A stretch of 64,000 nt of DNA from Planctomycetia bacterium (GTDB taxonomy: Bacteria; Planctomycetota; Planctomycetia; Pirellulales; Thermoguttaceae): positions 1 to 64,000 of the forward strand of contig JAUNBG010000018.1 in the NCBI GenBank assembly GCA_030527205.1. Reading direction: 5' to 3'. Each line of letters opens with the position of its first letter. The first letter of the stretch is position 1. This document shows positions 1-64,000 of the stretch, one piece after another. The position numbers and the translations under genes are program-made. The notes below the pieces were generated by a model. The model had not been told where the DNA came from. It was given only the letters and a program-made list of their open reading frames with translations, and searched no databases.

Positions 1-1590
1 GTTTGGCTTGTCGGGACGATCGGGACGAATTGGATTATCGGGACGGTTTGGCTTGTCGGGACGATCGGGAATTGGTCGCGGATGAGGTCCCGGTTTTATC
101 GGATGGGTTGGATGGAAGGGGGCAGGTCGCGGCGGAAACAAAGGTCGCGGCGGAATATGGGGAACCGGCGGTCGTCGATGATTAAAATAAAAGTCAGTAT
201 TCCAAAAGGGATCATGAGGACGAAAGCCAGAAGGAATATAAATTGGAGTAATCAATGGCAACCAGGATCCGATATAAAAATTCAAACGTCCGCGATTGAA
301 TGACAGTCCAAAATTAACATTAACGCCAGGCGGAGCCCAGGGATTGTAACAAGGATGAGGAATAAACGGTTTGACCCAAACGCCATAATGCGGTCGATAT
401 ATCCAAACGGTTGGATAAAACATTTGCCAAGCGGGTTCGTAAAAATAAGGATTCAGATAATAATCGTCGATAACGGAATTATAACGATTTGTTGTATGAT
501 ATTCAGTAATATAATTATTGATAATAGTTTCATTAACCGGTTCCGGCAGTTCCGCTTCATCAATAGGCTTTTCGATTTTTTCTGATAATTGAATGATTTT
601 TTCAGGAGTTTCCTTCAAAAACTCCGCTTGCAAAGGATGAGAGCCAAGCCAATAAATTTGACCCGTTGTCTCGTCAAGCAAAGCTCCAATAAGGTTAATT
701 GCGTCATTTTTCAACAGATCGTTGACCGTTGAAGATTGCATTAAAATGGCTTCCATCGATTGCCAGACAATCGCTTCGGCAACAAGGTTGACGAGTTCGT
801 TTGGGGGCAAATCAGGATAGGCGTTTCTTGCTCGAGCAATTGCAGGCCCGACGAGATTATAAAGTTGAATCAGTTGATCTTCAGGAGTTTCATTTGTTGT
901 TTTAAAAGTTTGAGTTGAAGGGTCAATTTTTGCGATCTCTTCTTTTGCTTTTGATTCCAATTGATCAAATTGCGTAATAAGTTTCAGGAGTTCATCGTTT
1001 GGGAATACCGATAGAACGACAACAAGGGGCGTTTGAAGGTTTGTAACGCCAAACTCTAAATCCGCCAGTTCATTTGGAGAAAAAGTTTTCCTGTTCAATG
1101 GGACCTGATATAGGTCGCTTGAGTTCAATTTCATATATTCGGACGGCAACGACTTCATTTCCGAACTATAAAAAACGGTTGCGATCGGCAATGGGTTTTC
1201 TCCCTGAATCAGGGTCGGCAATTCGTTGACCGTTTCGGTTTCCTGACCTAAATATCGAGCATTGCCAGCAACCAAATAACGATAAGCATCAGTTGGCGTC
1301 AATGTTGACGGATCAACATTTTCCAATAAAGGACTTGCAGGCAAGGTTAAAGTTTGAGGCGTTCCAAAGATATTTGAGCTAAAAATTGTTGTTGCTGTAA
1401 TAACAAGCGTCCAAACAACAAAAATGTTCAAAGAAGTCGGGAAAAAATGATTGCCAGACTCAAAATGTTCAGGCAAGGTTTTATATTGACTCCAGAACGG
1501 GCGAGAGGCTTTGTTTTGAGTAATCGGCCCGAAGTTGTCGGTTTTATGAACGCAAAATCCGGGGGGGACAACAGGTTTGAGCATTAACAT
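1..1590 (-). CDS. Membrane-anchored beta-carbonic-anhydrase-like protein lacking zinc ligands (3' end outside window)
   Basis: Translation of the complement from ATG at 1588-1590 stays open to the left edge (530 codons, no stop), so the gene is truncated by the window. An AGGAGA Shine-Dalgarno lies just upstream (about 1597-1602). One membrane segment is at about residues 54-76. Residues about 99-330 follow the beta-carbonic anhydrase pattern: DAYRYLVAGNARYL, a PIATV strand, a TPLVVVL strand, and a terminal INLIGALLDETTGQIYWL strand. The normal Cys-Ser-Asp-Ser-Arg zinc/acid motif reads Tyr141-Ser-Ser-Glu-Met, and the His-x-x-Cys ligand pair reads Val195-x-x-Asn198. All the zinc ligands I can align are therefore lost and carbonic anhydrase activity is unlikely. 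After the domain comes a Tyr/Asn/Pro-rich stretch and a Pro/Arg tail with RPDRPDKPN-type repeats. The family assignment is an inference from motif order. The role is unknown; a surface or scaffold function is possible. Confidence 0.72.
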   Translation of the reverse strand, partial: MLMLKPVVPPGFCVHKTDNFGPITQNKASRPFWSQYKTLPEHFESGNHFFPTSLNIFVVWTLVITATTIFSSNIFGTPQTLTLPASPLLENVDPSTLTPTDAYRYLVAGNARYLGQETETVNELPTLIQGENPLPIATVFYSSEMKSLPSEYMKLNSSDLYQVPLNRKTFSPNELADLEFGVTNLQTPLVVVLSVFPNDELLKLITQFDQLESKAKEEIAKIDPSTQTFKTTNETPEDQLIQLYNLVGPAIARARNAYPDLPPNELVNLVAEAIVWQSMEAILMQSSTVNDLLKNDAINLIGALLDETTGQIYWLGSHPLQAEFLKETPEKIIQLSEKIEKPIDEAELPEPVNETIINNYITEYHTTNRYNSVIDDYYLNPYFYEPAWQMFYPTVWIYRPHYGVWVKPFIPHPCYNPWAPPGVNVNFGLSFNRGRLNFYIGSWLPLITPIYIPSGFRPHDPFWNTDFYFNHRRPPVPHIPPRPLFPPRPAPFHPTHPIKPGPHPRPIPDRPDKPNRPDNPIRPDRPDKPN

Positions 1591-2051
1591 GACAGAGTCT
1601 CCTGATTTTTTGTTGATCTTTTTGTTTCATAAATTGGTTTATTGGAAGAGAAATAATTCAAAGGGATTTCAAATCGATCTTCTTATCGTTTTTTTGCGTT
1701 TTGAGTCAAAGAATCGTTTCCTTTTCTTCTCATTTTAAATTCATTGCTCAGAGCTTGTCTCATTTGCGGAAACAGGAAAGGATCAGCAATTTGGATTGAA
1801 TTATTCAAGCCAAATAAAAATCCTGGATCGTTGGGGGCCAATCTGGCAACGCAGAACGGATTATCGAGGACAATGCCCGTTTTTTATCTCGGCTTTATTA
1901 TAAACGAAATCAAGGCAAAGTCGCTTCTGAGCAATTGACGAACTATTGATATTGTATGCGATTCAAAAGAGTTTATTTAAAAAAATATCATTTTACATAA
2001 TATTTTTTTCATATTTTTATTTCGAAAATTGATTTTGTTGTCAAAACAAGA
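1591..2051. other. Intergenic region, no supported gene
   Basis: The 461 bases between the start of the carbonic-anhydrase-like gene and the stop of the U32 gene hold no convincing coding sequence. The reading frame at 1744-1938 has no Shine-Dalgarno and no recognisable protein pattern. The stretch is AT-rich, especially 1970-2040. The promoter of the leftmost gene is probably here, but I see no clear -35/-10 pair. Confidence 0.5.
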
Positions 2052-5000
2052 TTAAAAGATTCCTTTTGTGAACCCATAGGAATGCGTCGAATATGAATCG
2101 CCTTTCTTCGAACGAATCGCGCGATTAATAATGGAGACGATTTCCGATTCAGATTCAATAGAAAAATCGAAACGAAGTTCATCCAAATTTAACGTTTCGA
2201 TCCAAGGAATAGCGTCAATCAAATCAAGAGGTTCGCTATAATAAACGGAACTTCCGGTCATTTTACTGTTTTGATTTTTGAACCATTGATTGTTTTTAAC
2301 AACGGCAATGTTTCGGCCATCCTGATTGATTAAATCCGTAATTTTTTGAGGGAAGAGCGTTTTTCGCGTAAACATTGCCGCAAGATGTCCATAAATGTTC
2401 AGCCCCAATCGAACAGGTCGATTTGGAAAACAGGAGTCTCTTTTTTGAACGATTTCGGAACAAGCCCTTTCCGATAATTCAGGGGAAAGAAAAACGGTTT
2501 TGAGATACGGAAAACGTTCGCCATAAAATTGAATGGCTCTCCTATTTCCCATATTAAATGTCCAGTCAGCCGCAAAATCGATTCCTTGGTCATTAAAGAA
2601 AATCGCGTCAAATAACGATCCAGCTAACAATTGACCTTTGAAATCAGAATGTTGAAATGAATTATTGTTTGAAAGAGAGGCTGAAGTTTGATGAGAATCA
2701 TCGAATAATGAAGTTGATTGCGGAACGGTTGATTCGTTGAGAACAGACGTTTTTAATAAATGATGACCTTTGATTTGTTCCAACAGAAACATTTTTCTCT
2801 CATCGGAGGAATCTTGAAAAACAACGGGTTGAGTTAAATAATAAATTCGAGAAATGCCCATTTTTTGACAGGCCGCAAACTGTTCAGCAGTTCGGACAGC
2901 AGCCGAAAAAGAACTCAATCGATCTTTATTTCGGAGTCGGGTTGGACAATTTGTTTCATTTTCAGAAATTCGGTCGTCATTGTTGTTTTTACAAACGGAA
3001 AATTCGGAATTTTCCATTGATTTGAGTTGAGAACTTTGGTTCAATTGAATTCTTGGCGAATGATTTTTCTGCGAACTTGCTAATAGATTCAAGGGGTTAT
3101 TTTTCTCAAAATCATTAATATCAGTTAAATGGTTTGGTTGGCGAGATTGGGACAATTGGGTTGATTGGTTGTCTTGCGGAATTTGATTGTTTTGTGATCT
3201 GAAACGTCGATAAGAAAGGACAATTTTCTGTTCAAGGTCTTTTGTTGCTTTCTGTCGAAGTTGATTAAGAAGCGATCGGGGAATAAAAACGTCAGAATCG
3301 GCAGAAATCTCGCTATTTTTCATATAAAAAGGGGAATTGCCGAAACGATTCAAATCATTTTGGAGCTGTTGAAGGTTTGTTTTTATTTTTTGAGATTTTT
3401 CAAGCGGTTTATCCGAAACAATGCATATTTCAGCTCGATCATGACAAAGAACAAGCTCAAGCGGTTTGCCGCAATGAGCATTTAATCGAACATTGATTGG
3501 CAAATGACGGGTCGTTTGTTTTATTCTAAGTTCATTTCGTTTGTTGACGGCAATGTCAAATGTCTTGTTAAGAAAACAAGCGTTTTGAGGCGGAAGATTT
3601 TCTAAAATAATCTGTTGACCAGGAAAAGCAGCGTCAACTTGAATCGTTTCTCTTCTCTGAGCATTTTGGTAATATTGTTTTTGAGAATGCGTTGATCTGT
3701 CAGCGAACAACGGATTGTTATCCCGGTTCCTTTGAAAATCATTTTGACAGGAATGGTTTAAATGATTAGATAGAGAATTTTTTGAATTCTGCTTGGGATT
3801 TGATTTATTTTTTTTGAAATCATTAACGTTCTGATAAACGTTGTTTTCTTCGTTTTGTCGGGGAGAATTGCCCTTTTTTTGTAAATTGTCTGATTTAGCA
3901 ACAGGAATAACAAGATTGATTTTGTTGACATTCTGGCCTTCGATTTTGTGTTCCCAAGAATCCAAATAGACAACTCCGTCGCCGTTTCGAATGGAATCGG
4001 ATAAAGAAATGAAGCCGTTTTTAATTGTTCCGATTTTAAATCCATTATCAGAAGAGAAATTTGAATTGATCAAGTCGGGGTCATGTTCGTAAAAATATCC
4101 TTTTGCGTAACCGCGATTGAATATTTTTACAATTTCCAACTGATCAGGATATTCGTTTGAGACCGATGAAGAATGATCCATTGACTTGGACTTGCAATCC
4201 TCGTTTTCCAATGTTTTATTGACAGACTCCGAATGATTCTTTTGATTGAATATTGTTTTTGGGTTTGATTTTTTGATAGAACTATGATTAGTGTTTGGCA
4301 AAGATTCGTTTTCATTTTCGAGCCAGCTATCCGCTTTAAAGAAAAGTCGTTTCTTTTGTTCTTCCGAATCGACGCCGAGAAATTGATCGATAAGAGAACG
4401 ATAATAATGAACGGCTTCATAAACATAAACAGGAGACTTCATTCTTCCTTCGATTTTAATGGAATCAACGCCAATTTTAAGCAGTTGTTTTATTTCTGAA
4501 TATTGTTGCCATTGATCTTTCGTTGAAAGAAAATAGCCTTCGTTATTGAGCGATAAATGATTTGCGTTGCGAAGATCCGTTTTTGGGGATTGCGAAAAAT
4601 CGGAGTTAACATTGGAATAAGAATGCGAATCGACATTCAAAATCGAATAATATTGCCGACAAGGTTGCGTACACATTCCGCGATTGCCGCTTCGACCTCC
4701 GATAAAACTCGAAAGATAACATTTTCCGGAGCAACAAAGGCAAAGAGCCCCAGACGCGAAAACTTCCAATTCAATGGACGTCTTTTGACGGATTTTTTCA
4801 ATTTCATTCAGAGATAATTCTCTTGCTAAGACAGCGCGTTTGAATCCTTGTTTTTCGATCCATTGCAACTCATTAACGTTGGCCAGCGACATTTGCGTTG
4901 AAGCATGAAGCGGAAGATCGGGAAAATGTTCCTTCAACCATAAAACGACGCCCATATCCTGAACAATAACAGCGTCCAGCCCCGTTTGCCAAAGTTCAAC

Positions 5001-5240
5001 AATTTGCGACTTTATTTGATTGAGCTCTGCATCGGACATTATTGTATTTAATGTTAAATGAACGCGAACATCATTTCGATGCGCGAAATCAATCGCTTGA
5101 CAATATTCTTCAACAGAAAAGTTTGTTGCAAAACGTCTGGCTCCGAAACCGCTGATTCCCATATAAACTTCATCGGCGCCAGCTTTGATTGCGGCATTTA
5201 AACTTTCCGGACTTCCTGCGGGAGCCATAATTTTCAACAT
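2052..5240 (-). CDS. U32 family peptidase / RlhA-like 23S rRNA hydroxylation protein with low-complexity insertions
   Basis: The N-terminus (MLKIMAPAGSPESLNAAIKAGADEVYMG) and the cysteine signature CLCCSGKCYLSS...GNRGMCTQPCRQYY are typical of U32 proteins. U32 members such as E. coli RlhA (YdcP) work with prephenate in 5-hydroxylation of C2501 of 23S rRNA; others act in tRNA hydroxylation or ubiquinone synthesis. The length and internal DUF3656-like middle suggest the RlhA branch; this is inference. I start at ATG 5240, ten bases after AAAGGA; the frame also opens at TTG 5261. The protein is about 1062 residues, far longer than RlhA (about 650). The excess is in several N/S/Q/K-rich stretches (around residues 220-240, 300-370, 470-540, 740-830, 870-890) that interrupt an otherwise normal fold. 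It lies 68 bases after the TPR gene on the same strand, so the two may be cotranscribed. Confidence 0.88.
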   Translation of the reverse strand: MLKIMAPAGSPESLNAAIKAGADEVYMGISGFGARRFATNFSVEEYCQAIDFAHRNDVRVHLTLNTIMSDAELNQIKSQIVELWQTGLDAVIVQDMGVVLWLKEHFPDLPLHASTQMSLANVNELQWIEKQGFKRAVLARELSLNEIEKIRQKTSIELEVFASGALCLCCSGKCYLSSFIGGRSGNRGMCTQPCRQYYSILNVDSHSYSNVNSDFSQSPKTDLRNANHLSLNNEGYFLSTKDQWQQYSEIKQLLKIGVDSIKIEGRMKSPVYVYEAVHYYRSLIDQFLGVDSEEQKKRLFFKADSWLENENESLPNTNHSSIKKSNPKTIFNQKNHSESVNKTLENEDCKSKSMDHSSSVSNEYPDQLEIVKIFNRGYAKGYFYEHDPDLINSNFSSDNGFKIGTIKNGFISLSDSIRNGDGVVYLDSWEHKIEGQNVNKINLVIPVAKSDNLQKKGNSPRQNEENNVYQNVNDFKKNKSNPKQNSKNSLSNHLNHSCQNDFQRNRDNNPLFADRSTHSQKQYYQNAQRRETIQVDAAFPGQQIILENLPPQNACFLNKTFDIAVNKRNELRIKQTTRHLPINVRLNAHCGKPLELVLCHDRAEICIVSDKPLEKSQKIKTNLQQLQNDLNRFGNSPFYMKNSEISADSDVFIPRSLLNQLRQKATKDLEQKIVLSYRRFRSQNNQIPQDNQSTQLSQSRQPNHLTDINDFEKNNPLNLLASSQKNHSPRIQLNQSSQLKSMENSEFSVCKNNNDDRISENETNCPTRLRNKDRLSSFSAAVRTAEQFAACQKMGISRIYYLTQPVVFQDSSDERKMFLLEQIKGHHLLKTSVLNESTVPQSTSLFDDSHQTSASLSNNNSFQHSDFKGQLLAGSLFDAIFFNDQGIDFAADWTFNMGNRRAIQFYGERFPYLKTVFLSPELSERACSEIVQKRDSCFPNRPVRLGLNIYGHLAAMFTRKTLFPQKITDLINQDGRNIAVVKNNQWFKNQNSKMTGSSVYYSEPLDLIDAIPWIETLNLDELRFDFSIESESEIVSIINRAIRSKKGDSYSTHSYGFTKGIF

Positions 5241-5308
5241 TGATAAATATTCCTTTAACAAGAGATCACAAAAAGATCAGAAAGTTATTAATACAGGCAG
5301 ATTGGGAA

Positions 5309-6103
5309 TTACATATCGTCTTCAGACAATCCTTTTTCCAAAGCGATTTCGTAATCGATCCTGGCTTTTGCCGTTTGATTCAGCTTTTGCCAAAGCATTG
5401 ATCGATAATAATAAGCGGTCGGTTCTTCAGGATCAATTTCGATAGCGCGATTAAAGTCCGCCATTGCCAACGAATCCTGATTCAGAATAGAATAGAGATC
5501 GCCGCGCGTAATCAAGGCATGAACAAATTGCGGGTCAAGCTCAATAGCTTTGGAGTAATCGGCAATAGCTTCATTGAGATTTCCTTCGCTGGTTTGAAGA
5601 ACGCCGCGGTCATACCAAGCGGAGACAAAGTCAGGGTTGAGTTTCAAACAAGCGTTAAAATCGCTCAACGATTCATTGGGTTTTCCCAATATATCAAACG
5701 CAATGGCGCGACCATAAAAAGCGAGATAAGAATTCGAATCAAGTTCGATAGCTTTATTATAATCGTTAATCGATTTGTCATATTTTCCCAACAAACGGGA
5801 AATGTTTGCGGAAAGAGTCCGAGCGTCGCTGTTGTCAGGTTCAAGTTGAATTGCAGTTTGAGCATTTTCAGAAGCAGCGTCAAAATCTTCAAAAAGCAGC
5901 ATAATTTGACCGCGACCAATTAAAGCGTCCGCAAAATCAGGAAAATGTTGCAACGCTTTTTCAAATTTATCAAGGGATTCTTCAAACAGGCCGTCATCAA
6001 AATCGTCCCAGGCAGAATCGCAAAAAGTTTTCGCAATCTCTTTTTTGTTCTGAGTATTCAATAATAAAAACGTTTCCGATTTATCATCTCGCTTATGATT
6101 CAT
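5309..6103 (-). CDS. Tetratricopeptide repeat protein
   Basis: A 264-residue protein made almost wholly of TPR units (for example ALIGRGQIMLLFEDFDAASENAQTAIQLEPDN, then repeats ending AIELD or CLKLNPD), about six to seven 34-residue repeats. TPR arrays are protein-protein scaffolds; the partner cannot be told. There is no signal peptide, so it is probably cytosolic. A good GAGGAAA Shine-Dalgarno lies eight bases before the ATG. It is the first gene of a likely two-gene unit with the U32 protein downstream; TPR proteins are common in planctomycetes and the pairing alone does not define a job. Confidence 0.85.
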   Translation of the reverse strand: MNHKRDDKSETFLLLNTQNKKEIAKTFCDSAWDDFDDGLFEESLDKFEKALQHFPDFADALIGRGQIMLLFEDFDAASENAQTAIQLEPDNSDARTLSANISRLLGKYDKSINDYNKAIELDSNSYLAFYGRAIAFDILGKPNESLSDFNACLKLNPDFVSAWYDRGVLQTSEGNLNEAIADYSKAIELDPQFVHALITRGDLYSILNQDSLAMADFNRAIEIDPEEPTAYYYRSMLWQKLNQTAKARIDYEIALEKGLSEDDM

Positions 6104-6417
6104 TTTTTATTTCCTCATTAACATCCATTTTTATGTATTTTAACAATTTTTTCTGAATTGACTAGGAAGCGTTATTTTTTTCAGAACAGAATCAAACGAA
6201 ACATTTATGAAAAATGTTGTTATTGAGATAGTCGATATAATTGCCCTGATTCCTTTTATTGATTTGATATTCCTTGAAAAAAACTCATTATTTTTAGCGT
6301 TGCATTATCATTCGAAATATTTTTGAAAAACCGCCGATGAAGGATATAATATATTGAGGAAGTTTTTCCGAAAAAAGAATTCAGTCCAATTAAAAGAATT
6401 TTATTTGTTTTGATAAA
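6104..6417. other. Divergent intergenic region between the TPR gene and the CHAT gene
   Basis: These 314 bases separate two divergent genes and must hold both promoters. One plausible promoter for the plus-strand gene is listed separately. Nothing else recognisable was seen. Confidence 0.5.
6323..6350 (+). promoter_or_regulatory. Candidate sigma-70-type promoter for the CHAT gene
   Basis: TTGAAA at 6323-6328 and a perfect TATAAT at 6345-6350 are separated by 16 bases. Transcription would begin near 6357, about 60 bases before the start codon. Seen in sequence; function is inferred. Confidence 0.5.
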
Positions 6418-9400
6418 ATGGAAAGCGGAATGAAAATGAGAATATTGTCAAGACAATCAAAGTTATTTGGTCGTCGAACGCATTGGATCGTTTTGGCTCT
6501 CTTTTGTTTTTGGGGATTTTTGAACATATCTTCTGTTTTGGCTCAAAAAGGACCGATTCCAAGAGAACATTATTATCGAGGACGTTCTTATCTGGAACAG
6601 GGAAATATAGCGGGCGCTTTGCAACATTATCAATCGGATTTGAAAAATGCAACTAAAATAGGAACAATGCGTTGGATTGATTCGATTTGTTATCAAGCGA
6701 TGATTGGCGAAACATTTTATATTTCCGGAAGAACAGAAGAAGCGCTTGCGGCTTTTGATGAAGCCATATCGCTTTATCTTCAATATCCGAAATGGCTGTC
6801 TCGAGTTAATTATCCAACGGGAATAACGACGATTCGGCGTCCCGATGTCCCTTGGGGACCGGGACGTCGAATGTCGCCCATTGGCGTTTTTCCTCTGGAC
6901 GCAACGATTGTTATTGGCGACGTTTTAACCAAAGAACGCATTAATCAAGGCGGAATGATTCGTCAACAGGAAATGCTTCGAATCGATCCAATGGAGATTT
7001 TGCGTTGTATGTCATTGGCAATTCGACGTCGCGCGGAAATACTTGGGCCTCTTTCGCGCTATGATCATCGAAGCGATGAAATTCTTAACGCTTTTTCAAC
7101 GCGTCAAATTTCGCCCAATCATTGGTCAGTAACCTGGTTTGATGTTTTGTTTGGACTTGCTCTGAAAGGAGCAGGAAAAAATGCGGAATCGCGCGATATT
7201 TTGAATAAAAGTCTTGTTATGGCCGGTCAATATGATCATAATTTGACCGGCGTCGTTTTACTTGAACTCGGAAAGTTGTATTTGTTGGATGAGCAAATTT
7301 CGGAAGCGGTTGATTGCTTTTATGAAGCCTCGATATCCGCATTTCATTTTGGCGATATGCTTCTTGTTGAAGAAGCGTTGCGTTATTATGCAAATGCGAA
7401 AAAAGCAATGGATCGTTTCGAAACAGATCCGGTTTTGTTACAGGCTTTTGAATGGTTCAAGCATCAAAATCGTTGTCAATTTATTCAAATGTCCTTGTCA
7501 GAAGAACTTGCCGAAAACTTTGTCAATATTCATCAGTTCAAGGCTGCGACTCAAGGTTTGAAAATGATTGAGTCCTTTATGAAGAATAGCGGATTACGGC
7601 AAAGCCGTTATGCAGATCGTTGGAATTATTTGAATGCGTTGCTTTTCTATAGCCGGGGAGATATAACGGAAGGGAATGTTGCCCTTGCCAAGACGGTTGA
7701 AGGAATGAAATTTCATTCGCATTGGGTTTTTCAAATTGCCTATCTTGACAACCTTTCGAAGACGGGCGGCTTGACAACCGGTTCAATGACGCTTCGCAAT
7801 GCAGCGGATCTTTATGAATATTTATTGAGAGAACCAACCGCAACGGATTGGGCGATTCAACCAATGGACTGCCTTGCGGTTCAAAATATTATTCCTCTTG
7901 GCGCCTTTGAACGTTGGTTTTTGATTTTGCAACAACGGGATTTAAGGGATAAAGCGTTTGATGTTGCAGAACGAACGCGTCGAGAACGCTTTTATTCAAC
8001 GCAAGAATTTGGCGGACGTCTTCTTTCTCTTCGCTATTTATTGGAAGCGGCGGAAAATTGTCTTCCTAATGAGTTCAAGATAAATCGACAAGATATTTTG
8101 ATTGAATTTCCCGAATACAATCAATTGTTAAAGGAAGCCCGTCAGATAAAAACCAAACTTCATTCGCTTTCGATCTCCCCCAAAAGTTCCGAAGAAAAAA
8201 CGCTTCAGAATCAACTTTTGGTCGAGTTGCAAAAAATAAGCGCCGAACAAGAGTCGATTTTGTATTATATGGCGGCGAGTCGAATACGAATTCCAGTAAC
8301 TTTCCCGCCAATAAAAACAGCGAAAGAGATTCAAAGCGCCATTCCAGAAGAAACGTCAATGCTTACTTTTTATGAAGCAGGCGGCGATATGTATGCGTTT
8401 ATGTTGACTCAGGAAGTTCTTGATTGCTGGCGAATAGGTTCGACTGACCGTTTGAATGTTCAGATCGCAAGTTTTTTGAAAGGGCTTGGCTGTTCAGATG
8501 GAAGCAAGCCGATTCAAACAAAGGATATTGTTGGCAATACGAAATGGCAGGAATCAGGCAAGAACTTGCTTTTAGACATTTTGGGAAATCCTAAATCCGG
8601 GGGCGAACGTTTCAATGTTGTTTTTAAACATTTGATTATTGTTCCTGAAAAATCGCTTTGGTATTTACCTTTTGAGGCTCTTTGCATTCCGGGCGTTCAA
8701 AGTCAATCGGAGTCAGACGAAGAATCCAAAGAGCAAGCGACTTCTGTAACAGACCAAGAGGGTCAAAACGATCAAAACGTTCAAGTTGATGACGCAATTC
8801 AGGATTCATTGGAAGTTGGTCCGAGTCAATCCGATTTAATTGAGGAAAACGGGAATAAAACGAAACAAGTTGCCCAATCCTTGCCGAAAAAAGAACGTCT
8901 GCCGAAAAAGGTTCAAGCAACCAAAGATTTGGTTTCCTTTTTGGCGGTTCCCGATTTGACGATTCGATATGCAGCGACAGCCGGTTTGGGAATTCCTGGC
9001 CGCTTGGGTCGGAGTTCCTTTGTTGAAACGGCAGTTGTTCCTGGCCTTCTTTATCCGAATGAACCGGAAAAAAATCAACAAGGCGCTTTATTCCGTTTAT
9101 CGCAGAATATTTCGCAAATGGTTGTTTTGGCAAGAGAAAGTTATGCGGTTCCTTCTTCTGTTTTGAGTGTTCGATTAAAGCAATTGATTGTTTTGAACGA
9201 AATTGTCGGAAACAATCCGAATTCATATAATTGGATTCCTTTTTTAGCCAACAAACAAAAAACCGCCAATAGTATCCTTCAATGGATTCGACTTCCCTGG
9301 GGAGCGCCGAGATTGATTATATTGCCTGGTTTCCGATCTGGAGCAGAAAATGCTTTAAAATCAAATACTGACGGCAATGAATTTTTCTTTTCGATTCTTT

Positions 9401-10263
9401 CAATGCAGGCGTCAGGGGCAGACACAATTTTAATGAGTCGCTGGAGAACCGGCGGTCGTTCGTCTTATGATTTGGTCAACTTTTTTATGGAAAATATCCG
9501 CTCAATGGATTATGCTTCCGCTTGGAAAAAAGCAGTTCAATCGCTTTGGACGACAGAAATTGTTTTGAATGAAGAACCTCGTTTAAAAGGTCTTCTTCCG
9601 AAAGATAAATCGGTTTGGGTTGATCATCCGTTTTTTTGGAGCGGTTTTATGTTGATATCTCCAGGCGAGTCTAAGGTTGTTATTGATGATTCGGAAGAAG
9701 TAAACGGCGATTATCTCCCGGAAGAATTATCTGAGGAAGAAATCAAAAAATTCAAAACGGAAAAGAACCGTAAGGCCGCTTCGGAAGATAATCCGTCTGC
9801 GACTTCCAATGAAAACAAGATTGAAGGCGATATTGAAACGACGTTTGATGATGTCGATTTGAGTTCCGATTATTCGGATACGGAAGAGAATAATGGTCTT
9901 GAACCAGTCATTCGCGTTCCAGGAAATTCGTCAGACAATCAGGATGATTTGGATAAGTCAAGCGGTCAGGAGAAGCCAAAGAATTCGGGAGATTTGGAAG
10001 AAATCGACGGTTTGAATGAAGAAAACGGATTGAATCCAAAAGAAACAGCCCCCCAAACAGTTGATCAAGAAATTTCGAGAGAAATGCCTCAAAAGCCCGA
10101 TTCAAAAAATGAAACGCGTCCAGTCGCTCCGCAACCGATAACGGATGAAGATATTGAAAAAGCGGATCAAGAAGCCGATGACTTTTTTTCTCAAAATGTC
10201 CCCCCAAAGACCGGGAAAAAGGAAAAAGATTCCCCAAAATCGGAAGAGCAGCCGAAAAAATGA
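6418..10263 (+). CDS. Exported TPR plus degenerate CHAT-domain protein
   Basis: A 1281-residue protein with a hydrophobic N-terminal signal or anchor (about residues 18-42, ending near VLAQ). Alpha-helical TPR-like repeats fill about residues 45-500, followed by a helical linker and a CHAT domain at about 660-1090. The CHAT core is recognisable: LIIVPEKSLWYLPFEAL, then IRYAAT, and a final HPFFWSGFMLI. The region that should contain LSACxTG reads LPGFRSG (residues 969-975), so the nucleophilic cysteine is Phe972. No histidine occurs in the preceding stretch where the catalytic His should be. It therefore looks like a caspase-fold pseudoprotease. About 80 acidic low-complexity residues interrupt the CHAT domain near 765-840. 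The last roughly 185 residues are an acidic, Lys/Pro-rich disordered tail. The first ATG (6418) is used; ATGs at 6430 or 6436 have better upstream purines. The stop overlaps the next start (ATGA). Confidence 0.82.
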   Translation: MESGMKMRILSRQSKLFGRRTHWIVLALFCFWGFLNISSVLAQKGPIPREHYYRGRSYLEQGNIAGALQHYQSDLKNATKIGTMRWIDSICYQAMIGETFYISGRTEEALAAFDEAISLYLQYPKWLSRVNYPTGITTIRRPDVPWGPGRRMSPIGVFPLDATIVIGDVLTKERINQGGMIRQQEMLRIDPMEILRCMSLAIRRRAEILGPLSRYDHRSDEILNAFSTRQISPNHWSVTWFDVLFGLALKGAGKNAESRDILNKSLVMAGQYDHNLTGVVLLELGKLYLLDEQISEAVDCFYEASISAFHFGDMLLVEEALRYYANAKKAMDRFETDPVLLQAFEWFKHQNRCQFIQMSLSEELAENFVNIHQFKAATQGLKMIESFMKNSGLRQSRYADRWNYLNALLFYSRGDITEGNVALAKTVEGMKFHSHWVFQIAYLDNLSKTGGLTTGSMTLRNAADLYEYLLREPTATDWAIQPMDCLAVQNIIPLGAFERWFLILQQRDLRDKAFDVAERTRRERFYSTQEFGGRLLSLRYLLEAAENCLPNEFKINRQDILIEFPEYNQLLKEARQIKTKLHSLSISPKSSEEKTLQNQLLVELQKISAEQESILYYMAASRIRIPVTFPPIKTAKEIQSAIPEETSMLTFYEAGGDMYAFMLTQEVLDCWRIGSTDRLNVQIASFLKGLGCSDGSKPIQTKDIVGNTKWQESGKNLLLDILGNPKSGGERFNVVFKHLIIVPEKSLWYLPFEALCIPGVQSQSESDEESKEQATSVTDQEGQNDQNVQVDDAIQDSLEVGPSQSDLIEENGNKTKQVAQSLPKKERLPKKVQATKDLVSFLAVPDLTIRYAATAGLGIPGRLGRSSFVETAVVPGLLYPNEPEKNQQGALFRLSQNISQMVVLARESYAVPSSVLSVRLKQLIVLNEIVGNNPNSYNWIPFLANKQKTANSILQWIRLPWGAPRLIILPGFRSGAENALKSNTDGNEFFFSILSMQASGADTILMSRWRTGGRSSYDLVNFFMENIRSMDYASAWKKAVQSLWTTEIVLNEEPRLKGLLPKDKSVWVDHPFFWSGFMLISPGESKVVIDDSEEVNGDYLPEELSEEEIKKFKTEKNRKAASEDNPSATSNENKIEGDIETTFDDVDLSSDYSDTEENNGLEPVIRVPGNSSDNQDDLDKSSGQEKPKNSGDLEEIDGLNEENGLNPKETAPQTVDQEISREMPQKPDSKNETRPVAPQPITDEDIEKADQEADDFFSQNVPPKTGKKEKDSPKSEEQPKK

Positions 10264-10760
10264 ATTTTGTTGTTTTAACTCATGAAGTTCCAGATAAGGG
10301 AATTCATTTTGATTTTATGCTTGATAACGGCTCAGTTTTGAAAACCTGGTCGTTATCGCATTCTCCCGACGTTAATGCGGCTCATTTGGCTAATACAGAT
10401 TCCGTTTCTTTGACTCATCTTGAAGCGACGGCTCTTTTGATTGATGTTGATTTTGCAACAAAACAGATCATTGAAAAACATTGTCAGCTGCCCCCAAAGG
10501 GTCAAAAAGCCTGTATTTTGCCAGATCATCGGCGAATTTATCTAACTTTTGAAGGGGGAATATCCAATGATCGCGGTTGGGTTCAGCAATGGGATAAGGG
10601 GGATTATATTCTGTTAAAACATTCAGCGACAGAGGTCGTTGTTCAATTGAAAGGCCATAAATTGCGGGGGATTGTTCTCTTGATTTCTCAAAATGATGGG
10701 GCTTGGCATTTTTTTTATAAAAGTTTCGGCAGGGAATTATCTGAAGAAACGCGATCTTAA
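10260..10760 (+). CDS. LigD-type 3'-phosphoesterase domain protein
   Basis: A 166-residue stand-alone protein resembling the N-terminal phosphoesterase domain of bacterial NHEJ ligase LigD, which trims 3' ends of DNA using Mn2+. The pattern THEVPDKGIHFDFMLDNGSVLKTW matches the family H-x(7)-HYDFRLE-x-G-x-L-xSW motif, giving H8, H16 and D18. PDHRRIYLTFEGG supplies the later His (H90) and Tyr (Y94), and WDKGDYIL and LKGHKLRG match later strands. The usual catalytic Arg of HYDFRL is Met20 here. No Ku, ligase or polymerase domain is nearby, so a link to NHEJ is not shown. Its ATG overlaps the stop of the CHAT gene by four bases, which implies translational coupling. Stand-alone versions with a similar HxDFML form are, as I recall, common in planctomycetes. 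Confidence 0.78.
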   Translation: MNFVVLTHEVPDKGIHFDFMLDNGSVLKTWSLSHSPDVNAAHLANTDSVSLTHLEATALLIDVDFATKQIIEKHCQLPPKGQKACILPDHRRIYLTFEGGISNDRGWVQQWDKGDYILLKHSATEVVVQLKGHKLRGIVLLISQNDGAWHFFYKSFGRELSEETRS

Positions 10761-10917
10761 TGTCATTAATATTTGGGATTTTGAATGTTGATGTCGATCT
10801 GATTAACAGATTTCGCAGTCAGAAATCAACCAATCGTTATCCGGGGAATTGAGTCCAATATTCGGAATATTCAACAAAATTGAGTCAAAACCGGGAAAGA
10901 ATGACTTTTGAAATTTA

Positions 10918-11024
10918 AGGGAGTTCTAAAACCGGAATTTTCAACAAACTCAATTCGCTCATTTTGTAAAAACAGTTCTTGCGGACAAGACGTCCGCGCT
11001 CCCAAGGGGTTTTTAGAATTTCCT
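10918..11024 (+). repeat. MITE-like palindromic element, copy 1
   Basis: A 107-bp element with inverted ends (left AGGGAGTTCTAAAA, right the complement of AGGAAATTCTAAAAACCC). It contains the internal dyad GCGGACaagacGTCCGC. It is flanked by the exact direct repeat TTTA (10914-10917 and 11025-11028). It lies between the convergent 3' ends of the phosphoesterase gene and hemD. Confidence 0.85.
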
Positions 11025-11037
11025 TTTATTGATTTTG

Positions 11038-11877
11038 TTAAAGTTCTTTCTTGAGAAGATCAACAATATTTTCAAGAGTTGCTTTTTTTGCTTCCAAAGC
11101 GACCTCAAAACCATTTTCTTGTATCGTTTTGCTTGTTATGGGGCTTATGCTAATCAAAGAGGTTTTTCTTAACGATTCGCCGAACATTTGAATTAATGAT
11201 CTTGCAATTGCAGAACTCGTTATGATAACCGCGTCAATATTATTTGTATTCAATAAATCCAGAATTCTGGGATTATAATCTTTTCGGTCAACGCTTTGAT
11301 AGGCAATGATTTCCTGAACTGTTGCGCCGAGTTCAAGCAATCCCTTTTTTAAAACATCTCGTCCGCGATTTGCTCGAATTGAAAGAAATCGTTTTTTCAT
11401 TTCTTTTTCTCTTTTGAAAGCGGCGACCATTCCAGCGGCGGAAAATTCCGACGGAACCAAATTAACCGTTAAGCCTAAATTTTGAATTGCGGCAACAGTT
11501 CCCGGTCCTAATGCGGCTATTTTGATTTTGCCATTTTTCCAATAATTGATGAAAGCGTCATTTTTGTTAAGAAGATTGTTTTCGTAAAAAGAAGAGTCGC
11601 TTTCTACGATTTTTGCATTGATATATTGTTTTTGGTTCATTAAAGTTTGAAATCGTTGAAAGAAATAATGAACGCCATTTGAACTCGAAAAAATAATCCA
11701 ATCAAAAAGAGAAATGTTTTGGATTGCCTGATCAACCGGTTTCCAATCATTGGGCGGAAGAATATCAATGGTCGGTTGAATGAGAACCGTTGCCCCTGCT
11801 TTTTCAAAGAGATTTCGGCTCTCTTCTGATTGTTCTTGCGGTCTCGTCAATAAAATCGTTTTTGCTATTAATGTCAT
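11038..11877 (-). CDS. hemD: Uroporphyrinogen-III synthase
   Basis: A 279-residue protein with the HemD two-lobe pattern: ILLTRPQEQSEESRNLFEKAGATVLIQPTIDILPP at the start, DWIIFSSSNGVHYFF (the first-lobe F(T/S)SxNGV motif), then IAALGPGTVAAIQNLGL and VDAVIITSSAIARSLIQMFGES. It cyclises and inverts ring D of hydroxymethylbilane to give uroporphyrinogen III in haem and sirohaem synthesis. No other hem gene lies in the window. The start has no obvious Shine-Dalgarno. HemD sequences diverge strongly, but the motif order here is convincing. The 3' end faces the phosphoesterase gene with a MITE between them. Confidence 0.88.
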   Translation of the reverse strand: MTLIAKTILLTRPQEQSEESRNLFEKAGATVLIQPTIDILPPNDWKPVDQAIQNISLFDWIIFSSSNGVHYFFQRFQTLMNQKQYINAKIVESDSSFYENNLLNKNDAFINYWKNGKIKIAALGPGTVAAIQNLGLTVNLVPSEFSAAGMVAAFKREKEMKKRFLSIRANRGRDVLKKGLLELGATVQEIIAYQSVDRKDYNPRILDLLNTNNIDAVIITSSAIARSLIQMFGESLRKTSLISISPITSKTIQENGFEVALEAKKATLENIVDLLKKEL

Positions 11878-11931
11878 TGATTAAAAAAGGATAAAATGAT
11901 AATTGTTCTGCAAATATGATAAAAAATGCTC

Positions 11932-11990
11932 TTGACAAAAATGTTTATTTTTATTATTCCTTTCCTTTTGGGATTATATTCAAAAGGAAA
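11932..11990 (+). promoter_or_regulatory. Candidate promoter and perfect 10-bp inverted repeat upstream of the YCF48-like gene
   Basis: A consensus -35 TTGACA (11932-11937) is followed by weak -10 candidates near 11952-11960 (TATTAT or TATTCC). Directly downstream, TTTCCTTTTG (11961-11970) and CAAAAGGAAA (11981-11990) form a perfect inverted repeat around a 10-base centre. The Shine-Dalgarno AAAGGA and start follow at once. The dyad could be an operator or an RNA hairpin in the leader. Confidence 0.4.
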
Positions 11991-12001
11991 AAAGGATGAT
12001 T

Positions 12002-15000
12002 ATGAATAGTCTTTTCTATCCGATCAATATATCAAGAATCAATATAAAAAGAAACCATTTTTTGAAATTATTTATTCAATGGAACGGAATTCTTTTCTTT
12101 TTTTTGTTTTCTTTTTTGTTTCAACTCAATGCTTCAGCGCAAGGTTGGTCAATGTATATCGACCAGATCAAAGAGGAAGCCAGGAAGGAACAGGAAAAAC
12201 TCAAAGATATTGAAAACAACGATTCCAGTTTTCAACATCCCGGCTCAATTTCCAATTCGTTGCAGCAAATTGATCATGTTGAACGTTCTGCTAACCAAAA
12301 TAATATTGATTCAAACAATATTCCTTCTGATTCGTCATTTCAGTCAGAAAAAGTTTCTCGACCTCGAAAGTCAACTCGTCAGGGGTCGAATGATTTAAAA
12401 CTTTTGGATTTCTCCGGCCTTTTGGGAGAAGAAGACAGCATTAATGTTGACGATTCATCGATTCAGGAAGATCAAACGTTCGAAATCTCAGAAATTCAGG
12501 CGAATTTAAAATCGTCTCCGCCTTCCTATCGAAATTTTATCGAAATGAAAAACGATGCTTGTTTGAATGACATTTTTTTTATCAATCAACAACAAGGTTG
12601 GGCCGTCGGAGATCGAGGAACGATTTGGATAACATTTAATGGCGGCGAACAATGGCTTCTGTCGGATTCTCCGGTCAATTGCAATCTTTTTGGCATTCAT
12701 TTTTTTAATGAACAATTGGGAATTATTGTCGGAGGAACCGTTCTTCCGGGCTCCGCGAACGGAAAAGGGGTCATTTTGCGAACCGTTGACGGCGGTCGTT
12801 CCTGGTCGGAAATTTCGAATGCCTCTTTTCCCATTTTAAGAAAAATTAAAATCATTGCTCCGAATAATATTTGGATTAGCGGCGATTCTTCAGAACTTTA
12901 TCCGAGCGGCATTTTTTTGAGTCAAGACGCGGGTTTAAATTGGACGCCTGTTTCAAGTAATCGCCATGAAGGTTGGAAATCGTTGGTTTGGGATTCCTCG
13001 AACCATTGCGGAGTTGGAGTCAGTTTGGAAGGAACGGTTCAACAGGCTAAAAAAACAGTTCGTCCTGTTTCCTTGCCGACAGTTGGAAAACGACGTTTCA
13101 TCGATTTGAGTCAGGGAACAGTTTCCGATCCGATTTGGATGGTTGGGGAAAATGGCTTGGTTTTGTTTTCTAATGATATTGGAGAAACCTGGCAGCGTCC
13201 CCTTGGCGTTTTGCCTGTTGAGGCCTCGGATTATTTTGATTTTTCAGCCATTTTTTCCAATGGATCTCATATCTGGATGGCAGGAACTCCCGGAAGTCTC
13301 GTTTTTTTCAGTTCAGATTCCGGTAATTCTTGGAATATCGGGGTTACTGGAATTAAGGTTCCTCTTCGCAAGATTTATTTTATCGATCCGATGAATGGTT
13401 GGGCCGTTGGAGAACTCGGTAATATTATTGCGACGCGAGACGGCGGTCAAACTTGGTCGATTCAGCGGGAAGGCGGACGACGACTCGCATTATTGGGACT
13501 TTTTACGAAAAGCGACGACATTCCTTTTGAAGCTTTTGTTCAATGGGCGGGCGATGAAGGTTATTTAATTCAGACATTATTATTGGCAAGAGAGGAAAAA
13601 AGGGAAAAAACAACCGATGAAATTCCGGATTTTTTGCGAGTTCGAGAAGCTTTGATTGAAACTGGAACGAGCGGACTTCTTCAGAATGGGGCATTTATTC
13701 TGGATTCAGATGATTGGAATCGGTCAATCAAAAATATTTTGGAACGGTTTGATCGCGAAAATGATGGCAAAGGTTTGGATAAATTTCGAGAGACGCTTGT
13801 TCGCCAAATTCGAATTTGGCGTCCTGATGTTCTTCTTATTCGAAAAGAGGTTAGGAACCCCCGTCGTTCTGAAGAATCAACAACGAAATCAAATAACGAA
13901 ATGAAGCGGGATTTATATCGAATTCAAACCGATTCAACGTTCCAGGCAAATTCAGAGCAATCAAATATCGCTCAAACAAATGCAAAGGCTCAAAATGATC
14001 ATTTTCAAATCATTACAAAACGGGATGTTGAAGAAATTGGTCTGGAAAAGAAAGAATTGGCGAATCCGACTGATCTGGCTAGTTCGTTAAACTCGACCAA
14101 TGCGAAAAATCCGACAAAAACCGCAAGTTTGGCCGATCAGGTTGAGGCTGGGCATTTGGCAAATTCTAACGAAGCTGCAAATCTGGCAGATTTGATAAAA
14201 ACAACAAATTCGGCAGAAGCGATAAGTTCGGCAAAAGCAACAAATTTAGAAAACTCGGTTTATTCGGCAATTCCATTGGATTCGGTTGAAAGAACAAATT
14301 TGAACAATTCAAATGAGACAGAAAATCCGATCAAGTTGGATAATCTTGCTGAAGTCGGGCAAAAGTCAAACGGATTGCCTTTGCCTCAAGAGTTATCAAA
14401 AAATGCCGAAATGAATAAAGAAGCGATATTTCGTCAAAATAATGAATCGATTCAACAAATGGATCATTTTCAAAACGAGAATATAATTGAAACAAATATT
14501 TCGAATCGAAACGATTTTTCCGAATTATCTTTTACAGATTTTATTGAAAACGAGCTTCCTTTGGCCATTCGTTCGGCAGCAGATCCGTTATCATATCCTG
14601 AGCATATAACGCAATGTCATTTAGAACCTTGGGCCGTTTCAAAAGTTTATCGAATCGAAACAGATCAAGAAAAAGCGAGTTATATATCAAACGATTATCA
14701 GAACACGGAAAAGGAAATCATAAATAATCATTCTGTAAATCAAATATCACATAACGAACAAAAAGTAAAAATTGGTTCCAATTTATCAAAAACAGGAACA
14801 AAATATGATTATTGCATTAATTCGTCCTATTTTTGTTCGACATTGGGACGGTCAATTGAAGAGATTGCGCAAAATGCGCGGAATTATTTGAGATCCGATC
14901 TAACAACGGTTGCAAAGCAGACAAATTTTAACGTTCTTTTGAATCGAACCAACCAAAACGCTGTTCCTTCATTAAGCGGAATTAACTCTTTGGCAAACGT

Positions 15001-16435
15001 TTTTGAAAATTCCATTTTTTCCGGATTAAATTTATTGCCAGGCGGAGAAGCTCGGCGTCCTTTTCAAAGGGGGTTGCTTGATCATCGAAACGAACTGCTT
15101 GAAAGAGCGGCAACCCGGCGTCAAAATTTGGGCATTATGGAGAAAATGACTCGCTCTGCAATGAAAGATGGTCGTTCCAACGAAATGATGTTGTCGCATA
15201 TTAATCGAATGATTCTCGGAATGGATTCTGATATGGCGATTGAATATTTGAATAATCTTGGGAAAAATCTTTATCGCCAGGGAAATCTAACGGCAGCGGA
15301 AGAAGTTTTTTCAACGCTTGCTTTGGAATTTCCGACAGATCCCAAGAGTCGCGAAGCATTGATTTGGCTCGTTCAATTTTATGCAGGAAAAGAACCAACT
15401 TGGCGAACTCAGGAGAAAAATCGGATTCAACAGTCGAATAGTCGCTTGACGCAAAACGGTTTGGACGGAAATGCGTCGTCTCGATTGGCTCTTGATTCTT
15501 CGAAAACCAATTCCCGATATCGAAACGCGGATCAATTGGGAAAATTGATTCGAGAGCTTCATCCGGAGCTTTATATGAATCCTGAAGTTCGTTTTCCGCT
15601 TGCAATGATTCAACGAGAACGCGGATTCACGAATAGCGCTTTACAATATTATATGACTCGCGGCCTGATTTCAAAAAATGATCTTTGGGGGATTCGCGCT
15701 CAAGCAGAATATTGGCTTTTGACGCCTCATCGCGATCAGCTTCCGCCGGAAGATCGATTTTGTCCGCTTTCGATGATTAACTGTCAAATTGCGCCCGCCA
15801 AACCGTTTCTTGATGGAATTCTCGAACCGGAAATCTGGAATTCAGCCAAAGGAATCTCGCTTTCTCAGGAACGAATGAAGCCCGATCCCAAAATAATGAC
15901 TGACGAACAGAAAAAAATCGAAAAGCAAAAAACTCTTTGGCAGGAAGAAAATAAAAAATTGTCAACCGAGTTTGGAACTTGCGTTTCGTTATTATATGAT
16001 AAGGATTTCTTATATATGGGAATTCAATGTCGAAAAGTATTAGAGTTTTCCTATATAACCGACAAATCGCCCCGATTTCGAGAAGCGGATTTAACGCCAT
16101 TTGATCGCATCGAGATTCAACTTGATCTGGATCGGGATTACTCAACGGCTTTTCGTTTCGTCTTTGATTATCGCGGTTGGGCCAATGAGTCTTCTTGGAA
16201 CGATCCGAATTGGAATCCCCAATTATTTATTGCCCAGCATGAAACGGATGACCTTTGGTCTCTGGAAATAGCGATTCCTTGGGAACATATTTGCGAACGT
16301 CCGCCGACTCGCTATGAAGTTTGGGCTCTTTCAATGCGACGAATTATTCCGAATGTTGGGCTGGAATGCTGGAACGTCGATAACTCATGCAACGGAGAAA
16401 ACGGTTTTGGTTTTTTAACTTTTGGGCTGCTTTGA
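12002..16435 (+). CDS. Giant exported YCF48-like beta-propeller protein with C-terminal CBM9-like domain
   Basis: About 1477 residues. I start at ATG 12002, five bases after AAAGGA; an upstream in-frame ATG at 11996 is too close to it. A signal/anchor segment at about residues 22-46 ends with NASAQG. Residues about 180-500 carry repeated Ycf48/BNR-type blades: GWAVGDRGTIWITFNGGEQW, GVILRTVDGGRSW, GNIIATRDGGQTW. Next comes a helical region beginning DDIPFEAFVQWAGDEGYL, then about 300 residues of low-complexity Asn/Ser/Ala-rich sequence (roughly 630-930). A TPR-like segment lies near 1065-1130. Residues about 1255-1477 resemble the CBM9-like fold: PFLDGILEPEIWNSAKG, LLYDKDFLYMGIQC, DRIEIQLDLDRDYSTAFRFVFD and WSLEIAIPWEHI. 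The likely role is envelope or extracellular binding; no enzyme active site was recognised. It appears monocistronic, followed by the tRNA region. Confidence 0.75.
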   Translation: MNSLFYPINISRINIKRNHFLKLFIQWNGILFFFLFSFLFQLNASAQGWSMYIDQIKEEARKEQEKLKDIENNDSSFQHPGSISNSLQQIDHVERSANQNNIDSNNIPSDSSFQSEKVSRPRKSTRQGSNDLKLLDFSGLLGEEDSINVDDSSIQEDQTFEISEIQANLKSSPPSYRNFIEMKNDACLNDIFFINQQQGWAVGDRGTIWITFNGGEQWLLSDSPVNCNLFGIHFFNEQLGIIVGGTVLPGSANGKGVILRTVDGGRSWSEISNASFPILRKIKIIAPNNIWISGDSSELYPSGIFLSQDAGLNWTPVSSNRHEGWKSLVWDSSNHCGVGVSLEGTVQQAKKTVRPVSLPTVGKRRFIDLSQGTVSDPIWMVGENGLVLFSNDIGETWQRPLGVLPVEASDYFDFSAIFSNGSHIWMAGTPGSLVFFSSDSGNSWNIGVTGIKVPLRKIYFIDPMNGWAVGELGNIIATRDGGQTWSIQREGGRRLALLGLFTKSDDIPFEAFVQWAGDEGYLIQTLLLAREEKREKTTDEIPDFLRVREALIETGTSGLLQNGAFILDSDDWNRSIKNILERFDRENDGKGLDKFRETLVRQIRIWRPDVLLIRKEVRNPRRSEESTTKSNNEMKRDLYRIQTDSTFQANSEQSNIAQTNAKAQNDHFQIITKRDVEEIGLEKKELANPTDLASSLNSTNAKNPTKTASLADQVEAGHLANSNEAANLADLIKTTNSAEAISSAKATNLENSVYSAIPLDSVERTNLNNSNETENPIKLDNLAEVGQKSNGLPLPQELSKNAEMNKEAIFRQNNESIQQMDHFQNENIIETNISNRNDFSELSFTDFIENELPLAIRSAADPLSYPEHITQCHLEPWAVSKVYRIETDQEKASYISNDYQNTEKEIINNHSVNQISHNEQKVKIGSNLSKTGTKYDYCINSSYFCSTLGRSIEEIAQNARNYLRSDLTTVAKQTNFNVLLNRTNQNAVPSLSGINSLANVFENSIFSGLNLLPGGEARRPFQRGLLDHRNELLERAATRRQNLGIMEKMTRSAMKDGRSNEMMLSHINRMILGMDSDMAIEYLNNLGKNLYRQGNLTAAEEVFSTLALEFPTDPKSREALIWLVQFYAGKEPTWRTQEKNRIQQSNSRLTQNGLDGNASSRLALDSSKTNSRYRNADQLGKLIRELHPELYMNPEVRFPLAMIQRERGFTNSALQYYMTRGLISKNDLWGIRAQAEYWLLTPHRDQLPPEDRFCPLSMINCQIAPAKPFLDGILEPEIWNSAKGISLSQERMKPDPKIMTDEQKKIEKQKTLWQEENKKLSTEFGTCVSLLYDKDFLYMGIQCRKVLEFSYITDKSPRFREADLTPFDRIEIQLDLDRDYSTAFRFVFDYRGWANESSWNDPNWNPQLFIAQHETDDLWSLEIAIPWEHICERPPTRYEVWALSMRRIIPNVGLECWNVDNSCNGENGFGFLTFGLL

Positions 16436-16898
16436 AAAACAATTTCCATTCCAATTAATTGAATTATTGAAGAGTTTTGAACCAATTATTCAAAAAAGCG
16501 AACATTGTTCTTGAAATATTTGAAAACAGTTGTCGTTATTCATCGGATTTGGCAACTGCGAAATCTGTTCCCCATATCGTTTTCGGTTAAGTTGGGCGAA
16601 AATCATTGGTTTCTTGATTTCAAAACTCCGTTTCCTGTTGTCAAATTGCAAACATAATGATTCGAGTTTTTCGTCAGATTCGAATAACAGGAAATTTCAA
16701 GAAAAATTTTTGATAATTTTTTATTTTCCCCCTTGTCGTTTTTTTAAGAACGAGTATACTTCTTTCTATAACGTGTCGCTTGATGATATTAATCATTCGT
16801 TTCTGTTATATCGATTGCAATATCGTTTTAGTCCGATTTTTGAAAATGTATTGGCTAAAGATCAACGAATTGTTTGAGAGAACATTTTCTGTGATTTC
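16436..16898. other. Intergenic region upstream of tRNA-Glu
   Basis: No gene is supported in these 463 bases. Short frames here have no Shine-Dalgarno and read through the tRNA. One candidate promoter is listed at 16733-16760. Confidence 0.5.
16733..16760 (+). promoter_or_regulatory. Candidate promoter for tRNA-Glu
   Basis: TTGTCG (16733-16738) and TATACT (16755-16760) are 16 bases apart, about 140 bases upstream of the tRNA. The -10 is good and the -35 moderate; a closer promoter is not obvious. Confidence 0.35.
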
Positions 16899-16970
16899 GG
16901 CCCTGTCGTCTAACGGTCAGGACACGGCCCTTTCAAGGCCGCGATACGGGTTCGATTCCCGTCAGGGTCA
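16899..16970 (+). tRNA. tRNA-Glu (anticodon UUC)
   Basis: A complete 72-base cloverleaf. The acceptor stem pairs GGCCCTG with CAGGGTC (one G-T). The anticodon stem CGGCC/GGCCG holds the loop CTTTCAA with anticodon TTC at 16932-16934, reading GAA/GAG. The T loop is TTCGATT in the arm ACGGG-TTCGATTCCCGT. The discriminator is A16970 and CCA is not encoded, so it must be added after transcription. A terminator follows at once. Confidence 0.96.
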
Positions 16971-16978
16971 TTTTATCG

Positions 16979-17010
16979 AGGTTTGACTTTTGGGTCAAGC
17001 CTTTTTTTAT
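16979..17010 (+). terminator. Rho-independent terminator of tRNA-Glu
   Basis: AGGTTTGAC and GTCAAGCCT form a 9-bp stem (one G-U) followed by seven T's. It begins nine bases after the tRNA. Confidence 0.85.
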
Positions 17011-17237
17011 TGGCTGATTTCTCTTATTTCTTCAGAAAATCGTCGATCCTTTGATTAGACCAAAACTTTTTGGACTAAAAGGTTTCGGCCTTGAAAAAGT
17101 CGGCTTCCGTTATTGGAATTGCGATCACATAAAAGAAGTTTAACGGAGTTGAGTCAATCAGGAACTACGAATATCGCAACTATATTTTGTGACCGTTCCA
17201 TTTATCTAAAACATTTCATTGCGATTTGATTTCAAAA

Positions 17238-18299
17238 ATGATCGTTGCATTTTCTAATAAAAAGAACGTTCAACAGTTTATTTCTGAAAATGATATGCGT
17301 ATTTATCGCATTCGTTGTCAGGTTCTTCCTTTTTTGACCGGATTTGTCTATTTGGTTTTTCGACCCAATCTGCCAACAATACTCATCGACGCAGGAAGCG
17401 GCGAGGGGTCTTGTTTTTCAGATATTTTAGCCGGTTTTGAGACAATAAAAACCGAATTTGAACCCTCTTTTAACGAAAAAGTTGATATCCAACGAATCAT
17501 TTTAACGCATACTCATATTGATCATTTCGGTGGCGTTCATGATTTGAAACGTTTGACAAATGCAGAAGTCTGGGTTCATGTCTATGAAAGCCGAATCGTT
17601 TGTTCCTATAATGAACGAGCAACGGTTTCTCATCAAATGTTTAAACAATATCTTCGAGAAAATGGGGTTCATCCAAACGATATTGAACCGATTCTTAATG
17701 CATTTGGTTTTCTTCCTGGTCGCGTTCGATCAACTCCTGTTGATCATGTTTTGAGGGGCGGCGAAACCATTGATTCCATGAAATTTCTTCATTTGCCTGG
17801 CCATAGCTGCGGTCATTTGGCAATTTTAATCGACAATTGTCTTTTTTCCGGCGATTTAATTCTTTCGAAAACGCTTACGCAAATTTGGCCGGAAACGCTG
17901 ATTCCTCATACAGGTTTAACGCATTATTTGTATTCGATCAACCAACTTGACGAATTGGCTCATCATTTTGAAAAAGAAGAAAAAAATTTGGTTATTTTTC
18001 CTGGACACGAAGAAGTTATCGAAAATGTTGTTCGACGAATCGAGATAATTCGCAAAAGCGTTGAACGACGAAATCAGTCTCTTCTCGATATTTTAGTCCG
18101 TTCAGAGAATGGGTTGAATATTCATGAAATTTCCAAAAAAATGTATTTGACATCTCATATCAATCGAACTTTTTTCGCTCTTTGCGACGTTGGTTGTCGA
18201 GTCGAATATCTTCAACAGAATGGAAAGATTACAGTTGCCAATTATGATCAGCTTGATTGTATGGCTTACCCGGTTTATCTCTTTCAAAACTGCCAATAA
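17238..18299 (+). CDS. MBL-fold metallo-hydrolase
   Basis: About 353 residues with the metallo-beta-lactamase fold. ILTHTHIDHFGGV supplies the HxHxDH metal site, HLPGHSCGH the next ligand His, LFSGDLIL the bridging Asp and IFPGHEEVI the last His. A C-terminal roughly 85-residue helical domain (RNQSLLDILVRSENGLNIHEISKKMY) looks like the winged-helix tail of LACTB2/glyoxalase-II-like MBL proteins. It probably hydrolyses a thioester or phosphodiester, but the substrate cannot be named. The start is unclear: the frame opens at TTG 17226, I use ATG 17238, and the conserved part begins at MRIYRIRC (17295). No start has a strong Shine-Dalgarno. It stands alone on the plus strand. Confidence 0.85.
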   Translation: MIVAFSNKKNVQQFISENDMRIYRIRCQVLPFLTGFVYLVFRPNLPTILIDAGSGEGSCFSDILAGFETIKTEFEPSFNEKVDIQRIILTHTHIDHFGGVHDLKRLTNAEVWVHVYESRIVCSYNERATVSHQMFKQYLRENGVHPNDIEPILNAFGFLPGRVRSTPVDHVLRGGETIDSMKFLHLPGHSCGHLAILIDNCLFSGDLILSKTLTQIWPETLIPHTGLTHYLYSINQLDELAHHFEKEEKNLVIFPGHEEVIENVVRRIEIIRKSVERRNQSLLDILVRSENGLNIHEISKKMYLTSHINRTFFALCDVGCRVEYLQQNGKITVANYDQLDCMAYPVYLFQNCQ

Positions 18300-18450
18300 A
18301 AATATCTTGCCAGGGAATTACGCATTGAGATCGACAATTTCAAGAATGTCAATTAGACGGGCATAAAATTGAATTAATAATTTTCTGGAAAAATGACTCG
18401 TTTTTCTATAAAAAAGCGTTAAAAAGAATAAAAAGTCAAATCAAATTTGA

Positions 18451-19053
18451 TTATAAATCGATTTCTTCGTTATCAAATGGATCAACAGGAATATCTCGTT
18501 GATAAAGCGGCAATAATTTAAGCGGAAGAGAACGGTTATGAATTTCGCTCCAATTATTGCGATCTTTTTCCGAAGCATAATAAGTCAACCAAATATCGAT
18601 CGAATCGTCAAAATCAACACAGGAAGAGCAATCCCAATGAAGATAAGAGGTTCTTTTGGTCATTTTTTTTTCAGGATAAGGGAGAATTTTGTAATAAATG
18701 AGTTGATAAAGATCAAAATCGTTCAAATGATCAGAGAAATCAAGAACGATCTTCTGTTCATACAGTTTATGAATCGTTTTGATCAAAATGGAATGCACTT
18801 CGTCAGAGGAAAGTTTTGCAGGATTGGGGATAACTAATTCCGGTTCAAACCATTTTGCAATGGAGATCGTCGGAGATTGTTCCCAATCAAGCATTAATTC
18901 GAGATAATCGTTTTTTTCTTTCAAAGTCCAATTGCTGAAACGGACTTTTGTTATTGTTTCATCGCAATAGGGAAGCAATTCATTTTCAAGGCTGGCATTT
19001 CTGAAAAGTTCGTCTATTTCATTTGTTTGTGAAGCAAAAAAACGATTGTTCAT
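18451..19053 (-). CDS. Conserved hypothetical acidic protein
   Basis: A 200-residue protein without a signal peptide or membrane segment. It is acidic and aromatic-rich (SYLHWDCSSCVDFDDSIDIWLTYYASEKDRNNW). A strong AAGGAG Shine-Dalgarno six bases before the ATG supports it as a real gene. I do not recognise a named family. The C-terminal DRNNWSEIHNRSLPLKLLPLYQRDIPVDP may be a conserved tail. It precedes the small 79-residue gene's region on the opposite side of a 315-base gap and is on the same strand as argG and the glycosyltransferase, but no operon is evident. Confidence 0.7.
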   Translation of the reverse strand: MNNRFFASQTNEIDELFRNASLENELLPYCDETITKVRFSNWTLKEKNDYLELMLDWEQSPTISIAKWFEPELVIPNPAKLSSDEVHSILIKTIHKLYEQKIVLDFSDHLNDFDLYQLIYYKILPYPEKKMTKRTSYLHWDCSSCVDFDDSIDIWLTYYASEKDRNNWSEIHNRSLPLKLLPLYQRDIPVDPFDNEEIDL

Positions 19054-19368
19054 AAGAACTCCTTATTACAAATGAAAACGCTTTAAGCCCAAGCGACTTA
19101 AATAAGGGACAAATCTATGGAAATCATTCAATTTTATTAAACGATACGGATAAGAAAGCGTTGATCAAGAAATCAACTCTCAATATATTACCGATTTTAA
19201 CAACATGTAAAAGAATATCAAGAATTTTTATGAAAAGAAAAGGGAATCTGGAAAATTCTTAATTCTAGAATCGGCATTTAAGTTACTTTTCGCACAAAAG
19301 AAACAAACGAAACAATCCAAACAATCGTTCGGGTTGTTCCATTTTCTTTTTCGTTTTCGAGAAACAAA
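19054..19368. other. Intergenic region, nothing recognised
   Basis: These 315 bases between two minus-strand genes hold no supported coding frame. A weak imperfect stem occurs near 19308-19342 and could end transcription of the next gene's neighbour, but it is not convincing. Confidence 0.4.
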
Positions 19369-19608
19369 TTAATTGTTGTCATTTGAATTTTTCTGAAGAA
19401 TGCCAGCTTCAACAAGTTTGTCGATCAATTTTTGCATACTGTCAAACGCCGACAGAAAACCTTGAGGCGGCATAATGATTCTTTCATTAAACTGCGGGGT
19501 TGGCGCTTCGCCTTCGCTATTCGGTTGAAGCGTTATAAAGTCGAAGCGAACCATATTTCCAGCAAAATGGATTTGACCGATTCCGTCAACAAAAATTTCT
19601 TTTTTCAT
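19369..19608 (-). CDS. Small conserved hypothetical protein (DUF3467-like?)
   Basis: A 79-residue protein: a beta-rich start (KKEIFVDGIGQIHFAGNMVRFDFITLQP), then FNERIIMPPQGFLSAFDSMQKLIDKLVEAGIL. The RIIMPPQ followed by an amphipathic helix recalls DUF3467-type small proteins, but this is a weak resemblance. An AAAAGGATAT Shine-Dalgarno lies upstream of the ATG. There is no signal peptide. Function unknown. Confidence 0.65.
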   Translation of the reverse strand: MKKEIFVDGIGQIHFAGNMVRFDFITLQPNSEGEAPTPQFNERIIMPPQGFLSAFDSMQKLIDKLVEAGILQKNSNDNN

Positions 19609-19730
19609 GATCAGTATATCCTTTTATTAAATGAAAAGAGATACAAGATTCTTGTTTTATTTAAAAATGAGCAAAGTTTTATTGCGTTGTTTTTTAGAAT
19701 TATAATTGGTTCGTTGTCTGGTTTCAAAAA

Positions 19731-19780
19731 AACGAGCTTGCGAACAGAGAAATCTTATTTTTGCTTCGGTTTGAGTATAA
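19731..19780 (+). repeat. Bipartite dispersed repeat, copy A
   Basis: GCTTGCGAAC is followed 23 bases later by GTTTGAGTATAA. The same two blocks at nearly the same spacing recur at 22896-22955, 35033-35090 and 41620-41666. Confidence 0.4.
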
Positions 19781-19839
19781 GCCGAAAGAATAATAAGGGA
19801 AAAAACCGGATTAATAAAAACATAATTTTATTATAATTT

Positions 19840-20985
19840 TTATTTTATCGTTGACCATAACCCCCTATAAAGATTAATATATTGGAGAATCATTTTTTCG
19901 AGACTAAAATCATTTTGAACGCGAAAAATGGCGTTTTTTCCCCATTCAAGGCGTTTGGATTTGTTTTCGGGTTTAAGGATTTCCAAAGTTTCATGCGTAA
20001 AAGCGGTTCGTCGACGACTGAGGTCGCCGCCGAATTCCGGGATCAGAAGTCCTGTTTTATCGGGCAAAACGAGTTCGCGATTGCCGGGAATATCGGACGC
20101 CAAAACGGGAACGCCAACAGACATCGCTTCCAAAATTGAGTTCGATTGGCCTTCGTAAGCGCTTGTATTCCAAAAAAGGTCAAAATGCGACATAAACAAC
20201 GAAACATCTTTTTGATGACCAGGAAAATGAACGCAATCCTTCAATAATAAAGCGTCTCGATAGCGCAACAGATTATCGCGTTCTGGCCCGTCGCCAATGA
20301 TAATCGCATGAAATTTCAAGCCTGCAAATTTTAATTGATCAAAAGACCAAAGAGCGTCTCGAATCCTTTTTTGCGGCCAAAGTCTTGCGACCAATCCGAT
20401 TAAAAAAGGGGAATCCGACGTTTGAGAGATTCCTATTCGTTCGAGCAATTCAGAACGCGTTAAAGGAGACGAAGCAATCGGAATGACCGCGTTGGGAATA
20501 ACAACAAATTTTTCTTCAGGCAATCGGTTTTGGATATAGAAATCTTTGATTCCTTCGCTATTGACAGCAATAACGTCAGTTTTTCGGGCTAAATATTGAT
20601 CAATCCAAAAATGCCATTTTTTCTTCCAGGGATCAACGCAACGTTCGCCGCAAATAATTTTGGGGACGCGACAAGCAATTGCCGCTTGACGCCCATAAGC
20701 ATTGGCGGCGAATATCCAGGAATGAACAATGTCGGGTCGAAAAGTTTGAATGATTTTTTTAAGTTTAAAATAAGCAGAAAAAGAAATTTTTGACGATTTT
20801 CCGATGACTGTATAACGAATTTTGTTTTGGCGAAGAATATCGGAGAGCGGTCCGTCGCGGGTTAAAACGGCGACTTGAACTTCAAATTCGTCTTTCGGCA
20901 ATCCGGCAGCCAAAAGCGTCAATTGTTTTTCAGCGCCGCTTTGATCCAATGTCGGAATAATTTCCAAAATTTTTATTTTTGCCAT
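19840..20985 (-). CDS. Family 4 glycosyltransferase
   Basis: About 381 residues. The start MAKIKILEIIPTLDQSGAEKQLTLLAAGL is a typical GT4 N-terminal Rossmann lobe with the acceptor-site SGAE motif. The C-terminal lobe has LIGLVARLWPQKR, AIIIGDGPERDNL and the donor-binding EGQSNSILEAMSVGVPVLASDIPGNRELV (EX7E). It should transfer a sugar from a nucleotide-sugar to a lipid or polysaccharide acceptor at the inner face of the membrane; the substrate is unknown. I start at ATG 20985, with TAGG just upstream, rather than TTG 21006. It lies downstream of argG on the same strand, but a terminator-like stem separates them. Confidence 0.9.
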   Translation of the reverse strand: MAKIKILEIIPTLDQSGAEKQLTLLAAGLPKDEFEVQVAVLTRDGPLSDILRQNKIRYTVIGKSSKISFSAYFKLKKIIQTFRPDIVHSWIFAANAYGRQAAIACRVPKIICGERCVDPWKKKWHFWIDQYLARKTDVIAVNSEGIKDFYIQNRLPEEKFVVIPNAVIPIASSPLTRSELLERIGISQTSDSPFLIGLVARLWPQKRIRDALWSFDQLKFAGLKFHAIIIGDGPERDNLLRYRDALLLKDCVHFPGHQKDVSLFMSHFDLFWNTSAYEGQSNSILEAMSVGVPVLASDIPGNRELVLPDKTGLLIPEFGGDLSRRRTAFTHETLEILKPENKSKRLEWGKNAIFRVQNDFSLEKMILQYINLYRGLWSTIK

Positions 20986-21115
20986 TTTGCCTAAGTTATT
21001 TATCAATTATTTATGAACGTTCCGTTTTGGTTGTTTTGAAAAGAATTGTTTTTTGTTGCAAAAACAAAAACGATCAAAAACGGAACTAATTCGAATTCGA
21101 AAAGAAAAGATTTTG

Positions 21116-21148
21116 CAAAAGAAATTGTCGCGCAATGACGACAATTTT
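21116..21148 (-). terminator. Terminator-like hairpin after argG
   Basis: On the minus strand AAATTGTCG and CGACAATTT form a perfect 9-bp stem (plus-strand arms 21122-21130 and 21139-21147), followed by CTTTT. It lies about 20 bases past the argG stop. Confidence 0.55.
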
Positions 21149-21167
21149 CTGCAAAAAGAAAGCAATC

Positions 21168-22379
21168 TTAGCGCGGACGAATTTTGCCTTGAACTCGATA
21201 GGGAAGACCTTGAATGCGAAGAAAACCGGTCGCGTCATTTTGATTGTAAGCGTTGCTTCCTTCCATTGTCGCGATTCCCTCATCATAAAGCGAGTTCGGG
21301 CTTCGACGACCGTCAACGATAATATTTCCTTTATAAAGTTTGAGCGAAACTTCGCCGGAAACCGGTTTTTGAGCTTCTTTATTAAAGGCGAGAAGAGCGT
21401 CCATTTTTGCGCTGAACCAAAAGCCATAATAAACAAGTTCGGCAACTTCGGGAGCCAAACGGTCGCGCAAATGCATAAGATCGCGATCCATTGTCAATTG
21501 TTCAATATAACGATGAGCGTCATAAAGAACGGTCATTCCTGGCGCTTCGTAAACGCCTCGACTTTTCATTCCAACAAAACGGTTCTCAACCATATCAATA
21601 ATGCCAACGCCGTTGCGTCCGCCCATTTCGTTAAGCGTTTTGACAATTTCATAAGCGTTCAGTCGTTGACCGTTAATTGCGACAGGAACGCCAGATTCAA
21701 ATGAGATATCAACCTTTTCTTCTTTGTCGGGAGCGTCTTGCGGACGAATGGCCATTCCGAAATCAACAATATCCAAACCATTGACTTCCATATCTTCGAG
21801 TTTGCCTGCTTCATAACTGATATGAAGACAGTTTTCATCGGAAGAATAAGGTTTTGCAATTGAGGCTTTAACCGGGATATTTTTCTTTTGGCAATAAGCA
21901 ATCATTTCGGAACGCCCGGGAAAAAGTTGACGAAATTCGTCCATTCGCCAAGGCGTTATCATTTCAATATGCGGATTCAATGCTTCAGCAGCAAGTTGAA
22001 ATCGGCATTGATCGTTGCCTTTTCCCGTCGCGCCATGAGCGTAAGCGGTTGCGCCGACTTCCTGGGCAACTTCCAAAATCTTTTTGGAAATCAGAGGACG
22101 AGCGATTGACGTTCCTAAAAGATAAACGCCCTCATATTTAGCTTGCCATTGCAAAATGGGGAACGCATAGTCTCGACAAAGTTCTTCTTGAACATCAATG
22201 AAACGAACCGAAGCGGCTCCAATATTTTCAGCCTTTTTCCGAATCGCTTCCCGATCTTCGCAAGGTTGACCCAAATCGACATAAACGCAATGAACCTCAT
22301 AACCTTTGTCCATAAGCCAACCAAGAATGACTGATGTGTCCAAACCGCCGGAATACGCCAAAACACATTTTTTTGACAT
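21168..22379 (-). CDS. argG: Argininosuccinate synthase
   Basis: A 403-residue protein of the usual length. CVLAYSGGLDTSVILGWL is the PP-loop ATP-binding motif. YAHGATGKGNDQCRFQL and SSDENCLHISYEAGKLED are the citrulline/aspartate-binding motifs. It joins citrulline and aspartate using ATP to give argininosuccinate, the penultimate step of arginine synthesis, in the cytosol. AAAGGAT lies eight bases before the ATG. No other arg gene is near, so it is apparently a single-gene unit followed by a terminator-like stem. Confidence 0.97.
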   Translation of the reverse strand: MSKKCVLAYSGGLDTSVILGWLMDKGYEVHCVYVDLGQPCEDREAIRKKAENIGAASVRFIDVQEELCRDYAFPILQWQAKYEGVYLLGTSIARPLISKKILEVAQEVGATAYAHGATGKGNDQCRFQLAAEALNPHIEMITPWRMDEFRQLFPGRSEMIAYCQKKNIPVKASIAKPYSSDENCLHISYEAGKLEDMEVNGLDIVDFGMAIRPQDAPDKEEKVDISFESGVPVAINGQRLNAYEIVKTLNEMGGRNGVGIIDMVENRFVGMKSRGVYEAPGMTVLYDAHRYIEQLTMDRDLMHLRDRLAPEVAELVYYGFWFSAKMDALLAFNKEAQKPVSGEVSLKLYKGNIIVDGRRSPNSLYDEGIATMEGSNAYNQNDATGFLRIQGLPYRVQGKIRPR

Positions 22380-22762
22380 TTGCGTTATCCTTTTTATTTT
22401 TCCTGTATTTGCAATTTTAAACCATTGTCCAATAAAATACTGAAATGTCTTCGGAATCCGTTTGATTTGACAATCAATAAAATTGAATTGTAACGCATTG
22501 GAAACGACCGAAAATAAGTATCGTTGGACGAAAACGCCATTAAAATGTTATTATAATAGTTTAAGTTAAAAGGGCAATAAGCCTGGCGAGATAACTGAAA
22601 TAGCAATGAATAATGTTTTGATTTTGATTTATATTCAAAGCCATTTTGGAGGGGACGTTGACAGCAAGGCTTCGAGGAAAGTTTGAGCGTAAGAAAAACA
22701 AAGCGCGGCCCAAAACAAGCGTTGGCAAGTTCTTTTCAAGATCAAAATGAAAAGTTTTTGAC

Positions 22763-22791
22763 TTGACCCATAGGGGACTTTTCTCTATACT
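22763..22791 (+). promoter_or_regulatory. Candidate sigma-70-type promoter for the AsmA-like gene
   Basis: TTGACC (22763-22768) and TATACT (22786-22791) are 17 bases apart, the optimal spacing. Transcription would start near 22798, giving a leader of about 160 bases before the GTG at 22958. Confidence 0.55.
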
Positions 22792-22895
22792 ATATCGAGT
22801 TTATACAGATATTGATTTTTATGCAAAAATGATCTGAATATCTTTTGATATGTCGAAATCGGTTTTGGCAACAGGCTTCGCCTTTGTCATTCATT

Positions 22896-22955
22896 CGTCG
22901 TTATCAGGCTTATGAACTTGAAGATTCCGGGTTTTCAATTGGTTTGAGTATAAAA
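22896..22955 (+). repeat. Bipartite dispersed repeat, copy B
   Basis: GTCGTTATCAGGCTTATGAAC is followed 24 bases later by GTTTGAGTATAAAA. It best matches copy C (35033-35090). It ends only a few bases before the GTG start of the AsmA-like gene. Confidence 0.45.
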
Positions 22956-22957
22956 CT

Positions 22958-25900
22958 GTGATATTCAAAAAAATAAAATTTTATATTAAATGGGCGTTCT
23001 TTGTTTGCCTCATTTTGACCATTATTGCGATTATTCTTTTTTTTCGAAGAACGAGCGACGAACTTGGGCAATTGGTTCAAAAGATTCTTGATAAAAAATT
23101 CCCTCAACTCAATGTTTCGTTTGAGTCTGTCAAATTGATTGATACTCAGGGAGTTCTTTTGCGCAATATTCATTGCGAACCCAAAATAAAATCAGCTGAT
23201 TCGGTCGTCTCATTTAACGCTCAGGAAGTTATTATTGAATGTCCTATTGATATTAAGACGATTTTAAATCAGAAAGCCGTTCCTCAAAAAATAACAATCC
23301 TGCGACCGACTTTCTTTATCAAGGCGACGCATTTTCAACAACTGTCTCAAGACTTTTTAAAGTTTAAGCCTTTTTCTCAAATAGACGATATTCCTTTTCC
23401 TGTTGAATTTCGCGAAGGAAAAATCATTTATGAAAACAACGACAACAGTCAGCCGAAACAATTGATTTTTGGGGGAATTCAAGGAACTCTTTTGCCGCCA
23501 GAATATTCTCAATATCTTAATGCGGAATCAAACAACAAAGAAAACGCTCAAGCGAAGAATGAAGACAAGGGAATGAAATTATTGAATGATAAAGCCGTTG
23601 ATGATTTCGTTTCAGAAAACGACGAAGAATTCAAAAATTCAGCCATTGAGCCATTAACTTTTTCAAATCAGGAAAATAAGTCAATATCAACCTTTTCGCA
23701 AAATGTTTGGCGTTTGAAATTTTCGGCGTCCAATCCGTTGGTTCGTCGAATAAATGTTTCGGGGAAATTCGATGCTGTAACCAAACATTGGCAGTTAAAT
23801 GGGCAAATTGAGCAATTGGATGTTGGGCCGGAATTGACGAAATTTGTGCCATTATCCAAAAACGTTCAATCGGTTTTAAAGACATTTGAATCTCGAACGT
23901 CATTTCAATTTCAACTTGAGTCTGATCCGAAACTTGAACGACAATTTCGAGTCAATTTAACAGGCGAAGCATTTCGGGGAAATGTCAAGTTGCCTTTTTT
24001 GAAATATCCCATTTCTGATATTTATATTAAATATTCTTTATATAATGATCTGTTTAAAATAGAGCGTTTGACAGCGCGAAACGGTTCTGCTTATTTGTTG
24101 ATTGATTATTTGCAAAATGGGTTAAATAGCAATCCTCAAGAAGCTCTGTTGCGGGTTCAATTAGACGAATTCGCATTGGATGATGAAATTTTGAAAGGTT
24201 TTTATCCTTTTTTTCCTGAGAATTTAAGGAAACTGCTTAATGAGTATCAATTTTCAACGCTTGCAAAAATTCAATTTGTTTTGAATAGGCGAGACAACAA
24301 ATGGAATCCCGAACATTTATCGCTTGATTGCATTGATCTCGAAGGATTGTATCGAAAATTTCCATATAAGTTGGAAAATATGTCGGGACAATTAACGTTG
24401 GATGACAAGGCAAAACTAAATTTTCTCTTTCGATCCCATAATGATCAAACTTTAAATCAAGCGGAACAAATTCTAATTCGCGGCGATCTTGCTGACGTTT
24501 TAAGCGATGCCGTCGGTCAAATAGAAATCGAAGGACTCAATTATTCTCTCAATAAGAAACTTTTCGAAGCGATTCCAAAATCATTCCGTCAAGAAATACA
24601 GAAACTTCATCCGGATGGCCTTATTGATGCGAGCCTTCTTTTCAAACTCAATTCGAACTCGAAATCGTCGACGTCGCAATTGGATGAGTCGAACTTTTCC
24701 GCCCCCCTGAATTTCTCGCAAACAAATAATGATCAAACAGTTTTTGCGGAGCGAAATATTGGAATATCGCCGCCCAATAATAGCTTTGAAGAATCGAACG
24801 CTCAAAAGCCAGTCGAATTCTGTTATTTGATTGGAATAAGAAATGCGTCGGTTCGATATGAACGTTTTCCCTTTATGATTAGCGATATTAGCGGGCTGAT
24901 CAAATTTGAAAACGAAGTTTGGTCCTTTTCCAATTTTCGGGGAAATAATGGTTCAGCCAATGTTAAAGCAACCGGTTATTTTGCGCCCAATAATCTGAAT
25001 TATTTGAATCGGAACGGGCTTGTTTCCGAGCCTTCTTCTAATTCAGGTTTCTCGAACGAAGAGCAAAATCGACGTTTTTATTTGCAACTGGAATTAAACA
25101 GTTTTCCGTTGGGAGAAGAACTTCAAAATGCCTTGATTCATTCTCAATATCGCGAATTATTGGAAAAGTTTCATTTGAGAGGAAAGGCCAATGCGATTGT
25201 TCAACTTTCTTATGAGACGGAATCGAAAAAGTTTGATTTGGAACTCGAAGCGGAACCAATTCCCGAGTTGACCTCAATCAAACCGGATTCGTTTCCTTAT
25301 GAACTGAAACAGTTAGAAGGTCATGTTTTTTATCGAAAAGGCGAAATTTTGGTTGATCATCTTCGCGGTCGAAATGGTCAAGTGATCTGTTCCGCAAAGA
25401 TTCATTGTCGATTTTTGCCAAATGGGAGCTGGATTCTCGATTTGATGCCCATTCAAGTTGATCAGGTTCATTTGGATCATGATTTGCAAAAAGCGGTTCC
25501 TTCGTCGCTTTTGACTTTTTTTGATCAATTAAAACTTTCAGGTTATTTTAATCTTTCTGGTCGGGCAAGATTTTATAAAACGTCTCTTGATGCCCCGCTT
25601 GTTTCATTCTGGAATATTGGCGTTGTTATGCATCAAAATGTTGCTCAGGTTGTTATGCCGATACAAAATATTTGCGGGAGAGCGAAATTGTGTGGCTCAG
25701 CTATCGAAAAACAGTCGTTTCAGATTCATGGCGAACTTGATGTTGATTCTTTATGCCTGAATGACATTCAAATAACAAGGTTGACAGGGCCGTTTTATTT
25801 CGATGGTCAAACCTTTCTGTTTGGACGGGACGTTCCTGCCTGGACTTCTATTCCATTTTATCAAAATGACTTTTTTAAACAGGAAACAGATCAGTATATC

Positions 25901-26794
25901 AAGGATCATTATTATCAAAATCAGGCATTAAAAGAGTCAATTCAGTCAAATAACTCCATTCCAGCCCCCAAGAGTTCAAGTTTTGTTTCCGATGTTTCGA
26001 ACAATGTTTCAAATAATGGCAATAAAGAGCAAAAAACAACTCTTTTAACAGAGTCCGCAATAGTTCGGCGACCAATCCAAGGTTTGCTTTTTCGAGGAAA
26101 TTCCGAATTAAGCGGAAAAGTTTTTTTAACAACTCCCATTGTCTATCAATTGAACTTTTTGCTCAAAGACGCTTATTTGGATGAAATAACAAGGGATTTG
26201 ATGCCTCAATCTGATCCCTTGAAGGGAAAAGCGATTATTTTTTCTTTTTTTCAGGGCGAAGGAAAAAATATCGCGACGCTCAAAGGCGAAGGCGGTCTGA
26301 TTCTTAAAGAAGCGGAACTTTATGAACTGCCGCAGATTATGAAAATTTTGCAACTTTTCAGCGTTCGAGAACCAGATCGAACCGCATTTAATTCAAGCGC
26401 GATTGATTTTCGCGTTTTTGGGAACAGACTTTGTTTGGATCGGGTTATTCTGGAAGGAAATTCTTTGACTCTTTTTGGAAATGGTTGGTTGACTCTTGAA
26501 GAAAAAGTCCATTTAATCGATTTGACAATGAATTCGCGTCTCGGTAATACGAAAAATCAGATTCCGGTTCTTTCCGATGTTCTCGGCGGAGCAACAGATC
26601 AAATTTCGCAAATTCGAATTGAAGGGCCGTTGTCGGATCCAGTTATTCGAGCGGATCGTTTTCCTGGCATTAAAAAGGCAATTTGGAGCGTTTTTCCCGA
26701 GCAAGAACCGGAACCTTCCTCTGCAATGCCGACCGAGTCGCCAAGACCGATTCGAGATGCCTGGAAGAAACTTTTCCAAGACGAAAAGAAATAA
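22958..26794 (+). CDS. Large AsmA/TamB-like envelope protein
   Basis: A 1278-residue protein anchored by one N-terminal membrane segment (about residues 10-30, WAFFVCLILTIIAIILFF). The rest is long beta-rich sequence of the AsmA type: an early VSFESVKLIDTQGVLLRNIHCEPKI, many repeated strand pairs, and a C-terminal block (GEGGLILKEAELYELPQIMKILQLFSVREPDRTAFNSSAIDFRVFGNRLCLDRVILEGNSLTLFGNGWLT) that matches the AsmA C-terminal pattern. AsmA-like proteins bridge inner and outer membranes and are thought to move phospholipids. Low-complexity inserts lie near residues 195-250, 550-620 and 985-1050. The GTG start has no strong Shine-Dalgarno and sits right after a dispersed repeat. It converges on the glycerate kinase gene. 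Confidence 0.78.
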   Translation: MIFKKIKFYIKWAFFVCLILTIIAIILFFRRTSDELGQLVQKILDKKFPQLNVSFESVKLIDTQGVLLRNIHCEPKIKSADSVVSFNAQEVIIECPIDIKTILNQKAVPQKITILRPTFFIKATHFQQLSQDFLKFKPFSQIDDIPFPVEFREGKIIYENNDNSQPKQLIFGGIQGTLLPPEYSQYLNAESNNKENAQAKNEDKGMKLLNDKAVDDFVSENDEEFKNSAIEPLTFSNQENKSISTFSQNVWRLKFSASNPLVRRINVSGKFDAVTKHWQLNGQIEQLDVGPELTKFVPLSKNVQSVLKTFESRTSFQFQLESDPKLERQFRVNLTGEAFRGNVKLPFLKYPISDIYIKYSLYNDLFKIERLTARNGSAYLLIDYLQNGLNSNPQEALLRVQLDEFALDDEILKGFYPFFPENLRKLLNEYQFSTLAKIQFVLNRRDNKWNPEHLSLDCIDLEGLYRKFPYKLENMSGQLTLDDKAKLNFLFRSHNDQTLNQAEQILIRGDLADVLSDAVGQIEIEGLNYSLNKKLFEAIPKSFRQEIQKLHPDGLIDASLLFKLNSNSKSSTSQLDESNFSAPLNFSQTNNDQTVFAERNIGISPPNNSFEESNAQKPVEFCYLIGIRNASVRYERFPFMISDISGLIKFENEVWSFSNFRGNNGSANVKATGYFAPNNLNYLNRNGLVSEPSSNSGFSNEEQNRRFYLQLELNSFPLGEELQNALIHSQYRELLEKFHLRGKANAIVQLSYETESKKFDLELEAEPIPELTSIKPDSFPYELKQLEGHVFYRKGEILVDHLRGRNGQVICSAKIHCRFLPNGSWILDLMPIQVDQVHLDHDLQKAVPSSLLTFFDQLKLSGYFNLSGRARFYKTSLDAPLVSFWNIGVVMHQNVAQVVMPIQNICGRAKLCGSAIEKQSFQIHGELDVDSLCLNDIQITRLTGPFYFDGQTFLFGRDVPAWTSIPFYQNDFFKQETDQYIKDHYYQNQALKESIQSNNSIPAPKSSSFVSDVSNNVSNNGNKEQKTTLLTESAIVRRPIQGLLFRGNSELSGKVFLTTPIVYQLNFLLKDAYLDEITRDLMPQSDPLKGKAIIFSFFQGEGKNIATLKGEGGLILKEAELYELPQIMKILQLFSVREPDRTAFNSSAIDFRVFGNRLCLDRVILEGNSLTLFGNGWLTLEEKVHLIDLTMNSRLGNTKNQIPVLSDVLGGATDQISQIRIEGPLSDPVIRADRFPGIKKAIWSVFPEQEPEPSSAMPTESPRPIRDAWKKLFQDEKK

Positions 26795-26850
26795 AATCCG
26801 AAATTCCAATTTCTGTTGTTTATTTCTTTAGAAGATGAATTTTCGCAATC

Positions 26851-28710
26851 TTATTCAGACGACTTTTCTTTGAGAACAATTCTTAAATCGCAAACGTTTG
26901 TTCCAGTTGCCCCTGTTTGAAATAGAGCTTCAAACATTTGAAAAAAGACCCAGGCGTTATTTTGTTCAAGAAAAGCGCTGGGGGACAATTGGTTTTCGCT
27001 GATTGCAATTTGGATTTTTTCAAAAATGGTTCGATCAAAAAAAGCGCCTGCGGCATTGGTTGGGCCATCTTCGCCGTCAGTTCCTGCGGAAAGAAAAACC
27101 GGAACGGTCATTTCATTGGATTTCAGAAGATTAATCAGCGCTGCCAGAACAAGTTGTTGATTTCGACCGCCTTTTCCCCGTTTATCTTCTGTAACAAGTT
27201 GAACGACCGGTTCTCCGCCGCTGATAACGCAATCAAAGGGGAACGTTTCCAGAAAATTTAATTTGTCGTCATTCTTGTTTGTTGAAATGTTTATAGAGTC
27301 TTCCGTATCGATGTCAGAAGACCTTTTATCGTTTATGAAAAAAGGACAAAGATCTGCTTTTGGCTCCATTTTCTCTTTATTATAATCCTTGAACGAATTG
27401 GCATTGGGGAATGAATAATTATTTGATGAATGCAAAATCGCCCGGGACGATTCATTTTCGGAAAAAAGTTTTGTTTCTTGAGAAAAATGTTTTTGACGGA
27501 ACAATTTTAGCGAATCGGATAAAAGTTTTTGACCAACCGTTTCAGCATTTCCTTCGCATTTTGTTGCCGAATGAAAATAAGGTCGATATCCGAGCTCTTT
27601 TGCCTTTTGGGCGGCCATCAAAACAGCCGTTTGGTTATTTCCGATAATAATATTATAATGACGAGAATAACAATCGTTTTCTTTTTGATTGTTGAGCGGA
27701 ATTTTCTGCTGAGATAACTGATCGGCCAAAACTTTTTCTGAGGAATGATCGCCGAAACATTGATGATCAAGATTTCGAACTTTGGAACAATTTTGAGCCT
27801 TTGTTTTGATGACAGCATAAATATTCGTTAACGTTTTCTCATTTTGAACGCCAAATTTCTGAAGAATTTTAAGGGCGTCAAAAGGCGTCGATTGGTTTTC
27901 AACCGTTGGGCCAGAAGCAATAATATCAAGCGGATCGCCTAAAACGTCGGATAAAATCAAACTGATCAATCGTTTATTTCGACAAAGAGTTCGAATCCCG
28001 CCCCCCTTCAACAGACTTAATTCTTTTCGAACGACATTTAATTCAGTTATATTGGCTCCGGCAGCAGAAAGAAAACGGGTTATTGCAATTTTCTCTTGCA
28101 ATGTTATTTCAGGAATTGTCAACGGCAGAAGCGCAGATCCGCCTCCAGAAATCAAACAAAAGATCAGGTCGTCTTTTTGTGCCGACCGAATCAGTTCGAT
28201 GATTTTCTGACTGCCATAAACGCCTTGTTCAGTCGGTTCGTTATATTGCGGCGGTCTGGCTCCATGCAAATGAATTGAACGAAGCGGCGTTTTGAAAAGA
28301 ATGGGATCGTCGGGAATATTGACCCAGCCGGAAAGACGTCCCAAATCAACCAAATGTTTCAAAACCGTTTCAATTCCTAAAGCCATTTGAGCTGACGCTT
28401 TTCCCATTCCGACAACAATAATTCGCCGATTCGGAAAAAGAGGTTCAATAACAGAATAATCGCGCAATAAACTTGATTGAGTGAACTCTTTTTGATTTCT
28501 CTCTTCGGGGGCATTTTCGATCGATTGATAAAATTCTAAGCAATTTGATTTGGCATTCCTCAAAAGCGATTGAATTTTTATTTCATAATAACTTTTTGTT
28601 TCGTTTAAGAAAACCGAGTTTAAAATGAGTTTCAACGGATTAACGGCATCAACGCCGGATTGCCAAATTGTTATGGCGTCCTGTAATTGTTGCAAAGGCG
28701 GGGAATTCAT
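26851..28710 (-). CDS. Glycerate 2-kinase (DUF4147/MOFRL) with low-complexity insertions
   Basis: About 619 residues, against about 420-450 for the family. IIVVGMGKASAQMA opens the DUF4147 domain, followed by LISGGGSALLPLTIPEITLQEKIAITRFLSAAGANITELNVVRKELSLLKGGG. The MOFRL part has CVISGGEPVVQL, GKGGRNQQLVLAAL and LSAGTDGEDGPTNAAGA. It phosphorylates D-glycerate to 2-phosphoglycerate in the cytosol. The extra length is in N/S/K-rich stretches near residues 50-75, 310-345 and 410-485. These lie between conserved blocks, so the enzyme may still fold. The start is ATG 28710; the frame also opens at TTG 28713. It is last in a possible minus-strand run. Confidence 0.92.
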   Translation of the reverse strand: MNSPPLQQLQDAITIWQSGVDAVNPLKLILNSVFLNETKSYYEIKIQSLLRNAKSNCLEFYQSIENAPEERNQKEFTQSSLLRDYSVIEPLFPNRRIIVVGMGKASAQMALGIETVLKHLVDLGRLSGWVNIPDDPILFKTPLRSIHLHGARPPQYNEPTEQGVYGSQKIIELIRSAQKDDLIFCLISGGGSALLPLTIPEITLQEKIAITRFLSAAGANITELNVVRKELSLLKGGGIRTLCRNKRLISLILSDVLGDPLDIIASGPTVENQSTPFDALKILQKFGVQNEKTLTNIYAVIKTKAQNCSKVRNLDHQCFGDHSSEKVLADQLSQQKIPLNNQKENDCYSRHYNIIIGNNQTAVLMAAQKAKELGYRPYFHSATKCEGNAETVGQKLLSDSLKLFRQKHFSQETKLFSENESSRAILHSSNNYSFPNANSFKDYNKEKMEPKADLCPFFINDKRSSDIDTEDSINISTNKNDDKLNFLETFPFDCVISGGEPVVQLVTEDKRGKGGRNQQLVLAALINLLKSNEMTVPVFLSAGTDGEDGPTNAAGAFFDRTIFEKIQIAISENQLSPSAFLEQNNAWVFFQMFEALFQTGATGTNVCDLRIVLKEKSSE

Positions 28711-28878
28711 CAAACGGCCTGTTTTTTTAAGCTAAACGGAATAATGTTATGAAACGGTTGTTTTTTTATGAAACAAAATGGATAACAGAGCTCGCCTTTT
28801 CATAATCCGTCTGTTCGTTTGCGGACTGGCAGCTTGACAATCTCAATTTTTCAACAGGATTGAGCAAAAAACGTTTCT

Positions 28879-29796
28879 TTATTGTATTTGATAAACAGCA
28901 GACGGCTCTGTTCCGTAACCATGAACGACAATATTATTGCGATCAAGCTCAAGAATGGAATAAGCATTGGGCGAAGCTTCAACCATTCCGCGAAAAGTCA
29001 AATGATGAACGTTTTTTCTGTTGCCGTAACCCCCTTCATGCAAATGACCGGCAAAATAAACCTTAACGCAGGAAAATTGATCAAGAATATCCAAAATAGC
29101 TCGACCATTCCAAGTTGAAACGCCCATTTCAAAAAGATAAAGTCCAATGTCTTTAACAACGGGAAGATTCGACAATTTATCGTTATCAATATAGGAATTG
29201 ATCTGAAAGAATAAGGGGAAATGCGAACAAATCGCGACATATTGGCTTTCCTTTTCTGCCTCTGTCAATTGATCTTTCAGCCAATCAAGTTGAGTTTGAG
29301 AAACGGCGCCATTCCATTCTTCTGGAAGTTTGCCGTTGGCAAGTTTGAACTTTTTTCGTATTTCTTCCGCTTTTTCTTTTTCCGATGAATTGATTGCCGA
29401 ATATAAAGCGATTTCATTGCCATCGAGAATAATGAAGCGCCAATTGTTTTTTGGATTTGTTGAATCGTTCAAAATAAAAGACGAATAGGCTGGTTTCGGA
29501 AGGTTTAACGAAGAATATACTTTTTCTTTAAGGGCGTTATCAACTAATAGGTCATGATTACCGAGGACATGACGAAACGGAATGGACGTTGTTTTTTCCC
29601 AAAGATCAATCATAACCGAGAAATTTTGCCATTCTTCATCAATAACGTCGCCCAATTGAAGAATAAAAGACGCTTTTTCGCTGGAAAAAACGGCGGAAGC
29701 TTCGAGGAATTTTTCTAAGGACGCTCGATAATCGCGATTGTTACGATTATCCTTGTCGGCGTATTGGATATCAGTTAAAACCCCAAATTTGATCAT
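28879..29796 (-). CDS. ADPRibase-Mn-like metallophosphoesterase
   Basis: A 305-residue calcineurin-like phosphoesterase. GVLTDIQYADKDNRNNRDYRASLEK supplies the first metal site; its DIQYADKDN signature is that of the Mn-dependent ADP-ribose/CDP-alcohol diphosphatase family (ADPRM). FILQLGDVIDE, HVLGNHD, ICSHFPLF and FAGHLHEGGYG supply the remaining ligands. The family hydrolyses ADP-ribose, CDP-choline and related nucleotides to a monophosphate pair. AAGGA lies six to seven bases before the ATG. There is no signal peptide, so it is cytosolic. It lies between a MITE upstream and the glycerate kinase downstream. Confidence 0.87.
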   Translation of the reverse strand: MIKFGVLTDIQYADKDNRNNRDYRASLEKFLEASAVFSSEKASFILQLGDVIDEEWQNFSVMIDLWEKTTSIPFRHVLGNHDLLVDNALKEKVYSSLNLPKPAYSSFILNDSTNPKNNWRFIILDGNEIALYSAINSSEKEKAEEIRKKFKLANGKLPEEWNGAVSQTQLDWLKDQLTEAEKESQYVAICSHFPLFFQINSYIDNDKLSNLPVVKDIGLYLFEMGVSTWNGRAILDILDQFSCVKVYFAGHLHEGGYGNRKNVHHLTFRGMVEASPNAYSILELDRNNIVVHGYGTEPSAVYQIQ

Positions 29797-29864
29797 TTGA
29801 TTTCCTTGCGATCTGTTAATTGAGTTGAGAATAAATCAAAAAGTCTTATCGCCATAATAAGATC

Positions 29865-29975
29865 AGGAAGTTCTAAAAACCCGGATTTTTCAACAAACGC
29901 ATTTCGAATAAAGTCATTAAAACCAGTTTTTGCGGACGAGACGTCCGCGCTCCGAAGGGGTTTTTAGAACTTCCT
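29865..29975 (+). repeat. MITE-like palindromic element, copy 2 (best-formed copy)
   Basis: A 111-bp element whose ends AGGAAGTTCTAAAAACCC and its near-perfect complement form an 18-bp inverted repeat. The inner dyad GCGGACgagacGTCCGC is intact. The flanks are GATC on the left and GATT on the right, a 3-of-4 target duplication. Confidence 0.85.
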
Positions 29976-30069
29976 GATTAGCTGTTCGGAATTTTATTAT
30001 CATTATTCTAACCAACCGACGCAGCATTTTCAATAAAACGAGAATTCTTTTTGCTGAATTATTTTCAAA

Positions 30070-31083
30070 TTATTCCGTTATTACTTTATATTCATTGACC
30101 GTTTCATCTTCAACAATCGAACGTTCCAAACGTTTCTTATCCCAGAATATTTCAACGATTGGCTCTTGGGAAGAATTTTTATATTTTTCCGGATTGGTAA
30201 ATCGAAGAACCAAAGCGCCAGCTTTTTGAAACCAATAATCAATATTTGATCCAAAATCTCCAATCATTAGAATAAAAGCGCCGCAGAAATTCCAAGGTTT
30301 CATAAAAAAAGCTTCAGAACGATCAGAACGTTGAAAAAGGGTTTCCATTTTTTGACAGTCGTTAAAGTTTCTGCAAACAACGCATTTAACTTTTGGAGAT
30401 AATCTTAACTGCCGACCGACGGTCAAAACATTTGCGTCCCAGGTTGTCGGTTGATCTTTATATTGAAATAAATCAGAAATTCGAGCGACAAACGATTTTT
30501 CGCATAAAAGACAACCTGTTGACGGTTGCGGAATTATTGGAATACAATATTTATTTTTGGCTTGCCAAATAAGATTGCCGCGATGTCGTCCAGTAAAAGA
30601 ATGCAACTTTTCCCGGTCAATAATCCCGGATAATTCCGCTTCGGTCGGCGGAAGAACCTTTGCGCAAAGCGGACGAAGAAGCTTTCCCTTCAACCCGGAA
30701 TGACTCGCGATCAGGTTCAATTGATGCATTTTCTGACTATTGGGACGCTGACCAGAAATTTCGCCTGTTGCAACAAATTCTGCTTGGCGTTCTTCCATCA
30801 ATTTTTTGGCGGCCTGACACATCATGATTCTGCAATCAAGACAAGGATTCAGATTTTTGCCGACTCCCCATTGCGGATTTTTCAACATTCGCATATATTC
30901 GTCGCCGAAACTTTGAACAACGAGCTCAATTCCCAATAAGTCGGCGAATTTTTGCGCTTCGTCTGATCCATTATGAAATGGAGTTACTATATTCAATGCA
31001 ATGACATTAAAATTTTGTTCTTGAAGAACCCGAACCGTTAAAAGACTGTCAAGTCCCCCGGAAAAAAGAACTATGGCGTTCAT
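30070..31083 (-). CDS. PP-loop ATPase, tRNA-thiouridylase-like
   Basis: A 337-residue protein. MNAIVLFSGGLDSLLTVRVLQEQ is the ATP-PPi loop. NPCLDCRIMMCQAAKKLMEERQAEFVATGEISGQRPNSQ is the pattern of MnmA/ThiI-related proteins that thiolate tRNA. Further cysteines (TGCLLC near 170 and CVVCRNFNDC near 215) may bind an Fe-S cluster or zinc. The C-terminal part (about 230-337) is a separate domain I do not recognise. The exact tRNA position modified cannot be told. It lies 83 bases after rnc on the same strand, consistent with an RNA-processing unit. Confidence 0.8.
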   Translation of the reverse strand: MNAIVLFSGGLDSLLTVRVLQEQNFNVIALNIVTPFHNGSDEAQKFADLLGIELVVQSFGDEYMRMLKNPQWGVGKNLNPCLDCRIMMCQAAKKLMEERQAEFVATGEISGQRPNSQKMHQLNLIASHSGLKGKLLRPLCAKVLPPTEAELSGIIDREKLHSFTGRHRGNLIWQAKNKYCIPIIPQPSTGCLLCEKSFVARISDLFQYKDQPTTWDANVLTVGRQLRLSPKVKCVVCRNFNDCQKMETLFQRSDRSEAFFMKPWNFCGAFILMIGDFGSNIDYWFQKAGALVLRFTNPEKYKNSSQEPIVEIFWDKKRLERSIVEDETVNEYKVITE

Positions 31084-31166
31084 TCAATCATCGATTTCTT
31101 TTTTATATATTAATTTATGGAGATAAAAATCAAAACAAACAATCGTTTTGAGACTTTCTTATGAAG

Positions 31167-31886
31167 TTAATCGCTTGTAATATGAGGCGGAGCTTGACCA
31201 CGAAGAACAGATAATGCGTTTTCTGCCGCTTTTTGTTCCGCATCTTTTTTATTGCAACCCCAAGCGGCCGGATAAATTTGATTATTGATTCGAGCTGTAA
31301 CCTTAAAACAGCGCGAATGAACTGGCCCCTGTTCATCTAATAAATGATATTCAATTTCAATTCCAGGCCAAAGTTGATGAACAAGAGTTTGTAAATTGGT
31401 TTTAAAATTGATTCCTGCTTGTTCATTTGTAACGGCGGAAATAGATTCTTTAAAAAATCTTTCAATAAAATTTTTGGCATTTTCAATTCCGCCGTCGAGA
31501 TAAATAGCGCCAATAAAAGCTTCCATTAAATTGGCAAGCAAAGAATTAGGAAGGTCTTTCATGCCGCGTCCAAGAATCAAATAGTTGTCCAATTTTGACT
31601 TTTTGATTATTTCGTAACAATTTTTTCGACTGACAACCGCTCCTTTAATTTTGGAAAGTTCTCCTTCTGTATTAAAAGGAAAAAGTCGATAGATCAGATC
31701 GGTTATGGCAAATCCCAAAACAGAATCGCCCAGGAATTCCAAACGCTCGTTTGATTCGTTATGAGTTATTGCGGAAGAAGAATGCGTCAGAGCTCTCATC
31801 AAAAGCTGCTTGTTTTGGAAATGATATTGCAGCTTGTCTTCGCATTCTTTGAGAAATTGTTCTTTAATTTGTCTTTGGGAATTCAT
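31167..31886 (-). CDS. rnc: Ribonuclease III
   Basis: A 239-residue protein of normal length. NERLEFLGDSVLGF is the RNase III signature with catalytic Glu and Asp, and LMEAFIGAIYLDGG supplies the second acidic pair. The C-terminal dsRNA-binding domain runs from about 160 (NFKTNLQTLVHQLWPG...KKDAEQKAAENALSVL). It cleaves double-stranded RNA, including the rRNA precursor. The gene starts 16 bases after the stop of the kinase gene, so the two are probably cotranscribed. Confidence 0.96.
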   Translation of the reverse strand: MNSQRQIKEQFLKECEDKLQYHFQNKQLLMRALTHSSSAITHNESNERLEFLGDSVLGFAITDLIYRLFPFNTEGELSKIKGAVVSRKNCYEIIKKSKLDNYLILGRGMKDLPNSLLANLMEAFIGAIYLDGGIENAKNFIERFFKESISAVTNEQAGINFKTNLQTLVHQLWPGIEIEYHLLDEQGPVHSRCFKVTARINNQIYPAAWGCNKKDAEQKAAENALSVLRGQAPPHITSD

Positions 31887-31902
31887 TTCGATTGATTATG
31901 TT

Positions 31903-33855
31903 TCAATATGAAAATAAAAAATAAAGGATTAAAATAATAAGAATGAGAATAATGAGGATAAGCGTTCCAACAATTAAAAAATGCATGCCATTTTCTTCTT
32001 GAAGTAAAAGACTATCTGAATCATCGTCTTCATGAAACGGTTGGACATTCGATTCTAAAGAATTTTCTTTATCAAAAACAGGGGGGATATTAACAAATAT
32101 TTCAGAATTTTTATTGGGATTTTCGGAAGTCATCGACGCAAAATGGCCAATGAGGTTGAGAGAATGGTTAACCAAGCGAGAATCGGATTTGTTTAATGTT
32201 TCGCTGACAAGCTTAAACGTTTTTTTCCGTTTTTGAGATAAAATATTGATTGGAGAATGCGTTAATTGATTAAACAAATCCGGAGTCCAAAAATCAAAAT
32301 TGGAATCGTTCAACATTTCAACAATGATTGAGTTGGCTTCATCAAACTGAGGAACCCAGGGAGAGAGCCTTTGAATGACTTCAGCGGCCGTTTGAACGCG
32401 ATCTTCCTTTTTTTTTGCCATCATTTGCATAATCAGATTGGATATGTCTTGAGGAAGAGCTTGGTTGAACATTTTAGGTTCAGGCGGGTCGCTGCGAAGT
32501 TGCGCCTGAATTTTTTGAAGAGAATCCCCGGAAGGAAAAGGAACAATTCCAGTAACCATATAATAAAACGAACATCCCAACGAATAAATATCCCAAAGCG
32601 GAGAAGGAGATTGAGGATTACGAATTTGATCCGGCGAAAGATAATCTGGCGTTCCAACAACCTTTTTGACTCGAGTCGTTTTTTTTTCTTCCAAGTCGGT
32701 TTCAGACTCTTTTTCAAGAAAGAAACATTGCGAGTCGGAAAGCTCTTTCTTAATTATATTGTTCTCATTTTCAAAACTTTCAGAAAAAACTTTTTTGTAA
32801 TTGTATTCGAAAGAGTTTTCGTTAAAAACGGATTGATTGAAAGGATCATTGAAATTGTTTTTCGAGGAAAGAGCAGACTGGTTCAAATAAGTCGAAAGAC
32901 CAAAATCAATCAATTTGACCTTTCCTTTATTTGATAAAAGGATATTTCCCGGTTTGATATCGCGATGAATAATGCCGCGCTTTTCATGAAGATATTGAAG
33001 AGCTTTTGAAACTTCCGAAACGATATAAATGGCCATTATAGGGGTCAATTGTTCATTGCGTTCGATTAGTTTTCGAACATCGCCGGCGTCAAGATATTCG
33101 TAAACGGCATAATAGACATTCGCTTCTTTGGAATAATCAATCAGTTGAACAATGTTTGGATGATTCAATTGACCAACAAACTGAATTTCTTGTAAAAATC
33201 GAGCAACCGTATCAGAATTGGTTCGCGACAATGGAAGAACTTTTATGGCGACATCCGATTTATGTTTCGACTTCATTTCGGAAAGACCGTTATTATTGGA
33301 ATCCGTTTTGGAACGTCCCAAAAAAACCTGACCATAACCGCCCAAACCAATAAAATCAATAATGCGATATTTTCCGAGAGTAAAACGGATTCTTGATTGA
33401 GCCAGTTGATCGGTTTGCCATTGATTAATCAATCCTAATTGTTGCAGTCTGCGAGGAAGCAATTCTTCCATTTCGTTTTCAAAATGACAACGTTTCATTT
33501 GAGAAGAAGCGTCATCGAAAACTTCATTATTAATATAGGAAATATCATATGAATAGTTTTGATTTAATTCAAAATCGTCTTCTCCCGGCGCTAAACTTTT
33601 GTTCTCGGAACTTGATGAGTCATTGTATGAATTACGAACGATTATTTCATTATAAAGCGATTGATAAACCTGTTCCAGTTTAGCTCGACTGACCAGTTCG
33701 CTTTTAATTATTCGATGAAAAATCTGTGGATATCGTTCTTTCATAATGATTAAGATTTCGAGAAAAACTTTTGGAGTCAAACGAGTTGATTTTTCGATAA
33801 CGCAAAGGGATTGCGTTCCATTTGGAGTTGCCGTTCGTTTGGCAACGCTTTTCAT
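31903..33855 (-). CDS. Tail-anchored Hanks-type Ser/Thr protein kinase
   Basis: A 650-residue protein. The kinase domain spans about residues 160-510: FIGLGGYGQVFLG, VAIKVL (Lys), IIHRDIKPGNILL (catalytic loop), VKLIDFGLS (DFG) and GTPDYLSPDQ (APE position). An N/S/E-rich low-complexity insert of about 50 residues (about 345-395) sits in the activation segment, between DFG and GTPDYLSP, which is unusual. The C-terminus ends in a single hydrophobic helix (about 624-648) with hardly any residues after it, so the kinase should face the cytosol as a tail-anchored protein. The start is uncertain: at ATG 33855 the purine-rich AAAGGA is only a base or two away; an alternative ATG is 33744. It is followed closely by rnc. 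Confidence 0.9.
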   Translation of the reverse strand: MKSVAKRTATPNGTQSLCVIEKSTRLTPKVFLEILIIMKERYPQIFHRIIKSELVSRAKLEQVYQSLYNEIIVRNSYNDSSSSENKSLAPGEDDFELNQNYSYDISYINNEVFDDASSQMKRCHFENEMEELLPRRLQQLGLINQWQTDQLAQSRIRFTLGKYRIIDFIGLGGYGQVFLGRSKTDSNNNGLSEMKSKHKSDVAIKVLPLSRTNSDTVARFLQEIQFVGQLNHPNIVQLIDYSKEANVYYAVYEYLDAGDVRKLIERNEQLTPIMAIYIVSEVSKALQYLHEKRGIIHRDIKPGNILLSNKGKVKLIDFGLSTYLNQSALSSKNNFNDPFNQSVFNENSFEYNYKKVFSESFENENNIIKKELSDSQCFFLEKESETDLEEKKTTRVKKVVGTPDYLSPDQIRNPQSPSPLWDIYSLGCSFYYMVTGIVPFPSGDSLQKIQAQLRSDPPEPKMFNQALPQDISNLIMQMMAKKKEDRVQTAAEVIQRLSPWVPQFDEANSIIVEMLNDSNFDFWTPDLFNQLTHSPINILSQKRKKTFKLVSETLNKSDSRLVNHSLNLIGHFASMTSENPNKNSEIFVNIPPVFDKENSLESNVQPFHEDDDSDSLLLQEENGMHFLIVGTLILIILILIILILYFLFSY

Positions 33856-33947
33856 TCCTTTGGGTTGCTTATCCTTTTATGAAAAATTTTTGACGCGTCA
33901 AAAACGAATAATTCGGGTTAGGGATATTCAGGGAAACGTTGGCAAAA

Positions 33948-34643
33948 TCAACTCAAAAATGACGACCAAAAAGCAGGAATTTTTGCTTCAAATGTTATTT
34001 CTTGACCTGTCGTTGGATGCAAAATAGTTAACGATTTCCCATGCAAAGCTATTCCGGTTCCTTCTGGGAGAATGACCTTTGAACCATATTTTCGATCGCC
34101 AATGATTGGATAACCGCGATGCGACAATTGTAAACGGATTTGATGCTTGCGTCCTGTTTCGAGTTGAACCTCAATGAGCGAATTAGTTCCCAAACGTTCC
34201 AAACGTCGATAATGAAGTTTTGCTTCTTTGGCGTTATTGGAGGAATCCGCTTGTTTTGTGATCCACATTTTTCGATGCCGCGGATCTTCGCAGATAAAAT
34301 CGATGCAATCGTCATCTAAAGGATAAATCAACCCTTCAACAATGGCCCAATATATTTTTTGAGTTGAATGCTGTCGAAATTGTTCATTAAGTCGATCCGC
34401 AGCTTTGGAGGTTCGAGCGAAAACAACAACTCCCGACACAGGAACATCCAATCGACTGACAACCCCCAAATAAACGTTTCCTTTTTTATGATATTTATGT
34501 TTTATATAATCTTTGGCAAGCGTCAAAAGAGTTGTTTCTCCCTCGGGCAATCCCATTGTTGCGCAACCCGGTTGTTTATTGACAACCAAAAGATGATTGT
34601 CTTCATATATAATATTGTCTTTCTGCAACTCTTTGACTGGCAT
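33948..34643 (-). CDS. RluA-family pseudouridine synthase
   Basis: A 231-residue protein. IIYEDNHLLVVNKQPG and the active-site motif GVVSRLDVPVSGVVVFART (catalytic Asp in RLD) define the family, followed by KIYWAIVEG and GRKHQIRLQLSHRGYPIIGDRKYG. It converts uridines to pseudouridine in rRNA or tRNA; the site is unknown. It lacks an S4 domain, as RluA and RluC-like short forms do. The gene lies 92 bases upstream of the kinase on the same strand. No Shine-Dalgarno is visible. Confidence 0.92.
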   Translation of the reverse strand: MPVKELQKDNIIYEDNHLLVVNKQPGCATMGLPEGETTLLTLAKDYIKHKYHKKGNVYLGVVSRLDVPVSGVVVFARTSKAADRLNEQFRQHSTQKIYWAIVEGLIYPLDDDCIDFICEDPRHRKMWITKQADSSNNAKEAKLHYRRLERLGTNSLIEVQLETGRKHQIRLQLSHRGYPIIGDRKYGSKVILPEGTGIALHGKSLTILHPTTGQEITFEAKIPAFWSSFLS

Positions 34644-35137
34644 TTTATCAAAATATCGGGAATTGTTTTCTTTTGAACAGACAGCAAGGTTGAAAAATTA
34701 GTTCAAAATTAATAAAACATCGAAAATCAACAGACTGTCTAACTGGAACTGCTTGCGAAAACAAACTATTATTGTTATTTTGCATGAAATATCAAACGAT
34801 ATGAACTTTAATGGTTAGCATAAACGTCAATGCGCCATTGGCGTCCGATTTGAATAAAAGTTAAAACTCAAACCTTTTGAAAACCCGAGATCGTTGAACG
34901 CAAGCCCGGCAAAATCAGACGGAATATTAAGAAGAGCAAAACCTTTTGTTCATTGCGGCTTCAAAATCTAACATTCCTTTGATTTGCTGTTTTTGAGCAG
35001 AACGTCAATTTGGGTTTCGACGAACATTGGTCTGTTGTTGTCGGGCTTACGAACACAAATTTTAGGGTTGCAATAAGTTTGAGTATAAAAAATAAAAGGG
35101 GTTGGGCTGAATTTACAGGTTTTGATTTGATTGACGA
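34644..35137. other. Intergenic region with one bipartite repeat
   Basis: Nearly 500 bases between the pseudouridine synthase start and the GDPD stop. No gene is supported. It contains the bipartite repeat copy at 35033-35090 and presumably the promoter of the pseudouridine synthase-kinase-rnc run. Confidence 0.5.
35033..35090 (+). repeat. Bipartite dispersed repeat, copy C
   Basis: GTTGTTGTCGGGCTTACGAAC is followed 22 bases later by GTTTGAGTATAAAA. It matches copy B in both blocks and partly in the spacer. Confidence 0.45.
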
Positions 35138-35986
35138 TTATTCTTCATTTGCTTTTAAAGCGTCGAGAACAAGATTGGGGCGATTGGTCGTTATGCTTTC
35201 AACGCCCATTTCGACAAGTTTTTGAATATCTTTTGGATCGTCGACAGTCCAACACCAAACATGAATTCCGGCGTCTTGAAGAATTTTAAGAAGTTCAGGC
35301 GAAACTTTACTGTATTGCATATCGACAACATTTGTGTCGCATTTTTTGAGCGTCTCAATGATTATTTGAGCAATTTCTTCTGTTGTTTGTTCTTCTTTGA
35401 AACTGCAAAGCCAGGCAACGCAAATATTCGGATTAGCTTCTCGAACCTGTTTGACTCGACTGCTTGAAAAATCGATAATAACAGCCGTTTCGACAAGATC
35501 ATTTTCTTCAACGGCGTCAACAACTTTATCAATAAAACCGTCTTGTTTGATTTCAATGACGGGGCGGCAATTTGTCCCTTTTAACAATTTTAACGCTTCG
35601 TCAAGCGTTGCCGCTTTTTCGCCTTTAAATTGTTCGCCTTTCCAAGCCCCGAAATCAAGTTGATTCAATTCATCCCAGGCGATTTCTTTTGTTGGACGAT
35701 CCAATCCGGTTGTTCGTTTTAAATTGCTGTCATGAAAGAGAAAAACTTTTCCGTCTGTTGTTGTATAAAGATCGAATTCGCAACCTTGGGCTCCGCAACG
35801 AATGGCTTCTCGAATTGCCGTCAAAGTATTTTCGGGCGCAACGAATGAAAAGCCTCGATGAGCAACAACTGGCGTCTCGGGAACTGGCGGCCATTGATTT
35901 TCTTTGTTGATTTCTTTGTCGTTTGCCAAGCTCAGCGAATGGCCTAAAAGAATTAAGAGTAATGAAAAAATGTTGACCAATTTCAT
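35138..35986 (-). CDS. Secreted glycerophosphodiester phosphodiesterase
   Basis: A 282-residue GDPD-family protein. VVAHRGFSFVAPENTLTAIREAIRCGAQGCEFDLYTTTDGKVFLFHD contains the HR...PENT...ExD...HD catalytic set. The C-terminal VWCWTVDDPKDIQKLVEMGVESITTNRP is also typical. A signal peptide (KLVNIFSLLLILLGHSLSLA) indicates export. The enzyme releases glycerol-3-phosphate from glycerophosphodiesters, probably for phosphate and carbon scavenging. AGGAGA lies close before the ATG. It stands alone, with two MITE copies beyond its start. Confidence 0.95.
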   Translation of the reverse strand: MKLVNIFSLLLILLGHSLSLANDKEINKENQWPPVPETPVVAHRGFSFVAPENTLTAIREAIRCGAQGCEFDLYTTTDGKVFLFHDSNLKRTTGLDRPTKEIAWDELNQLDFGAWKGEQFKGEKAATLDEALKLLKGTNCRPVIEIKQDGFIDKVVDAVEENDLVETAVIIDFSSSRVKQVREANPNICVAWLCSFKEEQTTEEIAQIIIETLKKCDTNVVDMQYSKVSPELLKILQDAGIHVWCWTVDDPKDIQKLVEMGVESITTNRPNLVLDALKANEE

Positions 35987-36066
35987 TTACTTCTCCTGAA
36001 AAAAGGTTGATATATGTTACAAAATACAAACAAAAGTATAAATATAAAAGGCGGGTTGTTTTTTAA

Positions 36067-36175
36067 AGGGAGTTCTAAAAACCCGCCGGGAACACAGACG
36101 TCTCGTCCTCAGGAACAGGGTTTCGCGACGTTTTCCGAATGAGTTTGTTGTAAAACCCGATTTTTAGAATTTCCT
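36067..36175 (-). repeat. MITE-like palindromic element, copy 3 (inverted)
   Basis: A 109-bp copy in the opposite orientation (the GACGTCTCGTC core reads on the plus strand). It is flanked by exact TTAA duplications (36063-36066 and 36176-36179). The right end has TTTTTAGAATTTCCT. Confidence 0.85.
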
Positions 36176-36284
36176 TTAATAATATCTTTTTTTATTATGT
36201 GAGGATATCCCTTTTGTTTATTTTACCAAAATCGTCAAAACAATACAAGGTTGCATAAAAAAGTTTCTTTATGAAAATTTGATT

Positions 36285-36395
36285 AGGAAGTTCCAAAAAA
36301 CCGCAGGGAAGTCGGGACGTCTCGTCCGCAAGAACGGTCTTTGTGACGCTTCCTGAATTGAGTTTATTGCAAAAAACAGGTTTTTAGAACTTTCT
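36285..36395 (-). repeat. MITE-like palindromic element, copy 4 (inverted)
   Basis: A 111-bp copy with the same orientation as copy 3 and only 110 bases from it. It is flanked by exact GATT duplications (36281-36284 and 36396-36399). Confidence 0.85.
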
Positions 36396-36576
36396 GATTG
36401 AATAATATTGGATTTTGGATTTATTTTAACCCCAATGAACATTTGAGGTCGTTGAAGACGCAAGTCCGTAAGCGAATCGGCGTTTTACAAAAGACGACGC
36501 GAAGCGTTCAATGGGCTTCGATATGAACCGTCGCTGGATTCGACTTGCGAATGCCAATCTTTTTTAACGAGTTTGA

Positions 36577-36748
36577 TTTAAGGGCGGTTCTCAAAAATCC
36601 TTCTGGCAAGTTGCTGTCTTTTTTCGCCGGATCGGCTTTCGCCCTTTCCCCGTCAAATCTAAGGATATGACTTCGGTCGGTCTCATTGCCCCGTTGAAAA
36701 AAATCCTCGCTTTTGCTGGTCAAAAGCGGTTTTGAGAACAACCCTTAA
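36577..36748. repeat. Second inverted-repeat element (about 170 bp)
   Basis: TTTAAGGGCGGTTCTCAAAA at the left and TTTTGAGAACAACCCTTAAA at the right are inverted copies of each other with one indel. The interior is unrelated to the other repeat family. It looks like a short non-autonomous element; only one copy is seen in the window. Confidence 0.6.
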
Positions 36749-36971
36749 ACAATAAAACAACGATTGGCTCTTGCCTGCAATTTTTATCGATTTGAGTCAA
36801 AAATGATCAAAATGATTTATAAAATAATTCTGGTCTTTAACGAATTGGAAAGTTAAGTTATATTATAAAAAGCAAATTCATTGAATTTGAATTTTTTCGA
36901 ATGAACGAACTTTTTTCAAAATAAATATTGTCAAGGATATTCAACATTTTGAATTTGGGTTTCGCAAGCCG

Positions 36972-37979
36972 TTGTTCCGCGTTTGGGAGCCGGGAAATCG
37001 GAATTGTTACAGCTTGAACGATATTATTAATTTAAATTTAGAGACTAATCGTTTTGTGTTGAAAGTTATTTTTGAATTTCTTGGGGGACCAAGTCAACGG
37101 TCAGTTTGGATTCAATTGGGCGTTCTGACTTTTTTCTTTCTTGTTGGTTGGAATCTTTGGAAGTCGATTCATTTACAAATTGAAAACAGTCTTGATTATC
37201 AGATTGGATTGAAAGATATTCAAATTGTTTCGCCCCCTCAATGGCTGGCCCCGACTTTTGTCAAAGAAGCGTTTGAGAGTCGGCCAAGATTTTTGAATAA
37301 GCCATTGAATATCCTGGCTCCAGATATTTTGGAGCGTTTGGCGCTCGCTTTTGAGTCTCATCCTTTTGTCAATCGCGTTGAGTCGATTCGAATTCAGTAT
37401 CCCCCTCGCGTTTTAGTCAAGCTTCAGTTTCGGAATCCTGTTGCGTTTGTTGTTATTCCAACGTTAAATTCCGGTTTGAATTCGAGAATTTATATGATTG
37501 ATGAAGACGGTTATTATTTATCGGTTTATGAAGGAGATTCGTTAACTATTCCCAAACATTTTCAAAACTGTTCAATTATTCGGGGAATTAAATCCGTTCC
37601 GATTTCTCCCATTGGAGAATATTGGGGAGATCCATTGATTTATGAGTCGGCAGCTTTGGCAAGTTTTTTGATGAAAGAACAAGAAGCTCTCCAGATTAAA
37701 AATATAAACGTCCAATTAAATGAATTGGAACGAATCGGAGGCATTTATAATTTAATGACAACGGCAGGAACTCAAATTCATTGGGGAACTTTTCCTTTGA
37801 ACGAAAGATTGGATTATTATAAATTGGAACAAACCGACAGCAAAGCTCAAGCGATTCGAGAAGAGGTTGCAGAAAAACAACGTTTAAAATTGGAGTATCT
37901 CAAAAAACTTGCCGAAAAATATGGTTCTCTTGATTCCGTTCCGTTGGATCAGTTGCCGATTGATCTTTCCAATCTCTGA
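36972..37979 (+). CDS. FtsQ-like (POTRA) membrane protein
   Basis: Up to 335 residues. One membrane segment lies near residues 46-66 (WIQLGVLTFFFLVGWNLW). It is followed by a POTRA-like region (IGLKDIQIVSPPQWL...HPFVNRVESIRIQYPPRVLVKLQFRNPVAFVV) and a beta domain (YMIDEDGYYLSV) in the order found in FtsQ/DivIB. The C-terminal about 50 residues are charged and helical (REEVAEKQRLKLEYLKKLAEKYG). FtsQ links divisome parts in the periplasm; the assignment rests on architecture and short motifs only. The start is uncertain: TTG 36972 falls in a repeat-like sequence, and TTG 37014 or GTG 37056 are alternatives. No cell-wall or division genes adjoin it. Confidence 0.65.
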   Translation: MFRVWEPGNRNCYSLNDIINLNLETNRFVLKVIFEFLGGPSQRSVWIQLGVLTFFFLVGWNLWKSIHLQIENSLDYQIGLKDIQIVSPPQWLAPTFVKEAFESRPRFLNKPLNILAPDILERLALAFESHPFVNRVESIRIQYPPRVLVKLQFRNPVAFVVIPTLNSGLNSRIYMIDEDGYYLSVYEGDSLTIPKHFQNCSIIRGIKSVPISPIGEYWGDPLIYESAALASFLMKEQEALQIKNINVQLNELERIGGIYNLMTTAGTQIHWGTFPLNERLDYYKLEQTDSKAQAIREEVAEKQRLKLEYLKKLAEKYGSLDSVPLDQLPIDLSNL

Positions 37980-38033
37980 ACGTCATCGAGAGTTTTTAAA
38001 AGTTGAGGTTTGCCATTTCCTTATATTGTATAC

Positions 38034-38137
38034 GAATGTTCTAATATTTTAGGGAACAGGCGTTTCATCCGCAGGAATTTGTCTTTTCGTCGTTTTCCAA
38101 ATCGAGTTTATTACAAGATCTGGTTTTTAGAACCTCA
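38034..38137 (-). repeat. MITE-like palindromic element, copy 5 (degenerate)
   Basis: An inverted, decayed copy. The core CGTTTCATCCGCAGGAA and the right end GGTTTTTAGAACCTCATT are recognisable, but the left end is eroded and no target duplication is visible. Boundaries are approximate. Confidence 0.6.
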
Positions 38138-38200
38138 TTAAATTAAGAAGAAAATCAACAGAAAAACAACAAATATAAAACAAATTTAGAATTTATTAAA

Positions 38201-38953
38201 ATGACAGAAAATAAAATGACAGAAACGAAAATATCAAATCCTAAAAAAAGATGTTCAAAATGGATTATTTTGGCAACTTTGTTATTTCCGTCACTCATAA
38301 CATTGATTTATTTTGTTTTTGGCGAACAAAATGCGATTTTACAAAAAACGGCCTATTTGTTGGGCAAGACCGTTCAGTTTGGTTTTCCTGTCGTTTGGAC
38401 GGCGTTCGTCCTTAAAGAACGTTGGCGAATTCGCCGTTTTTCATCCAAAGGAATTGCGGAAGGGGGAATTTTTGGAGGGTTGGTTTTTGTCTTGATTGTC
38501 GGACTTTTTTATCTTTTTCAATTCTTTCCTGAATTTCGTGAGAGTATTGATCAGATGAAAACGGAAGTCTTCGTTCGAATGACCCGATTGGGGCTCGGTT
38601 CGCCTCTCCCTTATTTCTTCCTGGCCGTTTTTTATTCGGTTATTCATTCTGGTTTGGAAGAATATTATTGGCGCTGGTTTGCTTTTCGACTTGTCAATCA
38701 ATATTGTCCCTGGCTGATTGCCGCGATTATTGCCAATTTGGGATTTGCGCTGCATCATGTGATCATTTTAGGCTGCTATTTCGGTTTTGCAAGTTTTTTG
38801 ACCTGGTTTTGCGTCCTTGGCGTTTTTATCGGCGGTTTATATTGGTCGATTCTTTATCATCGCAGCAATTCCATTTATGGGCCCTGGCTAAGTCATGGGC
38901 TCGTTGACGCGGCAATCTTTTTCGTCGGTTTTTTGATTGTTGTTGGTTTATGA
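38201..38953 (+). CDS. CPBP-family intramembrane glutamic endopeptidase
   Basis: A 250-residue integral membrane protein with about six hydrophobic segments. The CPBP (Rce1/Abi) motifs are present: HSGLEEYYWRWFAFRLV (EExxxR-type), FALHHVII (His) and GPWLSHGLVDAAI (His). Family members cleave or process membrane-bound peptides or prenylated proteins; the substrate here is unknown. Two in-frame ATGs (38201, 38216) could start it. The gene lies alone between the FtsQ-like gene and glgB. Confidence 0.88.
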   Translation: MTENKMTETKISNPKKRCSKWIILATLLFPSLITLIYFVFGEQNAILQKTAYLLGKTVQFGFPVVWTAFVLKERWRIRRFSSKGIAEGGIFGGLVFVLIVGLFYLFQFFPEFRESIDQMKTEVFVRMTRLGLGSPLPYFFLAVFYSVIHSGLEEYYWRWFAFRLVNQYCPWLIAAIIANLGFALHHVIILGCYFGFASFLTWFCVLGVFIGGLYWSILYHRSNSIYGPWLSHGLVDAAIFFVGFLIVVGL

Positions 38954-39142
38954 AAAAAATAAAGAATAGCGATTTTGACAAATATTCCTTTTTTGCTTTC
39001 ACAGAAAAAATAATTGGTTATAATTAATAAAAAGAATGGAAAGAGCCAAAAGTAAGTTAAGGAATATTTGGGGAGAACTTTTTTATCGAAAACGATACAA
39101 ATCCAAACAATTTCCCAAACAACGTTAGAAATGGAAAATATC

Positions 39143-41104
39143 ATGCCGCGACAAAAATCAAACAAAAAGGAATTTGGCCTTGCGGAAACATCAAAAGTCA
39201 AGTCGGAATTTTCAACGATTTTGTCAGACTTTGATTTTCAACTTCTCGGCGAAGGACGTCATTGGGACAGTTATAATAAATTAGGCGCTCAATTTCGAAC
39301 GTTAAATGGCGTTGACGGCGTCAATTTCATTGTTTGGGCTCCCAATGCGACGGAAGTGAGCGTCATTGGCGATTTCAACGGTTGGAATTCGAAAGCTCAT
39401 CCGATGTTTAAGCATATTCCGTCGGGGTTTTGGGAGATTTTTATTCCCAATATCGGCGAAGGAACAATCTATAAATATCAAATCAAAAATGGCGATCAAA
39501 TTGCAGAAAAAGCGGATCCGTTGGGTTTTTTTGCCGAAGTTCCCCCGCGAACCGCTTCGATTGTTGCCGATTTGAATAAATATCATTGGAATGATGACGT
39601 CTGGATGAAAAATCGTCAAATGAACGATACCGCCTGGTTGAACAATCCTGTTTCCATTTACGAAGTTCATCTCGGAAGTTGGCGTCGGTCTCCTGACGAT
39701 CCCGATAAATTTCTCTCTTATCGCGATTTGGCCGATCTGTTGGTCGATTTCGTTAAAAAAATGGGTTATACGCATATCGAATTTCTTCCGGTTTCCGAAC
39801 ATCCTCTTTCGGCAAGTTGGGGTTATCAGGTTATCGGAATGTATTCGGTAACCAGTCGCTTTGGAAAACCGGACGATTTTATGTATTTAATTGATCTTTG
39901 TCATCAAAATGGCATCGGCGTTATTATCGATTGGGTTCCCGCTCATTTTCCAAAGGACGGTCACGGATTGCGCCGCTTTGACGGAACGGCTCTTTATGAA
40001 CATGAAGACCCGCGCCAGGGAGAACATCGCGATTGGGGAACTTTGATTTATAATTATGGCCGCAATGAAATCCGAAATTATCTGATCTCAAACGCGCTGT
40101 TTTGGCTCGATAAATATCATATCGACGGTTTGCGCGTTGATGCCGTTGCGTCGATGCTTTATCTTGATTACAGTCGCGAAGACGGCGATTGGATTCCGAA
40201 TGAATATGGCGGACGGGAAAATCTTCAGGCAATCGATTTTATTAAAGAAATGAACGAACAGGTTCATATTCAACATAAAGGAATTTTAACGATTGCCGAA
40301 GAATCAACTGCCTGGCCGGGCGTTTCGCGTCCCGGTTATCTTGGCGGTTTAGGATTTTCTATGAAATGGAATATGGGTTGGATGAACGATACGCTTCGAT
40401 ATTTTAAGCTTGATCCTATTCATCGAAAATATCATCATGATCAAATGACCTTTAGTTTTATGTATGCCTTTTCTGAAAATTTTGTTTTGCCGATTTCTCA
40501 TGATGAAGTCGTTCATGGAAAAGGGTCTATTATCAACGATGCGCCGGGCGATCTTTGGCAAAAATTTGCTAATGCGCGCCTTCTTTATAGTTATATGTGG
40601 GCTCATCCCGGAAAAAAATTGCTTTTTATGGGAAACGATTTTGGTCAATGGAAAGAATGGAATTTTAATGAAAGTTTGGATTGGCATCTGCTTCAATATA
40701 AGGATACTCATGGCGGACTTCTAAAATGCGTGGCCGATTTAAACAATCTTTATCGTAACGAAAAAGCCCTGAACGAATGCGATTTCGATTGGAATGGCTT
40801 TGAATGGATTGATTGTCATAATTGGGAAGAAAGTTCTTTTTCATTCATTCGAAAAGCGAAAAATCCTCAGGATTACTTGATTATCGTTGCAAACTTTACG
40901 CCGATTCCGCGACGTCATCGACTTGGCGTTCCTGAAGCGGTTCAATATCAGGAAATCTTTTGCAGCGATTCGCCCTTTTATGGCGGAAGCGGCACAGGAA
41001 ATGGAATTATTCAAGCGGAACCCATTGCCTCGCATGGGCGTCCCGCTTCGATGGAACCGTTGCTTCCGCCGTTAGGATTATCGATGTTCAAACCGTTAAG
41101 ATAA
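39143..41104 (+). CDS. glgB: 1,4-alpha-glucan branching enzyme
   Basis: About 653 residues. An N-terminal CBM48 domain ([20 protein letters not shown]) precedes the GH13 barrel. Catalytic motifs are [19 protein letters not shown] (nucleophile Asp), [15 protein letters not shown] (acid/base Glu) and [12 protein letters not shown] (third Asp). It forms alpha-1,6 branches in glycogen. I start at ATG 39143, seven bases after GGA; ATG 39131 is also possible. No other glg gene lies in the window. Confidence 0.96.
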
Positions 41105-41237
41105 ACAAAATGGATCATTTTGTAACGATCCAACAAAATGGGCAAAATTTAGAAAAAATGGCAATATCCGTTTTTGGGGAAAACAGAAAAAAATGAAAAT
41201 GATGCTTTGAGTATTATAATTTCGCGTCATTATGATT

Positions 41238-41368
41238 AGGAGAAAGTTCTAAAAACCGAGATTTTTCAACAAACGCATTTCGGCTAAATTCATCAAAACC
41301 AATTTATTCGTCAAAACCAGTTCATATGGACGAGACGTCCGCGCTCCTTAGGGGGTTGAGAATTTCCT
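41238..41368 (+). repeat. MITE-like palindromic element, copy 6 (expanded)
   Basis: About 131 bp, longer than the other copies. The extra length comes from an internal duplication of a TCAAAACCA-type unit and a 3-bp insertion in the left end. The core GGACGAGACGTCC is intact. The left flank is GATT but the right flank does not repeat it. Confidence 0.75.
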
Positions 41369-41619
41369 TAGGAAAACTCGATTGAAGTTGAATTTGTCTT
41401 CTTTGCCCAAAAAGACTCGTTTTGCTCAAACCTTGTATTGTTTTTTATTTTTTTCGGAAAACTTTCAAACAAAAAGGAAAGTAACGGCAACATTATCAAT
41501 ATATTCAACGTTATTTTCAAAGCAAAGGCCTGGTCTGCGGTTCTTTTCTTTATTAAGAGTCAAAAACCGATGTTGATACGGAAGCCAAAATGAACAACAA
41601 TGTTCGTTTGCCTTGTTTG

Positions 41620-41666
41620 CCGGCTTGCAACTCAACGAAGAATATTAACCTTGAGTTTGAGTTTAC
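41620..41666 (+). repeat. Bipartite dispersed repeat, copy D
   Basis: CGGCTTGCAAC is followed 23 bases later by GTTTGAGTTTA, about 60 bases upstream of the HtrA-like gene. It is the most diverged of the four copies. Confidence 0.35.
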
Positions 41667-41723
41667 AGAATTATTTTGTAACTGAATTTTAACAAAAAAG
41701 TCCAGAGAAAATAAGGAGATAAA

Positions 41724-42929
41724 ATGACAAAAAATGCGATAATCAGCATTGTTTCTGGAATCGTTGGTTCCGTTTTTACAATGTTGATTCTTTCGTTACT
41801 TTTTCCAATGAATGGAATCGGAATGCTGGCTCGAAGTCAATCGAATCAATATATTTTGCCCGCCTTGAACTCCAATTCCGTTCCCATAACCGTTCCGGCT
41901 GCGAATACTTCAATTGGCGCTCTGCTTCAAGAGCGGGCAAATGAACTTCTGCCTGACGAAAAAAATACGATTCTCATTTACGAAAAAAGAAATAAAAGCG
42001 TTGTTAATATTGATACAGTTCAAACTCGATTACGCAATTTCTTTTTTGAAGAAGAAGCGGAAGGACGCGGAAGCGGAATCGTTTTGAATAATCAGGGAAT
42101 TATTTTAACGAATTTTCATGTCGTTGATGGCGCGGATGTCGTTTCTGTGACATTATTTAATGGGGAGACTTATCAAGCGCAGAAAGTTGGCGTTGATCCG
42201 AATACGGATATTGCCATTTTAAAAATCGAAGCGCCGGCGGAATCGTTGGTTCCGATCGATTTTGGCGATTCGTCAAAACTTCTTGTCGGTCAAAAAGTTT
42301 ATGCAATCGGCAATCCGTTTGGTCATGATCGAACCTTGACGCAAGGAATCATTTCCAATTTAAATCGAACCATTGCCAGTCCGCAGCAATTTCGACAAAT
42401 CAAAGGCGTTATTCAGATTGATGCGGCGATTAATCCCGGCAATTCTGGCGGGCCTCTTTTGGACAGTCAAGGTCGCATGATTGGCATGAATACAGCGATT
42501 GCAAGTCGAATTGGCGAAAACTCTGGCGTCGGTTTTGCGATTCCTGTGAACACGATTCAGAGAATTGCTTCCATTTTGCTTCAAGAAGGAAAGGTTGTTC
42601 GCGGCGATATCGGCGTTGTTCAGGTTACTGAAACGGACGAAGGGCTTCTTCCTGTTCTGATCAATGGCGGCGGAGCTGCGGACCGAGCTGGACTTCGCGG
42701 GCGAAAAATGGTCATTCTTGTTTCGCGTCAAGGCGGAATCCAAATGCAGCAGACGAAAATCGTTCCCCCGGACGGCGGAATGGATATTATTGTTGGCGTT
42801 AATGGTCAACAGATTCGAACCGGCGAAGAATTCATAACTCTTGTTGAAGATCATCGTTCAGGCGAAACGATTAAATTGAATATTATTCGACAGGGCGAAC
42901 CAATGGAACTTCCCATTGTTTTGGATTGA
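41724..42929 (+). CDS. DegP/HtrA-like serine protease with PDZ domain
   Basis: A 401-residue S1C-family protease. An N-terminal membrane segment (about residues 5-28) anchors or exports it. The catalytic triad is visible: NFHVVDGAD (His), NTDIAILKIEA (Asp) and INPGNSGGPLLD (Ser). A single PDZ domain follows from about 295 (GDIGVVQVTE...IKLNIIRQGEP). HtrA proteases degrade or refold damaged envelope proteins. AAGGAG lies seven bases before the ATG, one of the strongest ribosome sites in the window. The mobile-element island starts right after it. Confidence 0.94.
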   Translation: MTKNAIISIVSGIVGSVFTMLILSLLFPMNGIGMLARSQSNQYILPALNSNSVPITVPAANTSIGALLQERANELLPDEKNTILIYEKRNKSVVNIDTVQTRLRNFFFEEEAEGRGSGIVLNNQGIILTNFHVVDGADVVSVTLFNGETYQAQKVGVDPNTDIAILKIEAPAESLVPIDFGDSSKLLVGQKVYAIGNPFGHDRTLTQGIISNLNRTIASPQQFRQIKGVIQIDAAINPGNSGGPLLDSQGRMIGMNTAIASRIGENSGVGFAIPVNTIQRIASILLQEGKVVRGDIGVVQVTETDEGLLPVLINGGGAADRAGLRGRKMVILVSRQGGIQMQQTKIVPPDGGMDIIVGVNGQQIRTGEEFITLVEDHRSGETIKLNIIRQGEPMELPIVLD

Positions 42930-43097
42930 TCGCTTTTGACTGCAATTTCTGCGTTTTATCAGGACGCCGTTTTTTAAACTGGCATTGCTCTTTACAGCTC
43001 AGACCGATCGATTCCGACGATTCGGATTTTGATCGGCTTGAGAATCTTGTCAAGTCTTGTCATCTTATTTCGTAATATTTTGAATACGGACTTTCTT

Positions 43098-43712
43098 TGG
43101 TTCTTCCATATGTTTGAGAGTAGCAAGCATGCAATCGCAGCAGAGGGCAAAATTCTTTTCGCCGAAACAATTCGAATCGCGCAAGACTCCAAGGCGATCA
43201 AGCCGGAAGAAATGTCTCGAGTCATTGTCGACGCGAGGGTTATGAAAAAGAACATAACGTTTCCAACCGACGCCAAACTTCTTTACAAAGCGATCGCGAA
43301 AGGGGTCAAACTTGCAAAACACGCCGGAATCAAACTTCGCCAAACTTATTTGCGCAAAGCCCAACGCGCCGCGATCGACGCCGCGAAATACGTTCATGCA
43401 AAACAATGGAAATGCAACCAACGTAAAATCCAGGATTTAAAGAACTGGCTCGGTCGAACCGATCATTGGACATATGAAAAGCGATAGTCGTTTAGGACGT
43501 TGTTTTTAAAAAGTTTAATCGGCGACGCAATGAACGCAATACTTTCCGCGGCTGGAATAAATATGCGCAAGTTGCTGAAGTTGATCGCATTAGGGAAGTT
43601 TTTCCCCACATTTTTCGAATTAGCGATTCTATTCCCATCTTTTTTGCGACTTGGAGACGTTCGCCGGTTCGAACCGAAACGTTTTAACCGCGTAAACCCC
43701 GAAATCGCTTGA
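43098..43712 (+). pseudogene. IS5-family transposase remnant with internal deletion
   Basis: Frame 43029-43487 encodes the first half of an IS5-family transposase core: MSRVIVDARVMKKNITFPTDAKLL (first catalytic Asp), GIKLRQTYLRKAQ, YVHAKQWKC and LGRTDHW. The frame then stops, and a second frame (43500-43712) gives the C-terminal block SLIGDAMNAILSAAGINMRKLLK. The roughly 100 residues that normally lie between, with the second Asp and the Glu, are missing, as is the N-terminus. It cannot be active. No inverted ends were identified. Confidence 0.85.
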
Positions 43713-44060
43713 CGATTTATCTTCAACGCGCCTTTTTCAGGGACGACTAGTTGCAGCTTTCACAAATTTTTAATTATGCCTGTCGATTTATTTTTGTTAA
43801 CTAATATTGTGTTGACTCCTTTATGGTTAAATTTGCTGATTATGGACAGCAAAAGAATATCACATAAACGTACTCTTATTGGAAAAAGAACTACTGCAAG
43901 CCTATTAATAATTACATTTTTGATGAGTTTGTTTATATATAATGGGGTGATTTTTCCCATATTAACATGGCGTTATTCAAAACGATTTTCTTTTATTTAT
44001 TTTGTTTATATGTTGTTTATAGGCGTCTACTCCACCAAGTGTGTAACTTGGTAAACCAGA
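43713..44060. other. Unassigned island segment
   Basis: Between two gene remnants. A frame at 43776-44054 would encode a 92-residue protein with two hydrophobic segments, but it lacks a Shine-Dalgarno and matches nothing I know. A 7-bp hairpin ACCAAGT/ACTTGGT at 44034-44052 marks the junction with the RHS fragment. Confidence 0.35.
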
Positions 44061-44528
44061 AAACGGCAGAGTATGTATGGACACAACGCCGCAAACGAAC
44101 TTGTTACAATCGGCAATTCAAACACTTACGTCGCAACCGACCCGAACGGCAATATGACGAAAGTCGTCAAACCGTTCACTTGGGCGTCCGGCATGAATTT
44201 AACCTACGACGCATGGAATCGACTGGTTACCGTCAAAGACGCTGATAATATCACGTTAATCGCGGAATATCAATACAACCCGTTGAACCATCGCGTTTTA
44301 AAGAAAACCTACACCAACGGCACGCTCACGGAAACACGAACGTTTTACTACAATCGAAACTGGCAATGTCTGGAAGAATACGTAGGAACCATTCCGATAA
44401 CCGTTATTACTGGGGTTTACGTTACATCGACGACCTTGTTGCCAGAAAACGCTCAACCGGAGATAACGTATTAAACGAAACGATATATTCCCTCGCCGAC
44501 CCGAACTGGAATGTAACAACTTTAATTA
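44061..44528 (+). pseudogene. RHS-repeat protein fragment, frameshifted and truncated
   Basis: The first frame gives YVATDPNGNMTKV, LTYDAWNRLVTVKD and YQYNPLNHRVLKKTYTNG, which are RHS/YD repeats. After EEYVGT the reading moves to another frame that continues as YYWGLRYIDDLVARKR...YSLADPNWNVTTLI, the usual next part of such proteins. The frameshift is between about 44385 and 44405. The 5' end has an upstream stop, and the 3' end is cut exactly at the left end of the IS element. RHS proteins often carry toxins; no toxin domain survives. Confidence 0.85.
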
Positions 44529-45454
44529 GGCTGTGTGCTTTAAATAATGAAGTTTTTTAACCAAATAAAAATAGCGGCGATTTTTATCATCGTCAAGTAT
44601 CGGATGGCGAGTTTTTCATAGCGAGTTGCGATTCGTCGAAACTCCTTGAGTCGACCGAAAATACGTTCGATTATGTTACGTTTTTTATCGGTTTCAACGT
44701 CAATTCTGCGTTGAACTTTTTCGTTACTTTTATATGGTATCACTGGAGTTATATTCAACTTACGCTTGCTCACGAATGATCTTGCAGGCGTATCCTTTAT
44801 CGCCGCAAATGTGTTTCGGGCGACGTTTATCCGGTCCGTGCGATGAGGAAACTCGAATGCTTTCTAGCGATTCTTCAAAGCGTTGCGACTCGTGCTCCTG
44901 TCCCGACGACAAAACAGGATTAATGTAAGTTCCTGTCGAATCGGCGATTAAATAAACTTGCGTCCCAAAACCTTCTCGAGAATAACCTAACGCGTGTCCT
45001 TCAGGTTCATTGACATATTTTTTTTTGAGGAAGCTCCGTCGGCGTAACGATGGGTTCGAAAGTTACTTCCGTCGATAAAAAAAAGGTTCTAATCGGTTTA
45101 AATTTGATTTTCCTGATGACTTTCCGCCTGAAGAGCCTCAAGTATTTGATCCCAACGTCCTTCGTTCGTCCAGCGTACATAGCAGTTATAAACGGACTTC
45201 CATTTCCCATACCGTTCCGGTAAATCACGCCATGGGGCTCCTGTTGCAAGAATCCATAAAATTCCGTTGACCGTTGTTCGTAAATGATGCCAGCGTTAAC
45301 TTCATCTCGTTGTTTGACTTGGCAGGAACGGTTCAATTTTAGCCCATTGTTCATTTGATAACGAATGTCGTTCCATCGATAAGACTCCTTTGTTGATTCT
45401 TATCGGCCGTTTATTCGCTAAACTTTAACTATTTTGAATTTAAAGCACACTGCC
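44529..45454 (-). mobile_element. IS5-family insertion sequence (926 bp)
   Basis: The ends GGCTGTGTGCTTTAAAT (44529-44545) and ATTTAAAGCACACTGCC (45438-45454) are inverted copies over 17 bp with one mismatch. TA flanks both sides (44527-44528 and 45455-45456), consistent with a 2-bp target duplication. The element interrupts the RHS fragment on the left and abuts the holB terminator on the right. Confidence 0.88.
44540..45376 (-). pseudogene. Inactivated IS5-family transposase
   Basis: Read from ATG 45376: MERHSLSNEQWAKIEPFLPSQ, then a stop; LRTTVNGILWILATGAPWRDLPERYGKWKSVY in the continuing frame; a second break after LQAESHQEN; FFIDGSNFRTHRYADGAS (first catalytic Asp); YLIADSTGTYINPVLSSGQ; and the C-terminal RNIIERIFGRLKEFRRIATRYEKLA with the conserved Glu (frame 44540-44773). 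At least three stops or shifts break it. It is a typical short IS5-family enzyme that is now dead in cis. Confidence 0.88.
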
Positions 45455-45459
45455 TAAAA

Positions 45460-45487
45460 TGCCTCAATTCCATGGGGATTTGAGGCA
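45460..45487 (-). terminator. Hairpin after holB
   Basis: TGCCTCAA and TTGAGGCA form a perfect 8-bp stem with a 12-base loop about 20 bases past the holB stop. On the minus strand it is followed by TTTTAGGC, a short T run. The IS end lies six bases away. Confidence 0.55.
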
Positions 45488-45506
45488 GGAAAATAAGAAA
45501 GAGAAG

Positions 45507-46730
45507 TTAGTTTAAATGCGAAAGATTATTAAGCCATAAATCAACGATATAGGGGAGATTGACGTTGCGGTCTATTTGTTCCAATGCTTTTATGGTTTCA
45601 TCGGACATTCGAACAACCGTCATGATATCGGTCGTTTTCGACCTTGCCTGTCGATAGAAAGGTTGAAGTTTATCGGGAAGAGAATTCAAAAACTGCTCTT
45701 CAAAAGAATAAAGAAGATTTCGATAGAATTCGAGCCCCATTGTCAAGATCATTCTTAACCGATTCCGTCGAAGAATCGGCTCTTTGCCCGCAGAATCAAC
45801 AAATTCATTCAGTCTTATGGCAAATTCAACCGAATTAAAAGGCAAACGAAGAAGACTTTGATATAATTCCAACCGAAAAGAATCTAATGTTGCGTCGGTC
45901 AATTCAATTGCTCGAACAATGGAACCATCCGATTCCTGGGCCAATCGCAATCCTTGTTCCCAATCGGAAACATAATTTTTTTCGAGCAAAAGAGAGGCAA
46001 GATTTTTTTCGTCAAGGGAATGAAAGCGAATCGTTTGGCATCGAGAACGAATGGTTGGAAGCTGTTTGGCCGAACTTGTTCCAATTAAGATAATAATTGA
46101 ATCAAATGGCGGTTCTTCGATCGTTTTTAATAAGGCGTTCGCCCCTTCATTATTTAAATAGTCGGCATCGTCGATGATTGCGATTTTTCGTTTTCCCAAA
46201 TAGGGAGTTTTCGAAATATTATAACAAAGACCGCTTTGCAAACGATTTTCTTTCTCGCCAATCAAAAGCTCAAGCGGCAATAAAGATTTGTCGTCCGGTT
46301 TACAAACATAAAAGAAATCTGGATGCAAAGGAACAACGACTTTGTTTTTGTCACTGAAAGAAGTTTCTGCCGCATTATTTTTCTTGGCTTGTTCTGTTTT
46401 GGCAGCTTTTTTTTGAGAAGAAAGAGAGATTTTGGATCGTTTAAGCGAAGAAATTGTCAAGGGAATTTTCGATTCGGACGAGATATCGAAACAACGACAA
46501 CTTTCGCAAAGGTTGCAAGGAACAAAAGAGTCAAGTAAATTGGGCGAGTTATTGGAGAACTTATTTTGTTTTTGACAAAGCAACGTTTTAGCCAAAGCAA
46601 AAGCAAAGGATCTTTTTCCGATTCCCTGAGGCCCAACGAATAAAAAACTTCCTGCCAAACGACGCCGTTCATTTGCTTTTGCAAATTGCAAAGCAATATC
46701 GTCTTGTCCTATAATTCCCTGCCAAGTCAA
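45507..46730 (-). CDS. holB: DNA polymerase III delta' subunit
   Basis: A 407-residue clamp-loader ATPase. SFLFVGPQGIGKRSFAFALAKTLLC is the Walker A region, CNLCESC the zinc module (first Cys earlier), KRKIAIIDDADYLNNEGANALLKTIEEPP the Walker B/SRC-adjacent block and LPTIRSRCQTIRF the SRC motif. It helps load the sliding clamp at the replication fork. A Ser/Lys-rich insert of about 35 residues (about 90-130) follows the zinc module. The start is TTG 46730, nine bases after AAGGA, and no ATG lies in the right place. The gene's 3' side borders the mobile island. Confidence 0.93.
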   Translation of the reverse strand: MTWQGIIGQDDIALQFAKANERRRLAGSFLFVGPQGIGKRSFAFALAKTLLCQKQNKFSNNSPNLLDSFVPCNLCESCRCFDISSESKIPLTISSLKRSKISLSSQKKAAKTEQAKKNNAAETSFSDKNKVVVPLHPDFFYVCKPDDKSLLPLELLIGEKENRLQSGLCYNISKTPYLGKRKIAIIDDADYLNNEGANALLKTIEEPPFDSIIILIGTSSAKQLPTIRSRCQTIRFHSLDEKNLASLLLEKNYVSDWEQGLRLAQESDGSIVRAIELTDATLDSFRLELYQSLLRLPFNSVEFAIRLNEFVDSAGKEPILRRNRLRMILTMGLEFYRNLLYSFEEQFLNSLPDKLQPFYRQARSKTTDIMTVVRMSDETIKALEQIDRNVNLPYIVDLWLNNLSHLN

Positions 46731-47088
46731 TGAGATTTCCTTGTCTTTTGAAAACGAACCGTTTTTTAATTAAAAGATCAAACGAATCGTCAAACGACAT
46801 TATTGGTCTGCCGTTCCCAAATCGGAATTTGATCGAATAAGTCGCCCAAAATCAGAAATCTGAATACAATCGGACTTATATAAATTCTTAATCCGGCAAA
46901 AAGGCTTGCGTCTCTTTGCCGCTTTGAAAAAAGCTTCATCGGACAATAAGCGTCGTTCTATTCCTTTAAGGATGATCGTTCCGTTGACGATTGCTGATTC
47001 AGTTCGGCGATTCTTTGTTTTTGATTGTTTGAAGAAAGACAGACTTTGATTCATTCGACCAATGAAAAACGCTCAAATGAAAAACAAG
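46731..47088. other. Intergenic region upstream of holB
   Basis: About 360 bases between the disordered-protein gene and holB. A minus-strand frame at 46800-47054 (84 residues, basic) is possible but has no Shine-Dalgarno and no recognised motif. I do not call it. Confidence 0.4.
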
Positions 47089-48627
47089 CTATCTTTTCGT
47101 ATTTTCCTTCCGTTGAGAATGTCGGCTAATATTAAATTGAACAACCTGCGAAATGGCGTCATTCCAACTTGGGAATGTTTTTTGAACAGATTCTCCGCTT
47201 TTTTCGGAAGAATCATTCTGAAAAGATTCATTTTCTGAATTGATAACAACATTTTCAACAGAATTTGAGTTGTTTATGCTTGTCGAAGAATTTGTTTTTC
47301 GTTGATCTCTTTTTTCCTGACGCTTTGATTGACGAAATGATTTATCAACAGGTTGTTTTTCGACCAGAACTTTCGTTTCATCATTATTACCCAAAGAAAT
47401 GACTTCAGGCAATTGTTCTTCAAAGATTTTTGTATTTTCAGTCAGAACATTCATTTGATCATCAAAAAGCAATTTTGCGGACATTGAATAAACTTCATCA
47501 GAAGTAATATTGTTGACAATGGAAACAGTTTGAATTTCCTTTTTCCCATTTCGACGTCGATGTCGTCGCCGTTTACTCGATTTTTCTTCAGGAATAGAAT
47601 TCTCTTGAGCAATAGTTTTGAGTTCATCCAATAAAACGAAATCTTTTTCAGAATCGTTATAATCATTCTTTTGATTGGAAAAAGTTTTTCTATTTGAGTC
47701 AGAAGATTCTTTTAGCGGTTTATTTTTATCTTGCGCAACAAATTCATTTCGATTTGAATGGTTTCTCTTCGAGTTCTTTTTATTCGAATCGTTTTCATTG
47801 AACTCTTTTAAAGTATTGATCTCTTTCGAGGAATTGTCGCAAACATTTTCCGAAGAATGATTCGAAACAGACATTTTTTTGTTGATATCGGAATCATTTT
47901 CTGAATTGACCGTTTTTGCTTTAGCTTTTTTTCCCCAGGAAATATTAAGAATATCGTCTTGATTTGATTCAGAAAAGAAATCTTCAACAGAAAAATCAGA
48001 AGAATCGATATTTATATTGAAAAAAGGATCCCTTTCGTTGGACGTTTTTTCATTTTTTGATTTCGACGACAAATTTTTTGAAATATTATGACTTTTCGTT
48101 GCAACAGGTTCATCTGTATCGGTCGACTGAGCCAGTTCATCAATTTGCCAAACAAGCATTGAGAGCGGATTATCCGATTCCTTTTTTTTATTTTTGGACG
48201 CCTTATCCGATTTATCAGCCAAAAGTTCAGCTTCTTGAATGAGTTCTTTTTCCGATTTTTTTGACGAACGTCTTCGACGACTTGGTTTTTCTTCGCCAAC
48301 AGTTAAATCAACTTTGACTTCATTTTCAAGATTTTCAGGAATAATTGATAAAGCAGTCTTTTTGGATTTGGAAGTCGTTTTTTTATCCGATAAACTTTTG
48401 TTCTTTATCGTTGTTTTTTCTTTTTCTGACTCATCCAAAACGGCATCTGGAACGGAAGAATTGCTCGCTTTCCTTCGACTGGCCGTTTTTTTGGCGTTCG
48501 CTTTTTTATTCGTATTTTTTGAGGAAACTTGTTCCGCTTTGTCTTCCAACGTTGATTCGTTGTCTGAATCATTGAGAGAATGAGCAATCTCATTCCAATG
48601 ATCTGATTTCTTTGTTGCGTTGTTCAT
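47089..48627 (-). CDS. Disordered Lys/Ser/Asn-rich protein with conserved Trp motifs at both ends
   Basis: About 512 residues, nearly all low-complexity Lys, Ser, Asn, Asp and Glu. Short ordered pieces stand out: SDHWNEIAHSL at the start, NPLSMLVWQIDELA (about 155), and FPSWNDAISQVVQFNISRH at the end. The arginine-rich RRRRSSKKS and RRHRRRNGKK patches suggest nucleic-acid or membrane contact. I recall planctomycete proteins ending in a similar SWxEAIxxIVxxN motif, but their role is unknown. I start at ATG 48627 after AAAGAGACG; the frame opens at 48657. There is no signal peptide. Confidence 0.65.
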   Translation of the reverse strand: MNNATKKSDHWNEIAHSLNDSDNESTLEDKAEQVSSKNTNKKANAKKTASRRKASNSSVPDAVLDESEKEKTTIKNKSLSDKKTTSKSKKTALSIIPENLENEVKVDLTVGEEKPSRRRRSSKKSEKELIQEAELLADKSDKASKNKKKESDNPLSMLVWQIDELAQSTDTDEPVATKSHNISKNLSSKSKNEKTSNERDPFFNINIDSSDFSVEDFFSESNQDDILNISWGKKAKAKTVNSENDSDINKKMSVSNHSSENVCDNSSKEINTLKEFNENDSNKKNSKRNHSNRNEFVAQDKNKPLKESSDSNRKTFSNQKNDYNDSEKDFVLLDELKTIAQENSIPEEKSSKRRRHRRRNGKKEIQTVSIVNNITSDEVYSMSAKLLFDDQMNVLTENTKIFEEQLPEVISLGNNDETKVLVEKQPVDKSFRQSKRQEKRDQRKTNSSTSINNSNSVENVVINSENESFQNDSSEKSGESVQKTFPSWNDAISQVVQFNISRHSQRKENTKR

Positions 48628-49175
48628 ACGTCTCTTTGTTAATTGTATCGTAAACAAATTAATTTTCGCATTTCATTTATATTCATTTTGTAAACCAAAA
48701 GGTTCAAATTTCTTTTTGAATTTTAAAACGGGAACTCAAAATGTTCCCTCAAGAAGAAGTTCGTTGAAAATGTTGAACCTTTTCATTTGTCTTATTGACA
48801 TTTTGAAAAACGAAAATAATCGGAATAACCGGATATGATTTAGTCCGCGATTAAGTTAACGTTTAAAAATGATAATCGCGGGTTAAGTAATTGCTTGTCT
48901 GTTGATTGCCAGCAGAACCAATAACGATTGAAGGAACAATTCGCCCAACATTGCAAAGAAATATTCCAAACGACGCTTTTGAGGCTTCGGGGAATTGTTT
49001 AGCAAATTTCCTTAAAAACAGTAATCGCCTGTTACAAAATATCTTTGGCTGATATTGAACAGAATGGTTTTCATTCTATTTAATAAACTAAACATTATAA
49101 TCGAATAGATTATATCTTTCAAAATATCGATTGTCAAGTATTGTCAAAACAAAGTTCAATATTGCCAAAACAAAG
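48628..49175. other. Intergenic region, nothing recognised
   Basis: About 550 AT-rich bases between folC's stop and the start of the disordered-protein gene. No supported gene or repeat was seen. Confidence 0.45.
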
Positions 49176-50870
49176 TTATTGATCAGACAAAGACCAGACA
49201 ATTTTTTCTATTTGAGCAATAAAATAAAACGAACCGGTTGCGCAATAAAGTTCTAAAGAATCTTTTTTTGAGGATTGAAATAACGGAATGACAATAGCAG
49301 ACAAATCCGGATTAGACTCAATTTTATCGATTTGAAATAGATCAGAGGAATGATTGAGAGTTTGGTTGACAATTTCTTCTAATTGCAACAACGGCAAAGC
49401 GCGAACGTTATTTTTATATTCGGTCAAAATGATTTTATCGAAATAAGGAAAAAGTTCAGCAATCATTCCAGAAACATCTTTTCCGATTGTTGTCGCAAAA
49501 AGAAGGGTTTTATGATATTCTTCATATTGATCGTTTAATGTTTTCATTAAAGCGGCAGCCGAAGCTCGATTATGCGCTCCGTCCAGAATCAATAAAGGAA
49601 AAGTCGAGACAATCTCAATTCTTCCTGGGAGTCGAAGTCGTTTTAATTCTGTCCTTATATTATTTTCTGAAACATTAATTCCTTTTGTTTTCAAAATGGA
49701 TAAAACAGTCCAAGCGATTTCAGCATTCCATTTTTGATGTTCTCCTAAAATAGAAAAAGAACAGGAACGGATGAAATCAGACAAATCTTCGAGTTGATAA
49801 CAAGGGGCTCCCTGTTGTTCCGCAGTTTTACGAATCAACTTTTTAACCGCTTCGACATCTTCTTGCGTAATCAGCGTTGATTTGAAACCGTTTTTCGAAT
49901 CAACCGTTTGTTTTTGAGGTTCAATTTGTCCCAATTGCTGAATCTCGACTTGTTCTGGCCATCGATATTGATTTTTGTCAATCGTTTGATTTTCTTTTGA
50001 CCAGGGCGTTTGATTCAATCCAAACGGGAATGGGCGAGTTTCGCCTTTCGTAATGATTTCGTCATTGTTGGGGTTGCGAACACGAAATCCGGATTTTTCA
50101 AAAGGCTTGAATTGAAAACGCTTTTGAGGGAATTCGGAAAATTGATCTTTTGAAGACGGGCCAAGAAGGCAATGATCAATATTTTCATTCGATTGGGAAA
50201 GAAAGGGAAAAAAATGAACGCCGCTGACGACAGGAACATTCTTTTTAATGATTCCCGCCTTTTCTGAAGCAATTTGCAACAAGCTTGATCCCAACTGTTC
50301 CTGATGATCAAAACTGATGCTCGTTATGACAGAAACCGTTGCGGAACAAATATTGGTTGCGTCCCAACGACCGCCGAGCCCTGTTTCGATAATTCCCAAT
50401 TGAACCTTTGCTCTTGCAAAAAGTTCAAAAGCAATCAAAACCGTCCATTCGAAAAAAGTCAATTTTTGATCAGATTTGGATAATGTCGAACTGTTTTGTT
50501 GGACGAGAATGAATTCTTCCCATTTTTTCTGCAAATAAAAAAAAGTCTGAGCAAAAAATGTTTCGTCGCAAGGTTGACCATTAATACAAAAGCGTTCCAT
50601 TAAAGAATGAAAATGAGGCGATGTAAACAGTCCGACGCAATATTTCTCTTGTCTTAATATTTGATCCAGCATCAAACAAACAGAGCCTTTTCCTTTGGTT
50701 CCTGCAACATGAATAATCAAATATTGCTCTTGCGGATTGCCAAGAAAATCTAAAAACTGGCGCAAAGAGTCCAAATTATCCTTAAGTTTACTGTATGGAA
50801 TTGAGCTGAATGTTTCATAATTTTTCAATTCATTTAATTGACTTAAGGCTTCTTGAAATGTTTCGCTCAT
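49176..50870 (-). CDS. folC: Folylpolyglutamate / dihydrofolate synthase with insertion
   Basis: About 564 residues, against about 430 normally. LIIHVAGTKGKGSVCLMLDQIL is the Mur-ligase-type P-loop. FTSPHFHSLMERFCING, LGIIETGLGGRWDATNI, SFDHQEQLGSSLLQIASEKAGIIK and LILDGAHNRASAAALM are the other FolC motifs. It adds glutamate to dihydropteroate and folates using ATP. An Asn/Gln/Lys-rich insert of about 100 residues (about 225-330) follows the AGIIKKNVPVVSG block. I start at ATG 50870 (MSETFQEAL); ATG 50879 is also possible. It lies downstream of folP and the RNase-HII-like gene with a MITE between. Confidence 0.93.
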   Translation of the reverse strand: MSETFQEALSQLNELKNYETFSSIPYSKLKDNLDSLRQFLDFLGNPQEQYLIIHVAGTKGKGSVCLMLDQILRQEKYCVGLFTSPHFHSLMERFCINGQPCDETFFAQTFFYLQKKWEEFILVQQNSSTLSKSDQKLTFFEWTVLIAFELFARAKVQLGIIETGLGGRWDATNICSATVSVITSISFDHQEQLGSSLLQIASEKAGIIKKNVPVVSGVHFFPFLSQSNENIDHCLLGPSSKDQFSEFPQKRFQFKPFEKSGFRVRNPNNDEIITKGETRPFPFGLNQTPWSKENQTIDKNQYRWPEQVEIQQLGQIEPQKQTVDSKNGFKSTLITQEDVEAVKKLIRKTAEQQGAPCYQLEDLSDFIRSCSFSILGEHQKWNAEIAWTVLSILKTKGINVSENNIRTELKRLRLPGRIEIVSTFPLLILDGAHNRASAAALMKTLNDQYEEYHKTLLFATTIGKDVSGMIAELFPYFDKIILTEYKNNVRALPLLQLEEIVNQTLNHSSDLFQIDKIESNPDLSAIVIPLFQSSKKDSLELYCATGSFYFIAQIEKIVWSLSDQ

Positions 50871-51124
50871 AAAAATCATTTCTTTTAATATTATTCAATG
50901 AAAATTGAATTGAAGTCGTTTTTAACTTCCTTTTTCTAACCCCTTTTCGCTTTTGTGCCGCAGGACTTCTGCGATATTCAAAAACCATTGGGGGTTATTC
51001 ATTGAATCATTAATATCCAGAAAAACGATTGAACAGTTGAAATTGTCTTTATCAAAATTAAACTCATTCCGCGAACATTTTACAAAATTTGACATTCCAG
51101 AGAATGCCGAATAAAAAAACTTTA

Positions 51125-51233
51125 AGAAAGGTTCTAAAAATCTGTTTTTTGCAATAAACTCCATTCGAGAACGTCATAAAAACCATTCAGGCAGGCAAGA
51201 CGTCCGCGTTCCAAAGGTTTTTTTGAACTTCCT
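51125..51233 (+). repeat. MITE-like palindromic element, copy 7
   Basis: A 109-bp copy flanked by exact TTTA duplications (51121-51124 and 51234-51237). The right duplication contains the stop codon (complement of TTA at 51235-51237) of the RNase-HII-like gene, so it inserted exactly at the gene's end without changing the protein. Confidence 0.85.
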
Positions 51234-51234
51234 T

Positions 51235-52479
51235 TTATTTATTTCGCCAAATGTCGGAATGATTAAAATTGAATTGATCGATAACTTCTCGAATTTCCTG
51301 ATAAAAACGTTTTGCATCGACAGGATAACCGGCTGTTGGTTTTAAGTTTGGAATATGACATTGCCAAAAATCGTTGAACAGTTTCATCGATATTTCGCGA
51401 ATATATTTGCTGCATATTGATGCCAAAGCAGTTGGAATATTCGATTCTCCCTTCATCTGAAAACGAATCTCAAACCTCAAAATGTTCTTATTTGGGAAAA
51501 TCGTCATTTGATAAGAACTCAACGCTTTTGATTCGCAAAGCGTCGTTATTTTTGATCCAGGAAAAAAAAATGTCAAAAGCGCTTCATATTTATTGCGACC
51601 GCCCAATTTATCGCAAAGAATAATGATCGGTTCTTGTTGGAATGGCGAATTAATGATCAAATGAATCATTTTTGAAATTAGCGTTAATGTTGTTTCTGCA
51701 AGAAAATCGCTTTTCAACATTTTTTCCGTTTTCTTATTATACTCATTTGGAAAAACGCGACGACTTTTCAAACTTAACAACGAAATTCTATTTGTATCAA
51801 AATAAGATTTAATGGGACGAAACGATTCCTCAAGCAAAAGAATTGATTCGGTTTTAGAATCATAAGGCAAAAGGATTTTTTTTTCTTTTTCCCAAAAAGG
51901 AGGTTCGGAAACGTCATCCAGAAATGCTAAAGTTTCCGCAAAGGAAAGCTTTTGAATGGGGCCATGAATCCAAACAAATGCTCTTAAAAAAGTTCGTTCA
52001 AGCGGAGATAAAGATCCAGAAGATTGATAGAGTTTTTTTGAATCAACAATAGGAAAAATGCCCTGATAATCGGTCTTTGAGCGACAAATTGAATGAAACT
52101 GATCAAGAATTTCGCTCAACCTCGACTTCTCTGAAGTTTTCGAGTCAATTGTTTTTTCGCGCTCGATTTTCGATAAAACAGCAGAATGGAATGTCGGTTC
52201 TTTGTTTTGATCATTCAACCCCAATAATATTGAATCAGAGTCAATTTCATTGTCAAAAAAAGTTCGTTGAACATATTGCGGAGATTTTGTTTTTTTGACG
52301 TTTTTTGCTTTTGAAACGTTTGAATTGATTGGGAGGTTCGACTCTTTTGCAGGCGAACCAGAAGACAGAATATCTAATGATTTATTGGACGTTTCAAATC
52401 GCCAACAAGAGGCAGAAACAACTAAAGGACCTAAATTCGGACCATAACCCGCTTCATCTGTTCCAATTAAAATAGTCAT
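51235..52479 (-). CDS. RNase HII-like protein
   Basis: About 414 residues. The N-terminal GTDEAGYGPNLGPLVVSA matches the RNase HII GIDEAGRGPLAGPVVAAA motif with the catalytic Asp-Glu pair. DKLGGRNKYEALLTFFFPG and LASICSKYIREISM correspond to the later motifs, and TAGYPVDAKRFY ends the domain. Arg of DEAGRG is Tyr here, the form I associate with a planctomycete subgroup. It may cleave RNA in RNA-DNA hybrids, but activity is unproven. An Asn/Ser/Lys-rich insert (about 30-115) follows the first strand. The ATG overlaps the folP stop (ATGA), and AGGA lies seven bases before it, so I use 52479 rather than 52485. Confidence 0.8.
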   Translation of the reverse strand: MTILIGTDEAGYGPNLGPLVVSASCWRFETSNKSLDILSSGSPAKESNLPINSNVSKAKNVKKTKSPQYVQRTFFDNEIDSDSILLGLNDQNKEPTFHSAVLSKIEREKTIDSKTSEKSRLSEILDQFHSICRSKTDYQGIFPIVDSKKLYQSSGSLSPLERTFLRAFVWIHGPIQKLSFAETLAFLDDVSEPPFWEKEKKILLPYDSKTESILLLEESFRPIKSYFDTNRISLLSLKSRRVFPNEYNKKTEKMLKSDFLAETTLTLISKMIHLIINSPFQQEPIIILCDKLGGRNKYEALLTFFFPGSKITTLCESKALSSYQMTIFPNKNILRFEIRFQMKGESNIPTALASICSKYIREISMKLFNDFWQCHIPNLKPTAGYPVDAKRFYQEIREVIDQFNFNHSDIWRNK

Positions 52480-53645
52480 TGGCAATCCTGACTTTGAAGC
52501 ATTCGATCCAAAATAACCGCAGCTTGATTCTTTAAAATATCATGAACTCGAAGAATTTGAACCTTTTTTCGGGCAAGAATAACGGAGACCATTGCGGTCC
52601 AATCGTCGCGAATCGCATTAAGTTGAACAGAGTCGACATATTTATCCAAACGATTTTCAATGTCCGGAACGTTAATTTCTTGAAATGAATTGGTCTCAAA
52701 TTCCGGATGAAACGTTATTGATTTCGAAGTTGGTTGAATTTGACTGTTTTTTTGTTTTATCCTTTGCAGAGAAAGGTCTTGATTTTCTTTCGAAATACAG
52801 AAATCTGATTCCAAATAATCGTCAACGAGAATGGATTCTTTTGATGAGAATTTGGAAGAAATGGAAATATTTTTGACGTTTTGTTGCCATTTGGTCTGCA
52901 AATAAAAAGGATTTAAAAAACTTTTTCGAGAATGACCAATCAGAATGGGACAACCAAGTTCATGAAAACGTTCGATATTTCGTAACAACTCAATGTTTTG
53001 CTCAAAAGTTTTTCCAAAACCGATCCCAACATCGAGACAAATTTTTTCTTGAGGAATTCCGGAATCAAGAAAAAAGTTGAGCCGCTCTTTTAACCAATGA
53101 AAAACGTCCTCAACAACATTTTGATAAACAGGAGCGTTCTGCATTGTTTTCGGTAAACTCGGAATATGCATTAAACAGTAACCCGGCTGATATCGGCGAA
53201 TGACTTTAAGCATTAAAGGGTCGAAAGTTCCGCCGGAAATGTCGTTTATTATTTCTGCTCCAGCTAAAATCGCCAACTCGGCAACAGACGCGCGGGTTGT
53301 ATCGACAGATATCGGAATTTTCGTTTTTTTCGCTAAACGTTGAACAATAGAAATAACTCGTTGAATCTCTTCAAGCTCCAAAATTGGTTCTGAACCCGGG
53401 CGCGAACTTTCGCCTCCAATATCGAGAATCCCTGCTCCTTGTTCAGTTAAGCCGAATGCGTAATCAAGAACTTCAGGAATATTTAATTGAATGCGTTGAT
53501 CATCAATGCTTTTGCAGAAACGTCCGCCGTCAGAAAAGCTGTCCGAGGTTAGATTGATGATTCCCATCCAAACAGGCGAAGCAGAGAAATCAAGTTTTTG
53601 AGTTCGAAGCGACCAAGAAGATATTGGAGAAACGGTTGAAGTCAT
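52476..53645 (-). CDS. folP: Dihydropteroate synthase with insertion
   Basis: A 389-residue protein, against about 280 normally. WMGIINLTSDSFSDGGRF, GILDIGGESSRPGSEP, IPISVDTTRASVAELAI, IINDISGG, YCLMHIPSLPKTMQ, ICLDVGIGFGKTFEQNIELL and ILIGHSRKSFL are the canonical motifs. It condenses p-aminobenzoate with the pterin pyrophosphate to make dihydropteroate. About 85 low-complexity residues (about 255-340) are inserted after GHSRKSFLNPF, before the last helix (LNAIRDDWTAMVSVILARKKVQILRVHDI). Head of a folate cluster; it overlaps the next gene by four bases. Confidence 0.95.
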   Translation of the reverse strand: MTSTVSPISSWSLRTQKLDFSASPVWMGIINLTSDSFSDGGRFCKSIDDQRIQLNIPEVLDYAFGLTEQGAGILDIGGESSRPGSEPILELEEIQRVISIVQRLAKKTKIPISVDTTRASVAELAILAGAEIINDISGGTFDPLMLKVIRRYQPGYCLMHIPSLPKTMQNAPVYQNVVEDVFHWLKERLNFFLDSGIPQEKICLDVGIGFGKTFEQNIELLRNIERFHELGCPILIGHSRKSFLNPFYLQTKWQQNVKNISISSKFSSKESILVDDYLESDFCISKENQDLSLQRIKQKNSQIQPTSKSITFHPEFETNSFQEINVPDIENRLDKYVDSVQLNAIRDDWTAMVSVILARKKVQILRVHDILKNQAAVILDRMLQSQDCQ

Positions 53646-53995
53646 TTTTGATTTTATATCTTTTCCTTGATTTTTCAGTTTTTATTCAACGCTATTGAAA
53701 ATCCGTAATCTTTCTGTTTCAAACGCGGCAACGATAAACGGATTCTTTATTGAATTTGTCCTGACTCTGGCGCCAAAACAATCAAGGATTCTCTCAAACG
53801 CAAAACGTTGTTGCATTGAATTTGCCCTGACTCTGGCGCCAAGGGGATCAAGGACGATCGCCTTCCGAATAGAAAAACAAATGAAAACGGCAAAACTTGT
53901 TCGCCTTAAAATGTCCGAAAGAAAAGTTGCCCTAAAGAATTCCTCCGCAAAATAAACGATTGTTTACAATATTCAAAAAGGTTTCCTGATTCTGA
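53646..53995. other. Intergenic region with a tandem repeat
   Basis: 350 bases upstream of folP. Apart from the direct repeat at 53749-53854 nothing is recognised; the plus-strand frame 53695-53955 arises from the repeat and lacks other support. Confidence 0.45.
53749..53854 (+). repeat. Direct repeat, two about 40-bp units
   Basis: 53749-53788 and 53815-53854 are near-identical (five mismatches in 40 bases), offset by 66 bases. Both contain CCTGACTCTGGCGCCAA, with the 6-bp palindrome GGCGCC. Confidence 0.8.
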
Positions 53996-56104
53996 TTATT
54001 GCGGATTGTTTTGAAGATCAAATTCTATATTGAGCCAACCTTCCTGCGTTGACATTCGTTTGGGAAGCAGCGATAAATAACTTGTTGCGTTTGAATTCTC
54101 TTGATTGTCTTCGAGATTGGGTTTTGTCGAAAAATCAATGCTTTGAAGCGGAATTATTTCCTGAAGCGAATCATTCAACTTGTTTATTACAATTGTCCGA
54201 ATTGCTTGATAACGAGCAGGGATTGTTGTTCCTTTTTCAATATCGCCGGGAAAAGCGTCAACCGATTTCTTTTGAAGAGTCAAATTGGCCTGATCTGAAA
54301 TAATTTGATAAATGATTTCGACGTTTAGTTTCGGATAATTGAGCCCCTCTTTTTCAAAGCCATCAAATTTCATTACAATGATAATTTCATTTTCTGAAAA
54401 TGTCAACGTTATCGGAAGTTCATTGGAAAATTGGAACCAAAGCAACGACTCTTGATTCAATTCGGCTTCGGATTTGAATTGAGCATTCCCAACTTTTGCC
54501 TGCGAAAATATGTTATTGATTCGTTCTTTAAGTTGTTGGTCATTCAATCTTTTTCCAGAAAAAGCGGAAAATAATATATTGTTGGGACAACTTTCATGCA
54601 TTTGAATCGAAATGGGAAAATTGATTTCCGGTTCTGCAATAATATTTTGAGAATAATTCAATCCCAACTGATTTTCTTTGCCAATATTCGCATTCCAATA
54701 TAATTCGTTTTGAGTCGTTTGGGACGAAATATTTTGAGGCAAAATACTGATCTGTTGAAATAATTGACGCCATTGATCTTGAAAGGAATCGTTTAACAAA
54801 GCTATTCTTGAATCCGTTTCTCGATCAACCCTTTGGGCAAAACGATTTTCTGTTCGACGTTTGGATTCTGCTTCGGATAACGGTTTTTCTGCAGCAACTT
54901 TATGTTGAACGATTCGAGCTCCAATAATTCGACCGGGGTCAATGCCTGTAATGCTGGATTGAAATTCGCTGTCAACAATTGCGGGAGTTGTCAAAATTTG
55001 TCTGTCCCAAAAAATTGACTTTAAAGCGCGAACCTGGCTGGCATTGGCTGACGTTATTCTTGCCCCTTTATTATAACCGGTTGTTTGAGTTTGGATTGTT
55101 GAATCAACAACTAATTGTATTTCTGCTTTTCGACTATTGGGAATAAAACGAAAAGTCGTTAAACCGTTCATTTTCCCCTGACCTTGAACATATGTCCCTC
55201 GAATATCTTCGACAACGTTAACAGGCTCAGAAATAACTTGTTGAGTTTGCGGCAAAAGATTTAAAAGTTTTTTTGTAATGACAATTTGAAAATTTGGCGA
55301 AGAAAAACGACTTTGAAGCATTTTTAAAATGTTCTGAGTTTCTTGAAAATGAATGCCATATTGAACTAATAAATCTAATGCAATGGTCGTTGCTTCCGAA
55401 GCGTCGGCGTCATATTGTTCAACAAGTTTTTGGATATAAATGGGCAAAAAGTCGCAAGTCTGTTGAAACGTTTTTTCTTCGTTTTCTGTTTTGTTAATCC
55501 ATTTCAGACACGAAATATATTGTTGCAGCGCTAAATAAGCAGGTTGAACGAAATTTCCTTTTTCTTCATAATAAGAAATACGAAAATGCTCAAAGGAAAG
55601 AGCCAGAATATCCGGATTCGGTTGAGATTTTGATAATTCTTTTTGAACTTCATTAAGTTGCAAATAATTTTCCCAATCGTTTGCTTTTTGCGCATTGCCT
55701 CCTTGACGCAACAGGCGTTTCAACGAAGTTAATTCATTCAATAATTTCTGACGAAATAAGGAATCGTTGATTGGTTTTTCGAACAACTTATTTTTCAGTT
55801 GTTCACATAAAAGTTGCAACTCTGTTATAAAATCATCGTTTGATAAAGAGACAATATATTCTTGTTCGGGCCAATATTCAAGAACAGAAGATTCTTGCGA
55901 AAAAAAGTTCGGTTCGGATAAAATATTGACGGTTGATTCGCATGAAACATTGGTTGAATCACAAGAAGTTGATAATGTCTTTGATTGAGGAGAATTATTT
56001 GCGATAACTTTTTCGGAAGAGAACCAAATCAATCCCCAACAAACGACAATACTTATCTGAAAAACAAAAGTCAATTTATTATATCGCATTAACATATCGC
56101 CCAT
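53996..56104 (-). CDS. Large exported conserved hypothetical protein
   Basis: 702 residues with an N-terminal signal/anchor (about residues 10-32, LTFVFQISIVVCWGLIWF). Residues 80-290 are helical. From about 295 the sequence becomes beta-rich: VEDIRGTYVQGQGKMNGLTTFRFIPNSRKAEIQLVVDSTIQTQTTGYNKGARITS is a distinctive block, followed by a long helix (EAESKRRTENRFAQRVDRETDSRI) and further strands. I do not recognise a named domain; I recall planctomycete proteins with a similar VxDxIxGTxxxGxG block. Probably periplasmic or envelope-associated. The ATG at 56104 lacks a strong Shine-Dalgarno; ATGs at 56095 and 56089 are alternatives. Confidence 0.7.
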   Translation of the reverse strand: MGDMLMRYNKLTFVFQISIVVCWGLIWFSSEKVIANNSPQSKTLSTSCDSTNVSCESTVNILSEPNFFSQESSVLEYWPEQEYIVSLSNDDFITELQLLCEQLKNKLFEKPINDSLFRQKLLNELTSLKRLLRQGGNAQKANDWENYLQLNEVQKELSKSQPNPDILALSFEHFRISYYEEKGNFVQPAYLALQQYISCLKWINKTENEEKTFQQTCDFLPIYIQKLVEQYDADASEATTIALDLLVQYGIHFQETQNILKMLQSRFSSPNFQIVITKKLLNLLPQTQQVISEPVNVVEDIRGTYVQGQGKMNGLTTFRFIPNSRKAEIQLVVDSTIQTQTTGYNKGARITSANASQVRALKSIFWDRQILTTPAIVDSEFQSSITGIDPGRIIGARIVQHKVAAEKPLSEAESKRRTENRFAQRVDRETDSRIALLNDSFQDQWRQLFQQISILPQNISSQTTQNELYWNANIGKENQLGLNYSQNIIAEPEINFPISIQMHESCPNNILFSAFSGKRLNDQQLKERINNIFSQAKVGNAQFKSEAELNQESLLWFQFSNELPITLTFSENEIIIVMKFDGFEKEGLNYPKLNVEIIYQIISDQANLTLQKKSVDAFPGDIEKGTTIPARYQAIRTIVINKLNDSLQEIIPLQSIDFSTKPNLEDNQENSNATSYLSLLPKRMSTQEGWLNIEFDLQNNPQ

Positions 56105-56906
56105 CGTCTAAATTAATGGAGACCAAATGAATTCCTGGGTTATTACAAAACGAGCAATCGGAATCATTGATCGTTTATTAGCAAGAAAACTAACGTCATT
56201 GTTTTTTCGACTATTATTTTTTCAAAATACAGAAATAACCATTAAAAACAAAGCTGTTTTAACTTTATAACGTCGTTTGTATGAGAGAAAACAGAGATTC
56301 GAAATATGACGATTATAGCGGGCAAGGATTGAAAAGAAGCTTCGAGAAAAAGAAATCCTTTAGCGTTTTCGAGATCGCTCAATTCTTTTTCTCATTTTTG
56401 ACCCCGTATTTTGCCGAGTTCATTGCCGTTTCTTCGATTCTTAAAATGGGAGTTCAAATTGCCGGTTTATTTCTTATATATCATTCAAGCTGTCTATTTT
56501 ATTCATTTTAAAATTGAAATTTTTACGCAAAAACCAGAAATTTGGAACAATGAACAAAAACAACCTTCCCTTGTTTATAAGAAAAATCAGAACAATCAAA
56601 CAATTTGATAAAATCAGCTTGCTTTCATGAAAATTCAGAGAAAGTTTCGTTTATAACAGTTCGAGAAAAGGGCTTCGTTGGAAAGCAAGAGTCGATTTTA
56701 ATGAATAAACGAATATTAAAAAAGGGACAAATAAGCCCCCTTTGGTTGTTAAACCTTGAATCGATTTGATGTTTTCCGAAACAAAAACGGAAACAGACTT
56801 CATTCCTTTCCGCCAGAATCGTTGAGCTTATAACCCCGACGATTCTGGTTTTTCAGAAGAGTTGATAAAAGCAAGGCAGAAAGTCTTTTTGCGTTAATTC
56901 AAATCC
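56105..56906. other. Intergenic region, about 800 bp
   Basis: No supported gene. A plus-strand frame at 56281-56511 has no Shine-Dalgarno and a composition like the surrounding noncoding DNA. A strong plus-strand terminator-like hairpin occurs at 56813-56853, with no called plus-strand gene before it. Confidence 0.45.
56813..56853 (+). terminator. Orphan terminator-like hairpin
   Basis: CCAGAATCGT (56813-56822) and ACGATTCTGG (56839-56848) form a perfect 10-bp stem followed by five T's on the plus strand. It could also act as a 3' stem for the minus-strand gene ending at 56907, though no T run follows in that direction. Confidence 0.6.
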
Positions 56907-58604
56907 TCAGGGAACAAATTCAATATTTGACCAATAAGCCGCTTCATAGGACCAACTATTGGGTTGATTAAGCAGTTTAATATTGACATTTTTGTCGACA
57001 TAATCTTTTAACGGAACATCAATCGTAACCCAGCCCTTTGCGTCGACAGATTTTTGATCAACCAACTGTTTATGAATTTCTTTGTCGTCAACCTTAACAA
57101 TAAGCTCCCAATCGGATTTTGGATCAGTTACAAAATGAGAAACAACAAGCCGCAACGTTGATTTGTCTTGCGCGATTTTTGTGTCGCAGGAAAGAACGCA
57201 AGCGGTTGTTTTGTTCAACGGATGAGTCATCAAAACATTTTCCTGGCCTCGATATTCTTTTAAAATGCCTGGATTCATATCTGGCCCGCAATCCGAAATG
57301 GACCAGCCGGGAAATCGTTGAGAAACGGACTCGGCAAGCGAATATTCTCGAAATTTGATCTGCTTCAATTCTTCTTCGGAATATTTCAAGTCAGCAATCG
57401 GCTCGGGATCCCAACTGAAAACGAGCTTGCTTGGAGTTGGTTCAATAACAGGAATGAAGAAAACTTCGTCGCCATTGTTATCTGTTTTGACAAAGCCTCC
57501 GATTCGTTCCAGGGACTGTCGCGTCAATCGTTCACAAACGTCAATTAAAGCAGGAAAATGATAATCGGTATGATCAAAGACTTTCGTTTCATTCAATTCG
57601 GCAGAATAACGATCCGGAAGCGCAGAAAAGCCGAGCGTTGTAAAAAGAACGCCTGCTGAACTGGAAGGATTGCAATCGGAATCCTGACCGGCTCGCATGG
57701 AAATAAGAATCGTCTGGTCAAGATCGCCCTTGCCATAAAGCAAACCTAAAAGAACATAAGCCCCATTAATCTTGACATCAATTCCGCCATTGGAGCATTG
57801 TTGATATTCCGGGTCTTCCCGATATTTCTTTTGGCAGAGTTGCCAGGTTGCCTGCCAGTCCTCTGGATTTTCATCGAACCATTTTAAAAGATCGCGAACC
57901 ATTTCCGCATATTGACATTTCTCTGGTATCGCTTTGAGTCCCGCTTCTATTATTTTGATTATATCCTTTTCAAAAAAAGCTTCGCTATACATTGCGCCCA
58001 TAAACTGACCCGCATACATTCCGTCGCTGTAATTCATCAAGCGTCCGAACTTTTCCCCCAATTGAACCGCGTTATTGGGCATTCCGGGAGAGATCAAGCC
58101 GGAAAAATCGGCTTCTATTTGATAATCGATATCATTGGGACATTTTGTAAAATGCGGATGACTTGAATCGGGAGGGGCAATTCCCATTCGAAGATTTTTG
58201 CGACCTGCATCGTTCGCACACCAAAGCGGATATTCGCTATTGGCAAAATCAATTCCCGCTTGACGTATCGAAACATCAAGTCCATATTCTTCCATTGATC
58301 GCAAAAAAGTCATTTCGACATAAAGATCATCTTGACCAAACGCATTATTAATCATATCCGGAGTCCATTGAGGAACATCTTTTTCCGGTATGATCGCGTC
58401 TCGCCAACGAAATTCTGTTGGAGCGCCCCAGCAAACGCCGACAATTTGACCAATCCAACCGGCTTTCATTTTATCTCGATAAACTTTAACGGGAAGCTGT
58501 CGATAAGCAACTCCCTCTTTTTCCTGAGCTGAAAGAGTCGAAACAAAGAGACTCATCGTCATAATACATAAAAACGTCCAACGACAAAAGTTTGTTTTCT
58601 TCAT
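56907..58604 (-). CDS. Secreted ADP-ribosylglycohydrolase-family protein
   Basis: A 565-residue protein with a signal peptide (about residues 1-26, ending LSAQ). The catalytic domain (about 40-370) has the ARH/DraG motifs: AGWIGQIVGVCWGAPTEF, FGQDDLYVEMTFLRSM and the late MRAGQDSDCNPSSSAGVLFT with metal-binding Asp residues. The remaining about 190 residues are beta-rich and may be a carbohydrate-binding-like module. Family members remove ADP-ribose from proteins or small molecules; exported versions in planctomycetes and Bacteroidetes are uncharacterised and may act on other glycosides. AAGGA lies close before the ATG. It stands alone. Confidence 0.88.
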   Translation of the reverse strand: MKKTNFCRWTFLCIMTMSLFVSTLSAQEKEGVAYRQLPVKVYRDKMKAGWIGQIVGVCWGAPTEFRWRDAIIPEKDVPQWTPDMINNAFGQDDLYVEMTFLRSMEEYGLDVSIRQAGIDFANSEYPLWCANDAGRKNLRMGIAPPDSSHPHFTKCPNDIDYQIEADFSGLISPGMPNNAVQLGEKFGRLMNYSDGMYAGQFMGAMYSEAFFEKDIIKIIEAGLKAIPEKCQYAEMVRDLLKWFDENPEDWQATWQLCQKKYREDPEYQQCSNGGIDVKINGAYVLLGLLYGKGDLDQTILISMRAGQDSDCNPSSSAGVLFTTLGFSALPDRYSAELNETKVFDHTDYHFPALIDVCERLTRQSLERIGGFVKTDNNGDEVFFIPVIEPTPSKLVFSWDPEPIADLKYSEEELKQIKFREYSLAESVSQRFPGWSISDCGPDMNPGILKEYRGQENVLMTHPLNKTTACVLSCDTKIAQDKSTLRLVVSHFVTDPKSDWELIVKVDDKEIHKQLVDQKSVDAKGWVTIDVPLKDYVDKNVNIKLLNQPNSWSYEAAYWSNIEFVP

Positions 58605-59157
58605 TTTTTTCCTTAATTCATTAAGTCAAAACCAATAGAACAACCAACTGCTTGTTGGTATACTCAAGCCGGATCAAAACGCAAATCGTTGGGATTCAAT
58701 CCCGACAATCCTGCCAGATGACTCTGGGCAATGAATGTCATTCCGTTCGGCTTCAGTAAATAACCGATAAAGAAATCGAAAACGGTCTTTCATTCCTCTT
58801 TCGGTTTTGCAAAATCGATTTCAAACAATGATTTTCCAAACTAAATTAAAACTATTAAAAATTATAACAGGAAATTTTGTAAAAATAAAGCTTTTTCTTA
58901 AAAAGTTTTTTCATGAAAAAGGACGATTCCGTTTTTCGAAAAAAAAAGATCGACAAACAAAATGTTCATCGATCTTCTTAAGAAAAACTGTTGTCGTCGA
59001 TTATCCCCCATTAAGGAACTCTAAACGAATGTTTTGCAATCATAAATAGTCAATCTTATCGACTTCAATTTTTCATAGCCCTAAATAATTGGTTGATTCA
59101 GCTTGTTTTTTTAAAATAAAGAAACAAATTTCCTTGCTTGTTTAGCAAATCAAATGA
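58605..59157. other. Intergenic region, nothing recognised
   Basis: About 550 bases between two minus-strand genes. No gene, repeat copy or clear promoter was seen. A plus-strand frame at 58807-59049 is AT-rich and unsupported. Confidence 0.45.
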
Positions 59158-59907
59158 TTAACGATAGGTTGTCGGTTGACGGAAGAGCGGCGAAAATGGG
59201 CCAGCGTCCGCGCTGTCATTAAAATCGAGCCACCAATAACCGTCATGCCATTCCATCGACACTTTTCTCCAACCAAGAGGAACTTGGGGATAAGGATAAA
59301 AAGGACCAATGTAAGGAAACGTTCCGGCGCTGTATTGTTTCGGATAAGAAACCTGGGAATAATTCGGATAGTCGGCATACGTCGGCCAAGCATAATTGGG
59401 AAGATTGGCTTGTCCTGCTTGACCGCCAGCAATCGGAACTCCTTGAGGAGCCAAATAATCATTCGGCGCTCGAGTTACTGTTCCGCCTGCGGGAGCAGCT
59501 GGCATGATCGGCGATCCCATCGGTTGGTTATCAACATAAACAATTTCTTCCGAATACAAAGGACTAACTGGTTGTTCCGCATTGACAGTTCGAATGTTGG
59601 TCGAATTGTTTATCGCTTGATAACTCATGTCAGAAACTGGTTGAATGTTAAAATTCCCTTGAACCGTTCGAACTTTCGGAACTTGTTTAATCAATTGCGT
59701 GATTTCCGCTTTTTCCTTTTTCGACGCAATATCGCCTCGAAGACGAACATTGCCATCCTGATACATGACCTCAATGCTGTATTGAGGATACTTTTCTTCC
59801 AATAATTTAGCAATCTTATCGGCCTCTTCCTGATTACCGGCTCGGACGCCCGTGGCTCCAAGGGCGATGGTTAAGGCGAATACCACTGGTACGAACAAAC
59901 GTCGCAT
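59158..59907 (-). CDS. Exported BON-domain protein
   Basis: About 249 residues from ATG 59907, which has an AGGAGG seven bases upstream; the longer frame to 60021 is not needed. A signal peptide (MRRLFVPVVFALTIALGATGVRA) is followed by a BON domain (about 28-95: EEADKIAKLLEEKYPQYSIEVMYQDGNVRLRGDIASKKEKAEITQLIKQVPKVRTVQGNFNI). BON domains bind phospholipid membranes. The rest is Pro/Tyr/Gly-rich (YPNYSQVSYPKQYSAGTFPYIGPFYPYPQVPLGWRKVSMEWHDGYWWLDFND) and ends in an ordered Trp-rich block. Probably an envelope protein. It is divergent from dnaE. Confidence 0.85.
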   Translation of the reverse strand: MRRLFVPVVFALTIALGATGVRAGNQEEADKIAKLLEEKYPQYSIEVMYQDGNVRLRGDIASKKEKAEITQLIKQVPKVRTVQGNFNIQPVSDMSYQAINNSTNIRTVNAEQPVSPLYSEEIVYVDNQPMGSPIMPAAPAGGTVTRAPNDYLAPQGVPIAGGQAGQANLPNYAWPTYADYPNYSQVSYPKQYSAGTFPYIGPFYPYPQVPLGWRKVSMEWHDGYWWLDFNDSADAGPFSPLFRQPTTYR

Positions 59908-60729
59908 GCCTTTTCCTCCTGCCAAGATCTTGTTTGCTGATCGCTGCGGAAACCCTTGTTCCGACGGTTGTTTTCCTTGAATCAATCTTTTTTTCTGCCT
60001 TTTGAACATTTCTGTTTCCATACAGCTCTGTTAAAATTTGGAAAAAAGACTTTTTCCGATTCAAAAAAAACTCATCCATAGCGGATCAATTACGTTTGTA
60101 CTGATCTCGGATTCTTTTATTGTTATTGTTGACACAAAATTGATAATTGATTTCTTACTGGTTTTTGAGCTTATCGGTCAAAACCTTTTCGTTTCTCTAT
60201 ACCGAATGATGATTTTTTTGCAAAAAGTTTAATATTTTGTTTTAAATAGTATTTTATTTACAATTGGAACAATTCATATCAGTATATAAAATCCGTCGAT
60301 AATTATTTTCGGCAAACTTTGACTGTCTGGAGGAGTTTTTTTTGCGATTTTATCAATAATTCATCATTTATGGGAAAAGTTTTTGGTTCAACTTTACCTA
60401 TTTTATGGAAATTACCTGAAAATCAAACTTCTCCGAAGAGTTTTGCTCAAAATGCAGTCCTATTGATATTATAGGAATAACAATTTTGGCAGTTGAACTT
60501 GCTCAATTCAATGGAACATCCCGAATTGTTCGAATCGCAAGTCTGAAAGCAAACCGACGGATCAGGAAAAGGGAAAGATGTTCCTGTTCAAGTTTCGACA
60601 AATTTTTTTGATTCCTGTTCTTTATAATGAATCTTTTTTGTTTGTCGATTAATAATCTTTTAATGTTTTATTGAACTGCAACTAAAACGTCGAAAAAGAG
60701 ATTTCCAAACCAGACGAAAGCATTTATTA

Positions 60730-60757
60730 TTGAGAAAGCTTTTCTTTATGATATAAT
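60730..60757 (+). promoter_or_regulatory. Candidate dnaE promoter
   Basis: TTGAGA (60730-60735) and a perfect TATAAT (60752-60757) are 16 bases apart. Transcription would start near 60764, at the left edge of MITE copy 8. Confidence 0.5.
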
Positions 60758-60764
60758 CATTTTA

Positions 60765-60875
60765 AGGGAGTTTTAAAAACCCAGACTTTTCAACAAGCGT
60801 ATTTCGGATAAAGTCGTTAAAACGAGTTTTTCCAGACAAAACGTCCGCGCTTCGAAGGAGTTTTTTGAACTTCCT
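60765..60875 (+). repeat. MITE-like palindromic element, copy 8
   Basis: A 111-bp copy with ends AGGGAGTTTTAAAAACCC and the complement of AGGAAGTTCAAAAAACTCC. Flanks are TTTA and TATA (3 of 4 match). It lies between the candidate promoter and the dnaE start. Confidence 0.8.
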
Positions 60876-60917
60876 TATAATATTATTTGGACTTTTCAAT
60901 AAAAAGCTGAAAGATAT

Positions 60918-63900
60918 ATGAGCGAAATAGATATTATTCCCGAAAACGGATTGAATGATTTTGAAGATGACTTTGAGGACGATGAGGAAATTTTTGAGGC
61001 GGAGCTTGAGACCTCAGCGGATTCGGATTCTGCTGAGGTCGATCCCGATTTTATTCCTTTTACTCATCTTCATGTTCATTCGCATTATTCCCTGTTGGAT
61101 GGCGCCGGAAAAATTGATGCGTTAATAAAACGGGCCAAAGAGTTAAAAATGACTTCTTTGGCTTTAACGGATCACGGAAATCTTCATGGCGCTCTTGAAT
61201 TTTATCAAAAATGCAGCGCCGCAGGAATCAAACCGATCGTTGGTTATGAAGCTTATGTTGCGCCGCGAAGCCGATTCGATAAGAGCAGTTCCGTTCATGG
61301 CGATTCGAACTATCATTTAACTTTATTGGCAATGAATCGAACCGGTTTTAACAATCTTTTGATTCTGGGAACGCTTGCTTTTACGGAAGGATTTTATCGC
61401 AAACCGCGAATCGATAAAGAACTTCTTGAGAAATATAATGAAGGGCTCATTTGTTTGAGCGGTTGCGTCGGCGGCGAATTAGCGCAAACGATCGTTCGAG
61501 GCAATGCCGATTCAAACTCGCTGAATAGCGCACGAAATGTCGCCATTTGGTACAAAAATCTGTTTGGGGATCGATATTATATCGAACTTCAGGATCATGG
61601 ACTTGATATTCAAAAAACCGCTTTGGAACCAAGCGTTCAAATAGCTCGAGAACTTGGAATTCCAACTGTTGCGACCAATGACGTTCATTATGTTCTTCAA
61701 GAAGATTCCGATGCGCAAGATATTCTGCTTTGCATCAATACGCGGGCATTTCGAACCGATACCAAACGAATGCGAATGGAGTCAGATCAATTTTTTCTGC
61801 GAAGCGGCCGGGAAATGTTGCTTGCTTTGCCAACTCATGAAGACGCGATTCGTCGTTCGGAAGAGATAGCGGCTCGTTGCAGTTTACAAATGGAACTTGG
61901 CAAACGCTTTTTTCCCAATTTTGTTCCGCCGGACGGCAAATCATCCGATAAGTATCTTCGAGAGCTCTGTATAGAAGGGCTCAAACGTCGTTATGCGGAT
62001 AATCCGAAACGAATGATCAACGGCGAACTTTCGGAAGAAGTTATGTTGCGACTGAATCGCGAGCTTGACGTTATTCAAAAGCTTGGTTTTCCCAATTATT
62101 TTCTTATCGTTTGGGATTTTGTTCGCGCGGCAGAAGAACGGGGAATTCATCGAACGGCTCGGGGAAGCGGCGTCGGCGCTTTGGTCTGTTATGCCTTGAA
62201 TATGTCTCATGTATGCCCGTTGGAGTTTGACCTTCTTTTTGAACGTTTTCTTGACGAAAATCGTCTGGAAGCGCCTGATATCGATATCGATTTTGATCAG
62301 CAGCGTCGAGGGGAAATTCTCGATTACGTCAAAAAGAAGTATGGCGAAAATAATGTCGCTCAAATAGGAACATTTGGAACATTAGCGGCTAAAATGGCAA
62401 TTCGGGATGTTGGACGCGCTTTGGGAATGCCGCTTTCTCAGGTTAATGACGTTACGAAACTTGTTCCGGAAGCGCCCAAAATGACGATTGCAAAAGCTTT
62501 TGATCGAAATCCGGAATTAAGTAAAATCTATGAATCGAATCAAGACATTCATGATTTGATCAATTATGCGAAAAAAGTCGAAGGATTGGCCCGATCAGCG
62601 GGAACTCATGCTTGCGCTGTTGTTATTTCCCAGCGTCCCTTGACCGATTTTGTTCCAATTCAACGCGTTCAAGGGAAAGAAGAATATGTAACGCAATGGG
62701 CGGCAGGCGATGTTGAAAAAGCAGGGCTTCTCAAAATGGACTTTTTGGGTTTGAGAAATCTTTCCATTTTGTCCAGCGCCGTTGATATTATTGAACAAAC
62801 GACGGGTCAACGAATCAATCCTTATAAACTGCCGCTGGATGATCAGGCAACTTATGATTTGCTTTGTCGCGGCGAAACCAAAGGGGTTTTTCAGCTTGAA
62901 AGCGGCGGAATTCGAGAACTGTTGATTCGAATGAAGCCAGACAATTTTCGCGACATAATCGCAACATTGGCTCTTTATCGACCAGGTCCCCTGGAAGGAG
63001 GAATGGTCGATGATTATGTCAACGTTAAACATAAACGCAAGAAAGCAACCTATCTTCATCCGATCATGAAAGATGTTCTTGAAGAAACCAATGGCGTTAT
63101 GGTTTATCAGGAACAAATAATGCGGATTTTTAATCGACTTGGGAAAATCCCGCTTTCGAGAACATATTCCAGCGTTAAAGCGATCAGTAAAAAAAAGCAT
63201 GAAGAAATCGAAAAACTTCGAGGCGATTTTGTTCACGGAGCAATGGAAAACGGGTTAAGCGAAAAAGAATCTCAGAATCTTTTTGCTTTGATCGAAAAAT
63301 TTGCCGGTTATGGTTTCAACAAATCGCATTCGACCGCTTATGCGCTTATTGCTTATACAACGGCGTATCTCAAGGCGCATTATCCAGCTGAATTTATGGC
63401 TTCTTTGCTTTGCGGCGATATTTCTGGTCGAAACTTTACCAAAAAAGATAAAACCGTTGAACATATAGAAGACTGTGAACGAATGGGACTTGTCGTTCTT
63501 CCGCCAAATATCAATCAATCAAGCGGTCTTTATAAAGTTATTGACGGGAAAATAGCCTTCGGACTGACCGCGATTAAAGGCTGCGGCGAGGATGCGGCGA
63601 CAGAAATTGTTCGAGCTCGAGACGAAGGGGGACTCTTTCAAAATATATTCGATTTTTATTGTCGCGTCAATACAAAAATCGTAACAAAATCAACTGTTGA
63701 ATCGTTATTGAAAGCGGGCGCTTTTGATTGTTTTGGAGTCAAACGTTCACAAATAATGCAAGTTCTCGACAAAGCGCATAAAAACAGTTTAACGATGGCC
63801 GCAGACCGTCAGAAGGGTCAGAAAAGTCTGTTTGAGCTTCTGAACGAACCGGAAAAAGAGACAACAGCGAAATTCATGGATCAGGCAACGCTGGGATTGC

Positions 63901-64000
63901 CTCAAATCGAAGAATGGAGCGATAAAGAAAAAGCAATCAATGAAAAAGAAGTTCTCGGTTTTTATTTGACTTCTCATCCGCTTAAGGAATATGTCGAGAA
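60918..64000 (+). CDS. dnaE: DNA polymerase III alpha subunit (3' end outside window)
   Basis: The reading frame from ATG 60918 is open to the right edge (about 1027 codons). After an unusual acidic N-terminal extension of about 45 residues (Asp/Glu-rich), the PHP domain begins with FTHLHVHSHYSLLDGAGKIDALIKRAKELKMTSLALTDHGNLHGALEFY. The polymerase core has PNYFLIVWDFVRAAEERGIHRTARGSGVGALVCY, the catalytic APDIDIDFDQQRRGEILDYV, and QLESGGIRELLIRMKPDNFRDIIATLALYRPGPLEGGMVDDYV. The helix-hairpin-helix region follows (IAFGLTAIKGCGEDAATEIVRAR). This is the replicative polymerase. The Shine-Dalgarno (GAAAGA) is weak. A MITE sits in the leader. Confidence 0.97.
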   Translation, partial: MSEIDIIPENGLNDFEDDFEDDEEIFEAELETSADSDSAEVDPDFIPFTHLHVHSHYSLLDGAGKIDALIKRAKELKMTSLALTDHGNLHGALEFYQKCSAAGIKPIVGYEAYVAPRSRFDKSSSVHGDSNYHLTLLAMNRTGFNNLLILGTLAFTEGFYRKPRIDKELLEKYNEGLICLSGCVGGELAQTIVRGNADSNSLNSARNVAIWYKNLFGDRYYIELQDHGLDIQKTALEPSVQIARELGIPTVATNDVHYVLQEDSDAQDILLCINTRAFRTDTKRMRMESDQFFLRSGREMLLALPTHEDAIRRSEEIAARCSLQMELGKRFFPNFVPPDGKSSDKYLRELCIEGLKRRYADNPKRMINGELSEEVMLRLNRELDVIQKLGFPNYFLIVWDFVRAAEERGIHRTARGSGVGALVCYALNMSHVCPLEFDLLFERFLDENRLEAPDIDIDFDQQRRGEILDYVKKKYGENNVAQIGTFGTLAAKMAIRDVGRALGMPLSQVNDVTKLVPEAPKMTIAKAFDRNPELSKIYESNQDIHDLINYAKKVEGLARSAGTHACAVVISQRPLTDFVPIQRVQGKEEYVTQWAAGDVEKAGLLKMDFLGLRNLSILSSAVDIIEQTTGQRINPYKLPLDDQATYDLLCRGETKGVFQLESGGIRELLIRMKPDNFRDIIATLALYRPGPLEGGMVDDYVNVKHKRKKATYLHPIMKDVLEETNGVMVYQEQIMRIFNRLGKIPLSRTYSSVKAISKKKHEEIEKLRGDFVHGAMENGLSEKESQNLFALIEKFAGYGFNKSHSTAYALIAYTTAYLKAHYPAEFMASLLCGDISGRNFTKKDKTVEHIEDCERMGLVVLPPNINQSSGLYKVIDGKIAFGLTAIKGCGEDAATEIVRARDEGGLFQNIFDFYCRVNTKIVTKSTVESLLKAGAFDCFGVKRSQIMQVLDKAHKNSLTMAADRQKGQKSLFELLNEPEKETTAKFMDQATLGLPQIEEWSDKEKAINEKEVLGFYLTSHPLKEYVE

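Follow-up and report, generated by a model that had tools for sequence, protein, structure and literature searches.

The protein encoded at the edge of a planctomycete contig carries a domain with the fold of a β-carbonic anhydrase (β-CA) and without the zinc site of the enzyme. The domain is almost certainly a zinc-less β-CA pseudoenzyme, and is presumably devoid of catalytic activity. Taken as a whole, the findings are best explained by an exported pseudo-β-CA that was turned from an enzyme into a scaffold of the cell envelope, a reading to which we assign a probability of roughly one half.

The window, the whole stretch of DNA analysed, comprises 64,000 nucleotides of Planctomycetia bacterium (Thermoguttaceae; GCA_030527205.1, contig JAUNBG010000018.1, positions 1-64,000, forward strand). 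The contig is 68,396 bases long; the genome measures 3.95 Mb in 102 contigs. The gene lies at the low end of the window (Table 1), where the contig end at base 1 cuts off the C-terminus of the protein. From the N-terminus, the product consists of a 51-residue stretch, a hydrophobic segment, the CA-like domain, a Tyr/Trp/Pro-rich region (below, Tyr/Trp region) and a tail of Pro/Arg repeats.

Table 1. Features of the pseudo-CA gene and its product (positions refer to the window)
Feature	Residues	Position	Strand	Basis or remark
Whole gene in the window	530 aa	1..1590	(-)	ATG at 1590; frame open at the low end
Putative Shine-Dalgarno-like AGGAG		1599..1603	(-)	8 nt upstream of the ATG; read from the sequence
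Hydrophobic segment, membrane anchor or signal sequence	52-75	1366..1437	(-)	Hydropathy and homologues
β-Carbonic-anhydrase-like domain	95-327	610..1308	(-)	PF00484, profile, model, fold search, tree
SSEMK replacing CSDSR	142-146	1153..1167	(-)	First zinc Cys and dyad Arg lost, Asp changed to Glu
VFPN replacing HxxC	195-198	997..1008	(-)	Zinc His and second Cys lost
Tyr/Trp/Pro-rich region	360-473	172..513	(-)	16 invariant positions in 21 sequences
Pro/Arg-rich low-complexity tail, start only		1..171	(-)	RPDRPDKPN-type repeats; cut by the contig end

The carbonic anhydrase-like domain and its former zinc site

Fold and homology place the domain in the β-carbonic anhydrase superfamily. Because the Pfam score of the window protein alone is below threshold, the case for homology rests on relatives, profile and fold. 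In a Pfam scan (hmmscan) the window protein matched PF00484 at 19.7 bits (E 0.0011; curated cut-off 25.7) over residues 234-312 only, and no other domain was detected. The single NCBIfam hit was a carbonic anhydrase model at a sub-threshold 18.5 bits (cut-off 221), and a phmmer search of the PDB with the sequence of the window protein alone reached a β-CA only at E 2.2.

A search of 99 related genomes yielded eight full-domain homologues, including the window protein, and seven weaker matches. PF00484 was matched by all eight aligned family domains scanned at E ≤ 1 (best E 1.5e-8). When PF00484 was searched against whole genomes, 13 of the 22 family members exceeded the cut-off, two of them only when neighbouring pieces of frame were added, and all 13 belonged to genus g21. 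The window protein and the other members of g1 and g26 were absent from this search at E ≤ 0.001, at which the window's own genome gave no match at all. The PF00484 match expected in the original prediction therefore holds for the family and not for the window protein taken alone.

The eight-member profile, run against the PDB with hmmsearch, found the Mycobacterium tuberculosis β-CA Rv3588c (E 6e-5). Alignment of the family with five canonical exported β-CAs by hhalign gave a probability of 99.9% (E 4.9e-32) over 204 columns with 30% identity. In plasmids, tblastn with the window domain hit four records, all annotated as carbonic anhydrase (21-28% identity, best E 1e-7); among the viral contigs searched no relative was found.

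An AlphaFold2 monomer model built from 21 sequences covers residues 93-475 of the window protein. In its CA part (model residues 1-240) the mean pLDDT was at least 79 in 18 of 24 ten-residue blocks, and 50 in the lowest. The model matched Rv3588c in Foldseek (E 1e-10) and in VIA-align (PDB 1ym3; Z 21.1, rmsd 2.5, 181 residues aligned), and the best 50 matches listed in each fold search were β-CAs or the β-CA-related carbonyl sulfide hydrolase. The strand order of β-CAs and the GALLDETTG block (residues 302-310), which had been pointed out earlier from the letters of the window, were borne out by the model, the fold search and the profile alignment, and the predicted fold is that of a β-CA.

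The defining features of the β-CA metal site are the Cys-His-Cys ligands and the Asp-Arg dyad; neither set is intact in the family. In the 21 aligned homologues the position of the first zinc Cys is occupied by Ser (12), Ala (seven) or a gap (two), and that of the second by Ser (18) or Asn (three). The 22nd member, from genome G126, which stands outside the 21-row alignment, carries Asn in place of the first Cys and Ser in place of the second, so that both cysteines are absent in 22 of 22 members. The zinc His is retained in 15 of the 21 sequences; the others have Gln (two), Asp (two), Arg (one) or, in the window protein, Val, and the five g26 members all have Gln, Arg or Asp here. The Arg of CxDxR was kept in none of the 21. 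Loss of the two zinc cysteines, proposed for the window protein in the original prediction, is thus a property of the whole family. The motif VxxN in place of HxxC had been read correctly; YSSEM had not, the equivalent of CSDSR being SSEMK, one residue further on.

The dyad Asp persists in 20 of the 21 zinc-less members (L016-L035) despite the loss of its Arg partner and of both cysteines; the window protein has Glu in its place (residue 144).

The remainder of the domain was compared with 50 canonical β-CA domains, in which 45 columns are at least 80% occupied by a single residue; in 15 of these at least 80% of the pseudo family retains that residue. The canonical rows used here and in the trees were picked by C[SAI]DSR and HxxC, and these motifs therefore stand at 100% by construction; five far rows were dropped from the comparison. 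Among the kept columns are the helix-1 L..GN, EY, the VV core strand, Pro 249, Ser 286, Ala 303 and Gly 310, and among the lost ones both Cys, the Arg, the AGN loop and the GA after HxxC. An invariant Pro, new in the pseudo family, directly precedes the second lost Cys. Set against β-CAs in general (PF00484, Pro_CA; nearest solved structure Rv3588c, PDB 1ym3 and 2a5v), the family has in common with them the fold, the strand order, the helix-1 and EY motifs, a TPL-VV core strand and a TG near the C-terminus. It differs from them by the loss of the zinc cysteines (22 of 22) and of the dyad Arg (21 of 21), by altered AGN and CGA loops, and by the addition of an inserted stretch after the HxxC site, the Tyr/Trp region and the tail.

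Because the Asp and often the His persist, the main rival to a scaffold is a zinc-free anion sensor or receptor, in which the old pocket would bind bicarbonate, CO2 or a small anion and signal to the Tyr/Trp region or to a partner. The retained Asp and His and the new invariant Pro fit such a role. However, the window protein itself has exchanged His for Val and Asp for Glu, the g26 members vary at the His position as described, and the window protein has no further Pfam domain; we consider a sensor unlikely. The same Asp and His, together with the Ser that replaces the second Cys in 18 of 21 sequences, occupy former ligand positions and might form a Ser/His/Asp cluster, or accommodate another metal, that catalyses a different reaction. 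Yet the His is lost in six of the 21 sequences, the window protein among them, and three have Asn instead of Ser, whereas the rest of the domain is conserved. A catalytic set should not vanish in part of a clade, and we regard an enzyme with a changed site as very unlikely. The constraint still acting on the Asp and the His is also a point against a pure scaffold, which would need neither.

Spread, descent and selection

The pseudo-CA was detected in 22 of 119 genomes of the bacterial family: four of g1, 13 of g21 and five of g26. The 20 named relatives are MAGs of Thermoguttaceae and other Planctomycetota, and the titles of nine refer to the gut of goat, water deer, water buffalo or yak. In a phylum sample of 392 genomes the best match beyond the window's own gene had an E value of 6.7e-20. 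Inspection of 29 other loci from this sample revealed no further pseudo member: 26 had CxDxR and HxxC, two were SulP-like fusions with CIDPR and HTRC, and one frame was too short to judge. In these two fusions (L100 and L101) an N-terminal part that resembles, by eye, a SulP transporter is joined to the β-CA domain; the CIDPR replacing CSDSR keeps the zinc Cys, the Asp and the Arg, the second Ser having become Pro. Two other loci of Planctomycetota, L098 and L108, encode two canonical β-CA domains in tandem within a single ORF. Four PF00484 matches (L092-L095, in genomes G040, G015, G027 and G134, which are without the pseudo-CA) were left out, no carbonic anhydrase frame being seen in the four longest ORFs of each.

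In the tree the 21 aligned pseudo members form one side of a branch with an SH-aLRT of 100. For a more careful tree, five far rows, other long rows and 11 pseudo members were removed; the ten pseudo members that stayed had a branch support of 100/100 and a stem measuring 1.44 substitutions per site. The exported canonical β-CAs of the same bacterial family (e.g. L009, L010, L014) resemble the pseudo family in their N-terminus, which looks like a signal peptide by eye, and L009 also has in common with it the WLG.HP at the domain end. They differ in having intact zinc ligands and no Tyr/Trp region.

Of the 22 genomes that carry the pseudo-CA, six also encode a canonical β-CA; in the other 16, the window's own among them, none was found (PF00484, E ≤ 0.001). 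The completeness of the 16 genomes is 76-91%, which makes a chance absence from all of them unlikely. In the window's own genome there was also no match to the α-CA family (PF00194). β-CAs are dimers, and the pseudo-CA could be imagined to pair with an active β-CA in a heterodimer, as a partner subunit that regulates or stabilises it. The enzyme CsoSCA, as described in PMC11086599, pairs an active with a defunct, vestigial half, and in the six genomes an active partner would be at hand. Since no canonical β-CA was found in the other 16, such a role cannot be general, and as an account of the family we regard it as very unlikely.

Low dN/dS values were obtained in close pairs. For the CA-like domain they ranged from 0.011 to 0.230 in the 13 pairs with dS below 0.5 (14 of 54 pairs listed); the 14th listed pair had a dS of 1.05 and a dN/dS of 0.42. 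For the Tyr/Trp region the range was 0.020-0.285 in 12 pairs with dS below 0.6 (14 of 20 pairs listed). The window gene, which has no close pair, is in none of those listed. The values indicate a selected protein rather than a decaying one; for the lineages that supply close pairs, at any rate, the family is under purifying selection.

That the window gene is decaying, or an assembly artefact, might be suspected from its truncation at the contig edge and from its end branch, at 0.47 the longest among the four g1 members. Against this stand the dN/dS values of the relatives, the lack of a stop codon inside the match in all 22 genomes, the common architecture and the Shine-Dalgarno-like site. 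The truncation is accounted for by the repetitive tail: the contig also ends inside the tail in 12 of the 20 named homologues (L016-L018, L020-L022, L025-L028, L033, L035), and this kind of tail seems to break assemblies. The chance of decay or artefact appears negligible.

ORFs around the 20 homologues and the window gene were clustered. Neighbours were common within g21 and within g26; the g1 members have none in common, and at the thresholds used no linked gene was common to different genera, which also speaks against a sensor. Judged by eye, the neighbours resemble housekeeping genes, among them genes similar to those of leucyl-tRNA synthetase, phenylalanyl-tRNA synthetase and phosphoglucomutase. 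The gene neighbourhood gives no hint of function.

Three other long frames of the window were recorded. Positions 2052-5261 (-) encode a 1069-aa protein of the U32 peptidase family (PF01136 at 81-305, DUF3656 at 565-680). Its domains are separated and followed by long low-complexity stretches rich in Asn, Gln and Ser, which look unusual for that family. The 1281-aa product of 6418-10263 (+) combines TPR repeats with a match to the CHAT domain (E 1.6e-7) and ends in a long, acidic tail of low complexity. The 1479-aa product of 11996-16435 (+) matches YCF48/PSII_BNR and, below threshold, sortilin, and is likely a β-propeller.

N-terminus, Tyr/Trp region and tail

The hydrophobic segment of the window protein (residues ~52-75) reaches a hydropathy peak of 1.74 over 19 aa. 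No counterpart of the 51-residue stretch in front of it was seen in the named homologues, read from their first ATG. All 20 of them have a hydrophobic, signal-peptide-like segment near the first ATG. Loose AxA-like motifs were also looked for; one homologue, L026, had none in the stretch scanned. To judge from these sequences, the protein is probably exported, and its location may be the periplasm or the surface. The original prediction had placed a membrane anchor in front of the domain. A hydrophobic segment is indeed there; it may be such an anchor or a cleaved signal peptide, the segments of the 20 named homologues being signal-peptide-like.

In all 20 named homologues the CA-like domain is followed by the Tyr/Trp region. 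Among the 119 family genomes this region was found only in the 22 with the pseudo-CA, once in each, in the same frame and after the CA-like domain; in some genomes not all candidates were scored, the maximum being 38. The two were not found combined in any of the other genomes searched. Pfam scans of five proteins assigned no family to the Tyr/Trp region and gave one sub-threshold match, in one tail. There was also no carbonic anhydrase match after the CA-like domain in the window protein (with its C-terminus cut) or in L016, L019, L023 and L032. Modelled alone, the Tyr/Trp region had a pLDDT of 49, and confidence was low also in context.

The Tyr/Pro-rich region and RPDRPDKPN-type repeats noted earlier in the window protein are real, and the repeats are short within the window: Tandem Repeats Finder (TRF) reported a period of 18 with 2.6 copies at 19-64. 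In the 20 named homologues the Tyr/Trp region is followed by a low-complexity tail. Eight of their ORFs reach a stop and, counted between stop codons, measure 646-1258 codons; in one of these, L029, the tail contains an N gap. In the G126 member (L052) the frame of 499 codons ends without a Pro/Gly/Arg tail, at what may be either a stop or a contig edge. The net charge of the CA-like domain lies between -4 and -20 in all 21 proteins. That of the tail is +5 to +59 in 20 of 21, many of the tails being incomplete; the tail of L033, also incomplete, is net acidic. The tails are presumably disordered.

Proposed role and related systems

The export-type N-terminus, the zinc-less fold and the constant aromatic region with mostly basic tails make a scaffold the simplest reading. 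The binding or scaffold function suggested in the original prediction is compatible with this arrangement of parts. The pseudo-CA has probably changed from an enzyme to a cell-envelope protein with a structural or binding function; the narrower role of envelope scaffold we propose tentatively, at a little under even odds. The protein would descend from β-CAs, perhaps from the exported β-CAs of the same phylum. It would cross the inner membrane by means of a signal peptide or, in the species of the window, remain attached by an uncleaved anchor. Its domain would fold like a β-CA and be unable to hold the catalytic zinc. A stable core, probably dimeric to judge from the wider enzyme family, would then serve as the scaffold. 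In the periplasm or on the cell surface it would present the conserved Tyr/Trp region and a long, presumably disordered Pro/Gly/Arg tail of mostly basic charge. There the region and the tail may bind or cross-link components of the envelope or the matrix.

Known systems resemble parts of this arrangement. According to PMC11086599, the C-terminal β-CA domain of CsoSCA has lost its zinc site and lies near the allosteric RuBP site. The likeness to the pseudo family is a β-CA domain without its zinc site. In CsoSCA, however, the vestigial domain is fused to an active CA domain, in carboxysomes, whereas the pseudo family has a single PF00484 stretch with no active partner domain, an export-type N-terminus and, often, no canonical β-CA found in the genome. 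The carbonic anhydrase-related proteins (CARPs; vertebrate VIII, X and XI) and the η-related TgCA_RP of Toxoplasma, which is GPI anchored, are described in PMC5437132 and PMC6609565 as inactive CA relatives with other roles. They too are CA folds without the full zinc ligands that were kept for other purposes, but they are of the α- or η-class and occur in eukaryotes and viruses, and the window protein, like its genome, is without a PF00194 match. Nacrein-like shell matrix proteins, as presented in PMC4066178, combine a CA domain with low-complexity repeats in an extracellular matrix; being α-class, molluscan and reported active, they provide an analogy only. Passages on pseudoenzymes and carbonic anhydrase in PMC4207490 have no bearing on a pseudo-β-CA family.

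In the open-access literature searched, no report of a stand-alone bacterial pseudo-β-CA family was found. Zinc-less CA proteins are known in the α class, and the sole β-class example found in that literature is the half-domain inside CsoSCA. We therefore suggest, with slightly less confidence than an even bet would express, that the proteins form a stand-alone β-class CA-related family of bacteria. In it an exported enzyme would have become an envelope or matrix scaffold by losing its zinc and by acquiring, through fusion, a new Tyr/Trp/Pro-rich region together with disordered tails that are mostly basic. Such proteins would belong to Planctomycetota from animal guts and other places, and in most of their genomes no canonical β-CA was detected.

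The family bears on annotation. The 13 of 22 members above the PF00484 cut-off could be called carbonic anhydrases in spite of lacking both zinc cysteines, and such an annotation could mislead on CO2 handling in these planctomycetes, given the 16 genomes in which no canonical β-CA was found. Its members also separate the residues that keep the fold from those that serve catalysis. A stand-alone family under selection would show that the β-CA fold can be reused without its metal.
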